Shown here: positions 1-64,000 of the stretch, piece by piece
Layout: every line of letters starts with the position of its first letter
How positions within the stretch are numbered: the first letter of the stretch is position 1
Assembly (NCBI RefSeq): GCF_000378385.1
Contig: NZ_KB899660.1
Coordinates: 248,001 to 312,000 of the forward strand
DNA: 64,000 nucleotides
DNA from: Paenibacillus daejeonensis DSM 15491
Lineage (GTDB): Bacteria; Bacillota; Bacilli; Paenibacillales; Paenibacillaceae
Direction: 5' to 3'
Translations under genes and position numbers: made by a program
Notes under the pieces: generated by a model
Database searches by the model: none
Seen by the model: only the letters and a program-made list of their open reading frames with translations
Told to the model about the DNA's origin: nothing

Positions 1-708
1 TGATTTAATTTGTTCTCTCTGGGACATGATTAATAATTTCAACTTCTCTGTACCAAAGGCCCCTGCAGAAAAAGCGTTAGCTTCGGAGTAGTAGACCATC
101 CGAAATGATGTACCATCTTGAAGGTGCACACGCAGGAATATACCATACTGATGTTTTATTTTCTCATAGACCTTATTGAAACCGACATATGGCAAAGGAA
201 GAAGCTCAGCAATGAATTCCGATGACGCTTCCTCGCTGAAGTCCCCGATTGGACTGCCGTCTATACCGCTTTCCAGGCTGACTTTTTCCACCTTGCCTTC
301 TATGTCCATGAGTTCTCCCATCGTTTCCGCATTCGGATTTTCCTTTACTTCATAAAGCTTGTTATTAGCTACAACACGATATTCCGAGTTGTAACCTTTT
401 AATCCATAAACTTCGGTACCAATTGGAAGAAATGCCGCATCTCCGTTCTTCGATACGTGATCCGTACATGCATGCCCATTAAGCATGTAGGAGACCTCAC
501 CTACCTTGTCTCCAAGTTGATCCGCCGTTATTGCTATAGCCCCATCATAGTTATGAGAATAATTAATGTTGTTAATCATCAAAAAATCGACCCATTCGAT
601 TATTGCCATGCAATGCTTTGTAGTTTTCAACCCCATACTACAGCTGGTCACTACGATCACCATAAGCAGTAAAAGACACATCTGTCCCCCACGTGTATAC
701 CGCTGCAT
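1..708 (-). CDS. Partial lipoprotein of unknown function (C-terminus off window)
   Basis: An open frame of 236 codons runs without a stop from an ATG at 708 to the left edge, so the C-terminus lies outside the window. The ATG is preceded by GGGGGA at a good ribosome-binding distance. The N-terminus has a short basic stretch, a hydrophobic core (LLLLMVIVV) and a lipobox-like VTSC, giving a predicted signal peptidase II site with the lipidated cysteine near residue 23. The remainder is soluble and mixed alpha/beta in character, with no motif I recognise. By inference it is an extracellular membrane-anchored lipoprotein. It is probably a single gene, since the neighbour at 1771 has its own start region about 90 bases beyond. 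Confidence 0.8.
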   Translation of the reverse strand, partial: MQRYTRGGQMCLLLLMVIVVTSCSMGLKTTKHCMAIIEWVDFLMINNINYSHNYDGAIAITADQLGDKVGEVSYMLNGHACTDHVSKNGDAAFLPIGTEVYGLKGYNSEYRVVANNKLYEVKENPNAETMGELMDIEGKVEKVSLESGIDGSPIGDFSEEASSEFIAELLPLPYVGFNKVYEKIKHQYGIFLRVHLQDGTSFRMVYYSEANAFSAGAFGTEKLKLLIMSQREQIKS

Positions 709-796
709 TCCCCCATCACCTCAGTTTATAAGACGAATTTGCTAAAATGGAAGTTGCAGTGATATGAGGTAAAAACATAAACAAATTCCACATAAT

Positions 797-1771
797 TCAT
801 TGCACAATATATCGCAACACACAATCGCAGTGATAATCGGCTAGACCTTTGGCAAATTGTTGATCTGGAAAACCTCGATGAAGCAGCTTCAAACCACCTG
901 ATAGTAATGAGATATGATGGTGAAACCGGTAGAAGTGCATTCTTGCTGCATCAAGATCTTCCCTCTTCAGATACCTGTAATCTTCCCCAAACCTCATCTC
1001 AAGAAAGCTATGTTCATGCTCAAGATCAAAAAACATGGCACCTTCAATATCTATCAAGTAAGGCTCCAATTTCTCATTGATTAAGATATGGTCAGGCCCC
1101 AGTTCGCCATGAATCCATCCGTAGTCCGTTCTAGGCCTAAGGTTCGCCTCCAATCGATACAAGGTATCGAGTAGCATTGACTTATAATTCCTAATTTCTT
1201 CGATAAATTGTGCGGCATAGGCCAACTGTATTTCGGCATTCTTGACTTGCAACAAGTGACATTCTGGGAAGCGAAACAATGGTGCATTGAGTTTGCCATA
1301 CACCTCTCGTCTAATACCGTGCATATTGGCCAACAGTTCTCCGACTCGTTCAAGCAAGAGATTATGCATCTTGGGGTCGGACTCTCGTAATAACACTTCC
1401 AAGTTAGGTCCAGATACATACTCGACAAGCGCATAGTCAAAAGGGTATTGGTCCCGATCCGTATTCAGATCGTAAATCGCCGGCGTTTGAATCCCCTGCT
1501 GAGTCAGATAGGTGTTGTTTGCCTGAAATAAATCGCTCCCATAGGATCGCTCCTCATTCAACTGATTCGCCATGTCCTCTTGGAAATAGCTCCTTGAAGC
1601 ATCCCATACATACAGCACACAGGAGAATCCATTTGTACATTTTACTTTGTAGACGACTTTTTGCGCTCCGCCATGCATGTTCGATACAGTTGACAACTTA
1701 TAGTCGGAACCAAAAACACGTCGTAGATACTCTTCTAAGTCAGAAAGTTTGAGATGGTCATTTATAACCAT
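797..1771 (-). CDS. Aminoglycoside phosphotransferase-family (APH) kinase-like protein
   Basis: This 324-residue protein has the eukaryotic-kinase-like APH fold signature: a catalytic-loop equivalent HGELGPDHILIN in the second half and a metal-binding DIEGAMFFDLEHE downstream, with an N-lobe containing a probable ATP-contacting lysine (VVYKVK). The family phosphorylates small hydroxylated substrates such as aminoglycosides, homoserine or choline; the substrate here cannot be read from sequence. I chose the ATG at 1771 because AGGAG lies 8 bases upstream. A longer frame to 1900 has no ribosome binding site and would run through the terminator hairpin at 1904. A fused antibiotic-resistance role is possible but unproven; two other APH-like genes lie at 9.9 and 36.7 kb. 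Confidence 0.8.
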   Translation of the reverse strand: MVINDHLKLSDLEEYLRRVFGSDYKLSTVSNMHGGAQKVVYKVKCTNGFSCVLYVWDASRSYFQEDMANQLNEERSYGSDLFQANNTYLTQQGIQTPAIYDLNTDRDQYPFDYALVEYVSGPNLEVLLRESDPKMHNLLLERVGELLANMHGIRREVYGKLNAPLFRFPECHLLQVKNAEIQLAYAAQFIEEIRNYKSMLLDTLYRLEANLRPRTDYGWIHGELGPDHILINEKLEPYLIDIEGAMFFDLEHEHSFLEMRFGEDYRYLKREDLDAARMHFYRFHHHISLLSGGLKLLHRGFPDQQFAKGLADYHCDCVLRYIVQ

Positions 1772-1903
1772 GTACAGCACTCCTATGGATAGGTATTTGC
1801 CGGCCAGCAACCTAACTGTATACAAATTCTGGTGCAAAGTATAGACTGTTTCTGCAAGCTCTGATATGATGTTGAATAAGGTCTTGGAAAAAATCATCAT
1901 ACA

Positions 1904-1943
1904 AAAACCTTCGGAAACGCCGCTCGTTGCCGAAGGTTTTTTT
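1904..1943 (-). terminator. Rho-independent terminator
   Basis: Perfect 11-bp inverted repeat (AAAACCTTCGG, 15-base loop, CCGAAGGTTTT) with T-runs on both sides. It sits just downstream of the P-loop kinase gene ending at 1980 on the minus strand, so it should end that transcript before the APH gene. It could work in both directions. Confidence 0.8.
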
Positions 1944-1979
1944 GTATCGTTTGTTAAATCAAATATGGATATCCAGATT

Positions 1980-2636
1980 TTATTTCAAAGAATAATCTGA
2001 TGCTTTATTGGTTCCAAGCCAGTTCTTCATAAAATCAAGCAACTCGATTGAATACGTATGATCCTTAGATCGAGAAGGAATGATCTCTGCAATTTGCTTC
2101 ACATTGTTTTCGATTGAAACGGATTCAATAAAATGAACCAGGTTAGGAATAAATGAATTCAAGGCTTTAAAGTAATGCCTCTGCGGTTCAATAAACTTTA
2201 CATTCATCTCGAATCCTCGACGGCCTCTTGTTGTATCACCGTTCTTCCGTTTACGCAGTTCAATTTCATTTGTGCTTAACAAAAAATAGTGATCTGGAAA
2301 ACCAATCTTTTGTTCAAGAAGTTGTTTGCGATAGAAGTCTGCCACAAAATCAAGAGACTGCCCATCGAAGAGCGTAAAATCAAAAGCCCAGTTATACCAG
2401 AAAGGCTGAAATAGATCAATGTCTATCACAACAAAGCGATGCTCACTCAGCTTTTCATTGGCTATTCTCCACCGGTCAACTTGACGTTCAAAGAACCATT
2501 CTGGATACCCAGGTTCTGGACGTTTCCACCAGGTATTAACCTCTGGTATGTGACACCCCCCGTACCTTGCTGCTAATGTACTTGATGTTGTTGTCTTACC
2601 GACAGCGCTCGCACCTTCGATACTGATAATAGTCAT
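1980..2636 (-). CDS. P-loop nucleotide kinase-like protein (AAA/thymidylate-kinase-like)
   Basis: The 218-residue protein starts with a strand and a classic Walker A motif, GASAVGKTT, at about residues 8-16, so it binds ATP. A lid-like basic segment follows in the middle (ELRKRKNGDTTRGRRG), as in small-molecule and nucleoside kinases that phosphorylate a substrate bound across from the P-loop. An aspartate-rich strand (FVVIDIDLF) is a candidate Walker B. I cannot name the substrate. The ATG at 2636 lies about 35 bases beyond the end of the RsgA-like gene on the same strand, so the two could be co-transcribed with the RsgA-like gene first. The hairpin at 1904-1943 would end the transcript. A second, unrelated-looking P-loop kinase lies at 7.1 kb. 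Confidence 0.75.
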   Translation of the reverse strand: MTIISIEGASAVGKTTTSSTLAARYGGCHIPEVNTWWKRPEPGYPEWFFERQVDRWRIANEKLSEHRFVVIDIDLFQPFWYNWAFDFTLFDGQSLDFVADFYRKQLLEQKIGFPDHYFLLSTNEIELRKRKNGDTTRGRRGFEMNVKFIEPQRHYFKALNSFIPNLVHFIESVSIENNVKQIAEIIPSRSKDHTYSIELLDFMKNWLGTNKASDYSLK

Positions 2637-2671
2637 ACAAAACTCCTTTGCAGGCTTTAAGACGTCGTTTA

Positions 2672-3676
2672 TTAATCGATTTCCCCTTGGAATTCCTTTC
2701 TATGCTTTGGTTTGCTGCCCGGACTACGCACAGCTTCCTTTTTGCGCTTGCGATTTACATTTCGCTCCTTGCGGGCCAAGTGAGCCAGCTCCTTCTCCGT
2801 TTTACGGTAGTTTGCCAAACGCAGCGGCTCGAGGCTACCGTCCAAAAGAGCTGTTTGAACCGCGCAATCCACTTCAGTTTCATGGCGGCAGTCGCGAAAT
2901 CGACACTGCTCGGCCAACTGTTCGATATCCGCAAAGGTATGCTGCCATCCTTCTACGGTATCCCAGAGCTGTAGTTCACGCATGCCCGGAGTATCCATCA
3001 GCAGAGCACCAGAGGGAAGCAAAAATAACTCACGGTGCGTTGTTGTATGGCGTCCGCGGGAATCTTGATTACGAATATCCTGAACTTCCTGGACGTTATG
3101 TCCAGCTAGCCAATTCAATAATGTGGACTTCCCAACACCGGAAGATCCCGTTACGGCGATGGTTGTCCCTGGCGTCAGATAGTCATCAAGCTGCTCTAAG
3201 CCTAACCGGTCCTGGACACTAATACAGTGAACGGGGACACCCAGTGCTATGGATTGGACCTCTTGTAGAATAGCTTCGGTGTCATCGCAGAGATCTGCTT
3301 TAGTTAGCAACACGACAGGTGAAGCACCACTCTCCCATGCAGCAATTAAGAAACGTTCAAGCTTGCGAGCGTTATAATCCTGATTAAGCGCAGTAGCAAG
3401 AAAGATCTTATCGATATTCGCTCCTATAATTTGCTCTTCAATGGTGCTCCCTGCTTGCTTCCGTGTCATAGCAGAATGGCGAGGAAGCACAGCGTGAATG
3501 ATCACATTTGGGTCGCCTTTCAGCAATTCTATGAGCACCCAATCACCGACTGCCGGAAAATCACCTCTTGCTTCAGCATCATATTCGAACTTCCCGCTAA
3601 CCTTGGCGATCTTATCGCCGTCTGACGAGATGACCCGATACACATGGGAATATTGAGCGATGATTCTCCCAGGCAC
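2672..3676 (-). CDS. rsgA: RsgA/YjeQ-type circularly permuted GTPase
   Basis: RsgA-family GTPases check late 30S subunit assembly and release immature ribosomes on GTP hydrolysis. Seen here: an N-terminal OB-like beta domain (about residues 1-70), then the permuted G motifs in the order TKAD (G4, about 125-128), GSSGVGKST (G1, 177-185), and DTPG (G3, 228-231), followed by the RsgA zinc-binding module with C258, C263, H265 and C271. A lysine/arginine-rich tail suits RNA binding. The GTG at 3676 is the first usual start codon in frame, but it has no ribosome binding site and leaves out an upstream in-frame stretch (ending at a TAA at 3791) that encodes TAYGWSRHWEDSF, resembling the usual N-terminus of this subfamily. 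The real start may be a near-cognate ATC at 3784 behind AAAGGGG, or there may be a frameshift after the ATG at 3768. It may be a second copy rather than the housekeeping rsgA, which usually sits next to prkC. Confidence 0.85.
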   Translation of the reverse strand: MPGRIIAQYSHVYRVISSDGDKIAKVSGKFEYDAEARGDFPAVGDWVLIELLKGDPNVIIHAVLPRHSAMTRKQAGSTIEEQIIGANIDKIFLATALNQDYNARKLERFLIAAWESGASPVVLLTKADLCDDTEAILQEVQSIALGVPVHCISVQDRLGLEQLDDYLTPGTTIAVTGSSGVGKSTLLNWLAGHNVQEVQDIRNQDSRGRHTTTHRELFLLPSGALLMDTPGMRELQLWDTVEGWQHTFADIEQLAEQCRFRDCRHETEVDCAVQTALLDGSLEPLRLANYRKTEKELAHLARKERNVNRKRKKEAVRSPGSKPKHRKEFQGEID

Positions 3677-3822
3677 AAGCTCTTTGTTACTCGATAAGGA
3701 AGCGATTGTTGCTGCAAAACTATCTTCCCAATGACGACTCCAGCCGTAAGCTGTAATAGTGGATTCATGATTTAGTTGGTTGATAACGGATTAACCCCTT
3801 TTTCAAAGAAAATTTGCACAGC

Positions 3823-3848
3823 AAAAAGACCGCAATGATTCTGCGGCC
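3823..3848 (-). terminator. Second attenuator terminator before rsgA-like gene
   Basis: On the minus-strand RNA, GGCCGCA (3848-3842) can pair with TGCGGTC (3834-3828), seven base pairs with one G-U, followed at once by TCTTTTT. It lies about 40 bases before the RsgA-like reading frame, so it would stop transcription ahead of the gene. Its 5' arm can alternatively pair with the 3' arm of the first terminator. Confidence 0.7.
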
Positions 3849-3850
3849 AT

Positions 3851-3877
3851 AAAAAAACCGCAAGATCCGAATACGGT
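3851..3877 (-). terminator. First attenuator terminator before rsgA-like gene
   Basis: On the minus-strand RNA, ACCGTA (3877-3872) can pair with TGCGGT (3862-3857), followed by seven T residues (3857-3851). The stem is short and contains one G-U pair. Its 5' side overlaps the AGAGACC segment at 3881-3875, which can instead pair with GGTCTCT inside the leader ORF, so formation of this terminator is conditional. Confidence 0.65.
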
Positions 3878-3951
3878 CTCTCACGGGGTTGTTAACTGGC
3901 TTTGGCTAATTCACCAAAAACAATTAAATCTTAGACGTTCCCGAAGAGACC
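3875..3951 (-). promoter_or_regulatory. Antiterminator pairing of the rsgA leader
   Basis: GGTCTCT within the leader ORF (3951-3945, Gly-Leu-Phe codons) is perfectly complementary to AGAGACC (3881-3875), which overlaps the 5' arm of terminator 1. If these pair, terminator 1 is blocked, and its freed 3' arm (TGCGG, 3862-3858) can pair with the 5' arm of terminator 2 (CCGCA, 3846-3842), blocking both terminators. This is the layout expected of ribosome-controlled attenuation. Pairings were found by eye, without energy calculation. Confidence 0.6.
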
Positions 3952-3996
3952 GATGTTATTCACGACAACCGACAGGTTCCATTTCATTTCGCACAT
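3931..3996 (-). CDS. 21-residue leader peptide upstream of rsgA-like gene
   Basis: A short ORF, MCEMKWNLSVVVNNIGLFGNV, ends in TAA at 3931. Its ATG at 3996 lies nine bases after a strong AAGGAGG, better than the site of the downstream GTPase gene. An in-frame ATG at 4002 is too close to the Shine-Dalgarno. The peptide has no TM segment or known domain. Three consecutive valine codons (residues 10-12) precede the Gly-Leu-Phe codons that form the antiterminator arm. A ribosome pausing at or before the valine/asparagine codons would leave that arm free; a ribosome reaching the stop would cover it. The role as a stall-sensing leader peptide is inferred from this arrangement. The inducer (a ribosome-targeting drug, amino acid shortage, or an assembly defect) is unknown. 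Confidence 0.7.
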   Translation of the reverse strand: MCEMKWNLSVVVNNIGLFGNV

Positions 3997-4028
3997 ATAC
4001 ATCAGCCTCCTTCACCAAATTTAAATCA

Positions 4029-4034
4029 ACTATA
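4029..4034 (-). promoter_or_regulatory. Candidate -10 element for the leader-rsgA transcript
   Basis: TATAGT on the minus strand lies about 30 bases before the leader ATG. The region 17 bases upstream (TTTCCT) is a poor -35 match, so the promoter is only partly supported. Confidence 0.4.
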
Positions 4035-4109
4035 CCACACGGACCATAATAAGGAAATAGCAAACTCATAATTCACTGAAATGTGTTTCTGAGATATTAT
4101 TTGCTGGAT

Positions 4110-4625
4110 TTAATCGTAGCCACCCACTGCTTCAGGTAATGCTTTATAAGTATCTTTTGTACTCACGATCTGTTGAATATATGTTCTTAAGTCCAGCAAT
4201 TGTTGCTCGACACTGTTCACTTTACAATCCTCATCCGTCCATGACAGTGTTTTTGTTTCACCGTTAATTGTAATTTTCCAGCTGTCTGTAGTACTCGGAA
4301 CCTTAGAGCAGCCCCGTTGCTGTTTAATTTCGTCTATTTGCATCATGTTTATTTCTTTCATTTTGTCATAAATCTTTTGCATTTCATCTGGGCTAAATGA
4401 CAATTCTGCCGTTGCTTTACCATGCATGATCAAGTCCTTAGTAACAGAGTTTTCGTAGGTATTGATTTCATTTTTATTTAAATCGCCATATCCATAACTA
4501 ACAAAGAAATTAAAATCGTTCGGTTTCTCTTCAGGCATTTGGATTTTCTGACTTAAAAACGAATCATAGCTACACCCAGAAAGAGCTAACAGTAAAACAG
4601 AAATACCCAAAAGCACCCTCTTCAT
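4110..4625 (-). CDS. Lipoprotein of unknown function
   Basis: The 171-residue product has a clear type II signal peptide: MKR, a hydrophobic core, and the lipobox LSGC, giving a lipidated Cys at residue 18 and an extracytoplasmic location. The mature part contains two further cysteines separated by about 30 residues (GCSKVP and DEDCK) that could form a disulfide, and a beta-rich segment typical of small bacillal lipoproteins. No catalytic motif is seen and I do not recognise the family. The ATG at 4625 is preceded by GGGGGGATT, a fair ribosome binding site. It is followed at a distance of about 110 bases by a membrane protein gene further upstream on the same strand, which may share its transcript. 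Confidence 0.7.
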   Translation of the reverse strand: MKRVLLGISVLLLALSGCSYDSFLSQKIQMPEEKPNDFNFFVSYGYGDLNKNEINTYENSVTKDLIMHGKATAELSFSPDEMQKIYDKMKEINMMQIDEIKQQRGCSKVPSTTDSWKITINGETKTLSWTDEDCKVNSVEQQLLDLRTYIQQIVSTKDTYKALPEAVGGYD

Positions 4626-4734
4626 ACTAATCCCCCCAGTAATACTGTTGACGACTGTATGGAGAGGTTTGTTGCAGTATACTGCCCCGGTAAATCAACG
4701 ACTGATGGTCTCCATGGGTAGAATACATATGCAC

Positions 4735-5379
4735 TTAATAAGCTTGAAAAGCGACAACGATTGAACCAATCATAATGGCAATGCCACTAATCTTGCAGCC
4801 GATATAATAGAAATCACTTGGCTCGGGGTTTTCGTAATTTAACCGCTGCGGAGATAGATGGAACAATACATCTTGGAAGGCACGGTAGCGAAAGTTACAC
4901 CAACCCAAGATCATCAGCCCGAGGGCCAGAAACAGAAATCCCGGCATGCCTCGTTTGTCATGGTATTCAGGGTAGGCCGCGGTAACAAGCGCCGATGGCT
5001 GAACATCTTCATCCCCTTCCTCGGTAATCCGCTCACCGTTGGCGTAGACTTGAACAAACATAAAGAAATTGCCTTCGTCATCGTAGCTTAAGAGCATGCC
5101 ATTTTGATCTTCGACACTGTAGATATTTCCATTCGGATAGGTCACTTGGAACTGGGGCATATAAGGGACACTTTTGTCCGCAATGACATAGGATTGTCCG
5201 TCTATGGTCACTGTACGATGCTGCTCGTCGTCCGTACTTACCTGGATGGGAGCATCCGTACTACTATGGTATGTGACGACTTGATCTTCCTCAGCAGCGA
5301 ATTTGTAGATATTTTGGTTCAGGGAGAAGACACGGTCCGTGAAATACGGCTTTGACAAAACACCCACCCAGATAGACAC
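4735..5379 (-). CDS. Membrane-anchored protein of unknown function
   Basis: The frame encodes an extracytoplasmic beta-rich domain (about residues 20-140), one clear TM helix (PGFLFLALGLMILGW, about 145-160), a short cytoplasmic stretch and a last hydrophobic segment (IAIMIGSIVVAF). From the GTG at 5379 the protein lacks a signal sequence and has no ribosome binding site. In-frame codons upstream, back to a TGA at 5460, give a plausible anchored N-terminus, SNLTTIIQKIKKPTF followed by a TM helix (FIFFFVLILVSIWVGV). The only candidate start there is an ATT at 5451, nine bases after AAAGGA. So either a near-cognate start is used, or a one-base change has separated the gene from the ATG at 5461. 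Family not recognised. Confidence 0.6.
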   Translation of the reverse strand: MSIWVGVLSKPYFTDRVFSLNQNIYKFAAEEDQVVTYHSSTDAPIQVSTDDEQHRTVTIDGQSYVIADKSVPYMPQFQVTYPNGNIYSVEDQNGMLLSYDDEGNFFMFVQVYANGERITEEGDEDVQPSALVTAAYPEYHDKRGMPGFLFLALGLMILGWCNFRYRAFQDVLFHLSPQRLNYENPEPSDFYYIGCKISGIAIMIGSIVVAFQAY

Positions 5380-5610
5380 TAAGATAAGGACAAAGAAGAA
5401 AATAAAAGTAGGCTTCTTTATTTTTTGGATTATTGTTGTTAGGTTAGAAATACGCGCTCATCCTTTCTTTGTTTATCCTTTACGTCCCAATCAGACAATC
5501 GGTTTCACATAGCAAACATTATGTAAAAAAGCCACCTTTAGCACTTAACTCCCCTCCATCCAGGTATAATCCTCTATTAACGATGACGTATCCGTTACTC
5601 TAAAGTACAA

Positions 5611-5657
5611 AAACAAAAAAACCTTCCCTCAACAATGTTGCTTGTTGTCGGGAAGGA
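5611..5657 (-). terminator. Rho-independent terminator after EamA transporter
   Basis: Inverted repeat CCTTCCC-TCAACAA / TTGTTG-TCGGGAAGG followed on the minus strand by TTTTTTTGTTTTTG. It lies directly after the EamA transporter gene ending at 5665 and should end the riboswitch-controlled transcript. Confidence 0.85.
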
Positions 5658-5664
5658 TTGTGGT

Positions 5665-6681
5665 TTAGACGACTCGTCTGGAAGGCTGACCACCGTCCAC
5701 GACGCTCAGAGAGACGCCCTGCGGCAGATCAGCAGCCGCTCCGGCCTTCTGCTCTTGCTGACGCGAGATTATCAGTAGCGCGGCCCAGATCAGGATAAAG
5801 CCAACAATCTGGGGAATCGTAATAACCTCTTGGAATACGGCAATGTTGATGAGCACGCCGACCATCGGGAAACTAAGCTCTGCCAAAGTCGCATAAGAGG
5901 CTTTGATGCGGCTGAGTCCTTTGTAATACAGCAACAGGCTTAGCAAGCCTGGCAACAGCGCATGCAGCAACAGATTAACACCCATCAGGGCCATGCCTCC
6001 CGCTTCGCCGGGCAACGACCAGATTTGGCGCTCGGCCAGGGTCATCGCCATCAGCAGCGGCAACGCGAGCATAAATCGCAAGGACGTGACCGTCTCATAG
6101 TTGACCGTACCCAGCAGGTAACGTCCCATCACCGTGGAGCCGCCCCATAGGATCGCTGCGCCGATCGACATCAGACTGCCAGCCTGGAGCACGTCGCTCA
6201 CATTCGAGAAAGGTAGCTGCCATCCGAAAGTTAGCAAATACGTGCCGATAATCGCCAGGATGAACAAGCCCCCGAACGACCTGGGTAGATGCTCCTTCAA
6301 CAGCCATCTCGCCATCAAAATCACGAACAGCGGTTGAAGCTTCTGCAGCAATAGCACCGAGTTTAAGTCGCCCGACGCCAGCCCTTGAGTGAATAGCACC
6401 GTGGCCAGTGCAGAGCCTCCCCACGAGACAAACAACAGTGCGCCTACATGACGCAGCTTGAGAAGCTTCAACTGCTGACGATGTTTCCACAGGACAGGCG
6501 ACATAAATAATACCAGAATGACGTGCTCCAGCAGCGTGATCTGGGTCGAGGTCAGATGCTTGAGCAGCATCATCCGGAACAGCGGATCGACGCCCCAGAG
6601 AGCGGAGCCGAGGACGACAAACCAAAAAGCAGGCTTGACGGCCGGTTTTTTTAACAGGGACGATGACATCAGGTTACTCAT
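5665..6681 (-). CDS. EamA/DMT-family transporter, candidate riboflavin importer
   Basis: The 338-residue protein has the ten-helix, two-repeat layout of the drug/metabolite transporter (EamA) superfamily: about ten hydrophobic segments, a first repeat with FWFVVLGSALWGVDPLF, and a second with SIGAAILWGGSTVMGRYLL and LPGLLSLLLYYKGL. It acts in the cytoplasmic membrane. I chose the ATG at 6681 because GAGGAG lies nine bases upstream; the ATG at 6708 would place that site inside the gene. The gene is the only one behind an FMN riboswitch (6815-6952) and terminator. FMN-switched EamA transporters (ImpX group) are known as candidate riboflavin transporters, so import of riboflavin or a related flavin is the best guess; export cannot be excluded. 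Own terminator at 5611-5657. Confidence 0.85.
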   Translation of the reverse strand: MSNLMSSSLLKKPAVKPAFWFVVLGSALWGVDPLFRMMLLKHLTSTQITLLEHVILVLFMSPVLWKHRQQLKLLKLRHVGALLFVSWGGSALATVLFTQGLASGDLNSVLLLQKLQPLFVILMARWLLKEHLPRSFGGLFILAIIGTYLLTFGWQLPFSNVSDVLQAGSLMSIGAAILWGGSTVMGRYLLGTVNYETVTSLRFMLALPLLMAMTLAERQIWSLPGEAGGMALMGVNLLLHALLPGLLSLLLYYKGLSRIKASYATLAELSFPMVGVLINIAVFQEVITIPQIVGFILIWAALLIISRQQEQKAGAAADLPQGVSLSVVDGGQPSRRVV

Positions 6682-6739
6682 GGTTGATTGCTCCTCATCT
6701 CGCATCAACCTTCAGGGTGTTCCCTTGCTATGGAGTTGC

Positions 6740-6776
6740 AAAAGCCCCATTCCGCCAAAATGCGCAAAACGGGGCT
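6740..6776 (-). terminator. FMN riboswitch expression-platform terminator
   Basis: AGCCCC / GGGGCT stem followed by TTTTGC on the minus strand, located between the FMN aptamer and the EamA gene. In the usual mechanism FMN binding favours this hairpin and shuts off the transporter. Confidence 0.8.
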
Positions 6777-6814
6777 AGCCAAATAAAACAAGCCGCAGGC
6801 TCATTTTAACATGG

Positions 6815-6952
6815 CGATCTTCTCCCATCCGGACTTTACCGTCGGCCCTGGATTCTCACCAGGTCAGTCCCCTGCCGTGATCGGCTTGGGGGAGTCGCGG
6901 GCTCGCTTTGCAGCATCACCGCCGGTCAGGAATTTCACCTGCCCCGAAGATC
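6815..6952 (-). promoter_or_regulatory. FMN riboswitch (RFN element)
   Basis: The minus strand carries the conserved RFN segments in order: ATCTTCGGGGCAGG, GTGAAATTCCTGACCGGCGG, GAGCCCGCGA, GGCAGGGGACTGACC, GTGAGAATCCAGGGCCGACG and GTCCGGATGGGAGAAGAT. The closing P1 stem is formed by GATCTTC and GAAGATC. This matches the FMN aptamer consensus almost throughout. It is followed by an intrinsic terminator at 6740-6776 and the EamA transporter, so it should repress the transporter when FMN is plentiful. Confidence 0.97.
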
Positions 6953-7121
6953 TCTATGCGTATCATGTATTAATGCTACTATACCTGGCGTCCCATAACA
7001 CTGCTATGATGTTTCTCACAACTGTATTGGACACATTAAAAAAGTAAGTATCAATATTTTATAATCATAAGGATTAATTGAGTAGTTGTCAATACGTTAA
7101 TTAGAAGCTCTGAATCGCTCC

Positions 7122-7910
7122 TCATCTGACTAGATCAATCATTTCATGTAAAACGCTGTCCCACTCCAGCGCAGTATTCTCAATGATGAACGCGGGAAAA
7201 GGCAGGCTTGCTATGATTGTTGATTCAAGCGCTTTGCGTCTCTCCATAAAAGCAATGTTTGCCTCAGTCGCAAAATGAGGCTTGTCGCGAATGTCTGAAA
7301 TCCATAGCTGCTGCTTCCGAACGTCAGGCTGACTTAAATAGATCAAGATAGGATTTAATCCCGTTAGCTGCGATGCAATCGCTTGGATATGCGCTTGAAT
7401 CTGCTGACTGTCCGCTTGATAGTGCTTTAATAGATCATGAATTTGATGTTGTAAGAACACTGCTTCCAGGACATATATGTCCTCTGAATCCATCGATGCA
7501 TCGGCAAACCTACCCCAGTGTCGTTGGATAAGAGAGGTGAATTCTGCAAACGTAGCTCGAGGAGTATTGGTCCAGCACAGTTCGTTTGAGCTTAGTTCCT
7601 CGTACAATTCGTTGACCTCACGAAATTCAGTGATACCACGATAAGGAATTAAATACTTTTGGTTATCCTCCATAGCAAGGGAATGGATAACAGGCGAAAG
7701 GCTTGAAAAACGTGACAACAAGTTCAGATAAGCCGCTTCTCTATAAAACGCATGACCATTCAAGCTCACAGGATGCTGCTCTGCTCCTTCATCATATAAG
7801 CGCGATCGTTGGCCTTGTTGCATGAGATAATCGTTCAGCCGTTCTGCCAAGGTAGTTTTTCCCGTCCCGCATAGACCTTCAATGAGTATTAACCGGTGTT
7901 TTGTTCTCAT
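7122..7910 (-). CDS. P-loop kinase-like ATPase
   Basis: The 262-residue protein begins with strand LILIEGLCGTGKTT, whose GLCGTGKT is a Walker A motif (about residues 12-19), followed by a helix and a DEGAEQHPVS segment typical of enzymes that position a phosphate acceptor. No nucleotide-base-specific motif is evident. Related Bacillales proteins are usually labelled thymidylate-kinase-like or AAA-family ATPase, with unknown substrate; that is family knowledge, not shown here. The ATG at 7910 is close to the stop of the RCC1-repeat gene (7922) on the same strand, with GAGGTAAC in between as ribosome binding site. The kinase is therefore likely to be the last gene of a three-gene unit starting near 8997. 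Confidence 0.75.
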   Translation of the reverse strand: MRTKHRLILIEGLCGTGKTTLAERLNDYLMQQGQRSRLYDEGAEQHPVSLNGHAFYREAAYLNLLSRFSSLSPVIHSLAMEDNQKYLIPYRGITEFREVNELYEELSSNELCWTNTPRATFAEFTSLIQRHWGRFADASMDSEDIYVLEAVFLQHQIHDLLKHYQADSQQIQAHIQAIASQLTGLNPILIYLSQPDVRKQQLWISDIRDKPHFATEANIAFMERRKALESTIIASLPFPAFIIENTALEWDSVLHEMIDLVR

Positions 7911-7921
7911 TTGTTACCTCC

Positions 7922-8776
7922 TTACCAAAGACTCCAATCACCAACATCACATTGTCCAAAGCGGTTGTCCCCCACAGCCATCACTGTGCCGTTCGATTGA
8001 AGCCCCAACGTATGAGCACAACCTGCGGAAACCGCTACAATATCTTTCCAGCTAGTCACGTTGCATTGACCGTAGTCATTCAGTCCCACAGCCACTACTG
8101 TGCCATCCGATCGAAGGCCGACCGTATGGTTACTTCCTGCGGACACAGCAACAATATCGTGCCAGGTCCCTACATCACATTGTCCTTCATGATTCCTTCC
8201 AACAGCAAGCACTGTACCATCTGCTCGAAGGCCAACGGTATGCAGATATCCTGCACCAACAGTGACTACACGGGTCCAATCCTTTACACGGCCCTGTCCG
8301 TAGCGATTATTCCCTGCAGCCCTGACTGTCCCATCCGCTGCTACACCCACCGTATGCCAATCCCCAGCCGCGATCACCACCATAGTAGACCAATCTAGCA
8401 CATCACATTGGCCTTCCTTATTACGTCCGACAGCCATGGCAGTTCCATCAATTCTCAGACCAACGGAATGGCGCCAGCCTGCCGCAACCGCTATGACCTC
8501 GCGCCAATCCGCTACCTCGCATTGTTGATTTTTGTTCCAGCCCACGGCAATCACCGTACCATCAGTATGGAGACCAAGCGTATGTGTGTTCCCCGTGTTC
8601 GTTGCCATGTGAACATTGCCAGCTGCGATTGCCTGGATATTGTTCCAGCTCGCGACTTCACATCGACCGTATGTATTATCCCCTACTGCGACCACCGTGC
8701 CATCCCGCTTGATACCCACGCTATGACCCCGGCCCGCTGCCAGGATCGCAGTAGTGTCTTGGATGCACTTATTCAT
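7922..8776 (-). CDS. RCC1-repeat beta-propeller protein
   Basis: The 284-residue protein consists almost wholly of seven tandem repeats of about 39 residues with the pattern DGTVVAVG-N-YGQCDV--W-DIVAVAAG--HTVGL, the bacterial form of the RCC1 (regulator of chromosome condensation) blade. The number of repeats suits a complete seven-bladed propeller, with the first and last strands probably closing the ring. No signal peptide or TM is seen, so it should be cytoplasmic; such propellers act as interaction platforms. Its ATG at 8776 overlaps the TAA of the preceding small gene as TAATG, pointing to translational coupling, and it is followed closely by a P-loop kinase gene. Its partner and function are unknown. 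Low-complexity DNA repeats create long antisense open frames that I regard as spurious. Confidence 0.85.
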   Translation of the reverse strand: MNKCIQDTTAILAAGRGHSVGIKRDGTVVAVGDNTYGRCEVASWNNIQAIAAGNVHMATNTGNTHTLGLHTDGTVIAVGWNKNQQCEVADWREVIAVAAGWRHSVGLRIDGTAMAVGRNKEGQCDVLDWSTMVVIAAGDWHTVGVAADGTVRAAGNNRYGQGRVKDWTRVVTVGAGYLHTVGLRADGTVLAVGRNHEGQCDVGTWHDIVAVSAGSNHTVGLRSDGTVVAVGLNDYGQCNVTSWKDIVAVSAGCAHTLGLQSNGTVMAVGDNRFGQCDVGDWSLW

Positions 8777-8997
8777 TAGGTAGTGCCTCGGTTATCTTGC
8801 GGATTGAGATTTTTCAAGGCTTGATGAATTAAATTCTCTGCCACACGCAAGGCCTTGATCCGATTTCTCAGAAGTGAATGCTGCGCGGTACCTTCCATCA
8901 GCTTGACTTGTGCTTTTTCACATTTGCTAATGATCGACGTAATTGGGGGTAACGCCTCCTCCAACTCCTGCTTTGACAATTGTTCCATCCTTCTCAT
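8776..8997 (-). CDS. Small helical protein coupled to RCC1-repeat gene
   Basis: A protein of about 73 residues predicted to be all-helical and charged (LSKQELEEALPPITSIISKCEKAQVK and a second amphipathic helix in the C-terminal half). There is no TM, no metal-binding pattern and no known domain. A strong AAGGGGAGG lies before two possible ATGs at 8997 and 8988; an ATG at 9012 would place that site inside the coding region and is unlikely. The stop codon overlaps the ATG of the RCC1-repeat gene by one base (TAATG), so the two are almost certainly translated together. It may form a helical hairpin that binds the propeller, but that is only inference from coupling. Confidence 0.7.
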   Translation of the reverse strand: MRRMEQLSKQELEEALPPITSIISKCEKAQVKLMEGTAQHSLLRNRIKALRVAENLIHQALKNLNPQDNRGTT

Positions 8998-9086
8998 GAC
9001 CTCCCCTTCCATACAGTTTCATTGTATAACATAGGTGCAACGAGTAAACTTATCTTCATCGCAATCCTTAGTTCTCAGACCCGAAC

Positions 9087-9115
9087 TCGATCAAACCTTA
9101 CACCTATAGTATAAT
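9087..9115 (+). promoter_or_regulatory. Candidate promoter of the tandem-MerR gene
   Basis: A perfect TATAAT (9110-9115) lies 29 bases before the MerR ATG. Seventeen bases upstream is TCGATC, a weak -35. MerR-family regulators often act at promoters with poor spacing or -35, so self-regulation is possible. Confidence 0.45.
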
Positions 9116-9144
9116 GTTCTGGATGCAGAAAGGGAGATCAAGAG

Positions 9145-9996
9145 ATGAGCATTCGTCCCATTGATTTGGCGAGACACTTGGGCATTAGCACAACTACATT
9201 AAGAGGGTATGAAGAACGTGGCTTGGTGCCGCGCGTCCCCCGTTCTCCTGCGGGATACAGGTATTACGATGATCAGCATGTGGCGTACTTCCTATGCATT
9301 CGGGCGTTGCTGCCAGCTTTTGACTTAACCTTCATCACTGCTGTATTAGGAAAAGTCCAAGCAGCCCACATCGATGATGCGCTATGGATTGCCAACAAAG
9401 CCCAAACCGATCTGTGGCATGAGCGGCAGAGCTATCTTAAAACAGTGGATGTTCTGCTTCACCAGTCTGGGCCTCCAGAGTCCTCAAGCATGATGAGCAT
9501 CGGGGAAATCAGCAGCGAAACTGGCATCCCGGTAACCACCATTCGATATTGGGAAAAGGCGGGCTTACTTACGCCTGAGAGAAATAGGAATAACGGCTAT
9601 CGGATCTATACCGGAGCGCATATCCGCCAGCTTTTGACCTTGAACGCCATCAAGCTCTCAGTGCGGACCCACCGATTGAAGCATTTTTTCCAGACCATGC
9701 AGGAGACCTATCAAGCATTTGATTTCTCGAACCATAAAGAGATCAAGGCGTTCCTGGAGAAGGTCCGACAGCAACTGGATATCATGAATCGCTTGCAGAT
9801 TAGAAGTATCTCCGCTCTGGACAAGCTATGTCAGCAGGTGGAAAGTGGACAGTTTGAGCCGTTTGGGACTAACCACTCCACTAGAGAATGTAAACATCTA
9901 AATATCGTAAGGAACGAGGAGGCAGACAATTCATGGGAGGAACGAATGTATGGGATGCAGAGTGGGAGGTTAACGAAGAGCAGGCGCAGACGCTGA
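9145..9996 (+). CDS. Transcription regulator with two MerR-type HTH domains
   Basis: The 283-residue protein has a first MerR HTH at residues 1-55 (IRPIDLARHLGISTTTLRGYEERGLVPR followed by the wing PAGYRYYDDQHV) and a second at about 118-175 (MSIGEISSETGIPVTTIRYWEKAGLLTP, wing NGYRIYTGAHIRQL). A helical linker and a C-terminal helix follow, with no cysteines arranged for metal binding. A protein holding both half-site readers could bind DNA as a monomer or read two sites. The ATG at 9145 has GGGAGATC upstream and a TATAAT at 9110. The last 64 bases overlap the start of the phosphotransferase gene, so the two are co-expressed and it may control that gene. The basic tail beyond about residue 250 is forced by the overlap and may not be conserved. 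Confidence 0.8.
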   Translation: MSIRPIDLARHLGISTTTLRGYEERGLVPRVPRSPAGYRYYDDQHVAYFLCIRALLPAFDLTFITAVLGKVQAAHIDDALWIANKAQTDLWHERQSYLKTVDVLLHQSGPPESSSMMSIGEISSETGIPVTTIRYWEKAGLLTPERNRNNGYRIYTGAHIRQLLTLNAIKLSVRTHRLKHFFQTMQETYQAFDFSNHKEIKAFLEKVRQQLDIMNRLQIRSISALDKLCQQVESGQFEPFGTNHSTRECKHLNIVRNEEADNSWEERMYGMQSGRLTKSRRRR

Positions 9997-10847
9997 TCGG
10001 CAGACAATTCCCTCAGCTGTCATCGAAGCAAGTGAAGCGATTGGGCTGGGGCTGGGACAATACGGTTTTTCTCGTCGGTGACGAGTACGTGTTCCGGTTT
10101 CCAAGAAGAACGTTTGCAGTTGCCGCGATTCGTATGGAAGGAAAGCTGCTGCCGCAGCTGGAGGCATATTTGACCATCCCCTATCCGAGACCGTTGTTTT
10201 ATGGTGAAGCCAGTGAGGAATACTCGGCACCATTTCTTGGCTATGCCCACGTGCCAGGAGATTTCCCAATCGGTTTGACGGAAGATCACCGGGCTTTATC
10301 GGCAGAGACGCTGGCTAAATTTCTGCGGAGATTGCATGAGTTTCCGGTGCAGGCAGCGCTGAAGTGCGGCGTTCAGCATGATCACCGAAACTTGACGGAC
10401 ATCGCATCGCGCAAAGTGAAATTGGAGGGCTTTCTATCGAAGGTGGTTGAACACTTGTCGCCGGAGGAGTCCGGTGTGATCGAAGCGTACATTAGCAGTC
10501 TGCAAAAGGACCGTGTCGAGGCGGTGAATGCACTGCTACATGGCGATCTTCATTTCAAAAATATGCTTGTGAATGAGAACGGGATCGTGTCCGGCATCAT
10601 TGATTGGGGCGATCTGAACGTAGGCCATCCGGCTTGTGATTTGAGCGTTGCTTATAGCTTTTTACCACCTTACGCTCGCAGCGTGTTTTTCGAAACGTAC
10701 GGAGGAGTGAACGAGGAAACGAAGCTGCTGGCGCGGCTGATCGCGGTATACATCCCCATATTGATCTTAATGCAAGCGATCGATGACGGGAATGAAGCAA
10801 TTGCGGCAGAGGCGAAATCCAACATCATGCGGGCACTGTCAGATTAG
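9933..10847 (+). CDS. APH-family small-molecule phosphotransferase
   Basis: The 304-residue protein has the complete APH/choline-kinase signature: N-lobe glycine-rich GWGWDNTVFLV and lysine-strand region, catalytic HGDLHFKNML (about residue 205) and metal-binding IIDWGDLNVGHPACDLSVAY (about 225). Members phosphorylate macrolides, aminoglycosides, hygromycin or metabolites; this layout (long C-lobe, IDWGD) is common in macrolide 2'-phosphotransferase-like proteins, but specificity cannot be decided here. The ATG at 9933 is ten bases after GAGGAGG inside the end of the MerR gene, overlapping it by 64 bases. The pair suggests a regulated detoxification unit. A weak hairpin (GGCTAG/CTAGCC, 10865-10898) follows the gene without a T-run. 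Confidence 0.85.
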   Translation: MGGTNVWDAEWEVNEEQAQTLIGRQFPQLSSKQVKRLGWGWDNTVFLVGDEYVFRFPRRTFAVAAIRMEGKLLPQLEAYLTIPYPRPLFYGEASEEYSAPFLGYAHVPGDFPIGLTEDHRALSAETLAKFLRRLHEFPVQAALKCGVQHDHRNLTDIASRKVKLEGFLSKVVEHLSPEESGVIEAYISSLQKDRVEAVNALLHGDLHFKNMLVNENGIVSGIIDWGDLNVGHPACDLSVAYSFLPPYARSVFFETYGGVNEETKLLARLIAVYIPILILMQAIDDGNEAIAAEAKSNIMRALSD

Positions 10848-10948
10848 GCTCATTATTTCGTTGCGGCTAGGGGGCTATAGCTATCTATAACGCTAGCCAG
10901 TTTGGATATACTAAGAATCGATTCTGATCTTATCGGGAGTGTACCTTC

Positions 10949-11541
10949 ATGACAGAAACTAAGCGTAATCCCAAAGTGGACGGATTCATGAGAAAAGCTA
11001 AAGCGTGGAAAGAAGAATTCGAAGCCTTGCGCGAGATTGCACTGGATTGCGACTTAACCGAGGATATGAAGTGGATGCATCCTTGTTATATGCATGAGGA
11101 GAAGAATGTCGTATTGATTCACGGTTTCAAAGAATATTGCGCCCTCCTGTTTCACAAAGGTGCTCTGCTCAAGGACCCCACGGACTCCTCATCCAGCAAA
11201 CGGAGAATGTTCAGGCCGCCCGCCAGCTACGGTTCACGAGTCTGCAGCAGATCGACGAATTGCAGCTGATTATTAAAGACTATATCGATGAAGCCATTGA
11301 GGTCGAAAAAGCCGGTCTGCAGGTAGCGTACAAGCAGCACAGCGAGTATGAAATTCCGGAAGAGTTGTCCAACAAGTTCGTGGAATTGCCGGACCTGAAA
11401 ACGGCTTTCGAAGCGTTGACGCCGGGACGACAACGAGCGTACATCTTTTATTTTTCGCAACCCAAACAATCCAAAACACGTGATGCCAGAATTGAGAAGT
11501 ATCTCCCACATATTATGGACGGCAAAGGATTGAAAGATTAA
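10949..11541 (+). pseudogene. Frameshifted YdeI/OmdA-family gene (DUF1801-like)
   Basis: Two overlapping frames together encode one YdeI-type protein. The first (10949 to about 11180) gives the N-terminal DUF1801-like domain with WMHPCYMHEEKNVVLIHGF and YCALLFHKGALL. The second (from about 11180 to 11541) continues with GLLIQQTENVQAARQLRFTS and the C-terminal PGRQRAYIFYFSQPKQSKTR, typical of the family. The switch is explained by loss of one C in the run CCCC near 11177-11181: with five Cs the frame reads KDPHGLLIQQ. This may be a true inactivation or a homopolymer sequencing error. The ATG at 10949 has CGGGAG upstream, and a 12-bp palindrome AGAATCGATTCT lies at 10914-10925. Confidence 0.8.
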
Positions 11542-11696
11542 AACGTAAGGCCAGTTCGCAGCTTGCAATCTGGCCTGTTACCTCACGATGTGTTCTTATC
11601 TCTATTGATTCTTATCAATGCAACCTATCAAAACATGCTGGTCCAGTTAGGCCATTGACATTCTTTTTTCGTGTTGGTTTTGAAGCGATAATTAAA

Positions 11697-11932
11697 TTAA
11701 AAAAAGATTTCCGTATCCAGCCAATCATAATTAATGTTCATTTTCCATTTGTAAGACTTCTTATTATGGCTAAATGCTATCCAAGCTTGACCTTTTTCTA
11801 TATCCACATAGTCCCTGAGATTTTCTAACTCTAGCCTGGACATACGAATCAAGTGAGTCATGATTTCCTTGTAATCTCCGTGATCTTCAATTCAATACAT
11901 TCCGTATCCAAATACAATAGACCTCCCCATGG
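11697..11932 (-). pseudogene. C-terminal remnant of a lost gene
   Basis: After the stop of the 11939-12529 gene, the minus strand has coding-like sequence in two frames: a piece with GLLYLDTECIELK, then after a one-base shift a longer piece containing DYKEIMTHLIRMSRLELENL and DYVDIEKGQAWIAF, ending at TAA (11697). It has no start codon or ribosome binding site of its own. It looks like the eroded C-terminal end of a small acidic protein of the kind seen among hypothetical and immunity-type genes in Bacillales. The family is not named, and the remnant status is inferred from codon-like texture and lack of a start. Confidence 0.5.
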
Positions 11933-11938
11933 GGACGT

Positions 11939-12529
11939 TCATTCCAAAAACCATATCTTCATTTTATCTTTCATCATATGTGCGACCTCTCGGTTCTCTT
12001 TATCAATCCAGTTATATAGAGGTCCGTCGATAAAAGCCTGTAATTCTATTTTTGTGAGTTCCAGCTGATCTATAAGTTCTGCGTATAGGAAAGTTATTAC
12101 ATCACTTTTGATATAGGATTCCGGATCATCCGGCCACACCAGAGCTTGATCACTGGCATAGGTTATGCCTGGCGAGGGATCGTGTCCCAACCAAGGGCTT
12201 TGTCTGTTAGTAACCGAGTCTTTGACATCTATCAAATCCTCCAACCCGCAGCAGCAACTGGGTAGGATAACTCGATGTTCATCATCAAAGAATGCGATTC
12301 CTCCCGAGAGAGCAACCTGCTCTTGCTCGAACAACTCATTATACGATTCACTTAATGACTGCTCCACATTAATATGGTTGTAACCAAACAGATGCGTCAA
12401 AAAAAGTTCAACCTCATGACTACTGGATGCGGAAGACAAGATCATATATTCTGTCGTGAAAACATCGTTGACTATCCAACTTGGTTTGTCGAAGTAAGGG
12501 TCAATAATTACGGCTTTGGTATATGGCAT
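11939..12529 (-). CDS. Hypothetical protein with CCCG motif
   Basis: A 196-residue, acidic, soluble protein. The most notable segment is HRVILPSCCCGLEDLID in the middle, with three adjacent cysteines that could bind a metal or be redox active, followed by WLGHDPSPG. No signal peptide or TM is seen and I do not recognise a family. The ATG at 12529 has GGGAG nine bases before it. The gene sits 14 bases after a small membrane protein gene on the same strand, so the two are probably one transcript. The downstream sequence on the same strand is a gene remnant, and the C-terminus here (KMKIWFLE) may itself be frameshifted, because the neighbouring frame stays open for another 21 codons. Confidence 0.6.
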   Translation of the reverse strand: MPYTKAVIIDPYFDKPSWIVNDVFTTEYMILSSASSSHEVELFLTHLFGYNHINVEQSLSESYNELFEQEQVALSGGIAFFDDEHRVILPSCCCGLEDLIDVKDSVTNRQSPWLGHDPSPGITYASDQALVWPDDPESYIKSDVITFLYAELIDQLELTKIELQAFIDGPLYNWIDKENREVAHMMKDKMKIWFLE

Positions 12530-12543
12530 AGACGACTCCCTTA

Positions 12544-12795
12544 TTAACTTCTACGAGTGATACTTTTAAATTTAATGATAATATTCATTATACCTATTGC
12601 ACATATACTTCCTATAGCTATAAGTAACCCGTAATACTGCAGATCATCAGCTAAATTTGCCTCTTTATTATACTCTAATAACATTTCCACAGTTGGGTCT
12701 TGAAATGGAATCCCAGGATGCTTAACGAAACTAAAAATGATAATTAAAACACCAACTATTAGTGATATCCACAACAACCTTTTTAACGTCAACAT
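12544..12795 (-). CDS. Small membrane protein with two TM segments
   Basis: The 83-residue product has TM helix 1 near the N-terminus (LLWISLIVGVLIIIFSFV), a polar loop of about 30 residues, and TM helix 2 near the C-terminus (YGLLIAIGSICAIGIMNIII), ending in a basic tail. The start is set at the ATG at 12795, which follows GAGGAG; a TTG at 12813 would include that site. Such two-helix proteins occur next to hypothetical genes in Bacillales and have no assigned role. It precedes the CCCG-motif gene by 14 bases. Nothing indicates a toxin: the loop is long and acidic rather than basic. Confidence 0.65.
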   Translation of the reverse strand: MLTLKRLLWISLIVGVLIIIFSFVKHPGIPFQDPTVEMLLEYNKEANLADDLQYYGLLIAIGSICAIGIMNIIIKFKSITRRS

Positions 12796-12832
12796 AATGC
12801 TCCTCATTCTCAAAATTTATGTATGCGATAAG

Positions 12833-13099
12833 TCAGATGACAACGTCATCTTCCCTTTCGATAAGCACGGAAATATACCCGCACTCTTCATCACCGCACC
12901 AAGGGCAAACAAAGATTGGATACCTGTAGTACAAATAAGAGTGGCGCTGCTTGAGTAAGAGATAATCTATGTTTTGCCACTTGCTTGATCATCATTTCAA
13001 ATCCAAGACCTGTGATAAAAACCAGTTAATTATGGGATCTTCTGTACAAATGAAACTTCCCCCTCCACCTGCGTAAGTATTGAGTTTGAATGATTTAGC
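12833..13099 (-). pseudogene. Eroded gene remnants, including a CPWCGDEEC zinc-ribbon end
   Basis: This 300-base stretch has no intact gene. From 12943 to 12833 the minus strand encodes YRYPIFVCPWCGDEECGYI and a short acidic end before TGA; the CxxC pattern and context look like the C-terminus of a zinc-binding hypothetical protein. From 13099 to 12992, in the same frame as the gene upstream and just past its TAG stop, there is a second coding-like segment with NTYAGGGGSFICTEDPIINW. Neither has a start codon with a ribosome binding site. They are read as decayed ends of lost genes; the second might instead be a continuation of the upstream protein cut by a nonsense codon. Confidence 0.5.
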
Positions 13100-13639
13100 C
13101 TAACTCAGCGTCGCGTTGAATTGTTCCAGGCTAAGTGGTTTTTCTATTTCTTCTATAAGTGTTGTAACTTGTATAAGTTCAAACATGGCCGACGTCAGAA
13201 AGATAACTCGTTGGTCATTTCCTCCATATAAGATGTAGGCTCTTTCATTCGTGGAAGCCAATAATTCGTTAATGATTTCAATGGTTCGACTAGTTGCTAA
13301 TGACCAAATATCTTTATGCTTCAACTCTTGTTGATCATAGATAACAGATCGTTTCCCATTAATCTCAATTGTAGAACCTCGTTCATCAAACGATTCTTTA
13401 ATATCAGCTAGTCGTATTCCTTGTTTAGATAGAAAAGGTTCTATTTCAGTTAAAAATAAACTTATGCCGCCTTCGGCCAAATCCTCCGCATCCGCATGAA
13501 AATCACGGCAGGTCTCTTCCCACCCGAATGCATATCCCCCTTCTAGGCATTCTTTTTTTAAAACATTAATTTTTTCATCAGCCGTATATTTATAGTATCC
13601 AAGCCTTTCCAGATCATTGATAAGTGATGTAATATCCAT
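13100..13639 (-). CDS. Hypothetical protein
   Basis: A 179-residue acidic soluble protein with predicted helical N-terminus (DITSLINDLERLGYY) and mixed alpha/beta remainder. I see no catalytic or metal-binding motif and cannot assign a family. The ATG at 13639 lies behind AAAGGAGGTG at a somewhat long spacing (about 13 bases), still a plausible site. The TAG stop at 13100 is followed in frame by 35 coding-like codons up to TGA at 12992, so the present C-terminus may result from a nonsense change. The acidity, size and position among other orphan small genes would suit an immunity-type protein, but no partner toxin is present. Confidence 0.55.
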   Translation of the reverse strand: MDITSLINDLERLGYYKYTADEKINVLKKECLEGGYAFGWEETCRDFHADAEDLAEGGISLFLTEIEPFLSKQGIRLADIKESFDERGSTIEINGKRSVIYDQQELKHKDIWSLATSRTIEIINELLASTNERAYILYGGNDQRVIFLTSAMFELIQVTTLIEEIEKPLSLEQFNATLS

Positions 13640-13726
13640 TTTTTAATTTTCACCTCCTTTCGGTTTATTATAACTATAGGCAAAATAGCTCCTGCTGAAA
13701 TATATAGACGTAATTCACGAAGACTC

Positions 13727-14059
13727 CTACACCTTAAATTTATAAATCACATCATCTCTTACAAATGCTGTTCCCCTTGTACCAATCTCAAGTTTATCAT
13801 ATTGGAAATACTTAAATTTCCCAATTGCTCTGAATTCCTTCTTAACATTAAAATCACTTTCTAATTCGATTATGTAGTTCACAATAACTACTTTTCCAAA
13901 AGGTACTCCTTCATCATGTTTGGCTATAACTGTACATCGAAAGGATCTTTCTACATGTCCTTTCTTTTCAAATAAGATAGAAGTTAAGTGGTGCAAAAAG
14001 GCAAAGATCATAAAGCAGATAATAATCACCAAGTAATCCTCGAAGCCCAACTTCTCCAT
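13727..14059 (-). CDS. Small membrane-anchored hypothetical protein
   Basis: The 110-residue product has one N-terminal TM helix (YLVIIICFMIFAFLHHL, about residues 9-25) followed by a beta-rich domain with alternating charged and hydrophobic residues (FRCTVIAKHDEGVPFGKVVIVNYIIELE) and an ending VRDDVIYKFKV. The topology suggests a small domain displayed on one face of the membrane. This resembles short bacillal proteins with an SH3- or OB-like beta domain after an anchor, with no known role. There is no obvious ribosome binding site directly at the ATG at 14059 (AAGATGGAG upstream overlaps it), so the start is moderately sure. The next gene upstream on the same strand, a GNAT, starts at 14659 and ends at 14114. 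Confidence 0.55.
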   Translation of the reverse strand: MEKLGFEDYLVIIICFMIFAFLHHLTSILFEKKGHVERSFRCTVIAKHDEGVPFGKVVIVNYIIELESDFNVKKEFRAIGKFKYFQYDKLEIGTRGTAFVRDDVIYKFKV

Positions 14060-14113
14060 CTTTGTCTTCAGCCTTTCATATGCATATCCAAGTAAAAGCC
14101 AATCAGTCTTACG

Positions 14114-14659
14114 TCAGTGCTTTAATCTCCCCATAACAATGGTGTCATAAAAATTCCCGTCTGAAAGTAATTTATCATGCTTCAATATTCCTTCAATCTC
14201 AAAACCAAAGGACTTATATAAACCAATCGCCTTTGTGTTTGTTTCCAGTACATTGAGCTGTATTTTCTTGATGCCGATGGAATCAGACCAGGCTATCGAT
14301 TCTTTTAAAAAATTTGTACCAATTCCATGTCCCCAAAAGTTTTTTAATAGGCATACCCCAAATTCCACTTTATGCATCGTTCTTTTTAAATCATTTCCTT
14401 CACACCTTGCAAATCCGATAATTGAGCCCTCGGCTTCAGCCACTAAAAAGAGTTTTCTTGAGTGTTCATCATCGGCTTTGATGATGTGTGCAAATGCTTC
14501 CTCATCTAAATAAGCTTCTCCACTCTCTCTATCCATATTTTCAGTTTCACCATCTATTTGTAACCTTACTTTGGATAATGGAAGCGCATCAATCGCAACT
14601 GCCGACCTTATAGAGTAATTTAGTCCCTTAACTTCATAGTCACGCTCATTAATTTTCAT
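14114..14659 (-). CDS. GNAT-family N-acetyltransferase
   Basis: The 181-residue protein has the GNAT acetyl-CoA-binding core: strand FGVCLLKNFWGHGIGTNFL, whose WGHGIGTNF is the Q/RxxGxG/A-type pyrophosphate loop, then LNVLETNTKAIGLYKSFGFEIEG, the characteristic final helix-strand with a Tyr/Phe. It transfers an acetyl group from acetyl-CoA to an amine; the acceptor is unknown. The layout matches the group with a long N-terminal segment seen in RimL-like and spermidine-acetyltransferase-like members. The ATG at 14659 is preceded by AAGGGG at six bases; the longer frame to 14788 overlaps the methyltransferase gene and lacks a site. It lies ten bases after the methyltransferase gene, so the two form an operon. 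Confidence 0.85.
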   Translation of the reverse strand: MKINERDYEVKGLNYSIRSAVAIDALPLSKVRLQIDGETENMDRESGEAYLDEEAFAHIIKADDEHSRKLFLVAEAEGSIIGFARCEGNDLKRTMHKVEFGVCLLKNFWGHGIGTNFLKESIAWSDSIGIKKIQLNVLETNTKAIGLYKSFGFEIEGILKHDKLLSDGNFYDTIVMGRLKH

Positions 14660-14669
14660 GTAAAACCCC

Positions 14670-15479
14670 TTAATCTTTCGTGCTAAATTCCTGTGACAAT
14701 TTCGACCTTGCGATCCAAATGGTCCAACGATCGCGTTCGACAATATTATGCATTGGGTTGTTCTTGAATTGGTCATCAATGTAAACAATCAATTGTTCAA
14801 TCTCTTCATCTGACAGCTCATGAAGGATGGATCTACCTGTCCTGCCTCTTATATCTTGATATAGGGCTTCCGCATTTGAGTAGACTTCCCGCGTCTCCCA
14901 AAACTCTAGTTCTTTCAATAATTCAAAATTGTTGTGCGCCAAGGTTTCCTTAACTTGTTCACTGGTATATCTTCTTGATATTTCTTGTTGGATTAGTCTT
15001 GGATATTTCTCGAAAAAGAAACCTCTAATATGGTGCCTATCACCCGGAATCAAGCAGTCTTCTGGTGTTCGATCTTGTACAACCAGCAAACCATTTAATG
15101 ATAGAATTTTCTTCGCTTCGGCAAAACAGTTATCGAGATCCTTTATATGATGAATAAGCGCTCTTTCCAAAATGACATCCACCGATTGGTCTCGTAAACC
15201 AGTCCTTAAGGCATCACCTAATATAAATTCGATTTCCGGATATTCCTTACAATTCATTTCCGCACCGACTAAGTTGGATGCTGAGTAATCCATCCCTATT
15301 ACCTTGGATGCTCCAAGTAGCGTTAACGCTTTTGAGTAAATCCCGCCTCCACAACCAAGATCAAGGGCAGTAAAAGAATTTTCAGGAAGGTATGGCCTGA
15401 GTGTATACATCCAACGGATATCAGCTTCTCGGGTCGTATATGTATTTTGGTTGTGGGGATCATGGAAATCGATTGGCAT
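14670..15479 (-). CDS. Class I SAM-dependent methyltransferase
   Basis: The 269-residue protein carries the Rossmann methyltransferase motifs: motif I FTALDLGCGGGIYSKAL (about residues 37-53), motif II with the acidic residue in VIGMDYSASNL, motif III EFILGDALRTGL, and post-motif LNGLLVVQDRTPE. The aspartate of GMD would contact the ribose of S-adenosylmethionine. The C-terminal half (about 160-269) is a helical cap with no recognised substrate motif. It may methylate a small molecule. The ATG at 15479 follows AAGAGGTGC. The GNAT gene follows ten bases after its stop, so the two are likely co-expressed. Confidence 0.85.
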   Translation of the reverse strand: MPIDFHDPHNQNTYTTREADIRWMYTLRPYLPENSFTALDLGCGGGIYSKALTLLGASKVIGMDYSASNLVGAEMNCKEYPEIEFILGDALRTGLRDQSVDVILERALIHHIKDLDNCFAEAKKILSLNGLLVVQDRTPEDCLIPGDRHHIRGFFFEKYPRLIQQEISRRYTSEQVKETLAHNNFELLKELEFWETREVYSNAEALYQDIRGRTGRSILHELSDEEIEQLIVYIDDQFKNNPMHNIVERDRWTIWIARSKLSQEFSTKD

Positions 15480-15625
15480 CCATTAGCACCTCTTTTTCGT
15501 TTTCGTAGGTTATTTGGAATTCAAGCCCAACTTTTAGATTAAGCATAATGTGGTATGATTTGAGAAAAACAGATGAATCACTTTGTTTGAACACACTCAT
15601 TACTTACAGAAAGGATAAGATAAAA

Positions 15626-16000
15626 ATGATAAAACTAGCATTAAAAATATTCCTATTATCCATATTGTTAACTGCATGTTCTAGTGGTTCTTCGTCGTAT
15701 GAACTTATTGCTCTGGATATCATAAAGAAGGATTCCAATGAAGATATATTTATGATTGAAGATCGGGTTTATAAAATAGATGAAAACAAAGAAAAGTACT
15801 TATTTGAAAATCATGAATTGAAGTCTGTAGCTGAGATTTTGGAAGTTTACAACGGCGGCAACCAATTCAATAGCGGCATGGCAACTAAGCTCCCTGGAGG
15901 TACGTAAATTTACGAATCGACTACAGATCATACGGTTGACTTTCTTTATGTTGGAGTTGAGGATGAATATCTAAAATACATCCTTGAGGTAGAGGGATAA
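15626..16000 (+). pseudogene. Lipoprotein gene interrupted by an in-frame stop
   Basis: From the ATG at 15626 (behind AAAGGAT) the frame encodes a lipoprotein signal peptide (MIKLALKIFLLSILLTAC, lipobox LLTAC) and an acidic extracellular part up to a TAA at 15905-15907. The same frame then stays open and protein-like for another 30 codons (IYESTTDHTVDFLYVGVEDE, then more) to a TAA at 16000. The whole makes a 124-codon lipoprotein split by one nonsense codon, as would arise from one base change in AAA, CAA or GAA. The first 94 codons may still be made. The family is not recognised. It is the only plus-strand gene in this stretch and faces a minus-strand neighbour. Confidence 0.65.
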
Positions 16001-16016
16001 ATGGTCAAATAAACTC

Positions 16017-16382
16017 TTATTCGATGATTTCGCCTTTCCAATTTACGACCTTTATATCTTTTTCTTTTAGAAGACACCAATCAATAATTTCACTAACTAA
16101 TTTGGGAGTAATGATTGCATCAATCCAATTCGGCGTTAATACTCTTCGGTACCCTGTATAATTCTTTGGCAACCCTTCAAATTCTTGGCCAATGATTACT
16201 ATGTAAGGAGACTGATTTTTAACGCTATACTGACCCACCTCGTAGGAAACGATAAACTTCTTATCTTCAGAAATAATATGGACTTTAATTATTCCTTCGT
16301 CATCATAATCAGGTTCAACGTACCAATAATACAATCTATTCCTATGTGAGATTTCACGTCTACCCTTGCTACTTACACCCAT
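16017..16382 (-). CDS. Hypothetical protein
   Basis: A 121-residue protein with a basic N-terminus (GVSSKGRREISHRNRLYYWYVEPDYDDEG) and a beta-rich middle (IKVHIISEDKKFIVSYEVG), followed by a helix and a short C-terminal strand (KVVNWKGEIIE). There is no TM, signal peptide or metal motif, and I do not recognise the family, although short proteins beginning with a xxRLYYWYV motif are common in Paenibacillus as far as I recall. The ATG at 16382 is preceded by GAGGTGAGCC, a good ribosome binding site. The stretch upstream (16403-16513) is a gene remnant that ends in a similar aromatic YYWYDVTNE, suggesting relatives were once arranged in tandem here. Confidence 0.6.
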   Translation of the reverse strand: MGVSSKGRREISHRNRLYYWYVEPDYDDEGIIKVHIISEDKKFIVSYEVGQYSVKNQSPYIVIIGQEFEGLPKNYTGYRRVLTPNWIDAIITPKLVSEIIDWCLLKEKDIKVVNWKGEIIE

Positions 16383-16402
16383 GGCTCACCTCAAATCTTC
16401 AG

Positions 16403-16513
16403 TTACTCGTTTGTAACATCATACCAATAATATATTGGATATTCTGTAGATTCAGGATTGTATGTCATCATAATATCATCAACAGAAATTGTTGGATACT
16501 TTACCTGACTTCG
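16403..16513 (-). pseudogene. C-terminal gene remnant
   Basis: The minus strand is open for 36 codons between TGA at 16516 and TAA at 16403 with protein-like sequence (VKYPTISVDDIMMTYNPEST, then EYPIYYWYDVTNE) but no start codon with a ribosome binding site. It reads as the C-terminus of a lost small gene upstream of the intact hypothetical gene. The rest of the gap to 16673 shows nothing further that I can support. Confidence 0.4.
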
Positions 16514-16673
16514 TCACTTGTTAATAGTTGGTTCTAGGAGCAAGTACGGTAAACACTCTGGATTGCAACACCATTTGAAAATTTCTGCTAGGAGATGGAA
16601 AATGATTGGCGGCACCCGGTCGGGGCACCTCGACTTACTGGAGACCTCCACCTATAACCGTTTCGCAAATACA

Positions 16674-16712
16674 AAAAGTCTGACCGTTACCTCTAGGCAA
16701 GGTCAGACTTTT
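16674..16712 (-). terminator. Rho-independent terminator after flavoenzyme gene
   Basis: Perfect 12-bp stem AAAAGTCTGACC / GGTCAGACTTTT with a 15-base loop and T-run on the minus strand, seven bases after the FAD-dependent oxidoreductase stop codon at 16719. Confidence 0.9.
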
Positions 16713-16718
16713 CAGCAG

Positions 16719-17855
16719 TTATTGTGCCTCCACTGGATGAATGACCTGACTCACCGAGTAGTCCTCCAAGGACATGTCAGGCTCGAGATCAAGCGCGAGC
16801 TTAGCTAGCTGAGTCCCAATCCAAGGTCCCATTGTGAGGCCAGATGCCCCAAGTCCATTGGCTGCGAGCAAGCCGTCCCAGTCTGGCACGCGGCCCAGTA
16901 CCGGCAGGAATCCAGGTGTGAACGGCCGGAATCCCACGCGGACCTCCAGGAGTTCTGCCTCTTGTAGTGCGCCGGCTACTTCCAAGCCTTTCGCCAAAAC
17001 TTCCTGGACGCCCCCCGCCGTGACGCGGGTGTCATAGCCATCGGGGTCGTTCTCATGTGTTGCACCGATAACAATCCGGCCATCCTCAAAGGCCAGCACA
17101 TATTGCGTGGATGGCGGCATGACAACAGGCCATTCTACGGTATCCTCCTTCTTAGGCACCTGCAGGTGAACGATTTGCGCTTTTTGGTAATGCATCTCGA
17201 ATCGAATACCGAGTGGCTCGAACACGGACACCCCCCAAGCTCCTGCACACACAATCACTTCATCCGCATCATAACTGTTGTCGTCTACTTTAACGCCAGT
17301 CACACAGGTACCATCCCATTGTAATACAGCGTCCCCTTCTACCCACTCCGCCCCATGCCGAATTGCGGATCTCAGCAGCGCATCGCGCAGCTCGCGACCG
17401 TCTACCCTGGCGGCACCACTGATCTCTACAGCTTCGTAGCCTTCGTTCAGCAGCGGGAAACGTTCCCGTACGGTCTGCTGGTCCAGTCTAGTGATAGTTC
17501 CCATCTCCGGAGCATCGGGCTGACGCAGCCTTGCCCGCTCCTCCAGCTTATCCAGTTTAGCCAAGTCGGTATGGATACTGAGTGCGCCGACACGGGCGTA
17601 ACCGGTTCTCGTCTCCCCTTCTGCCTCCAGCTCACTGATGAGCTCGGGGTAGAACCTTGCCCCTGCGGTCGCCAGCCGGTACCAGTTCTGATTGCGCCGC
17701 TGCGAAATCCAAGGACAGATAATTCCTGCTGCAGCCTGCGTTGCCTGACCAGTGTCCTGCCTGTCTACAATCACCACTTCCGCACCGAATTTAGCCAGCT
17801 GATAAGCGGTAGATGCGCCCAGGATCCCTCCTCCGATGACGATACATTTTTTCAT
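16719..17855 (-). CDS. FAD-dependent amine/D-amino-acid oxidoreductase (DadA/ThiO type)
   Basis: The 378-residue flavoenzyme begins with the dinucleotide-binding motif IVIGGGILGASTAYQL (residues 4-19) and an acidic strand end (VVIVDRQD), then a GDAVLQW segment, the second FAD strand VIVCAGAWGV, and near the C-terminus FRPFTPGFLPVLGRVPDWDGLLAANGLGASGLTMGP, the flavin-closing motif of the DAO superfamily. Such enzymes oxidise glycine, D-amino acids or N-methyl amino acids to imines that hydrolyse to keto acids. The next gene upstream is a RidA-family imine deaminase 30 bases away on the same strand, which fits an oxidase making reactive imines. No signal peptide is seen. The ATG at 17855 follows AGGAAG. 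Terminator at 16674-16712. Confidence 0.9.
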   Translation of the reverse strand: MKKCIVIGGGILGASTAYQLAKFGAEVVIVDRQDTGQATQAAAGIICPWISQRRNQNWYRLATAGARFYPELISELEAEGETRTGYARVGALSIHTDLAKLDKLEERARLRQPDAPEMGTITRLDQQTVRERFPLLNEGYEAVEISGAARVDGRELRDALLRSAIRHGAEWVEGDAVLQWDGTCVTGVKVDDNSYDADEVIVCAGAWGVSVFEPLGIRFEMHYQKAQIVHLQVPKKEDTVEWPVVMPPSTQYVLAFEDGRIVIGATHENDPDGYDTRVTAGGVQEVLAKGLEVAGALQEAELLEVRVGFRPFTPGFLPVLGRVPDWDGLLAANGLGASGLTMGPWIGTQLAKLALDLEPDMSLEDYSVSQVIHPVEAQ

Positions 17856-17885
17856 GTATGACTTCCTCTCTTGCTAATCATTTCA

Positions 17886-18383
17886 TCATAGAAATTGGAT
17901 ATTCGGCGATGATGGGGCGACTCGTTTTCGTTCTACTTTAACTTCATAAATGGAGTCCACAATAATGGGCAGGTTGTCCCGAACGGAAACAGCACCAAAC
18001 ACCGATCTTGCATGCACGCCCTGTTCTCCGAACACGTCAAACATCAACTCAGAAAATCCGTTTAGCACCTTATGATGCTCCTCATAATGAGGCTCGGCAT
18101 TCACAAAGCCCTGAACCTTAACCACTCGCTGAATTCGATCCAATGAGCCAAGACCCTCTTTCAACACCGCCAGGACCTCAATACCCGCTTGCCGCGCAAA
18201 CTGATAGCCTTCCTCGGTTGTATACTGACTACCCAGTTTCCCTTTTGGATTGCCATGCGGTCCTTTGCCCGAAACAAATAAGAGTCCGCCCGCTATGACA
18301 AAGTTAGTGTAGCTAGCCGCAGGGTTACTGGCCTGAGGTAAGACAATGCCAAGGGCTGCTAATCGCTTTTCAATGGTAGACAT
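17886..18383 (-). CDS. RidA/YjgF-family enamine/imine deaminase
   Basis: The 165-residue protein has the YjgF/RidA chorismate-mutase-like fold signature: an N-terminal strand with LLFVSGKGPHG, the mid region AGIEVLAVLKEGLGSLDRIQRVVKVQGF, and the C-terminal ARSVFGAVSVRDNLPIIVDSIYEVK, although the catalytic arginine position carries AR as in this more distant, longer subgroup often called YjgF-like (RidA family, 150-165 residues). Family members hydrolyse 2-aminoacrylate-like imines or act as scaffolds. Pairing with the flavoenzyme at 16719-17855 makes clearance of the imine product the likely job. The ATG at 18383 follows AAAGAAGG. The C-terminal 15 residues past the usual end are basic and poorly conserved in appearance. 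Confidence 0.85.
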   Translation of the reverse strand: MSTIEKRLAALGIVLPQASNPAASYTNFVIAGGLLFVSGKGPHGNPKGKLGSQYTTEEGYQFARQAGIEVLAVLKEGLGSLDRIQRVVKVQGFVNAEPHYEEHHKVLNGFSELMFDVFGEQGVHARSVFGAVSVRDNLPIIVDSIYEVKVERKRVAPSSPNIQFL

Positions 18384-18425
18384 CCGATGACCTTCTTTCC
18401 GTATAGGGTAGATGAAACCTGCAGG

Positions 18426-19214
18426 TTATTCTGAAGGATAATGGGCACCTATGGCGTTCATTGCTTCCCAGCAAATGACCGACGTGCTATCTCTCACTTG
18501 CCCCGCTTCCAAGCGCTGCAGCAATACGTTTAGATTATGTACAATAGGCTTATCATTCTTGAAATGATGATACAGATGTTGAGGGGATTCGTAAAAGCCA
18601 CCTTCGCACTCCAGTAATCCATCTGTGACCAACACGATCGTATTCGTTCCTGGTCTTAATTGCCGGCGACCCGATGAGTAACAAGGAACTGGCAGATCAA
18701 ACGTATTTACCTGACCAACCCACTCATAGAATTGTCGTTGATTCAGAGCATACTGGCCCATTGCGGCCAATTCCGGATGAAACAAAAAAGCCATACAGTC
18801 TCCTATGGACAGCCACCACAAATAAGCCCCGGATTGATAACAAAGCAAACAGGATGTTTCTCCTTGAATGGAACGACATGCCTCCCTAAATGACTCTTCC
18901 GATAGAAGCTTGATGATGTAAGGCTCCAGTTCTGTAAATACCGTTGTTGAACTACAAATCTGTGTCAATTCTTCTCTTTTGGACTTCAAATGATTAATGA
19001 GAAGTTGAGCACTTTGCGAACTATGATGTGCGTCCAATAAAACAGATAAGACCCACGTTTGGTCCGGTGCCTGCATACAATACAGGGCATCTTCGTTCTT
19101 ATAAGCTTTATTACTCGTACTCCCTCCAAAACATCCAACGGCGACACGTCCCAAGGAGGTTACTGCAACCTCGTCCAACGACGGCCTATCGCTACCCATC
19201 CAAGTATACTCCAT
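18426..19214 (-). CDS. PP2C-like Ser/Thr protein phosphatase
   Basis: The 262-residue protein shows PP2C motifs in order: VAVGCFGGSTSNKAYKNEDAL (motif 1-2, N-E-D-A metal ligand), VLSVLLDAHHSSQSAQ (the DG-H metal site with Ala for Gly), SCLLCYQSGAYLWWLSIGDC (motif with GD), LVTDGLLE (TDG) and a C-terminal RDSTSVICW where the usual D-N-xT-D-x-T is changed. The metal-binding DGH is altered to DAH, so activity may be reduced or the protein may be a distant paralog. No TM or sensor domain is present. Its substrate is unknown. The ATG at 19214 has AAGGTGACTC upstream. It is about 40 bases from the RidA gene and from the methyltransferase gene further on, all minus strand. Confidence 0.75.
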   Translation of the reverse strand: MEYTWMGSDRPSLDEVAVTSLGRVAVGCFGGSTSNKAYKNEDALYCMQAPDQTWVLSVLLDAHHSSQSAQLLINHLKSKREELTQICSSTTVFTELEPYIIKLLSEESFREACRSIQGETSCLLCYQSGAYLWWLSIGDCMAFLFHPELAAMGQYALNQRQFYEWVGQVNTFDLPVPCYSSGRRQLRPGTNTIVLVTDGLLECEGGFYESPQHLYHHFKNDKPIVHNLNVLLQRLEAGQVRDSTSVICWEAMNAIGAHYPSE

Positions 19215-19254
19215 ATTGAGTCACCTTCATCAATGTTGTTTTACGACTTATTCG

Positions 19255-20004
19255 TTACAGCTTTCTGGCTTTTAGTACAAAAGTCACCGGGAACATCTTC
19301 GCACGCTTGGCTAGATCACTAGCTCCCCCATCCGCTGGAAGTAGATCCTCATCATTCTCCTCAATCATCTGCTCAATGATAAACCCTGCTCGAGCTAAAG
19401 TATTAATGTATGTGGAGAGGGTACGGTCAGCGAGAGTAAGCTCACCTTGCACAGCATCGGGAAATACCGGGTGCCAAGTGTCGTCGAAGTAGGATTTTTT
19501 CCAAACGAATTGGTTGTTCTCCTCTGCCACACAGCGGTGAATCGGGTGAGACCAGCTGAAGATAAAAACACCATCTTTTTTCAAATAGGAAGCGACCCGA
19601 CGAAAAGTGCCTTCAAGATCGGTTGTCCAGCCAATCGCATAGATCGAGTAGACGAAATCAAAATATGCCTCAGGCAGACCACACTCCTCTTCCATAGGCG
19701 AACAAATCAATTTCGCAAACAATCCCTGGGCCTTCAAGTGTTGCTCTGCTCTTTTAATTTGTTGGGAAGACAAATCGATACCCCAGAGCTCAGACGCATT
19801 ACGCTGTGCATGATATTGCAGGGATTCACCATTCCCACAGCCGATTTCCAACAACTTTTTACCCGACACATCACCAAATAACCGATGATGCTCTTCCGAG
19901 ATAAAAGCGCCGTACTGCGGAAGAACAATGGCTTTTAACACCTCATTGCCCCTTGTATTCCAGTAAGCGCTGTTGGTTTCATGTATACTGTGCTTGTCCG
20001 ACAT
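19255..20004 (-). CDS. Class I SAM-dependent methyltransferase
   Basis: The 249-residue protein has motif I KKLLEIGCGNGESLQYHA (about residues 50-67), the acidic motif II WGIDLSSQQI, motif III AKLICSPMEE, motif IV DFVYSIYAIGW and a post-motif KKDGVFIFSWSHPIH, all typical of small-molecule methyltransferases of the UbiE/ArsM-like group. The DSS acid would bind the SAM ribose. The N-terminal helix (NSAYWNTRGNEVLK) is also common in this group. The acceptor is unknown. The start ATG at 20004 follows AAGGGGGTTGCC, a strong site. It is the first gene of a minus-strand series that includes the PP2C-like and RidA genes. Confidence 0.85.
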   Translation of the reverse strand: MSDKHSIHETNSAYWNTRGNEVLKAIVLPQYGAFISEEHHRLFGDVSGKKLLEIGCGNGESLQYHAQRNASELWGIDLSSQQIKRAEQHLKAQGLFAKLICSPMEEECGLPEAYFDFVYSIYAIGWTTDLEGTFRRVASYLKKDGVFIFSWSHPIHRCVAEENNQFVWKKSYFDDTWHPVFPDAVQGELTLADRTLSTYINTLARAGFIIEQMIEENDEDLLPADGGASDLAKRAKMFPVTFVLKARKL

Positions 20005-20035
20005 GGCAACCCCCTTAATTGATTCTTGATGCTTC

Positions 20036-20890
20036 TCATTTCAAGTGCAGTGTAAGGTCAAAGAATAATTCTGTTTTCGTTCCAATTTTTTCAAATCCAC
20101 ATTTCTGATACATCTCTTTGGCGGTGTCTGCGTGATCCGTAATTAAATAGGTATAGGGTACACCATGTTCATTGGAAACCCGTAGTAAATGTTTGAGCAT
20201 CGAGCTCCCGAATCCTTTTCTTTGATAGTCAGGTAGTATATCGAAATCTTCAATTTTTGCGATGTGCTTTGAGATCATCAATTCACATTTCCCAATCGGT
20301 AAATCTTGATGATAGCAAACATAAAAATCTAGTGGGAGTGATGACGGATATAGTCTAGCTTTTCTTGCAATTCTTCTTTGCGCAAAGTCTAATCCCATGG
20401 ATTTCGTATTCGCTTGCACATCAACCTGAATTCCATCTGAAATTTCTTTCGGCTGGGTTGCTTTTGTAATGTGACAATCTAGATTTCCCTTAATTGATTT
20501 AAAATTGTCAACATTGATGAGCATGTAATCATATTGCGTGATATCAGGTTTTATGGGAAGGCCATTCAATTGAAGTAAATCCTTTGTTTCCATTGGAAAG
20601 TTGGATTCCACTCTCAGGAAATTCTTGTTATGTTTCTGGCATAGAGCTAATTCCTTGATTATTAGATCAACCAAACACTCGTCGTTATGCTTAATTAGCG
20701 TATAATTATGAGTATACATGTCTTGAATTTGATCATCCCAAAATCTCATGAGCCCTTCTGTCTCCCAACTTTTGCAAAACAACTTGGAGTATGCCGCTTC
20801 CGTATGAATGATTTGAGATAGCAAGACCTGATGATCTAACGATTCTGGCATTTCCCCTTGGCTTATAAAGCCTGTCTGTATCCGTATCAA
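20036..20890 (-). CDS. GNAT-family acetyltransferase with extended N-terminal half
   Basis: The 284-residue protein is twice the size of a simple GNAT. The C-terminal 130 residues carry the core: CYHQDLPIGKCELMISKHIAKIEDFDILPDYQRKGFGSSML, in which DYQRKGFGSSM is the acetyl-CoA loop (RxxGxG), then YTYLITDHADTAKEMYQKCGFEKIG, the closing helix and strand. The N-terminal half looks like a degenerate GNAT copy, as in double-GNAT proteins. The acceptor is unknown. The TTG/ATG start at 20890 lacks a strong ribosome binding site and homologs may start slightly further in, at MPESLDHQVLLSQ. A TATAAT lies just upstream (about 20885-20890), so transcription might begin near here. Confidence 0.7.
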   Translation of the reverse strand: MIRIQTGFISQGEMPESLDHQVLLSQIIHTEAAYSKLFCKSWETEGLMRFWDDQIQDMYTHNYTLIKHNDECLVDLIIKELALCQKHNKNFLRVESNFPMETKDLLQLNGLPIKPDITQYDYMLINVDNFKSIKGNLDCHITKATQPKEISDGIQVDVQANTKSMGLDFAQRRIARKARLYPSSLPLDFYVCYHQDLPIGKCELMISKHIAKIEDFDILPDYQRKGFGSSMLKHLLRVSNEHGVPYTYLITDHADTAKEMYQKCGFEKIGTKTELFFDLTLHLK

Positions 20891-20996
20891 TTATAGTACC
20901 AAACCTTAGGTGTGCATGTAGCCGTTTTGATACCTCTCATCGTCTTCGTTGCGTCCCAAAAGATAAGTTTTTTGATAGTTGAGCTCCTTGATTGTG

Positions 20997-21452
20997 TTAT
21001 TCCGATCCATTAATGAATTTCAAATGCAAAATAGGAAACGGCCGCCCTGAGCTGTCCAGTTCTGAGCGACCCACTTGATGGAATCCTAACCTCTGGTAGA
21101 ATAAGGCCGCTTGTTCGTTCTGTTCATTGACATCCACACTTAGATCAGGCCCCGCCTGCTTCATGGCATCTTGTATCAACTCTCTTCCCACTCCTTGCCC
21201 ATGGACAAGCGGATCCACGAATAGCATCTCGACATGGCTTCCTTCCGTGCCAATAAATCCGACCGGGTGACTCTCCTCATTCACAGCAACTCGGACCTCG
21301 TAAGAAGTTAGAGCCTGATCACGGACCGCAGTGCGATAGAATACGATATCGTCCTCCGATAGAAAATGATGGGTAGCACGCACGGCACGCTCCCAGATCT
21401 CCACGAGTTGTTCATGCCAGGTTGACTCATAAGGCTTTACTTGTATATTCAT
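20997..21452 (-). CDS. GNAT-family acetyltransferase (YjaB/YafP-like)
   Basis: The 151-residue protein has a full GNAT fold: VRVAVNEESHPVGFIGTEG, VEMLFVDPLVHGQGVGRELI (QGxGxxL acetyl-CoA loop), DVNEQNEQAALFYQRLGFHQVG and a C-terminal strand PILHLKF. The DVNEQN-AALFY arrangement is like E. coli YjaB and YafP, for which the substrate is unknown. The start at 21452 follows a weak AGATGTAAT; no better start is near. The short interval to 20890 on the minus strand holds coding-like sequence (LNYQKTYLLGRNEDDERYQN) of unknown status. Two more minus-strand genes lie upstream. Confidence 0.85.
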   Translation of the reverse strand: MNIQVKPYESTWHEQLVEIWERAVRATHHFLSEDDIVFYRTAVRDQALTSYEVRVAVNEESHPVGFIGTEGSHVEMLFVDPLVHGQGVGRELIQDAMKQAGPDLSVDVNEQNEQAALFYQRLGFHQVGRSELDSSGRPFPILHLKFINGSE

Positions 21453-21490
21453 ATTACATCTCCAATCATTCTATTGGTATTCATTCAGTC

Positions 21491-22063
21491 TTAGCCTAGC
21501 TCAATAAACTTCTGCATCCACCATTCATTATTCATTATAAATCTCGTACCGAGTGGCATGATGACGAATTGTTCGTTCACTTCGAGAGGTTCTCTTAGCC
21601 CCGTATATACAAGATCAATATGTAACTGGAACGGTTTCATTGGCCTACCCACTTGAGCTTCATATTGCTGCGCAATTGTCAAAACATCCATTTGGTTATC
21701 CCAGTATTGCATGGCAACCTGACCACCCGCCGGCATGTTCCACCATGCACTAAATGAGGGCCATAAAGTAATCAGCGCAGCCTTCAGGTCGGGCTGTGTG
21801 ATTCTGGAAAACTCAGGAGGATCGATAATCAATTCATCCCGATTTTCTCTCTTGGCGTTTGCTTTTACATAAGTGCTCTGTTCCCAGAACTCTTCCCATT
21901 GGTTTCTTAATTGAGCATAGTCCTCAACTTGTTCCGGATTTCGTAATTTAGGCCAAGCTTCTTCAGCGAACGCCTCGGACAAAAGTCCATATGCGCTACC
22001 CACATACATGAGGAAATTCAAGTCATATTCTCCTGCTATACAAACAGACCAAGAACGGCTCAT
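21491..22063 (-). CDS. Hypothetical protein
   Basis: A 190-residue soluble protein rich in Trp and Tyr, with aromatic segments (WEEFWEQSTYVK, FSAWWNMPAGGQ, NNEWWMQKFIELG at the C-terminus) and predicted alpha/beta structure. There is no TM, no signal peptide and no metal-binding pattern, and I do not recognise a family. The ATG at 22063 is preceded by GAGAGGACTG, a fair ribosome binding site. It lies 15 bases after the end of the GNAT gene at 22079 and about 40 bases before the GNAT gene that ends at 20997, so all three are probably co-transcribed on the minus strand. Confidence 0.6.
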   Translation of the reverse strand: MSRSWSVCIAGEYDLNFLMYVGSAYGLLSEAFAEEAWPKLRNPEQVEDYAQLRNQWEEFWEQSTYVKANAKRENRDELIIDPPEFSRITQPDLKAALITLWPSFSAWWNMPAGGQVAMQYWDNQMDVLTIAQQYEAQVGRPMKPFQLHIDLVYTGLREPLEVNEQFVIMPLGTRFIMNNEWWMQKFIELG

Positions 22064-22078
22064 ATACGATCAGTCCTC

Positions 22079-22591
22079 TCAAAAAAATGCCTTGGGATAC
22101 CTCAATTCCCCGCGAATCGCGTGGGTTGCATCGTTAATCAATTCATAGGCCATAAACACATCGTCTGAAACCTCAAACTGCGTTAATGTGAAGCCATAGT
22201 GACTGGCAGGTTTGAAGCCTAATTGCGGATAATAGGCAGGGTGACCAATTAGCAGCACAACAGGATATCCGAGCTGCGTACACCGAAGTAACCCTTCCTT
22301 TATTAATTTTGTCCCTATGCCTTGCTTTTGATAATCAGGATGAACGGCAATCGGAGCCAGAACAATCACGTCATGACTTCCATTTTCTCCAACAACTTCG
22401 GCTTTGCTGAACAAGGCGTGACCTACAACCTTTTGATCAAATTCTGCAATCAATGATAATTCCGGGATAAACGAAGAAGATGATCGGATGCGCTCTATTA
22501 ATTTAGATTCGTCCTCCCGATTCTCAAACGCATGATAATTCAATGTATAGACTTCCTCATGGTCCCTGATATCCTCAGTTCTTATAATCAT
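22079..22591 (-). CDS. GNAT-family acetyltransferase (YhbS-like)
   Basis: The 170-residue protein matches the YhbS/COG3153 group: an N-terminal MIIRTEDIRDHEEVYTLNYHAF segment, then ELSLIAEFDQKVVGHALFSKAEV, VIVLAPIAVHPDYQKQGIGTKLI (acetyl-CoA loop with YQKQGIGT), and VVLLIGHPAYYPQLGFKPAS, in which GHPAYYPQLGF is the characteristic motif of the group. The substrate is unknown. I chose the ATG at 22591; the ATG at 22636 has no ribosome binding site and its codons overlap the end of a gene remnant. It forms a short operon with the two genes that follow (22063 and 21452 on the minus strand). Confidence 0.85.
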   Translation of the reverse strand: MIIRTEDIRDHEEVYTLNYHAFENREDESKLIERIRSSSSFIPELSLIAEFDQKVVGHALFSKAEVVGENGSHDVIVLAPIAVHPDYQKQGIGTKLIKEGLLRCTQLGYPVVLLIGHPAYYPQLGFKPASHYGFTLTQFEVSDDVFMAYELINDATHAIRGELRYPKAFF

Positions 22592-22622
22592 GTTTTCACT
22601 TCTTTCGTATCTTCTACTAATC

Positions 22623-22769
22623 TTACTCTGATTCATAGATTAAATCACTTAATTGGTCTGCCATTGCTTCGTTAATCGTATAGCCATAGTGGCCGTCAAT
22701 CAAATTCACTAAGAGTCCCGTGCCTCCCTTTTCTTGACCGATACCCAAATGGTAGCTGTTAACAAATTG
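22623..22769 (-). pseudogene. C-terminal remnant of a lost gene
   Basis: Between a TAG before 22769 and TAA at 22623 the minus strand encodes 48 coding-like residues, including VNSYHLGIGQEKGGTGLLVN and HYGYTINEAMADQLSDLIYE, with no start codon and ribosome binding site. It must be the C-terminal piece of a deleted gene. The family is not recognised. The terminator just upstream belongs to the aspartic protease gene, so this piece is not part of that transcript. Confidence 0.5.
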
Positions 22770-22773
22770 CTAT

Positions 22774-22799
22774 AAAAAAATCTGCAATCTCATTGCAGA
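22774..22799 (-). terminator. Rho-independent terminator after aspartic protease gene
   Basis: Eight-bp stem TCTGCAAT / ATTGCAGA with a three-base loop and seven T residues on the minus strand. The stop codon of the protease gene lies inside the loop. Confidence 0.85.
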
Positions 22800-23167
22800 C
22801 GTTTTAACTCTAAGTTGAGTAAATCTATATTAAAATTACCTTTAAGTAAAATATCTAAGCCTAATAAGCCATTGATGTTATACCTAAAAGCAGTGAAATC
22901 GATTTCGACATCCTTTAACGTGTAGCCCCCGATTTCAATTAAATCGATTCTCTTAATAAATGCGTGTTCTTCTCCACCAATACCATAGTTTGTTATAAAA
23001 TGATCTTCTTTAGTGGCTCGGATGTCAATTTCATCTACAGCATCTTGCGAAATTAATGTGTGACTTGCGCCTGTATCAATGACAATATCCTTTATAAATT
23101 TGCTTTGCCCTTTATATTGTATTGTTAATTCTGTAAAAAGGAGCCCATCTCTATATTCAATTTGCAT
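22790..23167 (-). CDS. Retropepsin-like aspartic protease
   Basis: The 125-residue protein has the single-domain retroviral-protease-like layout: a flap-strand region, the catalytic motif VIDTGASHTLIS (DTGA, about residues 32-35) and a C-terminal GLLGLDIL, the conserved hydrophobic-glycine element after the second half. Retropepsins work as homodimers, with one DTG from each chain. Bacterial single-domain members exist but their substrates are mostly unknown. There is no signal peptide or TM, so it should be cytosolic. The ATG at 23167 directly follows the TAA of the small gene upstream (TAAATG), so the two are translationally coupled. Terminator at 22774-22799. Confidence 0.85.
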   Translation of the reverse strand: MQIEYRDGLLFTELTIQYKGQSKFIKDIVIDTGASHTLISQDAVDEIDIRATKEDHFITNYGIGGEEHAFIKRIDLIEIGGYTLKDVEIDFTAFRYNINGLLGLDILLKGNFNIDLLNLELKRLQ

Positions 23168-23410
23168 TTATAGATATCTCCTCAAGCCTATATTTTTTCT
23201 AATTATAACTTCTACCTTTTCTTTGGATGTGTGGTAAACTAAAGTCCGATTTTTACAATTCAATAACTCTCGTGTTGCATCTTCTTCCTTGACCGGACCA
23301 ATTAAAGCAACTTCTTCAACTATTTCTTTATCATCTTTTTCGAACGAATGTAAGATCTCGAACTTTACAAACTGGTCTGGATAAATGTTTTGAACTTCAT
23401 TCCATTTCAC
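23168..23410 (-). CDS. Small hypothetical protein coupled to aspartic protease
   Basis: An 80-residue acidic protein with a predicted beta-rich N-terminus (YPDQFVKFEILHSFEKDDKE) and a C-terminal strand ending in RKNIGLRRYL. No domain is recognised. The ATG at 23410 has GGAGGGATGATAC upstream, a strong ribosome binding site, and its TAA abuts the ATG of the retropepsin gene, so the pair is a dedicated two-gene unit. Such adjacency fits an adaptor, inhibitor or substrate of the protease, which is inference only. Confidence 0.65.
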   Translation of the reverse strand: MKWNEVQNIYPDQFVKFEILHSFEKDDKEIVEEVALIGPVKEEDATRELLNCKNRTLVYHTSKEKVEVIIRKNIGLRRYL

Positions 23411-23509
23411 GTATCATCCCTCCAAACGTTTTGGTGTTATTATATCACTGTTTGAATTTATATCTGCAGATTAAGAACAAAAATTGCTAACATACCTCAA
23501 TAGTTGTCG

Positions 23510-23552
23510 GACTGTTCCATATACCTCCATCATACTATATGAGGGAACAATT
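23510..23552 (-). promoter_or_regulatory. Recurring promoter-like motif, copy 1
   Basis: On the minus strand this reads ATCCAATTGTTCCCTCATATAGTATGATGGAGG, about 100 bases upstream of the protease operon. Closely related sequences lie upstream of genes at 39.3 and 43.8 kb. TGTTCC and GGAACA arms surround the TATAGTATGATGG core. Probably a promoter with an operator, but the -35 is not clear. Confidence 0.4.
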
Positions 23553-23570
23553 GGATATTCATGAACAGCA

Positions 23571-23599
23571 AAAAGCCTCCGACTACTCGGAGGCTTTTC
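23571..23599 (-). terminator. Rho-independent terminator
   Basis: AAAAGCCTCCGA / TCGGAGGCTTTT stem with a short loop and T-run. On the minus strand it lies after the response regulator gene (ends 23829) but beyond the MITE-like repeat, suggesting the repeat inserted between the operon and its terminator. Confidence 0.8.
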
Positions 23600-23642
23600 T
23601 AACCTTTATTTTCCCTGCCTAGCGGGAAACGTAGTATTAATT

Positions 23643-23814
23643 TTCAGGCTGTTGAAAAGTGCCGACGAGCACGGAATCGAATCTGGAGAAGCGAAGCGTT
23701 CGCCTTTGTCCCCGGATTTCAACCGCTAAAGCGGTTAACAAATCAAGAAATCTGGGGACAACAGCGATCGGAAGATCGATCCGTGACTTTAGGCCTCCTC
23801 TTTCAATCAGCCTT
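23643..23814 (+). repeat. MITE-like structured repeat, copy 1
   Basis: About 172 bp with imperfect terminal inverted repeats (TCAGGCTGTTGAAAAG on the left, and the complement-like CTCTTTCAATCAGCCT on the right) and a core that can fold on itself: outer CACGGA-TCGA / TCGATCCGTG, a middle TTTGTCCCCGGATTTC / GAAATCTGGGGACAA stem, and an inner AACCGC-TAAA-GCGGTT hairpin. A second copy in the same orientation lies at 30713-30887; the cores differ at only about four positions. It has no coding capacity. Mobile origin is inferred from the terminal repeats. Confidence 0.8.
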
Positions 23815-23828
23815 CTTTTAATCTAACC

Positions 23829-25382
23829 TTACGCCCGCCGATATTCCCCCGGCGCCTTCCCCGTATGCATTTTAAATACCTTGGCGAAATAGCTCTTATT
23901 CTCATACCCTAACTGCTCCGATACCCGCTCCACGCTATCTGCGGATTCGTTCAGCATCTCTTTGGCCCGTTCCATCTTGATTAGCGTCACATAGTGGACG
24001 AAGCTCATGCCGGTCTCTTTTTTGAACAAGCGGCTGAAGTAGCTGGGATTGAGCGGAATATGCCCCGCCACCTCTTCCAAGGTGATCTTACTGTGCACAT
24101 GACGATCGATGTAACGCTTGGCCTTGAAGATTTCTTCGCGACCCGATCCGCTCGAGAGACCGCGCACAGCATCCAGCCGCTCCAGAAAACGTAGCTGCAC
24201 CCAAGCTGCGAGTTCATCGATCCGCCTGATTTCAGACAACGATGCATACAGCATTTCCAGGGAGAATCGGGATGGAAACGGCGCGCGAGCCAGCAGCGTG
24301 GCCTGGTTATCGTACAGCATCTTGAAGGTCCATTCCCTCACCACGGCTGGCAAGATGTGATGATGACGCGCCAGCGCTATCCACTCCAGCAACAGTGCCG
24401 AGACACGCGCCTCGTCCTCCTCGAGGAAGGCTTCCCTCATCTGGCGTGCCAACTCGGTACATAGCGGCACTACGTCATCGCTTGCGAAGGAGGGGAACGT
24501 CCTCAGGTCAACGGCCGAACGCTCTGGAAGATAGAAGACATAATCTGAACCGTTAGCAAGCAGCTTGACAAGCGCGCTACGCAACTGTCCGATGCCACTG
24601 ACCTCATCGACACACACCAACGTCACGGGACCATCCGCCGCATCCTCCAGTAGCTCCAACGTGCCTTGAATACGATCCATCGACAGCGCGTCTTTTACCG
24701 CCTCGCCGGCAACGAGGATGCATTCGTCTTCACTGCGCGGTAGACAGAACAAACTGGCCTCCATTGCTGCGGCCTCCACCACTTGCATTCGATCACCCAC
24801 CGCGAGCTCCTGTAGACCAAGCTGACACAACGCAAGCGTGAGCTTGCCTTGCTTCGGTAATCCAAGCGCTTCAGCTTCCTGCTCCCATCCATCCTCGATT
24901 CGCGCAGGTCGCGCTGAGCTCTCCAGTAGATTCCGCTTACTCATGAAGGCACTCAGCCCATTTAAGCTAACCCACGACGCCATTTGAACGGCTTCTTTTT
25001 GTTGCTTAGCCAGATCAGCCGATACTCGACGAATGATCTCAACGATGACAGGTACGGTCATGGTTTCCTTCAATATATAATCGATCACATTCAGCTTGAT
25101 GGCCTGCTGGGCATATGCAAATTCATTCATGCAGGACAGAATCACCGTACAAATGCGTTCGTTGCGGCCATTTAGTTCGCGTATCAATTCAATACCGTTC
25201 ATGATTGGCATGCCGATATCGGTGATGACCAGATCAGGCATCTCTTCCGATGCCTTCTCCAAGGCAAGCGCTCCGTTCTTGCAGCAATGCCTTACCTCCA
25301 TGTCGAATTCAGCCCAAGGAATGGCTTGACTCAGAAATTCAAGCACTGGCAGATCATCGTCGACAAGCATGACACGATACAT
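23829..25382 (-). CDS. YesN-type response regulator with AraC output domain
   Basis: The 517-residue protein has an N-terminal receiver domain (RVMLVDDDLPVLEFL, phosphoacceptor Asp in LVITDIGMPIMNG at about residue 54, conserved Lys in VIDYILKE), a long central region without known motifs, and two AraC-type HTH motifs at the C-terminus (EEVAGHIPLNPSYFSRLFKKETGMSFVHYV and a second with VSEQLGYENKSYFAKVFKMHTG). Such regulators respond to a YesM-type kinase and control neighbouring sugar transport genes. I took the ATG at 25382, preceded by GAGAGGTGA; it lies five bases after the kinase stop codon. It is the last gene of the minus-strand operon that begins with the permease at 30508. Confidence 0.9.
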   Translation of the reverse strand: MYRVMLVDDDLPVLEFLSQAIPWAEFDMEVRHCCKNGALALEKASEEMPDLVITDIGMPIMNGIELIRELNGRNERICTVILSCMNEFAYAQQAIKLNVIDYILKETMTVPVIVEIIRRVSADLAKQQKEAVQMASWVSLNGLSAFMSKRNLLESSARPARIEDGWEQEAEALGLPKQGKLTLALCQLGLQELAVGDRMQVVEAAAMEASLFCLPRSEDECILVAGEAVKDALSMDRIQGTLELLEDAADGPVTLVCVDEVSGIGQLRSALVKLLANGSDYVFYLPERSAVDLRTFPSFASDDVVPLCTELARQMREAFLEEDEARVSALLLEWIALARHHHILPAVVREWTFKMLYDNQATLLARAPFPSRFSLEMLYASLSEIRRIDELAAWVQLRFLERLDAVRGLSSGSGREEIFKAKRYIDRHVHSKITLEEVAGHIPLNPSYFSRLFKKETGMSFVHYVTLIKMERAKEMLNESADSVERVSEQLGYENKSYFAKVFKMHTGKAPGEYRRA

Positions 25383-25387
25383 GAACG

Positions 25388-27202
25388 TCACCTCTCCCTT
25401 TCATCGTTGGCGGAACCTGCGTTGTCGGGGAGGTTGATTCGGAACAATGTCCCTTCACCGAGCACGCTCTCCACAGACAGCTCAACATTCATCCCAAAAG
25501 TAAGGTACAGCCGTTCGCAAACGTTGGACAATCCGATAGAGGCCAGACTGCCGCTGTGCGGGGGATTGGGGTTCTTTGCAGAGCCCCGTCCCAGCCTGGT
25601 ACGTAAGTGCTGCAATTCTTCCTCCGTCATGCCCGCGCCATCATCCTCAATCTCAATGAGCAGCCGCCCGTCTGTACGCTGGGTACGTATCGCAATCGTG
25701 CCGCCTTCTTGGCGAAGGCCGTGAATATAGGCGTTCTCGATGATCGGCTGCAGAATAAACCGCGGGAGTAAGGCATCCAGATCCTCGGTGGCACAATGCG
25801 TAAGCAAGAGAACCTGATCGCCCTGACGAAAATTCAACAGCTCCACGTAACTGCGAAGCATATGAAGCTCATCCAGCAGCGTATTCATTTCCTGTCTTTG
25901 CTGGATCGTCATGCGAAGCAGTCCGGAGAGCGTCTGGAGCAGTTCCGCATTTTCCGCATCCCCCTTCATGAGCACCCGCAAGCGAATCGAATTCAAAATA
26001 TTGAAGAGAAAATGAGGGTTGATCTGAGACTGCAGCATAGCGAGCTCCGCCAGCCGCTTCAGCTCCTGCTCCTCCTTGATCTGACTAATCGTCTGCTCCA
26101 GACGGTCCAGCATATGATCAAATGACCGTCCCAGCTTGCCGATCTCGTCAGAGCCTCGAATGCCGGAACGGATGCCCAATTCCTCCCGCTCTACAGTAGC
26201 CGCAACCCCGCCCAGATGAATGATGGGTTTAGTCACTTGCCGCACCAGTACAACCATAACCAGGAGAAAAAAGAGAGCGGTTAACATTTGAATCGCTGTA
26301 CTCCAACGATGCGTGCTGCTCACCTGCTCAACAGCCTGATCGTAACGGGATAAACTGACAAGTCGGTACTTGCCGTAAGGGATATCTTGCGCGGTCAACA
26401 AATAGGTCTTATCCTGATGCTCAATAAAGACCGATTCCCCGGAGGTTCCCAGACGGTCCGTAAAAGCGAATGTCTGGCCAATCTGCTCCTTCTCCCGAGC
26501 AGACACAACCGTCCCGTCAGGCGACACCAGCAGCGTCATCTGCCCGGTATCGCCGTCTCCAAAGTTCTCGCTAATTTGATTCTCGTCCATACTGACGAGG
26601 ATGACCGCGTAAGACATATCTGCGGAGGTCCGCAGATTGCGGGCGATCGTCAGGACCTGAGGATTGCCCGACGCAAGAGATGGAATGTAGTTCTCCAGCG
26701 TGCCCGCCCAATATAATTCGAATGCCGGCTGTTCCAACACCTCACGCATCCAGGACTTGTCATACAACTTCTCTGCCTGAAACCCATTGTAGGCATAATT
26801 CGTGAAGGACTGACCGTCTTCCATCAGGATGGTGACGAAGGTCTTGGGCATCATCGTCGTGACGCTGTGAAGCTTGTCCGTAATTTCTTTGAAGTCCAGC
26901 AGGTTGGTAACAACATCTGTCTGATCCAGCCTGCCCCGCTGCCAGTTCTGGTTCAACACGCGATTGATTCCCGGATCAAATTGAATATAGTTCGCCACCA
27001 GCACCATCGTGTTGATCAGGTTAGACACATAGTTACCCTCGCGCTCCAACAAGCGCTTTTCGTTGTCGATAACCTGTGAGCGCACGATCTGCTCGGTGTT
27101 GGAATTGGAGATGTACAACGTGACGGCTGCAGGAACGAACAGGCACAACAGGGAAGCGAGAAGCAATTTGTTGCGGAAGCCGAGCCGCCAGCGTTTCGGC
27201 AT
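25388..27202 (-). CDS. YesM-type sensor histidine kinase
   Basis: The 604-residue kinase has TM1 at about residues 13-32, a large extracellular Cache-like sensor domain to about 285, TM2 (TALFFLLVMVVLVRQV), a HAMP linker (ITKPIIHLGGVAATVERE), then the His_kinase dimerisation region with QSQINPHFLFNILNSIR, whose NPHFLFN holds the phospho-His, and an HATPase domain with ENAYIHGLRQEG and IEDDGAGMT, ending in a GLSNVCERL motif. It is a typical partner of YesN and sits directly before it, with stop and start separated by five bases. It senses an extracellular ligand, probably related to the sugar transported by the adjacent ABC system. The start GTG/ATG at 27202 follows GAGGGGATC. Confidence 0.92.
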   Translation of the reverse strand: MPKRWRLGFRNKLLLASLLCLFVPAAVTLYISNSNTEQIVRSQVIDNEKRLLEREGNYVSNLINTMVLVANYIQFDPGINRVLNQNWQRGRLDQTDVVTNLLDFKEITDKLHSVTTMMPKTFVTILMEDGQSFTNYAYNGFQAEKLYDKSWMREVLEQPAFELYWAGTLENYIPSLASGNPQVLTIARNLRTSADMSYAVILVSMDENQISENFGDGDTGQMTLLVSPDGTVVSAREKEQIGQTFAFTDRLGTSGESVFIEHQDKTYLLTAQDIPYGKYRLVSLSRYDQAVEQVSSTHRWSTAIQMLTALFFLLVMVVLVRQVTKPIIHLGGVAATVEREELGIRSGIRGSDEIGKLGRSFDHMLDRLEQTISQIKEEQELKRLAELAMLQSQINPHFLFNILNSIRLRVLMKGDAENAELLQTLSGLLRMTIQQRQEMNTLLDELHMLRSYVELLNFRQGDQVLLLTHCATEDLDALLPRFILQPIIENAYIHGLRQEGGTIAIRTQRTDGRLLIEIEDDGAGMTEEELQHLRTRLGRGSAKNPNPPHSGSLASIGLSNVCERLYLTFGMNVELSVESVLGEGTLFRINLPDNAGSANDERER

Positions 27203-27274
27203 CGTTGATCCCCTCTCCCCTGCATGCCTTAGTAAGCTTATTATACCTGTTTCAACCGCTGTTGGGAGTCCCTT

Positions 27275-28627
27275 TTATTGGTTGGCGTCAACGATGGCGC
27301 GCACCTCGGCTTCTGTCTTGGAGATCGTCGTCTCCAGGTCCTGCTGTCCCAGAATGAACAGCTCCGTCTGCGTCGTATAGGCCTGTTCCAGCTGCGATTG
27401 ATAGGACGGTGGTACATTGAGAGGAGCAGCCTGGAAGTGAGTCATAACATAGGTTAAGGAGTCTTCGTCAATGAAATCTGGACTGAGCGCATGCTCTTTG
27501 ACACCACGGATGAATTGATTCGCATCCTGCTGTCTCCAGGCAGAGTACACATTCTTCAGCTCGCCGCCTTCTGTCGAGTGCCAGCGGATGAAATCATATG
27601 CCGCCTCCTTATTCGAGGAGCGATCCAGAATGGCTGCGAAATTCCCGTTGGCAATGCTCACCCCTGCTGGCTGACCCTTGTCGTTGGATGGCATCGGAGC
27701 AAAGGCAGTGGTAAACGTAGCCGGGAATTGTTCGGAGCCGCCGGATTCGTCAATCATCCAATTGCCCGTGACGATCATGGCTGCGCGCTCTGAGAAGAAC
27801 TCCGACCGGTACGCCAGCTTCTGCGAGATCGTGTCTGCGTATGGCGTGGCGATGCCTGCCTCCTCCGCTTTTGACCTCAGTTCAAGAGATTGGCGGATTT
27901 CGGGTGAATCAACATTGAGTTGGCCGTCTGTAAACAGATTGTTGGCATTCATCTGGTTGATCTGGGCCAGTTGCCAGTACATGGGCCAGGTGTGGAAATA
28001 CGTTCCGTATACAGTAGACGCACCCGATCCGCTCGTCAGCTTTTCCGCATAGTCTAGATATTCATCCCATGACCATTCGGTAGGCACCTCGAGTCCCGCC
28101 GCATCCAGCATGTCTTTATTTAAGAGGACAAAATAATTCTCCAATGTATCTGGCAATGCAAAAACGGTGCCGTCAATGGAAGGATCGAGCAAGTATGTTT
28201 CGTTTAAATCCATGCCCTCGGTTGCCATGAGCTCGTTAAGCGGCGCCAACAACCCCAGTCCGGCACGCTGCGAATAATCGGTTGCGCCTGGCATGAACAC
28301 GACATCCAGATTTTCACCCGATGCCATCAGCAAGTCCAGCCGTTGCATGCCAGCCACGGAATCGCCGTTGTCGGATAGCTCGACGTATTCAATCGTTACG
28401 CCGTCATTCGCTTCTTCATATGCCTCAATCACCGGCGCCATCAGATTCGTTGGCGTCCAGTGCGCCACGCGCAGCACGACCTCTGCTACGGGCGGTTCTC
28501 CATTTCCATTCCCATTGCCATTGCCTGGAGACGGAGTGGGACCATTATCCGAATTAGATCCGCATCCCGCCATCAGACCAACCAGAAGAGACATGCCCGC
28601 CAATACGGTTACCTTTTTCTTACTCAT
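27275..28627 (-). CDS. ABC transporter solute-binding lipoprotein (sugar type)
   Basis: The 450-residue protein has a type II signal peptide (KKKVTVLAGMSLLVGLMAGCGSN; lipobox LMAGC) and a flexible Gly/Asn-rich linker after the lipidated cysteine. It is followed by a periplasmic-type binding-protein fold with VLRVAHWTPTNLMAPVIEAYE near the start, TVFALPDTLENYFVLLNKDML and PTEWSWDEYLDYAEKL in the middle, all typical of family-1 carbohydrate binding proteins. I took the ATG at 28627, behind AAGGGGTGG; upstream ATGs at 28660 and 28684 have no site. The ligand is unknown; the flanking GH20-like hydrolase suggests amino-sugar oligosaccharides. It lies between the permease genes and the sensor kinase in one operon. 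Confidence 0.9.
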   Translation of the reverse strand: MSKKKVTVLAGMSLLVGLMAGCGSNSDNGPTPSPGNGNGNGNGEPPVAEVVLRVAHWTPTNLMAPVIEAYEEANDGVTIEYVELSDNGDSVAGMQRLDLLMASGENLDVVFMPGATDYSQRAGLGLLAPLNELMATEGMDLNETYLLDPSIDGTVFALPDTLENYFVLLNKDMLDAAGLEVPTEWSWDEYLDYAEKLTSGSGASTVYGTYFHTWPMYWQLAQINQMNANNLFTDGQLNVDSPEIRQSLELRSKAEEAGIATPYADTISQKLAYRSEFFSERAAMIVTGNWMIDESGGSEQFPATFTTAFAPMPSNDKGQPAGVSIANGNFAAILDRSSNKEAAYDFIRWHSTEGGELKNVYSAWRQQDANQFIRGVKEHALSPDFIDEDSLTYVMTHFQAAPLNVPPSYQSQLEQAYTTQTELFILGQQDLETTISKTEAEVRAIVDANQ

Positions 28628-28701
28628 CCTCAACCACCCCTTGAACGTAGTGTACTTCATTTTGATACGTAATCCATCACCCATTGCCGCTCGCGTCTCG
28701 T

Positions 28702-29541
28702 TTAGCCCTTCACCCCCCCCAAAGAAATGCCTTCGATGACATGCTTTTGGCCGATAATAAAGACAATCAACAGGGGGACGATGGCCGATACGGAGGCTGC
28801 CATAATCAGCGAATAAAAGGCACCGTTACGATCGGCGAAGGCGTTCATGCCCAGTTGAATCGTGTAGAGCGTTCTGTCGCTCAAGAAAATAAACGGCGTC
28901 TGGAAATCGTTCCAGGTCCAGATGAACCGCAGAATCCCATACGTTGCAATCGCCGGACGCGCAAGCGGGAGCATAATGGAGACAAAAATCCGAATATGAC
29001 CGGCCCCGTCGATCTGTGCCGACTCGATAAATTCATCAGAGATGGATGCGAAAAACTGTCGGAGTAGAAATGTCCCCAAAACGCTGAAGCCGCCCAGCAG
29101 AATTAGACCTGTATGCGTGTCGAACAGTCCCACCGATCGAAACAGAATAAATAGCGGCACTAATGTGGCTTCTACAGGAATCATATAGGTGGCCAGGATG
29201 AGAAGGAACATGGCACTGCGGCCTTTGAAGCGGATTTTGGTGAAGCCATAAGCGGCCATGCTGGATACCAGAACCGACAGTACGGTGGTTAATAGGGCAA
29301 CCTTCATTGAATTCCAGTAGTATAGGCCGAAGTTGGCTTGTCCAAGCCAGACTGAACTGTAATTGAACGCTGCCCGCCAGGTCGTGGGTATCCATTCGAC
29401 GGGATAATTGAAGACATCCGCCTCAGGTTTTAATGACGCAGATACCATCCACACGAATGGCAGCAAGAAGATCATGCCAACCATGGCCATCACAGCCGTG
29501 ATGATGGCTTTGAGCCAATCGATACGTTTGAACAGGAGCAT
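28702..29541 (-). CDS. Carbohydrate ABC transporter permease (MalG type)
   Basis: The 279-residue permease has six TM segments and the EAA-loop motif of the inner-membrane component (EFIESAQIDGAGHIRIFVSIMLPLARPAI, corresponding to EAA---G---------I-LP). The N-terminal helix, the PYVW-like MVSASLKPEADVF and the C-terminal SIVPLLIVFIIGQKHVIEGI segment match the MalG/UgpE group (COG0395). It pairs with the permease at 29567-30508 and couples to a shared ATPase (MsmK-like) that is not in the window. The ATG at 29541 follows GGAAAGGAGGGG, a strong site. It precedes the binding-protein gene by about 75 bases. Confidence 0.9.
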   Translation of the reverse strand: MLLFKRIDWLKAIITAVMAMVGMIFLLPFVWMVSASLKPEADVFNYPVEWIPTTWRAAFNYSSVWLGQANFGLYYWNSMKVALLTTVLSVLVSSMAAYGFTKIRFKGRSAMFLLILATYMIPVEATLVPLFILFRSVGLFDTHTGLILLGGFSVLGTFLLRQFFASISDEFIESAQIDGAGHIRIFVSIMLPLARPAIATYGILRFIWTWNDFQTPFIFLSDRTLYTIQLGMNAFADRNGAFYSLIMAASVSAIVPLLIVFIIGQKHVIEGISLGGVKG

Positions 29542-29566
29542 CTGCTGGCCCCTCCTTTCCCCCGAT

Positions 29567-30508
29567 TCAATATTTCACCCAATACTTCTGCCCGAACCAC
29601 TGTAACGCAGTGATGGCAAACAAGATGAGGAACAGCACCATGACCATAGATGAGGCATACCCGGTCTGCAGCTCAACAAATGCGGTCTGGTACATGTCAT
29701 ATACAATGACAGAGGTGGAATGGGCAGGCCCTCCCTCCGTCAGTACCTTAATTAATGCGAAGGACTTGAAATTGCCAATGAACCCGGTGATCAAGAGGAA
29801 AAAGGTGGTCGGGGTAAGCAGCGGCAACGTTATGGAGCGAAACTGAACAAAGGTCGAAGCCCCGTCAATACGGGCGGCTTCATACAGGTCGGCAGGGATA
29901 TACTTGAGACCCGCGATGTAAATAATGAGGGCGACGCCCAGGTCGATCCAGATCATCAACATCATCACCGAGGGGAGCGCAAAGGTCGTGTCCGCTAGCC
30001 ACCGTGGCGGATGCTCGATGCCAAGGTTCATTAAGAAGGCATTGACCGGCCCGACAGAAGGATGGAACAGCACCTGCCAGACGACGGCAACGGCTACAAC
30101 ACTGGAGATTTGCGGCATGAAGTAGATGACTTTGAATGCACCGGATGCATACACCCGGCTATTAATAATGATTGCCAGCACCAGAGCAATCGCCATCCCA
30201 ATCGGAACGGCAAGTAGCATCACGAAGTTGTTGACGACCGATTTAAGGAACACATCGTCTTGCAGCAGGTTGCGATAATTGTCCAGGCCGTTGAATTCGA
30301 TGCGATCGAATCCAGTAATAAACGACCAGTTACTGAAGCTGAGCGTGAACGAAAAGATGAGCGGCATGAGTAGAAATACGATAACGCCCAGCAGCATGGG
30401 GCCGACGAACAGCAATCCCATGGCGGTTTCCCTTAGCCTCAATCTGCTTATGCTGCGTCTTCGGGGAGGCCGCGTTGAACGTTCAACTTGATGATGTACG
30501 GAATCCAA
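29567..30508 (-). CDS. Carbohydrate ABC transporter permease (MalF type)
   Basis: The 313-residue permease has six TM segments and the EAA motif (DLYEAARIDGASTFVQFRSITLPLLTPTTFF) of the UgpA/LacF group (COG1175). A basic N-terminal leader (RSTRPPRRRSISRLRLRE) precedes the first helix. The TTG at 30508 is ten bases after AAGGAGG, so this is the chosen start; the first ATG in frame is much further in. It is the first gene of the minus-strand operon, with a TATAAT about 45 bases upstream. An amino-sugar or oligosaccharide substrate is inferred from the neighbours. Confidence 0.9.
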   Translation of the reverse strand: MDSVHHQVERSTRPPRRRSISRLRLRETAMGLLFVGPMLLGVIVFLLMPLIFSFTLSFSNWSFITGFDRIEFNGLDNYRNLLQDDVFLKSVVNNFVMLLAVPIGMAIALVLAIIINSRVYASGAFKVIYFMPQISSVVAVAVVWQVLFHPSVGPVNAFLMNLGIEHPPRWLADTTFALPSVMMLMIWIDLGVALIIYIAGLKYIPADLYEAARIDGASTFVQFRSITLPLLTPTTFFLLITGFIGNFKSFALIKVLTEGGPAHSTSVIVYDMYQTAFVELQTGYASSMVMVLFLILFAITALQWFGQKYWVKY

Positions 30509-30553
30509 TCGGGATCCGCCTCCTTGTCACTTTCGGATGTGAGATTACCTCCT

Positions 30554-30559
30554 ATTATA
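30554..30559 (-). promoter_or_regulatory. Candidate -10 element of the sugar transporter operon
   Basis: A perfect TATAAT on the minus strand, about 45 bases before the TTG start of the first permease gene. The -35 region (TTATGC at 17 bases) is weak, so activation by the YesN-type regulator would make sense. Confidence 0.5.
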
Positions 30560-30685
30560 AGGAGCATCCAAGGCCCGCATAAGACAATATCATGACTTGT
30601 TTGCACACTATTTTTACTCCCTTCATCCGAAGTAAAAATCAGCGTTGAAATGCACAAAATAGTTGATTTACAGTGCCTGCCTACT

Positions 30686-30718
30686 CTGATAATTTCAAAC
30701 CATCCACAAAATTATCAG
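30686..30718. repeat. Inverted repeat beside MITE copy 2
   Basis: CTGATAATTT (30686-30695) and AAATTATCAG (30709-30718) are perfect 10-bp arms separated by 13 bases, overlapping the left edge of the MITE-like copy. It may be an operator between the two divergent sugar operons, or an insertion scar. Confidence 0.5.
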
Positions 30719-30887
30719 GCATTTGAAGAACGGCCGGAGAGGCACGGAATCGAATCTGGAGAAGCGGAGCGTTCGCCTTTGTCCCCGGATTTCAACCGCT
30801 AGAGCGGTTAACAATCAAGAAATCTGGGGACAACAGCGATCGTAAGATCGATCCGTGACCGTAGGCTTTCCTTTTCAACAGCCTGAA
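30713..30887 (+). repeat. MITE-like structured repeat, copy 2
   Basis: A second copy of the 170-bp element at 23643-23814, in the same orientation, with left end TCAGGCATTTGAAGAA and right end CTTTTCAACAGCCTG forming imperfect terminal inverted repeats. Its core differs from copy 1 at about four positions, including one in the inner hairpin loop (AGA instead of AAA). It ends 25 bases before the SIS-domain gene. Confidence 0.8.
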
Positions 30888-30912
30888 ACTTTGCTATAGA
30901 AATAGGAGGTAT

Positions 30913-31680
30913 ATGATGAGAGAGCACAAATCGATTATGACGCGTTATTTGATGCACATTACGGGATTGTTGCACGAAATTGAGAGTAGTCCGAAGGAGC
31001 CATTGATTGAGGTAGCCTCACTACTCGCGGATCATATCGCCGCAGATCAGCTGGTGTATCTGTACGGGCCAGGCGGTCATTCCAATATGAATGCAACGGA
31101 GGTGTTCTTCCGGGCCGGCGGATTGATGCATATTAGCGCCATCCTGGACGAAGGAACGATGATCTCCAATGGCGCACTGCGTTCTATGGCGGTCGAACGC
31201 ACACCGGGATATGGCAGACTAGTTATTGAAGATAATCGGCTGGCAAGTGGAGATATTCTGATTATCGCCAACGCTTATGGAATTAACACCGCCTGTGTGG
31301 ATGCTGCACTCGAAGCCCGTCGCCGCGGGGTAACGACTATCGCCGTTACCTCCGTCGGTCATGCAGACGCCATCCCTCCATCCCATTATGCCCGTCACCC
31401 TTCTGGCCATAATCTCTATGAGGTATGCGATTATGTACTCGATTCCAAGGTAAAGCCAGGGGATGCCGCAATCCAGATTGACGGGATTGAACCCAAAATG
31501 GGCTCTACCTCTACCTTTGCTAACGCCTTTCTACTAAACTCCCTGATGATGACAACGGCATCGGTGTTGGCTGAAAAAGGGATTGAGGTACCCGTATGGC
31601 GCAGCGGCAATGTGCCAGGGGGCGATGAATGGAACAATCAGTTTATTGATCGGTTCAAGGGACGTGTCCGATGGTTGTAG
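30913..31680 (+). CDS. SIS-domain sugar-phosphate-binding protein
   Basis: The 255-residue protein has a SIS (sugar isomerase) domain: a helix-strand VYLYGPGGHSNMNATEVFFRAGG where GPGGHSNMNAT resembles the phosphate-binding loop, then DILIIANAYGINTACVDAALEARRRGVTTIAVTS and the DYVLDSKV segment that ends the Rossmann-like core. SIS proteins isomerise, deaminate or bind aldose/ketose phosphates; this subgroup resembles the sugar isomerase-domain proteins found next to sugar ABC transporters. AATAGGAGGT lies just before two ATGs at 30913 and 30916; the second has the better spacing. The next gene starts 12 bases after its stop. A role in handling an amino-sugar phosphate is inferred from the GH20-like enzyme that follows. 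Confidence 0.85.
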   Translation: MMREHKSIMTRYLMHITGLLHEIESSPKEPLIEVASLLADHIAADQLVYLYGPGGHSNMNATEVFFRAGGLMHISAILDEGTMISNGALRSMAVERTPGYGRLVIEDNRLASGDILIIANAYGINTACVDAALEARRRGVTTIAVTSVGHADAIPPSHYARHPSGHNLYEVCDYVLDSKVKPGDAAIQIDGIEPKMGSTSTFANAFLLNSLMMTTASVLAEKGIEVPVWRSGNVPGGDEWNNQFIDRFKGRVRWL

Positions 31681-31691
31681 GAGAGATGGTT

Positions 31692-33509
31692 ATGAAGCTC
31701 AACTTAATTCCACAACCCCAATACGCGCAAGGACGAGAGGGCGATGCGGTGAACCTGTCCAACCTGGATGCTACCTTGGTTCTTCCTGCACCGGACACCA
31801 GATTGAGCAGTCTAACCGGATCGTTATTCCACCTCGTAGAGGAAGTTGCTTGGGACAAAAATATCTTCGCATTAGCAGCTGGGGGCGCCGAGCTGAATCC
31901 TGCCCAAGCCGAGCGGGTGCGGGGACGGCATGACGGGTATGTTTTGATGACCGGTGGAGGCCAGGTAGAGCTCTATGCTTGTTCTGCGTCGGGCTTATTC
32001 TATGGCCTCAAGACGCTAGAGCGAGTACAAGCCACAGAGGATAACGGCTTGGTACCTGCACTAGTTATTGTGGACTGGGCGGATCTCGCGCTGCGCAGCG
32101 ACTATCTGGATCTGCGTACCCTCTACCCTACCTTTGACCATATGCTGAACTATATCGCTGAACTCGCCGACTACAAGTTAAATACACTGGTTATCGAATA
32201 CGAGGACAAGCTGCCATTTCACGGGGACCACACGTATCTGCGACATCCCCGGCTCTGTCTCAGCGAGGAGCAGCATCGACAGTTACTGGAGACTGCGTGG
32301 GCACATTTTATCTCTGTTATTCCGAAGCAGCAGTCATTTGGCCATCTTGAATACATCCTCAAGCATCCTGCGAACATGAGCTTGCGCGAAACGCCCGACA
32401 GCGTCGGTGAGTTGTGTCCGCACCGGCCAGGAGCTTACGAACTGATGGCCGGTATTTTGAGTAATGTCGCCGACTTGCATCCAGACAGCGACTACCTGCA
32501 TTTGGGCTGCGATGAGGTGTGGAGTCTGGGCACCTGCGAGGACTGCAGGCGCTCCGGCATGAGCCGCGAAGCCTCGTTTATCTCGTTTGTAAATCGGCTA
32601 GCCCACCACGTCCGCTCCCTTGGCAAGAAACCGATGATCTGGCATGACATGCTGATACATGCCTCATCAGAAGAACTGAAGCGACTTGATAAAGGGATAA
32701 CCATCGTCGTCTGGATCTATGGCGGACACCAAATGAAGGCCGACGCCAGGCGGATGATCCGCTCCCTGCGCGAAACTGGGCTTGCCGTGCTTGGGGCATC
32801 CGCTGTCCGTTGCTGGGACGACAATGGCGACCAGAACTATCCGGTCATCCACAACCGAATTGCGAATATTCAGGATTGGAGTGAAATGGCCGAATCAGAG
32901 CAGCTGGACGGCGTGATTGCGACGAATTGGGCCTGTCCTTTTGCGCTGGGCAGTCCTTACGGTCTATTCGAAACGTCGCGCTACCCTGCCTTTTACTCCG
33001 CCGAACGCAGTTGGAACAGCCGCGCAGATGATACCAGTTATCTACAGCGTTTCCTCCTACATCATCACGGTCTCCAACCATCTGATGTATCTGAACCATG
33101 GGATGATTACGCCAGCACCGATTATTATCAGCTGATGCCTCGGCTATTGCCTTATGTGCGCAAAAACCGTGACACCGCGGAGCTAATCTCGGCCATGATC
33201 GCCTTCGAGCTGCCGGCACACCGTCAATTCCCGCTGCACACTTGGCTGTTCCGCGCTGTACTACATGGGGGAAGTGAGGAAATTTCCACCGGCCTGAAGG
33301 CCAGGCACAGGAGCGGTTTTAACGAGCTGAAGCAGGTAAGAATACGCATGAAGGATGCGCTGGATGCACTACTCATTCCAGAGATGAGAGATGTGTATCT
33401 GATGTCACGCTTTTACCGGCCTGAGCTGTATGAGAGGCACCTGTCCGAGATTGTTGAGGGGGTTGAGTCGGTCTTGCGGACCAAGGAAGGAGAGAATGAT
33501 CATGCCTGA
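31692..33509 (+). CDS. GH20-family beta-N-acetylhexosaminidase-like glycosidase
   Basis: The 605-residue protein has a GH20-like layout: an N-terminal beta domain (about 1-120), a TIM barrel with the family motif of the catalytic Asp-Glu pair in DYLHLGCDEVWSLGTCEDC (HxGxDE-type, Asp-Glu near 275), and the aromatic barrel segments DMLIHASSEELKRLDKGI and VIWIYGGHQMK. The surrounding YLDLRTLYPTFDHML and SFGHLEYILKHP are typical of the cytosolic members without signal peptide, and no signal is seen here. GH20 enzymes use substrate-assisted catalysis to release N-acetylhexosamine. I took the ATG at 31692, behind AGGAGA; the ATG at 31671 overlaps the preceding stop. It is in an operon with the SIS gene and a GNAT gene. 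Confidence 0.85.
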   Translation: MKLNLIPQPQYAQGREGDAVNLSNLDATLVLPAPDTRLSSLTGSLFHLVEEVAWDKNIFALAAGGAELNPAQAERVRGRHDGYVLMTGGGQVELYACSASGLFYGLKTLERVQATEDNGLVPALVIVDWADLALRSDYLDLRTLYPTFDHMLNYIAELADYKLNTLVIEYEDKLPFHGDHTYLRHPRLCLSEEQHRQLLETAWAHFISVIPKQQSFGHLEYILKHPANMSLRETPDSVGELCPHRPGAYELMAGILSNVADLHPDSDYLHLGCDEVWSLGTCEDCRRSGMSREASFISFVNRLAHHVRSLGKKPMIWHDMLIHASSEELKRLDKGITIVVWIYGGHQMKADARRMIRSLRETGLAVLGASAVRCWDDNGDQNYPVIHNRIANIQDWSEMAESEQLDGVIATNWACPFALGSPYGLFETSRYPAFYSAERSWNSRADDTSYLQRFLLHHHGLQPSDVSEPWDDYASTDYYQLMPRLLPYVRKNRDTAELISAMIAFELPAHRQFPLHTWLFRAVLHGGSEEISTGLKARHRSGFNELKQVRIRMKDALDALLIPEMRDVYLMSRFYRPELYERHLSEIVEGVESVLRTKEGENDHA

Positions 33510-33981
33510 TATGTTGGTCAAACTGTATGACCTGCCGGAGAAGCAGACGCTTGTCCAGCAGTTGGCGCAGCAGGGAATTATGATCAAGCGAGGGATGTCC
33601 GGGGATATGCACCGCGCCGTAGCGTTCGTGGAGGAGCATTTCAATGCGAGCTGGCGTAATTCGTGTCAGAATGCCTTTGCCCGCCTCCCCTCCGGTATCT
33701 TCCTGGCGGTGCGAGACAAACAAATCATCGGCTTCGCCTGCTACGACGTCGTCGTTCGCAACTTCTTCGGGCCAACCGGCGTCACCGATGCGTGCCGCGG
33801 GCTAGGTGTTGGCAAAGCCTTGCTGCTCGAGTGCCTACACGCCATGCGTTCAGACGGTTACGCCTACGCCATCATCGGCTGGGCCGAGGACGCACAGACC
33901 TTCTACCAACGTACGGTGGGTGCGACGGTCATCCCGAATTCGTTTCCTGGGGCTTATCGGAATATGGTGGCATTGGATTGA
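33502..33981 (+). CDS. GNAT-family acetyltransferase in sugar operon
   Basis: The 159-residue protein has the GNAT signature in GIFLAVRDKQIIGFACYDV, GVTDACRGLGVGKALLLECLHAM (RGLGVGKAL acetyl-CoA loop) and YAIIGWAEDAQTFYQRTVGATVIP. The start ATG at 33502 lies nine bases after AAGGAG and overlaps the end of the GH20-like gene by eight bases (ATGCCTGA), indicating translational coupling with that gene. Conserved order SIS-GH20-GNAT suggests it acts on the sugar product, perhaps N-acetylating an amino sugar, but that is inferred. The hairpin at 34057-34096 follows. Confidence 0.85.
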   Translation: MPDMLVKLYDLPEKQTLVQQLAQQGIMIKRGMSGDMHRAVAFVEEHFNASWRNSCQNAFARLPSGIFLAVRDKQIIGFACYDVVVRNFFGPTGVTDACRGLGVGKALLLECLHAMRSDGYAYAIIGWAEDAQTFYQRTVGATVIPNSFPGAYRNMVALD

Positions 33982-34056
33982 GGGCCTTTCACCCTTTTAA
34001 TCTAGGGTAACAATAACTAACTTCATTCTGACTGAGCCACACCCTCTCTTAACAAC

Positions 34057-34096
34057 AATGGCCCGCTTCTTGTCTTCTACCAAGAGCCGGGCCATT
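34057..34096. terminator. Convergent hairpin terminator
   Basis: CAATGGCCCG / CGGGCCATTG stem between the plus-strand GNAT gene (ends 33981) and the minus-strand M24 peptidase gene (ends 34123). The T-runs on either side are short, so efficiency is uncertain. Confidence 0.6.
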
Positions 34097-34122
34097 GCTA
34101 TCTAGGCGGGGGGAACACAACT

Positions 34123-34746
34123 TTATAAGGCAATGACATTTTCAAACTTGGCGCCGAACCCATTCTTCCCTATGTGTGGTTCAATAGCCCACCTCTTACC
34201 TTGCAAAGGCGTATCCGCATTGCCAGGATAGATGAATACTCGTTTCGATTGATTGGAGTAGTCTTCAATGGAATGACCAATATTGCCATTGGGATCAAGC
34301 AATTCATAACCCTTCGCATGAATTAAGTCGCTACAATACCGAAACAACTCTCCAATCGTTTTAGCTTGCTGTGCAAAAGCATAGGTCTTATTAAAGATGT
34401 GTTCCGCATCCTGAATCAGTCGCTGGAATTCAAGATCATGACCAATAAGGATGGTTTCCGAGTAATCTCCCCATTGACCATGACGCATCGGACTATAGTC
34501 AACTAGCACGATATCTGTTTCTTGTAGCACAACCTCTTCAGAAGGCAGATGGTTTCCTCGTGTACAAAAAACCGAGTTTGTATTGAAATTAACAAGCATC
34601 GGATACCAAAGTGCTTCTGCCCCCAATGAGAACATGATCTCCTCGCACTTATTCGCAAATGCTTTCTCCGAAATGCCTGGCTTCAAAAATTCTTTTGATT
34701 TCTCACACGCTAGAATCGCTAACTCTTGAGCATTCATATTACTCAT
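34123..34746 (-). CDS. M24-family metallopeptidase fold protein (Xaa-Pro aminopeptidase-like)
   Basis: The 207-residue protein covers only the pita-bread catalytic domain of M24 enzymes. Metal ligands can be followed: Asp in VLVDYSP, Asp in GQWGDYSET, His in IGHSIEDY, Glu in WAIEPHIG and Glu in KFENVIAL at the C-terminus. A YPMLVNFNTNS strand and a FCTRGNHLP segment precede the site as in methionine and Xaa-Pro aminopeptidases. The N-terminal domain of full-length Xaa-Pro peptidases is absent. Family members cleave N-terminal peptide bonds or have lost activity; the full ligand set here suggests catalytic function. The ATG at 34746 follows AAAGGAATGAG. A minus-strand hypothetical gene lies 50 bases upstream. 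Confidence 0.85.
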   Translation of the reverse strand: MSNMNAQELAILACEKSKEFLKPGISEKAFANKCEEIMFSLGAEALWYPMLVNFNTNSVFCTRGNHLPSEEVVLQETDIVLVDYSPMRHGQWGDYSETILIGHDLEFQRLIQDAEHIFNKTYAFAQQAKTIGELFRYCSDLIHAKGYELLDPNGNIGHSIEDYSNQSKRVFIYPGNADTPLQGKRWAIEPHIGKNGFGAKFENVIAL

Positions 34747-34796
34747 TCCTTTGCAATTTCTTGAACATTATTATTCGATAACTTTATCAGCCCACT

Positions 34797-35273
34797 TCAA
34801 TCCCAGCAATTAAAGATTACATCCTTATACTTAATTGGATTCCAATACTTTAATTGTTCAAGTTCTGAATGATCCAATAACATTATAGTTTTATCAGTGA
34901 TATCTTTATTCAATACAGATAGATTAAGACACTGGTAATAATTATATTTACTTTTCTGATTTCCAGTTCTAAGTTTCGCGTTTATGTACAAAGCAACATC
35001 ATGAGAATCTATGAAATTGGCATTTCCATCTCGATATTCATCAGCCAATCCTATGATTGGATAATGCTTATTCATCAAAACTAACGTTTGAATCTTTTTG
35101 TTGCTTAATTTACCTAAGTGATAATTTCCGCTATAAGTTTCGATTTCTTCAAATTTCGTGTAATCAAAAACTACTAATAAGTCGTAACAGAACTGCTTGA
35201 ACTCAAGATCAGAAACATTTTCATTCGCCTCAGGTTCACCAAAATCTGTGATGCCTCTAGGTAATATTAACAT
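34797..35273 (-). CDS. Hypothetical protein
   Basis: A 158-residue soluble acidic protein with predicted alpha/beta fold, containing GKLSNKKIQTLVLMNKHYPI and a C-terminal KYKDVIFNCWD. There is no TM, signal or metal motif and I do not recognise the family. The ATG at 35273 is preceded by GAGGGCAATCGAA, a reasonable ribosome binding site. The base composition is more AT-rich than the neighbouring sugar locus, in keeping with the other orphan genes of this stretch. By size and acidity it could be an immunity-type protein, but no toxin gene is near. Confidence 0.55.
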   Translation of the reverse strand: MLILPRGITDFGEPEANENVSDLEFKQFCYDLLVVFDYTKFEEIETYSGNYHLGKLSNKKIQTLVLMNKHYPIIGLADEYRDGNANFIDSHDVALYINAKLRTGNQKSKYNYYQCLNLSVLNKDITDKTIMLLDHSELEQLKYWNPIKYKDVIFNCWD

Positions 35274-35358
35274 TTCGATTGCCCTCTCATTAATAGTAGA
35301 GTTCCATTTATTCTTACCTCAATACATAGTGGAGTGAGATGAAGAAAGTGACGATCTA

Positions 35359-35790
35359 TTAGTTCTCTCGCTTTAATTCCTCTTTCTCCTCATTCGTTGC
35401 GTATCTACAAAGATGTAAATAATCATCAACTTGAATCGTCTTTACTTCAATTGGACTAACGGGATTAGGATTTACCCACTGGGTACCTCCAGCATATGTA
35501 AATCCATCGCTTCTAACTTTATATAAATAGCCACGCTCACCATAGTTAGGATGGCCACTGAAGAAAATCATTTGTATAGGTAAACCATACTTGGGGTCCA
35601 TAACACGTTCACATTTTCCTTCATTATCCAGAACTGCTCCTAACGCAAAAGCTAGGGCAATATTCATCTCGGATGTTGCATAAACTGCAAGTTGGTTTCC
35701 TTCTTTAAAGACCCAATCATATGCTTGGAAAGGAAACAAACAATCAACTAATTTGCTCGACCCATGATACAAAAAGAGAGGCTTATTCAT
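35359..35790 (-). CDS. Possible ADP-ribosyltransferase-like (ART) protein
   Basis: The 143-residue protein starts with PLFLYHGSSKLVD (His of an H-Y-E type triad), has LAVYATSEMNIALAFALG (candidate Tyr strand followed by a helix), and ends with a strand SPIEVKTIQVDDY (candidate Glu). This order is that of the H-Y-E group of NAD-dependent ADP-ribosyltransferases and of RNA 2'-phosphotransferase-like folds. The match is to motifs only and activity is unproven. I took the ATG at 35790; the frame could run to 35823 but overlaps the upstream GNAT gene more. It overlaps the end of that gene by eight bases (ATGAATAA), so the two are co-translated. Confidence 0.55.
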   Translation of the reverse strand: MNKPLFLYHGSSKLVDCLFPFQAYDWVFKEGNQLAVYATSEMNIALAFALGAVLDNEGKCERVMDPKYGLPIQMIFFSGHPNYGERGYLYKVRSDGFTYAGGTQWVNPNPVSPIEVKTIQVDDYLHLCRYATNEEKEELKREN

Positions 35791-36241
35791 TCTTCTCGCT
35801 CCTAATAAACCGATACTTAGCAATCATCTCTCCCCATGGCGCTAATCCTTGTTCTGTAAAGCCGGCTTTTTCATATACTCTCTTGGCTGCCCCATTATCA
35901 GGATGATAACCAATGAGACAGACACTTGTACAATCCGCTCGGCCTTGAATCTGGTTTAAAATCATTTGTACAGCCTGGGCACCGTATCCTTTGCCTTGAT
36001 ATTGTTGATCGATCATTAACCGATAAATCCAGTAATTCTGATCGTCCGGATCCACACCAAAAAGGGTATAACCAACCATGCTCTCTTCCCGGTAAATGGC
36101 CATACTCGAGAACCCACTCAGAAACTGAGACTCAGCAATTGAATAAAGATTGGAAGCTATGAGTCGCTCTTGCTCCTGTTTCGGTTTAAGCGCGGCACAG
36201 GCTTCCCAGTTCGTTTTGTCAACTGTCTTCAAATATAGCAT
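35783..36241 (-). CDS. GNAT-family acetyltransferase
   Basis: The 152-residue protein has YREESMVGYTLFGVDP, YRLMIDQQYQGKGYGAQAVQMIL (QQYQGKGYG acetyl-CoA loop), and LIGYHPDNGAAKRVYEKAGFTEQG, where PDNGAAK-YEKAGF closes the fold; together they match the diamine/spermidine acetyltransferase-like BltD group. It might acetylate a polyamine or a drug, but the acceptor cannot be told. The ATG at 36241 is preceded by GAGGCATGCG, a moderate site. It overlaps the ART-like gene that follows by eight bases, so a joint function is possible. Confidence 0.85.
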   Translation of the reverse strand: MLYLKTVDKTNWEACAALKPKQEQERLIASNLYSIAESQFLSGFSSMAIYREESMVGYTLFGVDPDDQNYWIYRLMIDQQYQGKGYGAQAVQMILNQIQGRADCTSVCLIGYHPDNGAAKRVYEKAGFTEQGLAPWGEMIAKYRFIRSEKNE

Positions 36242-36327
36242 CGCATGCCTCCAATAATTGAGAAAGTCTAAAATGAACGACTAACGACAACACCGCTATA
36301 TTCTAAAGCGTCCATTGCTCTTATTCG

Positions 36328-36681
36328 CTATACGTCACCAAGTTCAGAAATTGGCGTCCACCTATACTCGGAATTTTCTGAACTAAGCTTTATGATTTGT
36401 CTCTCTGGTAATGAACACCTGAAGATCCCAACTTGAGCATTCAAATGACTATGATAATTAAAGCCAGTTAAAACGACATTACATACCTCCACGCCCAATT
36501 CTTCTTTACACTCACGAAAAAGCGCCTCATGTATCGTTTCCCCCGGATCTACTGCTCCACCCGGTAAACTCCACCCCTTGTTGCCGTAAGTTCGTTTCAG
36601 TAAAAGAATTTGACCGTCAAGATTTGAGATAATTGCATGCGCGCCGAATCGAAACGTATCATTGAATGCCAACTGAGCCAC
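36328..36681 (-). CDS. Nudix hydrolase
   Basis: The 117-residue protein has the full Nudix box GGAVDPGETIHEALFRECKEELGVEV (the GX5EX7REUXEEXGU pattern), at about residues 39-61, with the acidic residues that bind Mg2+. The preceding RTYGNKGWSLPGG is the usual strand-loop. Nudix enzymes hydrolyse nucleoside diphosphates linked to another moiety; the substrate is unknown. The protein is slightly shorter than average at the C-terminus. The ATG at 36681 has no clear ribosome binding site (GAATGGAGCGTGGCTC upstream). The APH-like gene ends about 43 bases upstream on the same strand, so they may be co-expressed. Confidence 0.85.
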   Translation of the reverse strand: MAQLAFNDTFRFGAHAIISNLDGQILLLKRTYGNKGWSLPGGAVDPGETIHEALFRECKEELGVEVCNVVLTGFNYHSHLNAQVGIFRCSLPERQIIKLSSENSEYRWTPISELGDV

Positions 36682-36723
36682 GCTCCATTCTTATCTTTCG
36701 TATCACAATTAACTCTTTGACCT

Positions 36724-37740
36724 TCATTTTTTCTTCCACTCGTTCAACCACTCTACTAGGATAGTAGACAATTTTTCGTATTCTTTGAGTTCATTTAAAG
36801 TTTCTATTACTTGTCTAGTTCCCATTTCTTGCTCAACTTTATCCGCGCATTCAATCTGTAATGAACGCTTCAGACTGTATTCTAGCCATTCCAGTTTGTT
36901 AAAATAACCTGCATCTAAGACAGCTCTCCAATCCACTTGAACCATTCCGTAACTATTTTGATGGCCTTTTAAAAAAGCTAAAAATTTGTCTTTGTCTACA
37001 CTGCCTAGCTCATTAATGGACCAATAAATTGCTGTCTCAATCAAATCGTGTTTAGGATTTATCTCTCCAGCTGATTCCCAATCAATAATAATCGGTTCAC
37101 CATTTTTCCACATCACATTCTTAGGTTCCAAATCGCGATGACTGAGCACCTTCTCTGATTCCAACATTTTTTTAGATCGGTTTGACTTAGCATTCCATAG
37201 CGATAGTTTCTCCACACTATCAGATAAGTCATTAATCCAAACAGCCTTTTCTTCTTTTCCTTTATTCAAATAAAAAGCCCATACTATTTCTCGAGCCTCT
37301 TTAGAAGAAGCATGACTCATGTCAAATTGGGAGTAATCTGTTTGATGGATGTTTGCTAGAATGGAACCTATTTTCTTGCAATCTGCTTCGGTAATATCCG
37401 TTGCTACTTTACAATCTCCTACAATCCAATCGAATATCATGTAAAACTGATTATCAATACTCTGCAAAAAATCACCCTTAAATTTCTTTGCGGGTTGAGC
37501 GGGAATGCGATTGGACAAAAAATCAACTATTCTTTCTGATTGAATGTAATTATGTAGAGCCGTAGGCCTTTCCATAATAGAAGGGTTTAGTGCTTTAACA
37601 GCATAGTTCCCATTAGTGGTTTCTATAGCATACATTCTATGTAGATGACCTCCTGATATAGCGACAGGAGTTTTTGTTAAATCCCCAAGTTCCAATTTTT
37701 TACACAACTCTTCAAGTTGTACATTGTACGAATTATTCAT
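36724..37740 (-). CDS. APH-family phosphotransferase
   Basis: The 338-residue protein has the catalytic HRDLEPKNVMW loop and a metal-binding IIDWESAGEINPKHDLIETA segment, with N-lobe VAISGGHLHRMYAIE and a conserved Lys in NYAVKALN. The HRDLEPKN form is closer to the protein-kinase HRDLKPxN than usual for APHs, but the rest is APH-like. It may phosphorylate an antibiotic or a metabolite; the substrate is not identifiable. The ATG at 37740 follows a small membrane protein gene by two bases after its TGA (TGAAAATG), and GGATGAGTGA within that gene may serve as the ribosome binding site. The Nudix gene follows. Confidence 0.8.
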   Translation of the reverse strand: MNNSYNVQLEELCKKLELGDLTKTPVAISGGHLHRMYAIETTNGNYAVKALNPSIMERPTALHNYIQSERIVDFLSNRIPAQPAKKFKGDFLQSIDNQFYMIFDWIVGDCKVATDITEADCKKIGSILANIHQTDYSQFDMSHASSKEAREIVWAFYLNKGKEEKAVWINDLSDSVEKLSLWNAKSNRSKKMLESEKVLSHRDLEPKNVMWKNGEPIIIDWESAGEINPKHDLIETAIYWSINELGSVDKDKFLAFLKGHQNSYGMVQVDWRAVLDAGYFNKLEWLEYSLKRSLQIECADKVEQEMGTRQVIETLNELKEYEKLSTILVEWLNEWKKK

Positions 37741-37742
37741 TT

Positions 37743-37838
37743 TCAGTAATCACTCATCCTTATGAGTTTATAGTCATTAACGAGAAAGATTATGCCAAAA
37801 CCAAAAGCAAAGATGAAAAGCATAGTTATTCGTTTCAT
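37743..37838 (-). CDS. 31-residue small membrane protein
   Basis: MKRITMLFIFAFGFGIIFLV followed by NDYKLIRMSDY forms a basic N-terminus, one TM helix of about 17 residues and a polar tail. The ATG at 37838 follows AAGGAG at six bases, an excellent ribosome binding site, and the TGA at 37743 lies two bases before the ATG of the phosphotransferase gene. The strong site and coupling argue that it is translated and not a chance ORF. Its role is unknown; it could anchor or regulate the phosphotransferase or act as a translation-coupling leader. Confidence 0.6.
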   Translation of the reverse strand: MKRITMLFIFAFGFGIIFLVNDYKLIRMSDY

Positions 37839-37856
37839 TTAAATCTCCTTACTTAT

Positions 37857-38300
37857 CTACATGTTTAAGATAAAGCCTGTTTTCTTTCCCTTGATGAATC
37901 CCGCCCGCTCATAAAAGTCATGCACCTCTGCTCGTTGCGAGCCTGTCATTAACATCAACTTATAACAATTTAGATTTCGACTAATCTCTTTTGCCTTCTC
38001 TATTGCCATTTGACCAAACCCTTGTCTTCTATAGTCTATATGTGTGACCACATTCTCGATTAAGCCATACGGTCTTGCACTCCTGGTAAGATTCTTTATG
38101 ATGACCAGTACGCAGGACGCAACAAGAACACCCTCGTGTTCAACAACTATGATGCTCATGTTCTTGTCATTCAACATATCATTCCAATGATTAGACAGCT
38201 CTGGCCCCCTAGTCAATTCTGGATCATTGGGTTGAAGAAACGTATAGAGTAACAAAAGATCTTCTAATTCATTTACATGAACTAATCTGGCTTCAGCCAC
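37857..38300 (-). CDS. GNAT-family acetyltransferase
   Basis: The 147-residue protein has [48 protein letters not shown] ([10 protein letters not shown] acetyl-CoA loop) and [26 protein letters not shown]. This is the phosphinothricin-acetyltransferase-like/MnaT-like group of small GNATs. The acceptor is unknown. The ATG at 38300 overlaps the upstream SRPBCC gene by 19 bases, so they are co-translated. The next gene downstream is the 31-residue membrane protein, 19 bases after its stop. Confidence 0.85.
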
Positions 38301-38773
38301 TTCGTATCACCAGCTTTCACCTTTTCCTCTATGACTTTCTTGAGCTCTATATTCCTATATGCTATGAACCTCTTCATATATCTTTTGAGCACGATTTTCT
38401 CAACAGCAACCCCCAAAATACCCATAGGAGCTTCAAAGCATAATGTATCTGTCATTAGTGTCTTTCCCTCTTGCTCCATGAATTCATGTTTATGCGTAAG
38501 ACTTTTGAACGCTCCTATTTGCATTTGATCCGTAAACACATATGGATATTCATATTCCGTTATTATGGAGGTCAATCTTTGGCGAATGAGAAAATGAGTT
38601 GCTTCGAACGTAACCGTTTCGCCCAAACCAATGCCTCCTGTGGTGACACCTCCAACAGCCCGTTCCTTGGTGTGAGGCCACACAGTCTTTGTATGTAATT
38701 CGATATCTCTAGCAAGATCAAAACACATTTGGATGGGGGCAGAAATCTCGATTTCAGCTTTAATTGTTATCAT
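38282..38773 (-). CDS. SRPBCC-family (START-like) protein
   Basis: The 163-residue protein has the START/SRPBCC beta-grip fold pattern: an N-terminal strand [24 protein letters not shown], the middle [45 protein letters not shown] and the long C-terminal helix [20 protein letters not shown]. Such proteins bind hydrophobic small ligands in a cavity; the ligand is unknown. The ATG at 38773 follows GGGCGGATCACTC, a weak site. Its end overlaps the GNAT gene by 19 bases. Confidence 0.8.
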
Positions 38774-38790
38774 GAGTGATCCGCCCTTCC

Positions 38791-39279
38791 TTATAAATTT
38801 AATTCATCTATTGCATCGGTCAGAAAATCAATCTTATCTTCCATATCTTCAATGTGCTTTTTAATCTTTAACTTATATTCTTGTCTTTTGTTCAAAGGTA
38901 TGTCATCGATTATTTTTTCAAGTAATAAATAAGACTGCCTACTCACTTCAAAGTTTCCAGTCATCATTAATTCAAATAATAAATCTATGTGTTCACTGTA
39001 ATGTAAGGGTGCAAGTGCATATAATAATGAACCCCTATATCCTAGTGTCTTCGGATCTTGCAGTAATTTTATAATCGGCTCAACTGCATCTTGGCAAGCC
39101 ATATCTGAGAGAGTAAGCGCAATTTGAATTCTGATTAGAGGTTCTTCTGTAAGTTCCAATTGTTTTATTAAATAATCTGTGAGCATTGCATCATTGTTGT
39201 CTGCTAGCTCCTCAATCAGTAAACAGGCTTCATTAATTTCATTGTTTTGAAGGAAAGAATCCAAATGCTCTATACTCAT
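38791..39279 (-). CDS. HEAT-repeat-like protein
   Basis: The 162-residue, all-helical protein shows repeating helical pairs (AMLTDYLIKQLELTEEPLIRIQIALTLSDMACQDAVEPIIKLLQDPKTLGYRGSLLYALAPL) as in HEAT-like PBS repeats, followed by a charged C-terminal helix. The start ATG at 39279 is preceded by AGGAGTGAAAT, a strong ribosome binding site. No enzymatic motif is present. HEAT repeats usually mediate protein contacts. Upstream is a promoter-like motif at 39321-39355, so it probably heads the operon of SRPBCC, GNAT, small membrane protein, phosphotransferase and Nudix genes that follow on the minus strand. Confidence 0.75.
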   Translation of the reverse strand: MSIEHLDSFLQNNEINEACLLIEELADNNDAMLTDYLIKQLELTEEPLIRIQIALTLSDMACQDAVEPIIKLLQDPKTLGYRGSLLYALAPLHYSEHIDLLFELMMTGNFEVSRQSYLLLEKIIDDIPLNKRQEYKLKIKKHIEDMEDKIDFLTDAIDELNL

Positions 39280-39320
39280 ATTTCACTCCTAATTGTTATT
39301 AGAATTATCTTTTAATAACC

Positions 39321-39355
39321 TTTGTTCCATCATACTATAAAAGGGAACAACTGGA
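39321..39355 (-). promoter_or_regulatory. Recurring promoter-like motif, copy 2
   Basis: The minus strand reads ATCCAGTTGTTCCCTTTTATAGTATGATGGAACAAAGG, with TTGTTCC and GGAACAA forming 7-bp arms around a TATAGTATGAT core, about 45 bases upstream of the HEAT-like gene. It closely matches the copies at 23510-23552 and 43784-43817. Confidence 0.45.
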
Positions 39356-39384
39356 TATTATCATTTCCACTTACAGATAACAAA

Positions 39385-39410
39385 AAAGCCTCCGAATGCT
39401 CGGAGACTTG
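39385..39410 (-). terminator. Rho-independent terminator after Nudix gene
   Basis: AAGTCTCCGA / TCGGAGGCTT stem with one mismatch and a TTTTTTG run on the minus strand, 14 bases after the stop codon of the Nudix gene (39424). Its sequence resembles the terminator at 23571-23599, including the GCCTCCGA stem. Confidence 0.7.
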
Positions 39411-39423
39411 TACAACGCATCGA

Positions 39424-39912
39424 CTATTTATGTATACTACTTGTCTTCACATGAGTGATTTCTTGCTGGTTCTCCCGATCTTGGTTGGTCAATAATCCCA
39501 GTAATCCGTCCGGGACCAACCGCACATCTTTGTCTGCATCGACAAAGAACTGGATAGGCACCCACCTCGCTACAAATCGTTCCTCTCCCTCTATTGCTGG
39601 CACTTCCTCCCATAGATACTGACTGTGATCCTTAAATGTGGCTTCATAGATAAAATCGATCTCATGGCCCATATCGTTTTCTGTACCAAAGATATTTTCA
39701 ATGACCGCAATTAAATTGGGTTCCTCGACGTCTTGATTTAATTCCTCTTTTAGTTCGCGAATGAGAGTGCTTTTGCTGTTCTCTCCGAATTCAACCGTAC
39801 CTCCTAAAGGGCGATAAAAGGTGATGGGATGTCCTGGAAAACGGAACTCATGGACTAAAATTTGATCTTCATTTCGCTTAATTACCGCCAAGGCAACTGT
39901 ACGAATTTTCAT
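39424..39912 (-). CDS. Nudix hydrolase
   Basis: The 162-residue protein has a Nudix box in GGTVEFGENSKSTLIRELKEELNQDV, preceded by HEFRFPGHPITFYRPLGG. The box has GX5EX7REUXEE with N instead of the final G, so the pattern is nearly complete. The ATG at 39912 follows AGGAG at six bases. Just upstream (39941-39982) is a leftover GNAT C-terminus (FSILKSEWKS), a scar of a duplication with the GNAT gene at 40617. A truncated relative of this Nudix gene survives at 40557-40617. The C-terminal part (FVDADKDVRLVPDGLLGLL) is family-typical. Substrate unknown. Terminator at 39385-39410. Confidence 0.8.
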   Translation of the reverse strand: MKIRTVALAVIKRNEDQILVHEFRFPGHPITFYRPLGGTVEFGENSKSTLIRELKEELNQDVEEPNLIAVIENIFGTENDMGHEIDFIYEATFKDHSQYLWEEVPAIEGEERFVARWVPIQFFVDADKDVRLVPDGLLGLLTNQDRENQQEITHVKTSSIHK

Positions 39913-39940
39913 TAGACTCTCCTGTCTTCTTGCATTTTCA

Positions 39941-39982
39941 TTAGGACTTCCATTCACTCTTAAGAATAGAAAAGATTTCTCT
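39941..39982 (-). pseudogene. Duplication scar: GNAT C-terminal remnant
   Basis: Fourteen codons encode REIFSILKSEWKS with a TAA stop, nearly identical to the end of the intact GNAT at 40617 (FFSILKREWKS). It lies where the stop of the duplicated GNAT copy should precede the Nudix gene, showing that a GNAT-Nudix pair was once duplicated in tandem and that this copy of the GNAT was mostly deleted. Confidence 0.7.
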
Positions 39983-40015
39983 GATTTAATGGTTATCAAG
40001 CAATTTTCGCCTTTT

Positions 40016-40540
40016 TTATAAGTATCTCTTGAAACTGTCATCCCATAACTGGGCTTCTATATATCGCTCCGGTCCTTTGCTGCCATCGTGATTCCAAACC
40101 TGGGGCCAACCATAAAGTTGAACAACGTTCATGATTTCTTCTCTTGTATAAACCTTTTCTCGATATGGCTTTCCGTCCTTATAACGCATCGTTGGAAATA
40201 AATCACCATAGGTAAAGCTTATGATTTGAGGATCAATGGCATCCAGTGGTATACTGACCACTTCGCCCTCATTGTACCATTGCTTTAACCAGTTGCACGG
40301 ACCTAACGTCATATAGTGCGGGTACCGCTGTGCCGGCTTCCCTCCTTTTTGAATAAAAAGGGATCTTGCCCTGGCCTCCAATGTCTGGCGAGTTCTTAAG
40401 TAATCGTCCGATCGCTTACTAGCAAACACTTGCTGTTGCAATTTCAATTGGTCCAATATGAGCTGTGCCTCATCGGCTGGCAAAGTAGATAAATTTCTAA
40501 AGGGACCACGTTCTTTTTCATAATAATGATATAAGTCCAC
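40016..40540 (-). CDS. Hypothetical protein (group-specific Bacillales family)
   Basis: The 174-residue protein begins VDLYHYYEKERGPFRNLSTLP and continues as a soluble mixed protein with GGKPAQRYPHYMTLGPCNWLK and a C-terminal PQVWNHDGSKGPERYIEAQLW. This N-terminus (xLYHYYEKExGPFRNLSxL) is one I associate with a hypothetical family of Bacillus and Paenibacillus, from memory. No catalytic motif is apparent. The GTG at 40540 follows GGAGGAGGCGG at a suitable distance; a longer frame to 40633 begins in a Nudix remnant and is rejected. It sits within the duplicated GNAT-Nudix region, apparently inserted between the broken copies. Confidence 0.65.
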   Translation of the reverse strand: MDLYHYYEKERGPFRNLSTLPADEAQLILDQLKLQQQVFASKRSDDYLRTRQTLEARARSLFIQKGGKPAQRYPHYMTLGPCNWLKQWYNEGEVVSIPLDAIDPQIISFTYGDLFPTMRYKDGKPYREKVYTREEIMNVVQLYGWPQVWNHDGSKGPERYIEAQLWDDSFKRYL

Positions 40541-40556
40541 TCGCGCACCGCCTCCT

Positions 40557-40617
40557 CCATACGAATTCAACCGTGCCGCCATGGGTCGATAAAAGGTGAT
40601 TGGATGTCGGTTTTCAT
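40557..40617 (-). pseudogene. Duplication scar: Nudix remnant
   Basis: Immediately after the GNAT stop (40617), an ATG starts MKT and runs into RHPITFYRPM-like sequence, matching the intact Nudix gene (GHPITFYRPLGGTVEF) with its middle and end missing. The DNA match (TTCAACCGT with CCGCCA/CGATAAAAGGTGAT) is strong. It is the remnant of the other copy in the tandem duplication. Confidence 0.65.
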
Positions 40618-41144
40618 TAGGACTTCCATTCACGCTTTAGAATCGAAAAGAACCACTGGTCCACCCAGACGTCTTTCCACTCTAACTCTTCTCTAAAGAT
40701 ACCTTCCCGTCGCATGCCTACGTTCTTCATTAATCGAGCTGAATGTAAATTGTTACTGTTACACATTGCCACGACCTTATGGGCATTTAACTTTTCAAAA
40801 GCATAGTGAATTAGCTGCTTCGTGGCACTATACCCATATCCAAAACCTTGATGATACGGAAGAAGGCCAAAGCCAATTTCCCAGCTCTTTCTGTGCTCCA
40901 CATAACTCCAAATGCTCGCTAGTCCGATAGGTTCCGCGCCTTCATAAGTAGTCCTTGTAATTATAAAATCAAAGTTATGTTCAGAGCTAATTTGCTCTAA
41001 GTACTTAGCCTTCACCTGGTTAGCATCTGTCTCAACCGATTCTTCATAGCACCAGATCTCAGCGTTGCATTCCACAGCCGCAATAAAATCTAGATCCGCC
41101 GCGGTTACGGGAGCCAAAAGTATCTGGTAGTTGTGTTCATTCAT
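40617..41144 (-). CDS. GNAT-family acetyltransferase (RimJ/RimL-like)
   Basis: The 175-residue protein has GLASIWSYVEHRKSWEIGFGLLPYHQGFGYGYSATKQLIHYAFEKLNAHKVVAMCNSNNLHSARLMKNVGMRREGIFREE, the RimJ/RimL core: YHQGFGYG acetyl-CoA loop and the N-x-S-x-R-x-M-x-x-x-G-M-x-x-E-G signature. These proteins acetylate ribosomal protein N-termini, amines or drugs. The C-terminal FFSILKREWKS is duplicated as a scar at 39941-39982. The ATG at 41144 follows GAGGAGCTAATCCTG. The stop codon TAA overlaps a Nudix remnant ATG (TAATG). Confidence 0.85.
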   Translation of the reverse strand: MNEHNYQILLAPVTAADLDFIAAVECNAEIWCYEESVETDANQVKAKYLEQISSEHNFDFIITRTTYEGAEPIGLASIWSYVEHRKSWEIGFGLLPYHQGFGYGYSATKQLIHYAFEKLNAHKVVAMCNSNNLHSARLMKNVGMRREGIFREELEWKDVWVDQWFFSILKREWKS

Positions 41145-41191
41145 TGGCAGGATTAGCTCCTCAAGGTAACTTATTATTGAACAGACATTTA

Positions 41192-41380
41192 CTAAATTCC
41201 TCTAAGATGATTTGGTTCGTGCATGGCATTGTTCAGAATGATATACACAAAGAACGAAACGGGACACGTGATGATAAAGATGAGTCTCACACTAAACGAG
41301 GATATTCCAGCGAACGCTGCTAAGCCCCCGCATACTCCGAAAAGTGATTTATCCAATGAAGCTTTTTCTAGTTTTCTCAT
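41192..41380 (-). CDS. PspC-domain membrane protein
   Basis: A 62-residue protein with the PspC pattern: KASLDKSLFGVCGGLAAF followed by one TM helix (RLIFIITCPVSFFVYIIL). PspC proteins are inner-membrane stress sensors that partner PspA; small single-domain forms are widespread in Bacillales. The CGGLA element is present, although the protein ends soon after the helix. The ATG at 41380 follows GGAAGTGGC. It is isolated from any psp gene in the window, so a stress role is inferred only from the domain. Confidence 0.8.
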   Translation of the reverse strand: MRKLEKASLDKSLFGVCGGLAAFAGISSFSVRLIFIITCPVSFFVYIILNNAMHEPNHLRGI

Positions 41381-41415
41381 CGGGATGCCACTTCCTTTAC
41401 ACTTGAAACGTATAG

Positions 41416-41940
41416 TTAATCCAAAATAAAATGTTTTAAATAAGTCGCCATCAGCTTATTTGAGACTTCTAATGCCTCCGTTCTATCGGACGCTGGTGCA
41501 GAGAGCATGAATCCATTCTCGGGATTCCAATTCCCCTGATTTTGGAGAGCAATCGTCGCTTGATCATACGTTGTACTAAAATAGATAACTCCTAAAAGAT
41601 AATTTGTAGGCATACCATTTTCAAAAGAACGATAAATCAAGAGACCACTATTATCATGATCCAATGTAAACTGTACTGTCTTCATCTCCAGTGCCGCAAC
41701 ATTCTCTAGACCTTGAATATCAACGGAGCCTTCAAACCTTTTCGTATTTAGGAATCGTTTATAAACTTTACCTTCAATAAGAACCTGAACTTGCTGTTCA
41801 AAAGCTTCATGCTCTTGACCCAGTCTGTATTTCATGCCCTCCGCATGCAAGGAAACACTTTTGGGAAAGTAGAACATCACAGTGCCAGACAAAGCCAAAA
41901 TGACAAGAAGTATAGTGAAGACGGCGATGCCTTTTCTCAT
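41416..41940 (-). CDS. Membrane-anchored hypothetical protein
   Basis: The 174-residue product has an N-terminal TM anchor/signal (KGIAVFTILLVILALSGTVMF), then an extracytoplasmic domain rich in Leu and charged residues (GMKYRLGQEHEAFEQQVQVLIEGKVYKRFL). I do not recognise the domain. The ATG at 41940 follows GGAGG at five bases; a start at 41952 is also possible. The C-terminal helix (SNKLMATYLKHFILD) is amphipathic. It lies 28 bases after the stalk-domain protein gene on the same strand, suggesting an operon with the 41969-43183 gene. Confidence 0.65.
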   Translation of the reverse strand: MRKGIAVFTILLVILALSGTVMFYFPKSVSLHAEGMKYRLGQEHEAFEQQVQVLIEGKVYKRFLNTKRFEGSVDIQGLENVAALEMKTVQFTLDHDNSGLLIYRSFENGMPTNYLLGVIYFSTTYDQATIALQNQGNWNPENGFMLSAPASDRTEALEVSNKLMATYLKHFILD

Positions 41941-41968
41941 GAAATCCTCCACACCGATTAGGATCTAA

Positions 41969-43183
41969 TTACTCCTCTGTATCCCAACCAAGCTCATTAA
42001 TATCCAAAACCAGCGTTTCGTTCGTAGCACGCCATGTTCCGTTCTCCAACTTGATAATTTTCGCAATACCTTCAAATCGATTGTCTATAAAATCCGGACC
42101 CTCAAGCTTGGTCGTCGTTTGACTAAAGTAAACATAGGCTTCAGCTCCGTCATAATGGATGATCTGAACTTCTGCCAGTTCAAAAAGAAGATCAAACTGT
42201 TCAAATACCGCTTTGGATAAGGCGATAGCTTCTTTCAGTTCAGGGGTATCCGGGGCAAAAGTCGCTTCATACCGTTCGATGTCCTCGTCGTTGCTGGCTG
42301 CGATTTGTTCCTCGAGTACCCCAATAATTTCCGCTTTTTCTTCAGCCGATACAGCCGGTGTTACAGCTAACAACTCTTCGATATGAGTATAATTAGATCC
42401 CAAAACGGTCAATTGATTGAGCTTCCATTCAGCTCCCCTGCTGTCACGGGAGAGGTCAAGCACCAGATTGGACTCGTGATTGAGGTAGAATCCGCCACTT
42501 ACCTTTACAGATTCATTTGTAGCTAAGATCGTCGTCGATGTTGGAGTCATAGTCAAAATATGCTGAAACCGATATTTCGATTCAATTTCCACTCGTCCAA
42601 CATGCTCCATTAATGCAGAATAAGTTATATCATTGAGCGGTGAGTTAGAGTTGATTAGTGCTCGAATTCCACTTTCATTTTCTCTTGATTGTGCCGTTCC
42701 TAATTGATTTAAGAAGGAAGTAAGTTGCTCGTAATCCTTAGCGTTTGGCCAAGGCGATGTCAACGAAACGGTACGTGCGACGCCATCCCATACCACATCC
42801 AATCCTGTAGCCTCTCCGACAAAACGCAGGGGTACAAGCGTACGGCCATCCTGAATCAAAGGCTGAACTCGTCCTGGTACAAGTTGCCCATTAACAATGG
42901 TGTTGCTCGAGCCGATTGTCATTTCAATCGTATGTTCACTATCACCCGAGGTCCCACCAATGCGCTTCGTTGCCGCATTGTAGGTTATTTTGTAATTAAG
43001 CGCCTCAAACAGGCTGCGGAACTCTACATAAGTAACACTATTCTGCACAAGAGGCTCCACCTCAAATGCCAGCTCCTTGCCATCCAACCAAACCTGTATG
43101 GGTTTCTGTTGCTCTGCTGATGCACCTGCTGCAAACGCTAGCATAAGTACCATTATTAATATTGTGGATAATCGTTTCTTCAT
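41969..43183 (-). CDS. Secreted stalk-domain (copper amine oxidase N-terminal) protein, paralog 1
   Basis: The 404-residue protein has a signal peptide (KKRLSTILIMVLMLAFAAGASA) and a copper amine oxidase N-terminal-like stalk domain with PIQVWLDGKELAFEVEPL, NSVTYVEFRSLFEALNY and LVPLRFVGEATGLDVVWDG, the repeat pattern common in Paenibacillus surface proteins. The rest (about 150-404) is a helical and beta-rich domain with MEHVGRVEIESKYRF. It is about 50 percent alike by eye to the product of 43876-45075, so the two are tandem paralogs. The ATG at 43183 follows GGAGGTAACTAC. No catalytic motif of amine oxidase is present; the domain is just a structural module. Likely wall- or membrane-associated. 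Confidence 0.8.
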   Translation of the reverse strand: MKKRLSTILIMVLMLAFAAGASAEQQKPIQVWLDGKELAFEVEPLVQNSVTYVEFRSLFEALNYKITYNAATKRIGGTSGDSEHTIEMTIGSSNTIVNGQLVPGRVQPLIQDGRTLVPLRFVGEATGLDVVWDGVARTVSLTSPWPNAKDYEQLTSFLNQLGTAQSRENESGIRALINSNSPLNDITYSALMEHVGRVEIESKYRFQHILTMTPTSTTILATNESVKVSGGFYLNHESNLVLDLSRDSRGAEWKLNQLTVLGSNYTHIEELLAVTPAVSAEEKAEIIGVLEEQIAASNDEDIERYEATFAPDTPELKEAIALSKAVFEQFDLLFELAEVQIIHYDGAEAYVYFSQTTTKLEGPDFIDNRFEGIAKIIKLENGTWRATNETLVLDINELGWDTEE

Positions 43184-43214
43184 GTAGTTACCTCCTGGTA
43201 TAGATGAAAGTCCC

Positions 43215-43751
43215 CTAGCCTAGACTCCACTTTTTTATGAATTGCTTCATTTCACCATCAGGCAAAAAAGGCATAATAACATCATAAAAAAGCCTGTTCT
43301 CTTTGACTTCAATTCCATTGACGTAATGGCTATTATCAAACCCCCACAAACCAACATCAAATAACTTCCCATTTTTCTTACTTTCAAACACATAATACAA
43401 TCTAACATCTTGATAGGGAGATTTCTTCCACCAAACCGGGTTCAACACATCTTTGTTAATCTGATTTAATATGGGTATGTACGCTTCTAATTCCTTACCT
43501 TCAATGACTATTTTATCTTCGCTAGTTGCACGAATTAAATCATCAACTTTCCAAGGATAAGGCGTTAGAATTAATAGGCTGGCATGGTATATTGTTAAAC
43601 GAACATCATCCATATCTTCATTTTTTATGAGTTGAGATAAATCATATGATTTTAGTTTTGGATACGCATTTATCTTATAACTGCTTAAAGTAATTACGGC
43701 AATCAACATCATTATTATTATTCTAAAGATACTTCTTTTGTTTGCACCCAT
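43215..43751 (-). CDS. Hypothetical exported protein between stalk-domain paralogs
   Basis: The 178-residue product has a signal/anchor (KRSIFRIIIMMLIAVITLSSYKINA) and a beta-rich extracellular part with aromatic motifs (VWWKKSPYQDVRLYYVFESKK, GLWGFDNSHYVNG). No family is recognised. The ATG at 43751 follows AGGGAGAGTATTATG, a good ribosome binding site. A promoter-like motif (copy 3) lies about 35-65 bases upstream. It is situated between the two paralogous stalk-domain genes, so the three may form a secreted set. Confidence 0.65.
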   Translation of the reverse strand: MGANKRSIFRIIIMMLIAVITLSSYKINAYPKLKSYDLSQLIKNEDMDDVRLTIYHASLLILTPYPWKVDDLIRATSEDKIVIEGKELEAYIPILNQINKDVLNPVWWKKSPYQDVRLYYVFESKKNGKLFDVGLWGFDNSHYVNGIEVKENRLFYDVIMPFLPDGEMKQFIKKWSLG

Positions 43752-43783
43752 AATACTCTCCCTAACTCAAAAATCTTCCAACC

Positions 43784-43817
43784 ACACCATCATACCATAA
43801 AAGTAAACAATTGGATC
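43784..43817 (-). promoter_or_regulatory. Recurring promoter-like motif, copy 3
   Basis: The minus strand reads GATCCAATTGTTTACTTTTATGGTATGATGGTG, matching copies at 23510-23552 and 39321-39355 in the CCAATTGTT and TATGATGG parts but lacking the GGAACA arm. It lies just upstream of the 43751 gene. Confidence 0.4.
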
Positions 43818-43826
43818 ACCATTGTT

Positions 43827-43856
43827 AAAAGCACAGTCCTTTAAAGCAGACTGTGC
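43827..43856 (-). terminator. Rho-independent terminator after stalk-domain paralog 2
   Basis: AGCACAGTC / GACTGTGCT stem with a TTTTAAC tail on the minus strand, 20 bases after the stop codon at 43876. Confidence 0.75.
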
Positions 43857-43875
43857 TAATCAACATATTTATTCT

Positions 43876-45075
43876 CTATAGTTCTTCTATACTCAAAGTA
43901 AAACTGGTATTCGTCACACGCCAAGTCCCATCTTCTAGTTTAATAACTTTTAGAATACCTTCCATCCGGTTATCCGCATACTCCGGACCGTCAATTCTGG
44001 TGGTGGTTTGGCTAAAATATACATAGGCTTGCAGCTCATCATAATAAACAATTTTCCAGTCGTTTAGTTCGTAATGAAGGTTATATTCTGCCATCAGTAC
44101 ATCTAAAAATGCCAGACTTTCTTCTAGACCAGGTATATTGGGATCAAATGTCGCTGCATACCGTTGATTATCGTTGTCATTGCTGGAATTAATCTGCTCC
44201 TCCAACAATGCAATGATTTTTGCTTTCTCTTCCGCAGGGACAGTCGGTTCTGAAGCCAACACTTCCTCTGCATTTGTGTATTCGGTAATTAAGGCTAACA
44301 AACTATCAAGCTTCCAATCTCCTCCTTTGTTATCACGAGAAAGAGCAAGGGCTTGAAAGGACTTATTATCGATATAGAAACCATCGCTAATTTTTGTAGA
44401 TTCATTGTTGACCATAATCATAGTTGAGGTGTTGGTCATGTTAGAAATAAAGGAGAGTTCGTACTCCGATTTAATCTTCACTTGATTCAAGAATTCCATT
44501 AATGCAGAGTAATTAGACTCATACAGAGGGGAACCGCTGTTTAATAATGCCCTCACTTCTGCTTCATTTCCATTGGACTGGGCCTCTCCCAGCTTCGTAA
44601 GGAATGAAATTATTTGCTCGTAATCCTGTGCGGTGGGTCCGGGAGTGGTCAACGTTATGCTGCGATCCTTAGCATCCCACTGCACATCCAGCTCTGTCGC
44701 TTCTCCTACAAAACGAAGGGGGACCAAGGTACGACCGTCCCTTACAATGGGCTGAACGTTACCCTTTGCAGGCTGACCATTTATGAATGCTTTATCTGAT
44801 CCAATTGTCATTTCTATTGTGACATTGTCATATATAGAAGTCCCCCTGATCCGCTTCGTTGTTGCCTCATAGGTAATTTTGAAATCAAGTGCAGTAAACA
44901 AACTACGAAACTCTACATATGTAATATTATTGTGTAGTACAGGCTGTACCTCAAATACCAGCTCCTCCCCATCCAGCCAAACCTGAATTGGTTTTTGCTG
45001 GTCTGCAGTCGCCATTCCTGCACTTGCGAGCATCAGCACCATAAAGAATGCCGTAACAAACGTTAACTTTCTCAT
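43876..45075 (-). CDS. Secreted stalk-domain (copper amine oxidase N-terminal) protein, paralog 2
   Basis: The 399-residue protein has a signal peptide (RKLTFVTAFFMVLMLASAGMATA) and a stalk domain of about 130 residues (PIQVWLDGEELVFEVQPV, YVEFRSLFTALDFK and VPLRFVGEATELDVQWDAK). The remainder is similar to the paralog at 41969-43183, with YFSQTTTRIDGPEYADNRME near the C-terminus. Such stalk domains are thought to project other domains from the cell wall in Paenibacillus. I took the ATG at 45075, behind AGGGGGAAAAG; the longer frame to 45147 lacks a site. A well-formed promoter (TTGAAA-17-TATAGT) and a 14-bp palindrome lie upstream. Terminator at 43827-43856. Confidence 0.8.
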   Translation of the reverse strand: MRKLTFVTAFFMVLMLASAGMATADQQKPIQVWLDGEELVFEVQPVLHNNITYVEFRSLFTALDFKITYEATTKRIRGTSIYDNVTIEMTIGSDKAFINGQPAKGNVQPIVRDGRTLVPLRFVGEATELDVQWDAKDRSITLTTPGPTAQDYEQIISFLTKLGEAQSNGNEAEVRALLNSGSPLYESNYSALMEFLNQVKIKSEYELSFISNMTNTSTMIMVNNESTKISDGFYIDNKSFQALALSRDNKGGDWKLDSLLALITEYTNAEEVLASEPTVPAEEKAKIIALLEEQINSSNDNDNQRYAATFDPNIPGLEESLAFLDVLMAEYNLHYELNDWKIVYYDELQAYVYFSQTTTRIDGPEYADNRMEGILKVIKLEDGTWRVTNTSFTLSIEEL

Positions 45076-45151
45076 TTCTTTTCCCCCTGGGATATAGTTA
45101 AGATAGCGAAGTCTACCTAGTTCTAATGATTCATAACCTATCATCATAACC

Positions 45152-45165
45152 GAGTCTTAAGACTC
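45152..45165. promoter_or_regulatory. 14-bp perfect palindrome (candidate operator)
   Basis: GAGTCTTAAGACTC, a perfect palindrome, located just downstream of the -10 of the promoter of the second stalk-domain gene and about 80 bases before its ATG. It could bind a homodimeric repressor. No matching copy was seen elsewhere in the window. Confidence 0.45.
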
Positions 45166-45179
45166 ACTTCATCTTATTC

Positions 45180-45208
45180 ACTATAGCGTCTCCTTTTCTG
45201 GTTTTCAA
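45180..45208 (-). promoter_or_regulatory. Sigma-A type promoter of stalk-domain paralog 2
   Basis: On the minus strand TTGAAA (45208-45203), a 17-bp spacer and TATAGT (45185-45180) make a near-consensus housekeeping promoter upstream of the gene that starts at 45075. Confidence 0.75.
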
Positions 45209-45335
45209 CACTTATATACAACACACCCCTTTGCGACTTTTCCGTAGCCGTTTCGCGTGATATTTTTCGAATGACTAACGGGCGACCAATGAACTACTTG
45301 CAAATAGACGACCTCCAAATAAATTCATTCTCCAT

Positions 45336-46115
45336 TCACGCATTCTTTTTGAGAATTACGACTGAATACTGATGAGGGACATTTAATAGCTTCTCGCAGT
45401 TTTTGAGTTCCTCAAGCAATTCCTTCGTGACTCTAGCTCTCGTGGCTTCATCGGTATTTGTCATCCAGGAAACGGATTTTATTTTTCCGCACCAAGCCTC
45501 GTGTGTAAACGAAAGCTCATAATCATGCTGCCACGCATGAAGTAACTCAAAAGAATGTTCTCGCCATTCTTCGAACCACTGGGCTGGCATGCCATTTATC
45601 CTTTCTTTAGCGTCAGCCAAAGATCCAGCTGGTTTCATTTCGACCAAATTCTTATGCAACACGCTAAAGGTTTTTTTTGCGACAGAGGAGTTGGGGAGAA
45701 AAATGGAATGAATGATGATTAACAAGCCTGAGTGTTTCAAATACTTCCTGATATTCTGAAGGACCTTTTCACGCTCAAACCAATGCCATGCTCTTACCGC
45801 TATGACGATGGGATAGTGTTGCTGAAGTATGACTTCCTCGGCTTTACCTTTGATATAATCGATTGTATACTCCGAGTTCTCACTGTCACCTTTCAGTGCC
45901 TCATCAATTAATGACTGAGAAGGCTCGATTCCAATAACATGGCCACCTTGCAAAGCCAGATCTCTACTGAAGATTCCTGTGCCCGAACCAAGCTCGATGA
46001 TCGTTGATCCTTGTAGATGAATACCATGCCCCTTTAGCTGTTCAAAAAGCACCTGTGGCAAACGATCTCTGTATTTCGCATAATCACTCGAAACCTTACC
46101 GAAATTCGTCGTCAT
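45336..46115 (-). CDS. Class I SAM-dependent methyltransferase
   Basis: The 259-residue protein has motif I TIIELGSGTGIFSRDLA (about residues 37-53), acidic motif II VIGIEPSQSL, a motif III YIKGKAEEVI, and motif IV AVRAWHWFEREKVL. The sequence from MTTNFGKVSSDYAKYRDRLP resembles the ubiquinone/sterol-type methyltransferase N-terminus. The substrate is unknown; many Bacillales have a similar small-molecule methyltransferase. The ATG at 46115 follows GAGGTGGTTAAT; a GTG-type start at 46124 is possible. It is followed on the minus strand by the stalk-domain gene after a 260-base gap with its own promoter. Confidence 0.85.
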   Translation of the reverse strand: MTTNFGKVSSDYAKYRDRLPQVLFEQLKGHGIHLQGSTIIELGSGTGIFSRDLALQGGHVIGIEPSQSLIDEALKGDSENSEYTIDYIKGKAEEVILQQHYPIVIAVRAWHWFEREKVLQNIRKYLKHSGLLIIIHSIFLPNSSVAKKTFSVLHKNLVEMKPAGSLADAKERINGMPAQWFEEWREHSFELLHAWQHDYELSFTHEAWCGKIKSVSWMTNTDEATRARVTKELLEELKNCEKLLNVPHQYSVVILKKNA

Positions 46116-46270
46116 ATTAACCACCTCATAATGAGGCTATATAAATTTCCATAATTTGTATAATCATTTGTTCTTTTCAGACTGAAAAAAACAATTAATC
46201 TCTCCCTTGTTCATTTAATCTCATTCTAGACTTTGCACTCACAGCTTGCTTCAGCATTTTGCTGGTCGCA

Positions 46271-46726
46271 TTATTTTTCGGAACTCCATTCGCTCATCTC
46301 ATCACTCTCAAAAATCCACATTTCGCCATATCCGCGCACACGTTTTTCATCTTTTTGGTCGTGGATATCATTTAGGGTCTTAACAGCTCTATACCAAGCC
46401 ACAAATACTTCGTCTCTGACTTTATAGGTAACTTTAAATATAATATTTGAGCGGCCAGTCTGTTCTTTAAAAGGGGTGCGTTCGGAGTCTTCATTCATTT
46501 TAACAACTTCAATGATCTCACCATTTCTTGCACGTATGACATTCTCTATTTCTTTGTTCAAGGTGTCATTATGCATAGAAGCCATGATTAGAAGAATAGG
46601 AATGTTAACTGCCATCATGATTAAAGTACTCGCGACCACAATCTTCTTACGTTTTCTATAGAATAGAGATATAAGAATGCCCCCTAGTAGTATGAAAACA
46701 AACATAAAAACAAGCAATGATTGCAA
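46271..46726 (-). CDS. Membrane protein of unknown function
   Basis: The 151-residue protein has two N-terminal TM helices (SLLVFMFVFILLGGILISLFY and KIVVASTLIMMAVNIPILLIM) and a soluble C-terminal domain with NGEIIEVVKMNEDSERTPF and a strand-rich YKVRDEVFVAWYRAVKTL. The TTG at 46726 is placed seven bases after GAGGAG; an ATG at 46741 would include that site. No recognised domain; the layout is that of a small anchored protein. It is the only gene between the methyltransferase and the repeat region, and has nothing obvious to connect it to either. Confidence 0.6.
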   Translation of the reverse strand: MQSLLVFMFVFILLGGILISLFYRKRKKIVVASTLIMMAVNIPILLIMASMHNDTLNKEIENVIRARNGEIIEVVKMNEDSERTPFKEQTGRSNIIFKVTYKVRDEVFVAWYRAVKTLNDIHDQKDEKRVRGYGEMWIFESDEMSEWSSEK

Positions 46727-46953
46727 CGTAGCTCTCCTCATTCTGTGGAAATCAAAAAAGTATTCTTAATTTATTGTAGCATAATTGTATATTTTTGGTT
46801 CTTTAATTTCACCCCACTCGCTAACGCTTGTGGTGCGACGTTAGATGCGAAAAAGGAGCCTATTACAGTCCAAATGACCGCAATAAGCTCCGTGGTAAGC
46901 GTTACGTTTCAAAACCCTTCAAATCTGACCAAATAAGCTCGATAGCGAGAGCT

Positions 46954-47188
46954 TCGATTAATACTGTATCGTTATCGCGCATCACTCAGGATTCATTTTT
47001 TGCTGTAACGGACACCACAGCACCTATTAGGCTTTAAACATGCCATTTGCAATTCTAACGGACAGGAACGCCGTTATTCACGCGTTTTCAGTCGAAATGT
47101 CTAGTTTTAGAGCAAATAAGTGCATCTGTGGCCGTTAGCTTTTTAAACGTCCATTTTCTTTACGATTAAGCGCTCTGGTGGCCGTTAG
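46954..47188. repeat. Long intergenic repeat, arm A (inverted relative to arm B)
   Basis: About 235 bp whose reverse complement matches 61466-61701 with roughly nine differences. It is built from shorter modules ending in CTAACGGCCAC, CTGTCCGTTAG and TGTCCGTTACAGC. Similar modules extend outwards in both directions (46818-46845, 47212-47244). It has no coding capacity and lies in a 529-base gap between a membrane protein gene and a GH3 gene. Likely a family of Paenibacillus intergenic repeats. Confidence 0.8.
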
Positions 47189-47270
47189 CACATTCTCCCT
47201 TGGGGTCAGCTAATTAATCGACGCTCTCGTGGCGAGCGTTAGCGCCCCTGCACTGCCCCACTCCCGCTTC

Positions 47271-50066
47271 CTACTCCCTCCGAAACGCAATCCACTCCAG
47301 CTCCAGCCCAGGCTTGACGAAGTCCAGCTTCATCTCGTAGTGGCCCTGCTCGAGCTCGACCTTGCCCAGGCGCTGCTGCAGCCAGCGACCTTCCGTGCCG
47401 CTGGTCTGGACGGTGGTCAGTAGCTCGTCGTTGAGGTAGACGTTGCAGGCACATTGCGCCCAGCGCAGCCCATCGGATTTGACCTTCACGACGATCCGGT
47501 ACACGCCCGCTTCCTTCACCTGAATCGAGACGGGTTCCGCCCCATCCGGCGTAATCTGCCCCTGCCCAACACGATCTACTGTCTGCACCTCTGACACACC
47601 AGACGCTTCCGCAACAGCTGCCAGCTTCGTCACCGGTGGCTCGGCCTGAGGCTCGCGGGCGAAGACGGGGGCAGCCATCAGGAAACGGCAGATGTTCATA
47701 GCCGCCCGTTGCAGCTCGCCGCGAGTAACATTTCCGCTAGCCAAGCCGCGGATGGTGTTGTCATCCATAACATTGAATTGAGCGCCATAATTCTGAACCA
47801 CCATATACAGATCGTTCTGCGCCCGTACCATCGCGGCGGTGTTCTTCTCATCATGCTGGCCGCCCATTACTGGGTCATTCATCTTGGCCCACCAGTCTGT
47901 CATGACGATTCCCGAGAAGCCCCACTCGCCCCGCAGAATCGTGGTGTTCAAATCGTAGTTGGACGCAGACCAATGACCATTGATCGGATTGTAGGCCGTC
48001 ATGATGCACGTGGCGCCGCCGTCCTTGACCGCAATCTCGAAGCCCTTGAGATAGATTTCCCTTATCGCCCGCTCCGAGACGACCGCGTCCACGTAATGGC
48101 GTTGATGCTCCTGGTTGTTGCAGGCAAAATGCTTGAGCGTCGCATGAGCGCCGCCCTTCTTAATGCCGCGTACCATGGCACTGGCCATGACACCGGTCAT
48201 GAGCGGATCCTCCGAGAAATATTCAAAGTTACGCCCATTCAGCGGATGCCGCCGGATATTCATGCCCGGACCCAGCAGCGTATCAATGCGGTAATCCAGC
48301 ATCTCCTGGCCTTCTAGCACGTAAAGTTCCTCCACCAGTTGGGTGTTCCAACTGGCAGCCAGCAGCGTCCCAATTGGCACCTGGGTCGCCAGATGCCCGC
48401 TGTCCATCCGGATCCCGGACGGGCCATCAGCGGTACAGGCGATCGGCACACCGTAATGGAGTAATTGCTCCGTCACCCCGCCGAAGGCCGAGGCAGTACC
48501 CGGCGTAACGAGCGGACTGCTCATGCCCTCGCCACGAACAATTGCAGCGAGGTCCTCATCATCCAGCTGCGCAATGAACGTCTCCAATAAGACGCTGCCC
48601 TCGTGAACATCTTTCAACTTGTACCCCTGATCACCTGTCGGCTCCAGCTCCTCAGGTCTGCCTGCCTCCACGCGCTTCGCCATGTCTACCTGCCGCGTAG
48701 AGACCTCTGCATAGATCAGCTCATATGTACCGTCTGATTTACGCTCACCTGGTACCATGCGAGTGAAGCTCTCCGTCGGAGCCAATGCCTCCTGCAACTG
48801 CTCCACTACACGCAGGCTCTCGAGCTCATAGCCCGCTTGTCCGTCCAGCTCCACAAGTTCCGTTTCCCGGATACTCGTTCCCGCGTAGAAACGATAGGTC
48901 CCGGCTTCGAGTACATACGCCGAGCGATGACCCGTGATGCCGCTGTCGTCGTAAGACGCCAGGGCATCTACACTCAGACGTACCGTCACCCGCTCTGAGG
49001 CGCCAGGCTGCAGCTCGCTCGTCTTGCCAAACCCCGCCAATACACGAGCGGGCTTGCCAAGCTTGCCCTGCGGCGCTTCCACATATACCTGGATGACTTC
49101 TTTGCCAGCAAACGTCTGCCCGGTATTGCTGACGGACACTTCGACCTCAATCCAGTCTGCTCCGTCCTTGGTGACGACCCTTCCCAGCACATAGCCAATC
49201 TCAAATGTTGTGTAAGACAAGCCATAGCCAAACGGATACTGCACGCGCTCCGGACAGAAGGTCTCGAAATACCGGTAGCCGACATAGATGTCTTCCTGGT
49301 ACAGATTCTTGGAGTCGCTGCCGTAGTTGGTTGTCGCCGGGTAGTCCTCAATCGTATAGGCGATTGTGTCGGTCAGCTTGCCGCTCGGTACGGCATCACC
49401 CACCAACAGATCTGCTATGGCATTGCCGCCCTCCATTCCGCCCTGCCAGGCGTAGATAACACCCTGGATCGGGTGGACATGAGCCTTATCGTTCAGCCAG
49501 CTCATATCAATAATGTTGGGGACGTTCAGGACAACCACCGTACGCTCAAACTGAGACGTCACTTCGCCAAGCATAGCCAGCTCCTCCGGTGTCAGCAAAT
49601 AGCTGCCCGCAGCATGCGCATTGTCCTGATCCTCACCAGCGGTCCGGCCAATTACAACGATTGCCTTATCCGACTGGCTGCGGGCTTCCTTCACGATCTC
49701 CTCCGTAAGAGGCATTTCTTGTTGATGCCAAGGCTCGGCAGCCCAAGCGCCACCGCCGTTGTCAAATGGATGCTCTTCAAGCCAGCTCTCATAGATGCTT
49801 GCCAGCTGCTCATTGACCTGAATCTGAGCTTTGCCGCGCAATCCGTTCAATAAATTGGTCGTGTATGCGACATTAACGCTGCCGCCGGAGCCAGTACCAC
49901 TGCGGTAGTAGTCGATCTGCGAACGCCCGAAGAGCGAGACCCGCTCGCCTTGTCGGATCGGCAGGACCTGGTCGTGGTTTTGGAGCAATACGGCACCCTC
50001 TGTGGCCGCTTTACGGCTGAAGTCAGCAAACGCCTGAGATGGTACCTGATGGGTAATGGTGTGCAA
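47271..50066 (-). CDS. GH3-family beta-glucosidase with swapped domain order
   Basis: The 931-residue protein starts with what is normally the C-terminal GH3 domain (ATEGAVLLQNHDQVLPI, VSLFGRSQIDYYRSGTGSGG at about 25-60 and VVIGRTAGEDQDNAHA), then a fibronectin-III-like part, then the TIM-barrel domain with PIACTADGPSGIRMDSGHLATQVP and the nucleophile region GFSGIVMTDWWAK (Asp in TDW), ending with a carbohydrate-binding-like beta domain (VYRIVVKVKSDGLRWAQCACNVYLN). This inverted order is known from some bacterial GH3 beta-glucosidases. There is no signal peptide, so it should be intracellular. The TTG at 50066 follows GGAGGGGATAGC. The gene stands alone on the minus strand; downstream is the repeat arm A. 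Confidence 0.9.
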   Translation of the reverse strand: MHTITHQVPSQAFADFSRKAATEGAVLLQNHDQVLPIRQGERVSLFGRSQIDYYRSGTGSGGSVNVAYTTNLLNGLRGKAQIQVNEQLASIYESWLEEHPFDNGGGAWAAEPWHQQEMPLTEEIVKEARSQSDKAIVVIGRTAGEDQDNAHAAGSYLLTPEELAMLGEVTSQFERTVVVLNVPNIIDMSWLNDKAHVHPIQGVIYAWQGGMEGGNAIADLLVGDAVPSGKLTDTIAYTIEDYPATTNYGSDSKNLYQEDIYVGYRYFETFCPERVQYPFGYGLSYTTFEIGYVLGRVVTKDGADWIEVEVSVSNTGQTFAGKEVIQVYVEAPQGKLGKPARVLAGFGKTSELQPGASERVTVRLSVDALASYDDSGITGHRSAYVLEAGTYRFYAGTSIRETELVELDGQAGYELESLRVVEQLQEALAPTESFTRMVPGERKSDGTYELIYAEVSTRQVDMAKRVEAGRPEELEPTGDQGYKLKDVHEGSVLLETFIAQLDDEDLAAIVRGEGMSSPLVTPGTASAFGGVTEQLLHYGVPIACTADGPSGIRMDSGHLATQVPIGTLLAASWNTQLVEELYVLEGQEMLDYRIDTLLGPGMNIRRHPLNGRNFEYFSEDPLMTGVMASAMVRGIKKGGAHATLKHFACNNQEHQRHYVDAVVSERAIREIYLKGFEIAVKDGGATCIMTAYNPINGHWSASNYDLNTTILRGEWGFSGIVMTDWWAKMNDPVMGGQHDEKNTAAMVRAQNDLYMVVQNYGAQFNVMDDNTIRGLASGNVTRGELQRAAMNICRFLMAAPVFAREPQAEPPVTKLAAVAEASGVSEVQTVDRVGQGQITPDGAEPVSIQVKEAGVYRIVVKVKSDGLRWAQCACNVYLNDELLTTVQTSGTEGRWLQQRLGKVELEQGHYEMKLDFVKPGLELEWIAFRRE

Positions 50067-50180
50067 GCTATCCCCTCCGATTGGTATGGTTTTACTCTTA
50101 CTCCATTGTAAAGCACATGATGGAAAGGGAACATACCAAGATCTTAAGGTGCATGCTCATATTTTAATGTCACTCTGATT

Positions 50181-50278
50181 TTACTGAACCATCTGCCGCG
50201 TTCCTGTATGCGCTGCTTCCCTGATGGCGTCCATCAGCCGATGCAACCGAACCGCCTGATGAAAATCTGGAAGTTCCA
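50181..50278 (-). pseudogene. C-terminal remnant of a Gfo/Idh/MocA-type oxidoreductase
   Basis: The minus strand encodes EVELPDFHQAVRLHRLMDAI and REAAHTGTRQMVQ with a TAA stop at 50181, closely resembling the end of sugar oxidoreductases of the Gfo/Idh/MocA family. There is no start; the reading frame is cut at about 50279, where it meets a remnant on the other strand. It is the leftover of a deletion. Confidence 0.65.
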
Positions 50279-50280
50279 CT

Positions 50281-50475
50281 TCGCAGCAACTGAAAGAACT
50301 GGAGGCGAATGACCTTATCCAGCGCACCGTTTTTCCAGAGGTGCCGCCTAAGGTCGAGTACGAGTTAACGGACAACGGACGCTCTCTGCGTATGGTACTG
50401 GATCCGCTCTGCGATTGGGGACGCCGTTTTGTGCAGACCGCAAATGAAGATCCCACTGAAAGTACATCTTCTTGA
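50281..50475 (+). pseudogene. C-terminal remnant of a HxlR-family regulator
   Basis: The plus strand encodes QQLKELEANDLIQRTVFPEV, PPKVEYELTDNGRSLRMVLD and a C-terminal LCDWGRRF, the second half of a HxlR winged-helix regulator (the second helix and wing). It has no start and begins at the junction with the Gfo/Idh/MocA remnant at about 50279, ending in TGA at 50475. Confidence 0.75.
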
Positions 50476-50522
50476 ATGACACCCCTTGAACTTCCCCAGG
50501 AGGTGCTTGCAGTACAGGCTGC

Positions 50523-51284
50523 TTAACGCAAGTCTTCTTTACTTTTCATGTACAGGGCAATCGCCGTAAACAGCAACAGTGAAACAGCGCCAACGAGCAC
50601 GGCATGCAGCGTATTCCCAAGATCTGCGTAGTCTTTATAATTCACAATTTCGTGGACCAGAAAATAAGAAGAAATCGGCGGCAAGCCAATCAGCGACTCC
50701 AGTGCTGTCAGTGCCATGCCGGGCAGGTTAAATGAACATACGATTCCAACAATGACCCCGGTCAGCAGCTGGCGGGTGATGATAACCACAACCAATATGA
50801 GCGCCGAGAAGGCCCAATGTAGCAGGAATTGAATGCCCAGTACACGGAGGAAAAGACCCGGATCGCCAAATGTTCCATTGTCTAGAAAGAAGTACCTTCC
50901 AACGACATCACACAATACGACGGTCGCCAGCAGCGCCAGTGTAAATACACCCTGAACCGTCAGTTTGGAGAGTACGGAATAGATGCGCGCACGTCTCATG
51001 CTGAGGTAGTTCTTGTAGAAGCCCGCTTGATACTCACTCATGTAGAAATAGACGGTGAAGACACTCAAGTAAATCAGCACCCAAGACGACGCGATGGACG
51101 ACGTATGCTGCAAAAACTGCCACTCTTCCATCTCGACTAGTGTCATTCCGTTCATTGGAGGTGTTGGATTCTCTGCCATCATAAAGATGGCGAATAGATG
51201 GAACAGGCAATAGATGAACAGGAGGGCAATTGTCAGCTTGTTGCCGACGAGGCGACGCAGATCCATACGTAACAAATTAAGCAT
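50523..51284 (-). CDS. ABC-2-type permease of a peptide-antibiotic export system
   Basis: The 253-residue protein has about six TM helices (LTIALLFIYCLFHLFAIFMM, SWVLIYLSVFTVYFYMSEY, FTLALLATVVLCDVV, LLHWAFSALILVVVII, LLTGVIVGIVCSFN, TLHAVLVGAVSLLLFTAIAL) and the topology of lantibiotic-immunity/BcrB-type permeases. It acts together with the ATPase encoded immediately upstream, whose stop overlaps its start by eight bases (51277-51284), so the two are coupled. The ATG at 51284 follows GGAGGGACACA inside the ATPase gene. No RNA signals are seen after its stop at 50523. Probably an exporter of toxic peptides from the membrane. Confidence 0.85.
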   Translation of the reverse strand: MLNLLRMDLRRLVGNKLTIALLFIYCLFHLFAIFMMAENPTPPMNGMTLVEMEEWQFLQHTSSIASSWVLIYLSVFTVYFYMSEYQAGFYKNYLSMRRARIYSVLSKLTVQGVFTLALLATVVLCDVVGRYFFLDNGTFGDPGLFLRVLGIQFLLHWAFSALILVVVIITRQLLTGVIVGIVCSFNLPGMALTALESLIGLPPISSYFLVHEIVNYKDYADLGNTLHAVLVGAVSLLLFTAIALYMKSKEDLR

Positions 51285-52203
51285 TGTGTCCCTCCCCTTT
51301 ACCCGTCCGTTCTAAAAAATAGTCTTCCAGGCTCTGCTTGCGCGTGTTCAACGAATGAACGGCAACGCCGCCTGCGACCAGAGCAGCTACAATCTCATGA
51401 TTTTTCACCCGGGTATCCATAATGTACAAGGTGTGTTGATCGATCACTTGGTAATTGGTAAGTTGCAGATCCCTCTCCAGTATCGGAGCAGCTGCACTGG
51501 CAGCCTCAACCTCAAGCTCAATACGCTCACCGCACCGGGACAACAAATCCTCCCTCGACAGGGTTTCAATAATTTCGCCCCTGTCAATGATGGCATACCG
51601 CGTCGCCACCTTGGATAACTCCTCCAGGATATGGCTAGAGATGAGAAGGGTTAACCCCTGCTTGTTCAGTTCCAGCAACAAACCGCGGATATCTGCGATG
51701 CCCTGCGGGTCCAGACCATTGATCGGCTCATCCAAAACCAGCACATCGGGGCTGGCGAGCAATGCCATCGCGATTCCCAAGCGTTGCTTCATGCCCATGG
51801 AATAGTTCTTAACCTTTGTCTTGGGCTCATCTCGGAGACCCACCCGTTCCAACAATCGTTCCGCGCGTTCGCCGCCATCCCGCAGCCCGTAGGCCAGTGA
51901 GAGCAGACGCAGATTCTCCCTTCCCGTGTATGAAGGGTACAAGCCAGCTTGTTCAATCAACAGTCCCATTCGATCATGGATGCCATTATGTACACTGGTT
52001 GCTTGCCCGAATAACTTTACTTGTCCCGCAGTCGGGTGAATCAGGCCTCCTATCAGCTTGAGCAGCGTCGACTTTCCCGCTCCATTGTGGCCAATCAGAC
52101 CAAAGATGTCACCCTTTTCAACTGTAAGGTTAATATCACGCAATACCGTTTTGCTTTTGTAACGTTTCGTTAATTGCTTCAATTCTATCAAGAGCTGTGC
52201 CAT
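51277..52203 (-). CDS. ABC transporter ATPase (bacitracin/lantibiotic-immunity type)
   Basis: The 308-residue protein has all ABC motifs: Walker A GHNGAGKST (about residues 38-46), Q-loop EQAGLYPSYTG, signature YSMGMKQRLGIA, Walker B VLVLDEPINGLDP, and H-loop LLISSHIL. The C-terminal extension with QTLYIMDTRVKNHEIV is typical of BcrA-type ATPases. It couples to the adjacent ABC-2 permease and lies downstream of a two-component system. The ATG at 52203 follows GAGGGGAGAGGAA, a strong site. Three 11-bp repeats lie 45-78 bases before the start. Confidence 0.92.
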   Translation of the reverse strand: MAQLLIELKQLTKRYKSKTVLRDINLTVEKGDIFGLIGHNGAGKSTLLKLIGGLIHPTAGQVKLFGQATSVHNGIHDRMGLLIEQAGLYPSYTGRENLRLLSLAYGLRDGGERAERLLERVGLRDEPKTKVKNYSMGMKQRLGIAMALLASPDVLVLDEPINGLDPQGIADIRGLLLELNKQGLTLLISSHILEELSKVATRYAIIDRGEIIETLSREDLLSRCGERIELEVEAASAAAPILERDLQLTNYQVIDQHTLYIMDTRVKNHEIVAALVAGGVAVHSLNTRKQSLEDYFLERTGKGEGHNA

Positions 52204-52248
52204 TTCCTCTCCCCTCCTCTCTCATCAGCTTACGACACCCCAACTAAT

Positions 52249-52281
52249 TAATCGCAAAGAAAAGGTAAAGAAAACGTAAAG
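52249..52281 (-). promoter_or_regulatory. Three 11-bp direct repeats (candidate response-regulator operator)
   Basis: On the minus strand CTTTACGTTTT, CTTTACCTTTT and CTTTGCGATTA follow each other in exact 11-bp register. Repeats in helical register upstream of an export operon are typical of OmpR/PhoB-type regulators, and such a gene (52332-53027) lies directly upstream. The repeats begin 78 bases before the ATPase start. Confidence 0.75.
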
Positions 52282-52304
52282 TTCATTCTTCACCACCTCA
52301 CAAA

Positions 52305-52331
52305 GAAAAGCGCCGGCGGCTGCCATGCGCT
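52305..52331 (-). terminator. Hairpin after response regulator gene
   Basis: AGCGC...GCGCT stem with a GC-rich loop and TTTTC on the minus strand, right after the stop codon of the response regulator gene. It would separate the regulator transcript from the ABC operon. The T-run is short. Confidence 0.55.
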
Positions 52332-53027
52332 CTAAGGATGGAGGCGAAATCCGATGCCCCACACCGTATCGATATAGTCCTCTTCCGAGAAGGTTCGCAG
52401 CTTGGCGCGGATATTGCTGATGTGGACATTAACCGTCTTGTCCTCGCCCATATAGATTTCGTCCCACGCCAGCTCATACAGATCCCGCTTGCTGAAGACG
52501 CGTGTCGGATGCTTAACGAGCAGCTCCAGGATTGTAAATTCTCGCCTCGTCAGCTGCAGCGGATGACCATCTACGGAGGCCATGTAGGCTGCAGGGTCGA
52601 TGGTTAGCCCTCTGTACCGACTGATCCCTACTAACGGCGGCGCCGCTGCGCTGCGCTTGAGATGGACGCCGATGCGGGCGATCAACTCGGCCAAAGCAAA
52701 GGGCTTCGTCACATAGTCATCCGCGCCGAGTTGAAACAAATCCAGCTTGTGATCCAATTGATCCTTGGCCGACAGCACGATGACCGGCACCGACGTGCCT
52801 GAAGCGCCCTTAATTTCGCGGATCAGCTGCTCGCCGGTCAGACCAGGCAGCATCAAGTCAAGAATGACCAGGTCCACGGCTTCCCGCTCCAGATACAGCT
52901 TGCCCTCACTTCCCGAGAACGCTTGGGAGCAGCGGTAATGGGCAGCCGTCAAGCCTTCGAAGATCATGGTATTAATATGCTCGTCATCCTCAACAATCAG
53001 CAGATGCGGCAAGGTGTGCTGCTCCAT
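52332..53027 (-). CDS. OmpR/PhoB-type response regulator
   Basis: The 231-residue protein has a receiver domain (LLIVEDDEHINTMI, phosphoacceptor Asp in LVILDLMLPGLTGE at about residue 52, conserved Lys in DDYVTKPFALAEL) and a C-terminal winged-helix domain with LTRREFTILELLVKHPTRVFSKRDLYELAWDE and VHISNIRAKL. The ATG at 53027 has AGGAGC upstream. Its gene overlaps the end of the sensor kinase by 38 bases. It likely binds the 11-bp repeats at 52249-52281 to activate the adjacent ABC genes. Terminator at 52305-52331. Confidence 0.92.
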   Translation of the reverse strand: MEQHTLPHLLIVEDDEHINTMIFEGLTAAHYRCSQAFSGSEGKLYLEREAVDLVILDLMLPGLTGEQLIREIKGASGTSVPVIVLSAKDQLDHKLDLFQLGADDYVTKPFALAELIARIGVHLKRSAAAPPLVGISRYRGLTIDPAAYMASVDGHPLQLTRREFTILELLVKHPTRVFSKRDLYELAWDEIYMGEDKTVNVHISNIRAKLRTFSEEDYIDTVWGIGFRLHP

Positions 53028-53961
53028 ATGAAGAATGCTCCTTTGTCGGTTGTTGTCCTTGCTCTGCTCGCTCCAACTTAATGCATAGAACGAAATGTTC
53101 ATCCTCCAGCTTCGCTTCGACTGTGCCATTCATCTTGTGAACAAGGGAACGCACAATTGACAAGCCGAGTCCCGTTGAATTCACAGAGCGAGACGTGTCG
53201 CCCTTGTAAAAACGGTCGAAGATTCGTTCGATCTGCGGCGAAGCTCCCGGCTTCAGCGCGTTGCGAAATCGAAGGGTAACCAGCTCATCTCGCGCCTCCC
53301 AGCCGATCTCCAGCTCACCTGCGCCATGCAGCAAATAATTGCGAATCAAATTGCCGAAGATACGCTCCAGTGCATGCCGGTTTGCCTGCACCGGCACGGC
53401 AGTTTCAGGCAGATGCAAGATCGGCTCCATCTGACGCTGACTAAAATCGCCGTGAAAGGCGAGCAAGCTGCTCATCAGTTCTGCAGCTGCGTCCACCGTC
53501 TCAAGCTCGATCCGGTAGGCTGGATTCAGCAGCTTGGTATAGAGGAATAACTCCTCGACCAGTACAATCATATGGCGTGTTCTCGACTGGGCCAGTCCTA
53601 CATAACGCTCCCGCTGCTGAGCGTCCTCGCTCACCTCCGCTAGCTGCAAATACCCGTCCAACGAGGTTAGTGGAGTTCGGATATCATGGGAGAGACTGAC
53701 AATCGTCGCATTGATTTCTTCATTGTGAAGGGTCGTTTGGCGGCTCATCTCACGCTGCTTGTCGAGCAGCTGATTGCACGTATCCGACACCTGCCGGATC
53801 TCCGGGGAATGAAGCTGTATTTCCACATATTTGAGCGAATCATGCTCGGCTATGAAGGCCAGCTGCTCCCCGATACTCCGGATCTGCCGTCGGTAGACCA
53901 GGATATAGCCTGTGAGCAGCGCCACGATTCCCGCCAATATAATTATAAGTGCGACCAGCAT
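52990..53961 (-). CDS. Sensor histidine kinase with a short membrane anchor
   Basis: The 323-residue kinase has one obvious N-terminal TM helix (VALIIILAGIVALLTGYILV), a cytoplasmic linker, the H-box NATIVSLSHDIRTPLTSLDGYLQLAEV (phospho-His in SHDIR), an N-box NLIRNYLLHGAG and the G boxes (RIFDRFYKG, STGLGLSIV). There is no large external sensor, as is usual for kinases that sense antimicrobial peptides through an ABC partner. The ATG at 53961 follows GAAGGGAG; a start at 53997 is possible. It overlaps the response regulator gene by 38 bases. Together with the ABC genes it forms a complete sensing and export module. Confidence 0.9.
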   Translation of the reverse strand: MLVALIIILAGIVALLTGYILVYRRQIRSIGEQLAFIAEHDSLKYVEIQLHSPEIRQVSDTCNQLLDKQREMSRQTTLHNEEINATIVSLSHDIRTPLTSLDGYLQLAEVSEDAQQRERYVGLAQSRTRHMIVLVEELFLYTKLLNPAYRIELETVDAAAELMSSLLAFHGDFSQRQMEPILHLPETAVPVQANRHALERIFGNLIRNYLLHGAGELEIGWEARDELVTLRFRNALKPGASPQIERIFDRFYKGDTSRSVNSTGLGLSIVRSLVHKMNGTVEAKLEDEHFVLCIKLERAEQGQQPTKEHSSYGAAHLAASADC

Positions 53962-54075
53962 CGATTTGACTCCCTTCACCACCAAAAAAAAGGCCAACGG
54001 TCACGTCTCCGCAACCACTGCCCTATTTGTCCGGATGATCGTCTTCCCATCATAGCACACGATTTGCAGCACTGA

Positions 54076-55002
54076 CTATGATCCCGCTAACCATTGTTTC
54101 TCCAACACATCCCAGTTCGGCGTTGGCACATCCGACTGTGCCCGCCACTCGCCAAATGCCTCATTTAATGCCTTGAGCTCCACGTCCGTCCCATCAATTA
54201 ACCCGCTCACCGGCAACTTGAAGAAAAGCTTCAAAGCCCCGCTCATCAGACGAGGGTGGCGAAGGATCCATGACGCTTGAGCCGCAGGTGTCAGTGGGTA
54301 GCCCAATGATTCTAATACTCGGAAGCCCTCTCCCATCGCCGCAACAAATTGACGGATGCGCTTGGTATCGCGGGCAACTTTTTTCATCTGAAAACCGTGG
54401 AGCAGGATCACCATGTTCATGGGCACGACCAACACCATGTGATTCTTGAGCCAGGCATCCATCTGTTTTTCATCTGTTAGCTTATACTTGGTGTGTGTAA
54501 ACGCCTGATCCAGCAGGGAGCGAAATGGTATGACACCGTCGAGGCTTCCAATCACCATCTGTCCGTGGCCGCCGCGGATGCAAATCACTTGCCCGTTCTT
54601 TCGCGTACCGGCAGTAGTTTGAAACCCGAAGGCCACTTGCTTCGGTGATTGCCCATGCTCCTTCAGATAGGCCTGCATAGCATAAGCATCCATATTGTTA
54701 CCCACCAGCATGATATGTCGGCTCACATTGTCTGCAAGGATGGGAAGGACAGCCTGAAAGTCCGAGTATTTCATCATGACAAAAATTAAGTCATACGCAT
54801 CTTCTGTCTCCAATGTGCGAATGACACCGACCGGATCGACAGTCGTCTTCCGCTGCAAGTAATGCCGGATCACAAGCCCCTTCTCCTCCAGTTCCTCCGC
54901 TCGCTTCCCTCTTGCCAGTACAGTTACGTCGTGCCCACCTCTGACCAAGACATGGGCTAGATACGTCCCCTGTACACCTGCGCCATACACTAAGATTTTC
55001 AA
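54076..55002 (-). CDS. Ketopantoate reductase-like (ApbA/PanE family) oxidoreductase
   Basis: The 308-residue protein has the NAD(P)-binding GAGVQGTYLA motif (about residues 7-16), the Rossmann strand VTVLARGKRAEEL and the C-terminal domain with NGQVICIRGGHGQMVIGSLDG and a helical segment NMVILLHGF, as in PanE-like proteins, although key PanE residues could not be checked. It may reduce a 2-oxo acid such as ketopantoate or an uncharacterised substrate. Start: TTG at 55002 behind GAGGTG, or GTG at 55008. It is divergent from the TetR gene at 55170. Confidence 0.8.
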   Translation of the reverse strand: MKILVYGAGVQGTYLAHVLVRGGHDVTVLARGKRAEELEEKGLVIRHYLQRKTTVDPVGVIRTLETEDAYDLIFVMMKYSDFQAVLPILADNVSRHIMLVGNNMDAYAMQAYLKEHGQSPKQVAFGFQTTAGTRKNGQVICIRGGHGQMVIGSLDGVIPFRSLLDQAFTHTKYKLTDEKQMDAWLKNHMVLVVPMNMVILLHGFQMKKVARDTKRIRQFVAAMGEGFRVLESLGYPLTPAAQASWILRHPRLMSGALKLFFKLPVSGLIDGTDVELKALNEAFGEWRAQSDVPTPNWDVLEKQWLAGS

Positions 55003-55122
55003 TGTCACACCTCTTCTTCTCGAATTAACAGTTGTTGAATATCTAACACCTGTGTACTACAATTAAATTATCATTGGAACAGATGAAGGTGCAATGGCTA
55101 ATCGCGTGCGTTTTTGTTGTTT

Positions 55123-55152
55123 AATGAACAAGGGACAGCACATGTGTTCATT
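55123..55152. promoter_or_regulatory. Inverted repeat between PanE-like and TetR genes (candidate TetR operator)
   Basis: AATGAACA (55123-55130) and TGTTCATT (55145-55152) are perfect 8-bp arms separated by 14 bases. It lies just upstream of the TetR ribosome binding site and about 120 bases from the PanE-like start, a typical operator place for a divergently arranged TetR regulator. Confidence 0.6.
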
Positions 55153-55169
55153 TGAAGAGGGGGAAGAGC

Positions 55170-55724
55170 ATGGATCGCCGGGTACAGCGTTCAAGACAGA
55201 TGATCATGGAAGCCTTCATTGGGCTGTTGGGAGAGCAGGATTTTGAGAGGGTTACTATTCAAGGAATTGCAGACCGGGCCAATGTAAACCGGGGCACCGT
55301 CTATCTGCATTTTACAGACAAATATGACCTGCTGGAGCAAAGCGTGGAGACGTACCTGATGATGCTTGCAGACAGCTGCGCACCTCCAGAGGATGGCGAA
55401 CCGGCGGAACTGTCGCGGGATTTGATGATCCGTACATTCTCCTACCTGAAGGAGCACGCAGCCATTTATAGCGTTCTGATTACGAACAAAAACATATCGA
55501 CCTTTAGGCAGCGCATGACGCAAATGATCGAAACGAATATGGTCATCGTCGTCAATCAAATGAAGCTGGACACTGGAATCCATCGCGATGTACTCTCGCA
55601 ATTCTTGTCCGTATCCGTGACAGGATTAATCGAATGGTGGGTCATCCAATCCATGCCATACACCCCGGAAGAGATGGTCGAACAGATGACGAGAATCCTG
55701 GAAGCGCGGATGAAGCTATGGTGA
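55170..55724 (+). CDS. TetR-family transcriptional regulator
   Basis: The 184-residue regulator starts with the TetR HTH: RSRQMIMEAFIGLLGEQDFERVTIQGIADRANVNRGTVYLHFTDKYDLLEQ, in which the recognition helix is RGTVYLHF. A helical C-terminal ligand-binding and dimerisation domain follows (LSVSVTGLIEWWVIQS). The ATG at 55170 is preceded by GAGGGGGAAGAGC; an earlier TTG at 55152 overlaps the operator and is less likely. It probably represses itself and the divergent PanE-like gene through the inverted repeat at 55123-55152. Terminator at 55759-55789. Confidence 0.9.
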   Translation: MDRRVQRSRQMIMEAFIGLLGEQDFERVTIQGIADRANVNRGTVYLHFTDKYDLLEQSVETYLMMLADSCAPPEDGEPAELSRDLMIRTFSYLKEHAAIYSVLITNKNISTFRQRMTQMIETNMVIVVNQMKLDTGIHRDVLSQFLSVSVTGLIEWWVIQSMPYTPEEMVEQMTRILEARMKLW

Positions 55725-55758
55725 TCATCCATGTGACTAAGGTGCTTAAGCATCGGCA

Positions 55759-55789
55759 AAGGCCCGCACAGATGCACTGTGCGGGCCTT
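55759..55789. terminator. Bidirectional rho-independent terminator
   Basis: A perfect 12-bp stem AAGGCCCGCACA / TGTGCGGGCCTT with a 7-base loop, between the convergent TetR (ends 55724) and GH18-like (ends 55793) genes. Confidence 0.85.
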
Positions 55790-55792
55790 CTT

Positions 55793-57061
55793 CTACCATT
55801 GTTGTGATTTTACAACACTTCGTCCGATCGCCTCGGCAAACGCATCGTTTTGGAAGGTCAACCGCCAGAACGCGGCACCTTTTAGTCCATAACGCTTGGC
55901 CAGACCAAGCTTGTCGCCAACGGTCGCCGGCGTCTCGTTCCAGAGGTGGATGCCGAGGACAATTTTCTCCTTGGGTACACCCATCTCGAGCAGCTGTCGA
56001 ATCGCTTGATCCACACTGGCATTTGGCTCCGGCGCTCGGGTCTGATTGGGGTCCGGGCGATAATCATACGCCATGAGGACGAGGTCCTCGGACAGAGAGG
56101 CCAGCTTCACATAGTCATATCCCTTGTACCAGCCGTTGGGCGGCGGGACCGCTATTGAAATTCCGATTCCAAGTGGAGTCAGCCGCGTGTGAAGCTCCTC
56201 CACAAAACGGTTCAGCAGACGTTGCTGTGCCACAGGGTCCAAATGAAGGCCCAGACCTTCGAGGTCGAGCTGTACGCCTTCGAAGCCTTTCTCTACGGCC
56301 AACTCCACAATACCGTCCAATGCCTTGTTGCGCAGTACCGGATCGCTCAGCATCTTCGTCAGCTCGCCGCGACCGTCTACAGAGTATACCATGAGATATG
56401 GGGTGATCCCCTCCGTAGCTACACCCGCAATGATCGATTCCGGTGTATCCTCTCCGGCGGGTAGCGGCCAGAAATAATCCGCGCCGTCGAGTACAAGCTC
56501 ACCCTGTTCGTTAATCCGGCTCCAACCGAAGGCAACGGAGTTCATATCCGCCATGTGTGCTCGCTGCCCGTATGACCCGAGCGCGTAGAAGGTCCGCAGA
56601 TGCATCTGCTTTTGCGGTGATACAACGGTAACCGTGCGCGTCGATTGGGTCCAGCTGACCGTCGCACCGAATTGAGAGCTGAAGAAGTTCAGCGGAATCA
56701 GCACCTGGTTGTTTTTCATCATTGGCGCCTCGAGCAACTGCACCGCCTGACTGTTCACTCGCGCGGTGGATTGGCCTAGCGTCAAAGCGACCTGCTTCGG
56801 CGTGCCATTCACCTCGGCTTGAGCATGTACCGTTTTCGTTCCATTATCCCATTGTACCGTTACACCGAGCGACTGCGCCAAGGTCCGGAACGGCAAAAAG
56901 GTGACGCCGTTATGAATGAGCGGTGGTGTTGCAAAAGGCAGAGGTACATTGTCGAGCACGATCTTGATCTCCGGTGCTGCCGCCTTGGCTGGCGCCCCGT
57001 TTCCTGTCCATATGGATAACGTTAGTAGAGCTGCTAGTGCTATTTTTCCCCATTTAATCAT
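55793..57061 (-). CDS. Secreted stalk-domain protein with GH18-like glycosidase domain
   Basis: The 422-residue protein has a signal peptide (KWGKIALAALLTLSIWTGNGAPAKA), a stalk/copper amine oxidase N-terminal domain (about 30-150, with PLPFATPPLIHNGVTFLPFRTLAQ and VTVQWDNGTKTV), and a TIM-barrel domain of the GH18/YaaH type from about 160: VAFGWSRINEQGELV, FEGVQLDLEGLGL where the acid of the GH18 DxxDxDxE-like motif is Glu, and MAYDYRPDPNQT. Such proteins hydrolyse peptidoglycan or chitin-like glycans, in spore-cortex or wall turnover. The ATG at 57061 lies five bases after GGAGG, and overlaps the stop of a 38-residue ORF. Confidence 0.85.
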   Translation of the reverse strand: MIKWGKIALAALLTLSIWTGNGAPAKAAAPEIKIVLDNVPLPFATPPLIHNGVTFLPFRTLAQSLGVTVQWDNGTKTVHAQAEVNGTPKQVALTLGQSTARVNSQAVQLLEAPMMKNNQVLIPLNFFSSQFGATVSWTQSTRTVTVVSPQKQMHLRTFYALGSYGQRAHMADMNSVAFGWSRINEQGELVLDGADYFWPLPAGEDTPESIIAGVATEGITPYLMVYSVDGRGELTKMLSDPVLRNKALDGIVELAVEKGFEGVQLDLEGLGLHLDPVAQQRLLNRFVEELHTRLTPLGIGISIAVPPPNGWYKGYDYVKLASLSEDLVLMAYDYRPDPNQTRAPEPNASVDQAIRQLLEMGVPKEKIVLGIHLWNETPATVGDKLGLAKRYGLKGAAFWRLTFQNDAFAEAIGRSVVKSQQW

Positions 57062-57174
57062 AAGTTCCTCCATTTCCTATGTACGATAGATTCCAACACA
57101 CCATTCATCCAGATAAACTTCTTTTTGCCTTTGGCCCGTTGCTTTTCCCATCGCATACGCTGCTTTTCATTCAT
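57058..57174 (-). CDS. Short ORF of 38 residues coupled to the GH18-like gene
   Basis: MNEKQRMRWEKQRAKGKKKF is followed by IWMNGVLESIVHRKWRNL; the N-terminal half is very basic and helical. The ATG at 57174 has AAAGGAACAG upstream, and the TGA overlaps the ATG of the GH18-like gene (ATGA). The N-terminus resembles that of small Bacillales membrane proteins (KxRAKGKxxFI), but the TM helix expected after it is missing, so it may be a truncated relative kept for coupling. Confidence 0.5.
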   Translation of the reverse strand: MNEKQRMRWEKQRAKGKKKFIWMNGVLESIVHRKWRNL

Positions 57175-57207
57175 GATTTTGCTGTTCCTTTCTTTGTCTC
57201 TCATTTG

Positions 57208-57681
57208 CTAGTTCTCTGATGACACCTTTATCACTTCTATGTATTCGGCAGACAGCTCGGTCAAGCGAGATACTTCATCTGTGGTCATACCGAGTTGCAA
57301 GGCATTACGGGCAATGCGCAGGCTATGTTTTAGCGGGATAAGCGTGTGTTTTACGTCATCAAGGTCCAAGTAATCATCTGCGACTTCACCATTTAGGAAG
57401 AACTCCATATCATACGTGCCAATTAGCTTGTCCACATAGAGAATCCTGGTCGAGCATACAACTACTGCTTCGCCTGTTTCTCCTGTATCATATTTGTATT
57501 TCAAATAAATAGCACGTTCCTCCAGACGAATAAATGCATCGATTACCTTGCCTGCGAACAGATCATGAGACTCATCCCGGTTCTTATTACGCCAGCAATT
57601 GAATGTGCCCCAGAATCCTTCCAAGGTGCGCTCCATGGCCTGGTGTTCGCGATCCCAGCGAAGCAAAATATCCTTATTCAT
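57208..57681 (-). CDS. Hypothetical protein
   Basis: The 157-residue protein is soluble, with a helix-rich N-terminus (LLRWDREHQAMERTLEGFWGTF) and a C-terminal region LTELSAEYIEVIKVSSEN, and the pattern RNALQLGMTTDEVSRLTELS, which resembles the helix-turn-helix-like end of Rpn-family nuclease proteins (LGMSxEEIAxLTGLS). The middle (YLKYKYDTGETGEAVVVCSTRILYV) lacks the catalytic residues I would need. It may be a partial or degenerate relative of that family. The ATG at 57681 follows GGAGTGTTCGTGGC. It is on the minus strand upstream of the 38-residue ORF and the GH18-like gene. Confidence 0.55.
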   Translation of the reverse strand: MNKDILLRWDREHQAMERTLEGFWGTFNCWRNKNRDESHDLFAGKVIDAFIRLEERAIYLKYKYDTGETGEAVVVCSTRILYVDKLIGTYDMEFFLNGEVADDYLDLDDVKHTLIPLKHSLRIARNALQLGMTTDEVSRLTELSAEYIEVIKVSSEN

Positions 57682-57826
57682 GCCACGAACACTCCTTTGA
57701 CCGTAACATAATTTCCCACGACTCTAGTTTATTCTACTATACTCTATCCGCTGTTGAATACATTTCTCCCACAAAAAGAAGACTTCGCCACCCATGCAGC
57801 GAAGTCTCCTATTCTCAAATTATTCT

Positions 57827-58555
57827 TTATGCCTTCGGCCGAACAACCACTTCATTTACATCTACACCAGCGGGCTGCTCAATCGCATAGGCGATGGCCC
57901 GAGCGATAGCGGAAGCCGGCAAGGCGTTGCGGCGGTATTCCTTCATGAACTCCCGTGCCGCCTCATCGGATATCGTATCAGCCAGCTCGGACTCGGTTAC
58001 ACCCGGGGAGATGAGCGTGGTGCGGATCACGTCCCCCAACTCTTGTCGCAGGCCGTCGGTGATGGCAAGGACTGCATATTTGGTCGCACAATAGACAGCT
58101 GCTGTCGGGGTAACAGAATACGCGCCGATCGAAGCCACATTGATGATCTGTCCGAAGCCCTGTTGTTTCATCACAGGTACCGTGGCCGCAATCCCATGCA
58201 GCACACCGCGAATATTGACATCAATCATGCGATTCCACTCCTCGATCTTTAGTAGCTCCAGCGCAGACAACGGCATCACCCCTGCATTGTTCACGATCAC
58301 ATCCACACGGCCGAAGGTGTCGCAGGCTAGCCGAACAATCGCTTCCACCTGTCCCAGGTCGGTGACATCCAGCTGTTGGTAGGCCACTCTCCCCCCTTGT
58401 TCCTGGATCTCGGCTGCCAGCCTCTCTAATTTGTCGATCCGCCGCGCTCCGAGCACCACTTGTGCCCCACGCTCAGCGAGCCATCTGGCTGTCGCTTCAC
58501 CAATTCCACTGCTTGCTCCCGTAATAACAACGACTTTGTCTTGTAATTCTGACAT
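57827..58555 (-). CDS. Short-chain dehydrogenase/reductase (SDR)
   Basis: The 242-residue classical SDR has the cofactor motif ITGASSGIGEAT (about residues 11-22), the NNAG motif in DVIVNNAGVMPLS, the catalytic YxxxK in VYCATKYAV and the preceding Ser in NVASIGAYS. The acid of LGARRIDKL at the end of beta2 is absent, so NADP use is likely. It reduces or oxidises an alcohol/carbonyl substrate that is unknown. The ATG at 58555 follows GGGAGCGATG. It is divergent from the AraC regulator at 58747, which probably controls it. Confidence 0.92.
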   Translation of the reverse strand: MSELQDKVVVITGASSGIGEATARWLAERGAQVVLGARRIDKLERLAAEIQEQGGRVAYQQLDVTDLGQVEAIVRLACDTFGRVDVIVNNAGVMPLSALELLKIEEWNRMIDVNIRGVLHGIAATVPVMKQQGFGQIINVASIGAYSVTPTAAVYCATKYAVLAITDGLRQELGDVIRTTLISPGVTESELADTISDEAAREFMKEYRRNALPASAIARAIAYAIEQPAGVDVNEVVVRPKA

Positions 58556-58746
58556 TCTGCATCGCTCCCTAGTCCCTAGAATTATAATTCATCAATTGTG
58601 CCTAATCGTATGTTAAGCTTGCTCGCTTCTCCTTCATTATGCCTTTGTAACCGTTAGATGAGGTAGCCAGATGATCCAGCTATATTGCCTAATCCTCCAA
58701 GATATCATATAGTAGATGTAAATTCATTCGAAACGGAGGCTTGCTT

Positions 58747-59655
58747 ATGAGCGGGCAGCAGGATGGTTTCTCCTCAGAGTTGGCAAGGCATATTGGGGCT
58801 CATACCGAGGCAGATGGAACCTATGTGACGTCATGCCCCGATCTTTCCTTCATTCGTTCATCTACTATATCCGCTCCGGTTCATACGGTTTACCGTCCAT
58901 CCATCTGCATCGTCGCCCAAGGGAGAAAACAGGTCACGCTCGGCGCAGAGCATTTCTATTATCATCCTGGGTCTTTTCTTGCCGCTTCGGTTCATTTGCC
59001 AATCACCGGCCAAGTCATTGAAGCCTCCCCCGAGACGCCCTATCTGAGCTTGCAGCTGCAATTCGAACTGGAGCAGATTCTGGATGTAATGCAGGCTGCT
59101 CCGAGTCGGGCTATCACCAAGTCCGCGGTCCCACGCGGTTTGGGCGTCAGTCCGATGATCGATCCGCTTGGTGACTCGGTACTGCGTTTAGTGCGCCTGC
59201 TCGAGACCCCTGAGGATCTACCTGTGCTTGCGCCATTTATCATTCGTGAGATTCTGTACCGGATGCTGCAGTCCGAGCAAGGCAATGCCATCCGTCATTT
59301 TGCTCTTATGGGCAGCCAAGCTGGACGAATTGCGCATGTGCTAGCCTGGTTATCCCGGCACTACAAACAGCCCATCCGTGTGGATGAGCTGGCTGAGGAG
59401 GCCCATATGAGTCCTTCGTCTTTTTTTGCCTGCTTCAAAGAGGTAACCGCCATGACTCCGATTCAATACCAAAAGCAGCTTCGCTTGCAGGAAGCCAGAC
59501 GTTTGCTCCTGTCCGAAGCCATGGATGCCACAAGCGCAGCCTACCAAGTCGGGTACGAAAGCGCAACGCAGTTCAACCGCGAATACGCGCGTTTCTTCGG
59601 CAAACCGCCGATGCGAGATATTCGTCAGTTCAGAGAGACCATTCTTCCGACCTAG
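58747..59655 (+). CDS. AraC-family regulator with N-terminal AraC-type ligand domain
   Basis: The 302-residue protein has an N-terminal domain with ITGQVIEASPETPYLSLQLQFELEQIL (AraC_N-like beta domain), and a C-terminal pair of HTH motifs: VDELAEEAHMSPSSFFACFKEVTAMTPIQYQKQLRLQEARRLL and AYQVGYESATQFNREYARFFGKPPM. This is the YqhC/AraC_N group. The ATG at 58747 follows GGAGG at seven bases. It is divergent from the SDR gene, so it is the likely activator or repressor of that gene. The ligand is unknown. Confidence 0.9.
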   Translation: MSGQQDGFSSELARHIGAHTEADGTYVTSCPDLSFIRSSTISAPVHTVYRPSICIVAQGRKQVTLGAEHFYYHPGSFLAASVHLPITGQVIEASPETPYLSLQLQFELEQILDVMQAAPSRAITKSAVPRGLGVSPMIDPLGDSVLRLVRLLETPEDLPVLAPFIIREILYRMLQSEQGNAIRHFALMGSQAGRIAHVLAWLSRHYKQPIRVDELAEEAHMSPSSFFACFKEVTAMTPIQYQKQLRLQEARRLLLSEAMDATSAAYQVGYESATQFNREYARFFGKPPMRDIRQFRETILPT

Positions 59656-59656
59656 G

Positions 59657-60868
59657 TTAGAATACAGGCAGAGGATCGTTAAACGTTCGCCAATCTTCTA
59701 CCATCTCAGATGGTGTAAGTAACGCCTGATCGAGCGTATGGACGATGTGCTCCCGGTCCAGATCAATACCAATGAAGACGAGCTTGGTTACACGGTCGCC
59801 CCAAGTGTCGTCCCAATCCGCAGATTTGGGAAAATCATGGGCATCGCCAAAATAAGCTTCCCGCTCCTCTTCCGAGAGTGCCGCCGCCCACAGCCCTGCC
59901 GAAGATAACTGGCGGGATACGCCCGCCTGACTGAAGGACAGCGCCAAATTATTGCGTGTCGCCACCCAAAGCAAGCCCTTGGACCGAACGACAGACTTCG
60001 GCCAGCTCGATAGCCGTTGCAGTAAACGCTCCGGATGGAAAGGTACTTTGCGCGTATAGACAAATGAGGTGATGCCGTACTCCTCAGTTTCAGGAGTGTG
60101 TTGGGGCTTCTGCAGCTCTTGCATCCAGCCCGCGGATTGGCTGGCCGTCTTGAAGTCGAAACGGTGGGTATTCAATATTTCACGTGGATCGATCTGTCCT
60201 TGGGAAGCGCGGATAATCTTTGCGTGTGGCTGTAGTCCCCGCAGCGTGCGTTCTAGCCGTGTTAACTCTTCCTCACTCACAAGATCGCACTTGTTAATGA
60301 TCAGCACATCGCAGAATTCCACCTGATCAATCAGCAGATGTACGACGCCGCGGCGGTCCTCTTCTCCCGCCTCCTGTCGACGATCGCGCAGGGTCTCCCG
60401 GGTATTGTAATCCAGCCAAAAATTCTGCGCATCCACCACAGTCACCATCGTATCTAGCCGGGTCAAGCGGGACAAATCAATTGCCTGTTCCTCATCTACA
60501 TAAGTGAAGGTCTGCGCCACCGGCAATGGCTCTCCGATTCCCGTAGATTCGATGAGAATATAATCAAATCGCTTCTCCAGCGCTAATCGTTCGACTTCCT
60601 GCAGGAGGTCGTCCCGCAGGGTGCAGCATATGCAGCCATTTGACATCTCGACCAGCTTCTCCTCTGTCCGACTTAGTCCTCCACCGCTGCGTACCATCTC
60701 CGCATCCAGATTGACCTCGCTCAGGTCGTTAACGATGACGGCCGCCTTTAACCCTTCCCGATTATGCAAGACATGATTGAGAATCGTGGTTTTTCCTGCC
60801 CCAAGATAGCCACTTAAGACGGTCACCGGCAGCTTTTCCAAATACTCTTTCTCCAATACTTCCTCCAT
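59657..60868 (-). CDS. CobW/COG0523-family GTPase, candidate zinc chaperone
   Basis: The 403-residue protein has the G3E GTPase motifs: Walker A GYLGAGKTT (about 20-28), the metal-binding GCICCTLRDDL (CxCC, about 73-76), a Walker B-like ILIESTGIGEPLPVA and the guanine motif INKCDL (NKxD). The C-terminal CobW_C domain has SFVYTRKVPFHPERLLQRLSSW. COG0523 proteins with CxCC insert or move metals; in Bacillus the zinc-regulated ones are ZagA (YciC) type. The ATG at 60868 follows AAGGAG; two Zur-like boxes lie 35-75 bases upstream, so a zinc-starvation role is strongly suggested. Confidence 0.9.
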   Translation of the reverse strand: MEEVLEKEYLEKLPVTVLSGYLGAGKTTILNHVLHNREGLKAAVIVNDLSEVNLDAEMVRSGGGLSRTEEKLVEMSNGCICCTLRDDLLQEVERLALEKRFDYILIESTGIGEPLPVAQTFTYVDEEQAIDLSRLTRLDTMVTVVDAQNFWLDYNTRETLRDRRQEAGEEDRRGVVHLLIDQVEFCDVLIINKCDLVSEEELTRLERTLRGLQPHAKIIRASQGQIDPREILNTHRFDFKTASQSAGWMQELQKPQHTPETEEYGITSFVYTRKVPFHPERLLQRLSSWPKSVVRSKGLLWVATRNNLALSFSQAGVSRQLSSAGLWAAALSEEEREAYFGDAHDFPKSADWDDTWGDRVTKLVFIGIDLDREHIVHTLDQALLTPSEMVEDWRTFNDPLPVF

Positions 60869-60904
60869 TGTCCAGGCTCCTTCCGATCGTTGATATCACA
60901 TTAA

Positions 60905-60945
60905 TAGTAATCGTTTCTATTTAATAATAGTAATGATTACTATTA
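60905..60945. promoter_or_regulatory. Two Zur-like boxes
   Basis: A 21-bp perfect palindrome around one centre base, TAATAGTAATGATTACTATTA (60925-60945), contains TAGTAAT-G-ATTACTA, a 7-1-7 Fur-family box with the TAAT-ATTA core of Bacillus Zur sites. A second, imperfect box (TAGTAAT-C-GTTTCTA) is at 60905-60919. Both precede the CobW-family gene. Confidence 0.8.
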
Positions 60946-60990
60946 AAGATGTCAATCCTTAGAGTTAGTCGGAAGGCAAAGCCTAAAATG

Positions 60991-61035
60991 AAAAACGTTC
61001 TCGTTCCTAGTTTTACATCACTAGGTACGAGAACG
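60991..61035 (-). terminator. Rho-independent terminator after small membrane protein gene
   Basis: A long stem CGTTCTCGTTCCTAG / CTAGGTACGAGAACG (one mismatch) with TTTTTCATTTT on the minus strand, 11 bases after the stop codon at 61046. Confidence 0.85.
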
Positions 61036-61045
61036 CTTAATATAA

Positions 61046-61321
61046 TCACCCAATTAGAACACTTGTCGATGGCAACTGAATTACCACGGATGCACCAATT
61101 ATTAACAATCCAATGACTGGGCGGACTTCCTTCATATTAATCCGTGTTACTTCCAGCACATACAGGATCAAGCCCACACTAGCCAGAAATTGCAAACTTC
61201 GAAGAATAAAGCTCTCCTCTGCAAAAACAAGGGGATACCTCAGTTTCCATTTCAACTGGCTCACACCCTTTCTTGCCGTTTCCCCTCCAACAACCATATT
61301 TACGAATGAACAACATCCCAA
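61046..61321 (-). CDS. Small membrane protein of unknown function
   Basis: The frame encodes one or two hydrophobic segments (LQFLASVGLILYVLEVTRI and VIGLLIIGASVVIQLPS) after a basic amphipathic stretch (LKWKLRYPLVFAEESFILRS). The start is unsure: the frame opens at a TTG at 61321, but a TTG at 61258 or a GTG at 61267 behind AAAGGG is more plausible, giving about 70 residues. The family is unknown to me. It is separated from the CobW gene by its terminator and lies on the same strand, so it is upstream in a distinct transcript. Confidence 0.55.
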   Translation of the reverse strand: MGCCSFVNMVVGGETARKGVSQLKWKLRYPLVFAEESFILRSLQFLASVGLILYVLEVTRINMKEVRPVIGLLIIGASVVIQLPSTSVLIG

Positions 61322-61465
61322 ATTCTACTAGAATATGAAAGCAGGATCAAGAGATAACAACGATATGAACGACAACGGGCTGTCCAGAACGTCAGTGAGA
61401 ATTGTAAAAACAAAAACTGCCACTTACTATGCTATGGAACGTATCACAAAAAAACACTTTGTTCT

Positions 61466-61701
61466 CTAACGGCCACCAGAGCGCTTAATCGTAAAGAAAA
61501 TGGACGTTTAAAAAGCTAACGGCCGCAGGCACACTTATTTGCTCTAAAACTAGACATTTCGGCTGAAAACGCGTCAATAACGGCGTTCCTGTCCGTTAGA
61601 ATTGCAAATGGCATGTTTGCAGCCTAATAGGTGCTGTGGTGTCCGTTACAGCAAAAAATGAATCCTGAGTGATGCGCGATAACCGATACAGTATTAATCG
61701 A
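61466..61701. repeat. Long intergenic repeat, arm B (inverted relative to arm A)
   Basis: The plus strand of this 236-bp segment matches the reverse complement of 46954-47188 closely. The module at its right edge (TATTAATCGACACTCTCATGGCGTCCGTTAG, 61692-61721) also resembles 47212-47244. It is in a 509-base gap with no coding capacity between the small membrane protein and the VOC protein. Confidence 0.8.
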
Positions 61702-61830
61702 CACTCTCATGGCGTCCGTTAGGGTCTCCGCGCACGTCCTTACGTCGAAACTTTACAACATAGAGGCCGGACAGAAAACCTAACGGTTTCTCATCCAGCC
61801 TTTTTTTTGAACTTATTGTACAGCTCCGTA

Positions 61831-62340
61831 CTACAACGATTTGCTCCATTCCTCTACGCGACGGGCACTCTCTTGTTCGGACAGGTCCTCGATCCGCGTC
61901 ATAATCGACCAACGCACGCCGAAGGGGTCCAGAATACTGCCATAGCGATCCCCCGACACGAAGGTGCCAGGCGCCTCCCTAATCGTTGCTCCTTGCGCGA
62001 CAGCCCGCTCGAAGAACGAATCTACATCCGAAACATAAATACCCATGGAATAACACGCCCCATCAGCGGGCGGCTGCACCAGGCCGTAATCCGGATTCGC
62101 AGCACCTAATTGAAGGTAGCCTTGGCCAAAATCAAGATCGGCATGGATAACGAGCGGCCCCGCCTCCGTATCGACAGTGGTGACATTTTTTGCTTTTGCA
62201 CCAAATACCCCTTCGTAGAAAGCAATGGCCGCTGCCGGTTCACGCACCACCAGAAACGGCGTCAATGTGGTATAGCCGTGTGGCACCCCACCTGTTGTAT
62301 ACTTGCCGGTCACCCCAAGGGCTTGTCCCTGTGTGTCCAT
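61831..62340 (-). CDS. VOC-family (glyoxalase/bleomycin resistance-like) protein, PhnB type
   Basis: The 169-residue protein has the VOC/PhnB pattern: TTLTPFLVVREPAAAIAFYEGVFGAKAKNV, VIHADLDFGQGYLQLGAANPDY, VDSFFERAVAQGATIREAP and RYGSILDPFGVRWSIM. It keeps the His and acid positions of the metal-binding fold only in part, so enzymatic activity is unsure. Three ATGs stand in tandem; the last (62340) has the best spacing to AGAGGAGGA. It is divergent from the AraC regulator at 62492, which may control it. The plus-strand ORF inside is a shadow. Confidence 0.85.
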   Translation of the reverse strand: MDTQGQALGVTGKYTTGGVPHGYTTLTPFLVVREPAAAIAFYEGVFGAKAKNVTTVDTEAGPLVIHADLDFGQGYLQLGAANPDYGLVQPPADGACYSMGIYVSDVDSFFERAVAQGATIREAPGTFVSGDRYGSILDPFGVRWSIMTRIEDLSEQESARRVEEWSKSL

Positions 62341-62491
62341 CATCATTCCTCCTCTGGCTTCAGGCACCCGTCGATCCTATACGTTCGCTTTACGTCGATG
62401 CGGGCACTCTGCTAAGCTCAAGTATAAAGGGTCAAGCACCCATCGTATTGTAAAAACGCGACACATTCAATGAACACGAGGGGAATCCGCC

Positions 62492-63319
62492 ATGAAGTCA
62501 AAGGATCATCTGCCGACACGAGGTATCGTTCACGCCGCTGCAGGACGGGAGAAATTTCATCTTGCCCGTTTTGAACCGGGCCCTGAACTGCTGCCATTCG
62601 TGGAGCATTATTGGTTCATCCGTTACACAATTGATCCGCAGACACCGTTTTCCCAGACGGTTCTCTCCTATCCCAATGTCCATTTGGCTTTCGAAGCCGA
62701 GCAAGGAGAGCAGCGTGCGTTGGTATACGGTGTTCCACTACGCCCTTTTGTACGGCAGCTGAGCGGGACGGGTTATGTCCTTGGCGTGAAGTTTCGCGCG
62801 GGCGGCTTCTACCCTTTCTGGAAGCAGGATGTGAATCAATTGACCGGACTTACCGTTCAAGCCACCGGCATCTTCGGTGCAGATGTAGAGGAGTGGAAGG
62901 GGCGAATTCTGAGTGCGGAGGATGAAGCGGCTATGGCGGAGCAAGCGGAACAAATGCTGCTCACCCTGCTGCCAGTGCAGGACGAGCAGGCTACGCTGGC
63001 CGGACAGATCACAATAGAGGCGATGAACGACCGATCACTGACCTCGGTGGAGCAGATGAGTGAGCGCTACGAACTGTCCGTTCGCCAATTGCAGCGGCTG
63101 TTCCGCAGATATGTAGGGGTATCGCCCAAATGGGTCATCAAGCGCTTCCGGCTGCAGGAAGCCGCAGAGCGATTGGAGCAGGATTCGTCTGTCTCTTGGG
63201 CAGAGCTGGCGGTCATGCTGGGTTACAGCGACCAGGCGCATTTCATCAAGGACTTCAAAGCGGTGGTCGGACAGTCCCCTGCAGCATACAGCAAGTCAGC
63301 CAAGACCAGCCCGACTTGA
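62492..63319 (+). CDS. AraC-family transcriptional regulator
   Basis: The 275-residue protein has an N-terminal domain resembling that of AraC regulators with an FxPGPELLPFVEHYWFI motif (DUF6597-like), a middle linker, and AraC HTH in the C-terminal half: VEQMSERYELSVRQLQRLFRRYVGVSPKWVIKRFRLQEAAERL and WAELAVMLGYSDQAHFIKDFKAVVGQSPAAY. The ATG at 62492 follows GAGGGGAATC. It lies divergently from the VOC gene with about 150 bases between, and probably regulates it. The effector is unknown. Confidence 0.9.
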   Translation: MKSKDHLPTRGIVHAAAGREKFHLARFEPGPELLPFVEHYWFIRYTIDPQTPFSQTVLSYPNVHLAFEAEQGEQRALVYGVPLRPFVRQLSGTGYVLGVKFRAGGFYPFWKQDVNQLTGLTVQATGIFGADVEEWKGRILSAEDEAAMAEQAEQMLLTLLPVQDEQATLAGQITIEAMNDRSLTSVEQMSERYELSVRQLQRLFRRYVGVSPKWVIKRFRLQEAAERLEQDSSVSWAELAVMLGYSDQAHFIKDFKAVVGQSPAAYSKSAKTSPT

Positions 63320-63958
63320 TTATAGCCGCTTCTGAGCCAGCTGATAGAGCGCTTCTTTGTGCTTGCGATTTTCTTCACGTCCGGCTGGTTTAACAAATAG
63401 GGCCATAGCGTCAGCGCCAATCCAGTCATGTTCTAATGCCGTTTTCAAAAAATCAAAAGCTTTCAGACGCAACAGCTCTGAGACTTGGTCACCATTCAAT
63501 GGATGACCTTGTTGAGCTTGCTGCTCCATCTCCAGGATGAATAGCTCTTTTGGAATATGCTTTTCATCCGGCTGTTCTTTTAGACGGTTCACTTGTTCCT
63601 CATTCAAGGTACGGCTTCGAATTAAGGTGATACAGATGCTGACCGCTGATAAGGAATGGGGATAAAGACCATAGACTCGCATGATCTCATCAAACATCGA
63701 ATTCGGAACACTGTCGCTAACCTCGTTCAGGAGATCTTTGAAATATCGAATGAGCAGATGATCCAAATCAATTCCCTTGGGAAGCTCTAACTGTGGGAGC
63801 ACTTGCACGAGTCTTGCCATTTCATCGTCCGTCAGATACGTGTGAAGTTCAATTTTTTCCGTCACGCTTAATTCCGTTAGCAGCGTTTGTACGACAGATG
63901 CGGGTGTGGCTTCCTGTGAATCTCGTTGCAGAGCAAGCTTCAGTTGTTCCAGAGACAT
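63320..63958 (-). CDS. Hypothetical protein
   Basis: A 212-residue acidic, mostly helical protein (LEQLKLALQRDSQEATPASVVQTLLTEL, LTDDEMARLVQVLPQLELPKG, and a C-terminal AFDFLKTALEHDWIGADAMALF). No TM, signal peptide or metal motif is seen, and I do not recognise the family. The ATG at 63958 is behind GGGGGGTCACACA, a strong ribosome binding site; a start at 63982 would include that site. Its stop codon is directly beyond that of the convergent AraC gene (63319), so no transcription terminator is visible between them. Upstream is the window edge. Confidence 0.6.
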   Translation of the reverse strand: MSLEQLKLALQRDSQEATPASVVQTLLTELSVTEKIELHTYLTDDEMARLVQVLPQLELPKGIDLDHLLIRYFKDLLNEVSDSVPNSMFDEIMRVYGLYPHSLSAVSICITLIRSRTLNEEQVNRLKEQPDEKHIPKELFILEMEQQAQQGHPLNGDQVSELLRLKAFDFLKTALEHDWIGADAMALFVKPAGREENRKHKEALYQLAQKRL

Positions 63959-64000
63959 TGTGTGACCCCCCTTGTATCTCAAAGTCTTTCCATTCGCTGC

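What the first reader, a model, noticed from the sequence alone, without database searches (positions are those of the whole stretch)
3781..4034. Leader-peptide transcription attenuator in front of an RsgA-type ribosome-assembly GTPase
Seen in sequence on the minus strand: a 21-codon ORF with an AAGGAGG site (3996-3931), two intrinsic terminators (3877-3851 and 3848-3823), and alternative pairings. GGTCTCT in the leader codons pairs with AGAGACC, overlapping the 5' arm of terminator 1; the 3' arm of terminator 1 (TGCGG) pairs with the 5' arm of terminator 2 (CCGCA). Logic: a ribosome finishing the leader masks GGTCTCT so both terminators form; a ribosome stalled near the three valine codons leaves it free, so antiterminators form and the GTPase is made. 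This is the layout used for ribosome-targeting drug resistance genes (erm, cat, ABC-F), but placed at an RsgA paralog, which acts on 30S subunits. If real, it is a ribosome-status sensor driving a ribosome-maturation or rescue GTPase. I know of no described case.
Basis: partly seen in the sequence, partly recalled or inferred. Interest (0 to 1): 0.85.

Follow-up and report, generated by a model that had tools for sequence, protein, structure and literature searches.

The report
Ribosome-stall switch for RsgA-like GTPase
A short RNA stretch in front of a spare ribosome-maintenance gene looks like a switch that turns the gene on when ribosomes get stuck, and the same kind of switch sits before this gene in many related bacteria and before an RNA-repair gene, hinting at a built-in response to ribosome damage.

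Summary
The leader ORF, two terminators and alternative pairings are real. A script found leader plus terminator before 102 of 110 RsgA-like homologues from the window's family. Six of the other eight have a leader ORF without terminators, one a divergent copy, one is unresolved. None was seen at 11 canonical rsgA genes, by eye.

The leader peptide is selected in frame: Val 17.9% against 3.9% in other frames; S-[IV]-[VA] in 51 of 137 leaders against 0 and 0. A stalled ribosome is the likeliest signal.

The same leader type precedes RtcB, in the window's genome too: 30 of 50 RtcB upstreams beat shuffles, against 3 of 61 window ORFs, one being the RsgA leader. A same-genus genome has it before a GNAT. 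HflXr is the closest precedent.

Inducer and gene function are untested. Covariation of segment 2:3 was absent in close relatives, and equilibrium folding with complete T1 seldom switches.

The parts
4029..4037 (-). extended -10 promoter element TGGTATAGT (probable)
   Evidence: read from sequence; the consensus scan did not report a minus-strand promoter here
4000..4013 (-). segment 1: leader Shine-Dalgarno region GAAGGAGGCTGATG, also the anti-antiterminator
   Evidence: pairs with segment 2 in the unmasked fold; SD:segment 2 mean -17.6 against -12.2 kcal/mol in shuffles over 102 loci
3931..3996 (-). leader ORF MCEMKWNLSVVVNNIGLFGNV*
   Evidence: in-frame S-[IV]-[VA] enrichment in relatives
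3940..3955 (-). segment 2 CATCGGTCTCTTCGGG, switch strand inside the ORF
   Evidence: pairs with segment 1 or segment 3
3892..3928 (-). hairpin between ORF and T1, role unknown
   Evidence: formed in several predicted states
3874..3888 (-). segment 3 CCCCGTGAGAGACCG, 5' arm of T1
3851..3886 (-). terminator 1 (hairpin 3886-3858, U-tract 3857-3851)
   Evidence: not reported by the simple scan
3823..3848 (-). terminator 2 (hairpin 3848-3828, U-tract); its 5' arm can pair with the T1 3' arm
3795..3800 (-). AAGGGG, SD of the RsgA-like gene
2672..3784 (-). RsgA-like GTPase (second RsgA paralogue), probable AUC start at 3784-3782
   Evidence: Pfam RsgA_GTPase 177.8 bits, cut-off 30; TIGR00157 168 bits, cut-off 100; model matches RsgA structures; start codon

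Best explanation
It is a ribosome-stall-sensing transcription attenuator that controls a stress-time RsgA paralogue. Segment 1 (leader SD), segment 2 (end of leader ORF), segment 3 (T1 5' arm) and segment 4 (T1 3' arm) form a four-part switch. If the leader is not initiated, 1:2 forms, T1 forms and transcription stops. If the leader is translated to its end, the ribosome covers segment 2 and T1 again forms. If a ribosome stalls on the first ten or so codons, as with a ribosome-targeting drug, while the SD is occupied by it or by the next ribosome, segment 2 is free and captures segment 3 as RNA polymerase makes it. T1 is then disrupted, its freed 3' arm can pair with the T2 5' arm, and the GTPase is made. 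Shown by computation: parts, conservation, alternative pairings, in-frame peptide selection. Inferred: the stall, its cause, the domino at T2, and that the GTPase helps 30S subunits recover.
For: Leader plus terminator in 102 of 110 family loci. SD:segment 2 has at most 3 of 60 shuffles as good in 71 of 102 loci. Segment 2:T1 arm averages -18.6 against -14.4 in shuffles over 101 loci. Sequence-anchored pairs exceed 1000 of 1000 row shuffles in percentage paired for both helices, 70 distinct triples. L162 keeps the pairings with quite different letters (SD:segment 2 -22.6, 0 of 60 shuffles). A translational variant has matching logic: segment 2:C -29.6 to -42.7 and C:gene SD -13.6 to -18.0 in the seven loci printed, without shuffle control. 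Leader codons selected in frame. Co-transcriptional fold with the T1 5' arm just made: antiterminator in 99 of 100 loci when stalled; 0 of 100 with the ORF masked, by construction. No leader plus terminator seen by eye at 11 canonical rsgA genes. The same leader type sits before RtcB, whose E. coli homologue is induced by translation damage (PMC5175333, abstract read).
Against: No expression data. With complete T1, equilibrium folding keeps T1 in 98 of 100 loci even in the stalled state, so the switch must be kinetic. In a fixed-register alignment of 28 relatives, segment 2:3 pairing is below shuffles (80.8 against 83.4%, 499 of 500 shuffles as high), and the SD:segment 2 helix there has no pair changed on both sides. 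Only 42 of 101 loci have at most 3 of 60 shuffles as good for segment 2:3. With no ribosome, 53 of 100 loci show segment 2:3 pairing in the intermediate, against a strict OFF default. In the window folds run to the T2 end, T2 itself formed only in the SD-masked state, and the T1-3'/T2-5' pairing formed also with the ORF masked, so the T2 step is not supported by folding. With a stall but the SD free, T1 still formed. Shuffles do not correct for relatedness. The window leader lacks the RLR or RYR arrest motif.
Confidence: 0.83

Rival explanations
1. Amino-acid-starvation attenuator: slow decoding of Val/Ile (or Ala/Ser/Thr) codons in the leader, as in ilv or leu leaders, turns the gene on.
For: Val 17.9% and Ile 8.7% of early leader codons; four-segment layout as in trp-type attenuators (recalled).
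Against: 35 of 137 distinct leaders have no [IV][VA] pair from residue 4 on; Met-rich or Val-free leaders occur, e.g. L077. The controlled genes (RsgA-like, RtcB) are not amino-acid enzymes.
Confidence: 0.07
2. Initiation sensor: because the SD itself is the anti-antiterminator, the switch mainly reads 30S loading on the leader (free or damaged 30S, start-codon stalls such as with tetracycline) rather than nascent-peptide arrest.
For: SD masking alone gives the antiterminator in the window fold; RsgA acts on the small subunit (established knowledge) and RtcB serves ribosome homeostasis (PMC5175333 abstract); in toiL, tetracycline stalls ribosomes at the start codon (PMC12121999, abstract and section titles seen).
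Against: In-frame peptide selection in the early codons is not needed for such a sensor.
Confidence: 0.08
3. Tandem terminators only insulate or damp the gene; no sensing.
For: T1 at -16 kcal/mol or better in 101 of the 102 loci, and a second terminator in 87 of those 101.
Against: Enriched leader peptide motif and three coupled segments across clades, and a variant without terminators.
Confidence: 0.02

Closest known systems
rli80-hflXr (lmo0762), Listeria monocytogenes (PMC6310831, passages read)
   Same: Short leader ORF, terminator, antiterminator and anti-antiterminator regions controlling a paralogue of a ribosome-associated GTPase beside a second homologue not involved in resistance; start-codon mutation prevents induction.
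   Different: Its leader has the RLR motif and its GTPase is HflX; here no RLR, an RsgA-like GTPase, and the anti-antiterminator is the leader SD itself. Induction here is untested.
tlrB (yxjB) leader, Bacillus subtilis (PMC6851288, passages read)
   Same: Leader peptide with combined transcription and translation attenuation of a ribosome-protecting gene.
   Different: RYR motif, no overlapping antiterminator identified there, rRNA methyltransferase target.
WblC/WhiB7 regulon, Streptomyces coelicolor (PMC7157823, passages read)
   Same: An RsgA/EngC paralogue, HflX and 16 GNAT enzymes are among WblC-activated genes under tetracycline; the paper contrasts activated genes with their paralogues.
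   Different: Controlled in trans by a transcription factor, not by cis leader RNA.
E. coli rtcAB/RtcR (PMC5175333, abstract read)
   Same: RtcB expression answers translation damage.
   Different: Activator RtcR; here RtcB has a leader-peptide-type leader.
toiL-topAI uORF, E. coli (PMC12121999, abstract and section titles seen)
   Same: One uORF senses several classes of ribosome drugs.
   Different: RBS occlusion and Rho-dependent termination; toxin-antitoxin target.

Membership tests
Ribosome-stalling leader-peptide transcription attenuator (hflXr type) | short ORF with its own SD in the leader | tested here: met
Ribosome-stalling leader-peptide transcription attenuator (hflXr type) | intrinsic terminator and overlapping antiterminator | tested here: met
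Ribosome-stalling leader-peptide transcription attenuator (hflXr type) | anti-antiterminator pairing | tested here: met
   SD:segment 2
Ribosome-stalling leader-peptide transcription attenuator (hflXr type) | peptide-level selection of the leader | tested here: met
Ribosome-stalling leader-peptide transcription attenuator (hflXr type) | known arrest motif RLR or RYR (common, not universal) | tested here: not met
   the window leader MCEMKWNLSVVVNNIGLFGNV has no Arg; relatives were not scanned for it
Ribosome-stalling leader-peptide transcription attenuator (hflXr type) | induction by ribosome-targeting drugs through stalling | not testable with these tools
   needs bench work
RsgA GTPase family | RsgA GTPase domain, C-C-H-C motif, RsgA fold | tested here: met
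Canonical RsgA orthologue | groups with housekeeping rsgA | tested here: not met
   canonical copy at G000:C1:577047, 31% identical; with 10 canonical copies as outgroup, the 157 paralogues and 8 second-subfamily genes group apart from them (branch support 0.758)
Amino-acid biosynthesis attenuator (ilv/leu) | run of regulatory codons in every leader | tested here: inconclusive
   Val enriched but 35 of 137 leaders lack [IV][VA]
Rfam riboswitch or T-box | match at gathering score | tested here: not met
   only FMN at 6813-6955 in the window

The most novel reading that the evidence does not exclude
Many Bacilli keep a cis-encoded translation-stress regulon without a master regulator: separate leader-peptide switches built on the same SD/anti-SD/terminator triangle turn on ribosome-repair genes (a second RsgA, RtcB RNA ligase, sometimes a GNAT) when leader ribosomes stall, doing by RNA what WblC/WhiB7 does by a transcription factor. 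The second RsgA would be a new class of inducible ribosome-rescue or drug-tolerance GTPase.
Probability: 0.5. Interest if true: 0.85.

Novelty: new variant of a known kind. Interest (0 to 1): 0.74.

Why it matters
RsgA is known as a late 30S assembly checkpoint. A widespread second RsgA under stall control, sharing its switch type with RtcB, would mean that part of the RsgA family works in stress rather than assembly, and would give a directly testable candidate for inducible protection or repair of 30S subunits. It would also show an attenuator in which the leader SD itself is a switch strand, so that only initiated-but-stalled leaders fire.

Tried and rejected
Rejected: chance (61-ORF control). 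Rejected: Rfam element. Rejected: insulating terminators only. Considered and not excluded: valine-starvation sensing, initiation sensing.

Led nowhere or went wrong. Model R1 over the family also gave matches that are not this element: of 20 places inspected, 4 were RtcB leaders (one, L222, roughly 0.8 kb before a split RtcB), 5 RsgA-like and 11 ordinary terminators or, by recalled resemblance, ydaO-type riboswitches; further weak matches were not inspected. R1 was trained on 28 leaders including the window, so its hit there is by construction. MFE folding with completed terminators did not reproduce switching in most loci. Fixed-register covariation for segment 2:3 failed. Wrong-frame or wrong-strand translations. 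One search read some loci on the wrong strand; one search put that right. One search stopped with a script error after seven of eight translational loci. One search had strand errors and was replaced. Script picks that I judge wrong: leader of L073; T1 of L003 (the window gene) and L004, where the script took the merged T1-3'/T2-5' hairpin, so their rows (first part) and 98 are off and the window statements rest (second part) instead; T1 of L052; leaders of L100, L103, L106, L133, L143 in the class set and of L267, L284, L295 in the RtcB set. These were left in the counts given. The masked-finished state had T1 formed in 94 of 100, the L003/L004 artefacts among the six. Duplicates L033, L034 and L035 were dropped before the 110-locus count. 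L073 was dropped; L027 (no T1 at -16), leaving 100 loci folded.

Full report
Observation. On the minus strand the leader has an extended -10 (4037-4029), an SD (4012-4000), a 21-codon ORF (3996-3931), terminator 1 (3886-3858 plus U-tract) and terminator 2 (3848-3828 plus U-tract), followed by an RsgA-like gene (the simple scan reports T2 but not T1 or this promoter). The gene frame has no standard start codon before its conserved N-terminus; an AUC at 3784-3782 lies 10 nt after AAGGGG. In 157 homologues the best SD-placed start by a simple score is TTG 85, ATG 42, GTG 26, ATC 2 (the window and its 87% relative), ATT 1, CTG 1.

Gene. It is a second RsgA paralogue: Pfam RsgA_GTPase 177.8 bits, TIGR00157 over its cut-off, AlphaFold model (mean pLDDT 79) closest to RsgA/YjeQ structures. 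The canonical copy lies elsewhere (G000:C1:577047, 31% identity). Paralogue and canonical copies differ by an insertion (AG.T.EEQII.AN) and around the G1 and switch motifs. Hits at E<=1e-60 occur in 245 of 295 family genomes and 134 of 299 genomes of the class, 52 of 119 genera. Of six other genomes of the window's genus, four have a more distant RsgA paralogue and two only the canonical-type hit. The nearest relative, Paenibacillus sp. Soil522 (87%), is placed in another genus, so the gene is patchy.

Conservation. I took 110 family loci, all from the better-scoring end of the 245 genomes with a hit (E about 1e-106 or better). A script found leader ORF plus terminator in 102. Of the other eight, L092, L149, L151, L155, L158 and L160 have a leader ORF without terminators, with translational pairing computed for L092, L149 and L155; L162 has a leader and terminator with different letters; L163 is unresolved. 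Among 47 further class loci a looser script picked a leader-like ORF in 39, at least five picks being wrong by eye. At 11 canonical rsgA genes the upstream DNA looks coding; small SD-led ORFs were listed in 4 of 11, and no leader plus terminator was seen by eye, without a terminator scan. A second RsgA subfamily (8 loci, in the window's genus too) has its own short leader, 7 of 8 by script and the eighth with GTG by eye, and terminators by eye. One paralogue, L169, shows no such leader.

Switch. Segment 1 is the leader SD region. It pairs with segment 2 in the ORF end: mean -17.6 against -12.2 kcal/mol in shuffles, 71 of 102 loci with at most 3 of 60 shuffles as good. Segment 2 with the T1 5' arm: -18.6 against -14.4 over 101 loci, 42 of 101 with at most 3 of 60. 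Anchored by sequence (some anchors misplaced), both helices exceed 1000 of 1000 row shuffles in percentage paired (0.819, shuffle maximum 0.812; 0.762, maximum 0.761; 70 distinct triples); the covariation sum is reached by 8 and 1 of 1000. Own against swapped SD/leader in 12 divergent loci: -18.3 against -13.8, own best in 5 of 12 rows and 6 of 12 columns. In 28 aligned relatives the SD:segment 2 plus T1 pairs are above shuffles in percentage paired (88.3 against 86.7%, 0 of 500), though SD:segment 2 shows no two-sided change, and segment 2:3 in one register is not supported. T1 3' arm with T2 5' arm: -16.3 own, -14.4 swapped, -9.5 shuffled; 81 of 87 at -9 or better.

Folding with masks. For the window RNA at the T1 end, no ribosome gives T1; whole ORF masked gives T1; SD masked, alone or with a ribosome at codon 8 or 10, gives the antiterminator. 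With a stall but the SD free, T1 still formed, so the SD must be occupied. At the T2 end, T2 formed only in the SD-masked fold and the T1-3'/T2-5' pairing appeared in several states, ORF-masked ones included, so folding does not support a clear T2 step. Across 100 loci with complete T1, T1 persists in 98 even when stalled. With only the T1 5' arm made, the antiterminator forms in 99 of 100 when stalled, 53 of 100 with no ribosome (where SD:segment 2 forms in 82), and 0 of 100 with the ORF masked, the last by construction. The switch is therefore best read as kinetic.

Leader peptide. 142 accepted leaders give 137 distinct peptides. Codons 2-14 hold 17.9% Val against 3.9% in the other two frames; in codons 2-15 [IV][VA] occurs in 101, 12 and 18 leaders in frames 0, 1 and 2, and S[IV][VA] in 51, 0 and 0, with varied synonymous codons. 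The first [IV][VA] lies a median 19 nt before the segment 2 core (n=72; 12 nt or more in 48), so a ribosome arrested there can often leave segment 2 open. The motif is not universal (35 of 137 lack it) and the inducer is unknown.

Translational variant. In another family (f22, unnamed) and some family members, segment 2 (ACAGGAATCCTCC-like) pairs with a downstream strand that otherwise pairs with the gene SD (seven loci printed, no shuffles run; in L098 the best C:SD pairing uses a neighbouring strand). The logic is the same by a different route.

Other genes. The SD pattern gave 44 matches in 148 family genomes against 3 for the reversed pattern. Twenty-three lie at RsgA-like genes by coordinates. 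Of the other 21, 16 were inspected: one is the same device before a GNAT acetyltransferase (L192, same genus), one before RtcB (L200), 14 simply start longer ORFs; one more starts a gene and four were not looked at. The covariance model over 295 genomes added RtcB cases. The window's own genome has such a leader before RtcB (G000:C5:117443; -25.7 kcal/mol, 0 of 60 shuffles). Of 50 RtcB upstream regions, from 76 listed places in 67 genomes, 43 have an SD-pairing leader (three look spurious), 30 have at most 3 of 60 shuffles as good and 7 have none; of 61 window ORFs, 7 and 3, one of the three being the RsgA leader. Terminators after the RtcB leaders were seen only by eye. Eight other RtcB genes (L228-L230, L240, L242-L245) gave no convincing leader.

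Literature. Ten searches of an open-licence library; in the listings shown, some of them capped, no paper described an attenuator before rsgA or rtcB. Subscription papers and preprints are not covered. Passages read: hflXr attenuation (PMC6310831), WblC-activated RsgA paralogue (PMC7157823), tlrB (PMC6851288), rsgA in a table (PMC9290621). Abstracts read: PMC5175333, PMC12121999.

Verdict. A real, deeply conserved, probable ribosome-stall attenuator: a known kind of device, a new variant (SD as switch strand; transcriptional and translational forms) on targets for which I found no such description. Function of the GTPase and the inducing stress remain inference.

Noticed in passing
window 3784-3782: Probable AUC start codon of the RsgA-like gene, shared with its 87% relative L004; TTG starts dominate in homologues.
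   Followed up: partly
G000:C5:117443-118735 (L235) upstream: RtcB RNA ligase of the same genome has an SD-pairing leader ORF MTITHSRAAIAYTQLDTIGLHRTT of the same type.
   Followed up: yes
L192 (G027:C18), gene from 420: Same attenuator before a GNAT acetyltransferase in a same-genus genome that lacks the RsgA-like gene.
   Followed up: partly
L171-L173, L176-L180: A second RsgA-like subfamily has a different short leader (MATTYMVVSS type), terminators and a downstream CCTTTCGTG that matches its SD region CACGAAAGG in several members (by eye).
   Followed up: partly
L092, L098, L104, L109, L118, L149, L155: Translational-attenuation version in which a downstream strand can pair with segment 2 or with the gene SD.
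   Followed up: partly
window 6813-6955 minus: FMN riboswitch before a transporter-like ORF at 5665-6708 (weak TIGR00950 match).
   Followed up: no
window 797-1900 minus: APH-family phosphotransferase ORF, second gene downstream of the RsgA-like gene.
   Followed up: no
L208 (G271:C65): Attenuator leader followed by an RtcB that matches only family positions 158-426; a full copy lies elsewhere in that genome.
   Followed up: no
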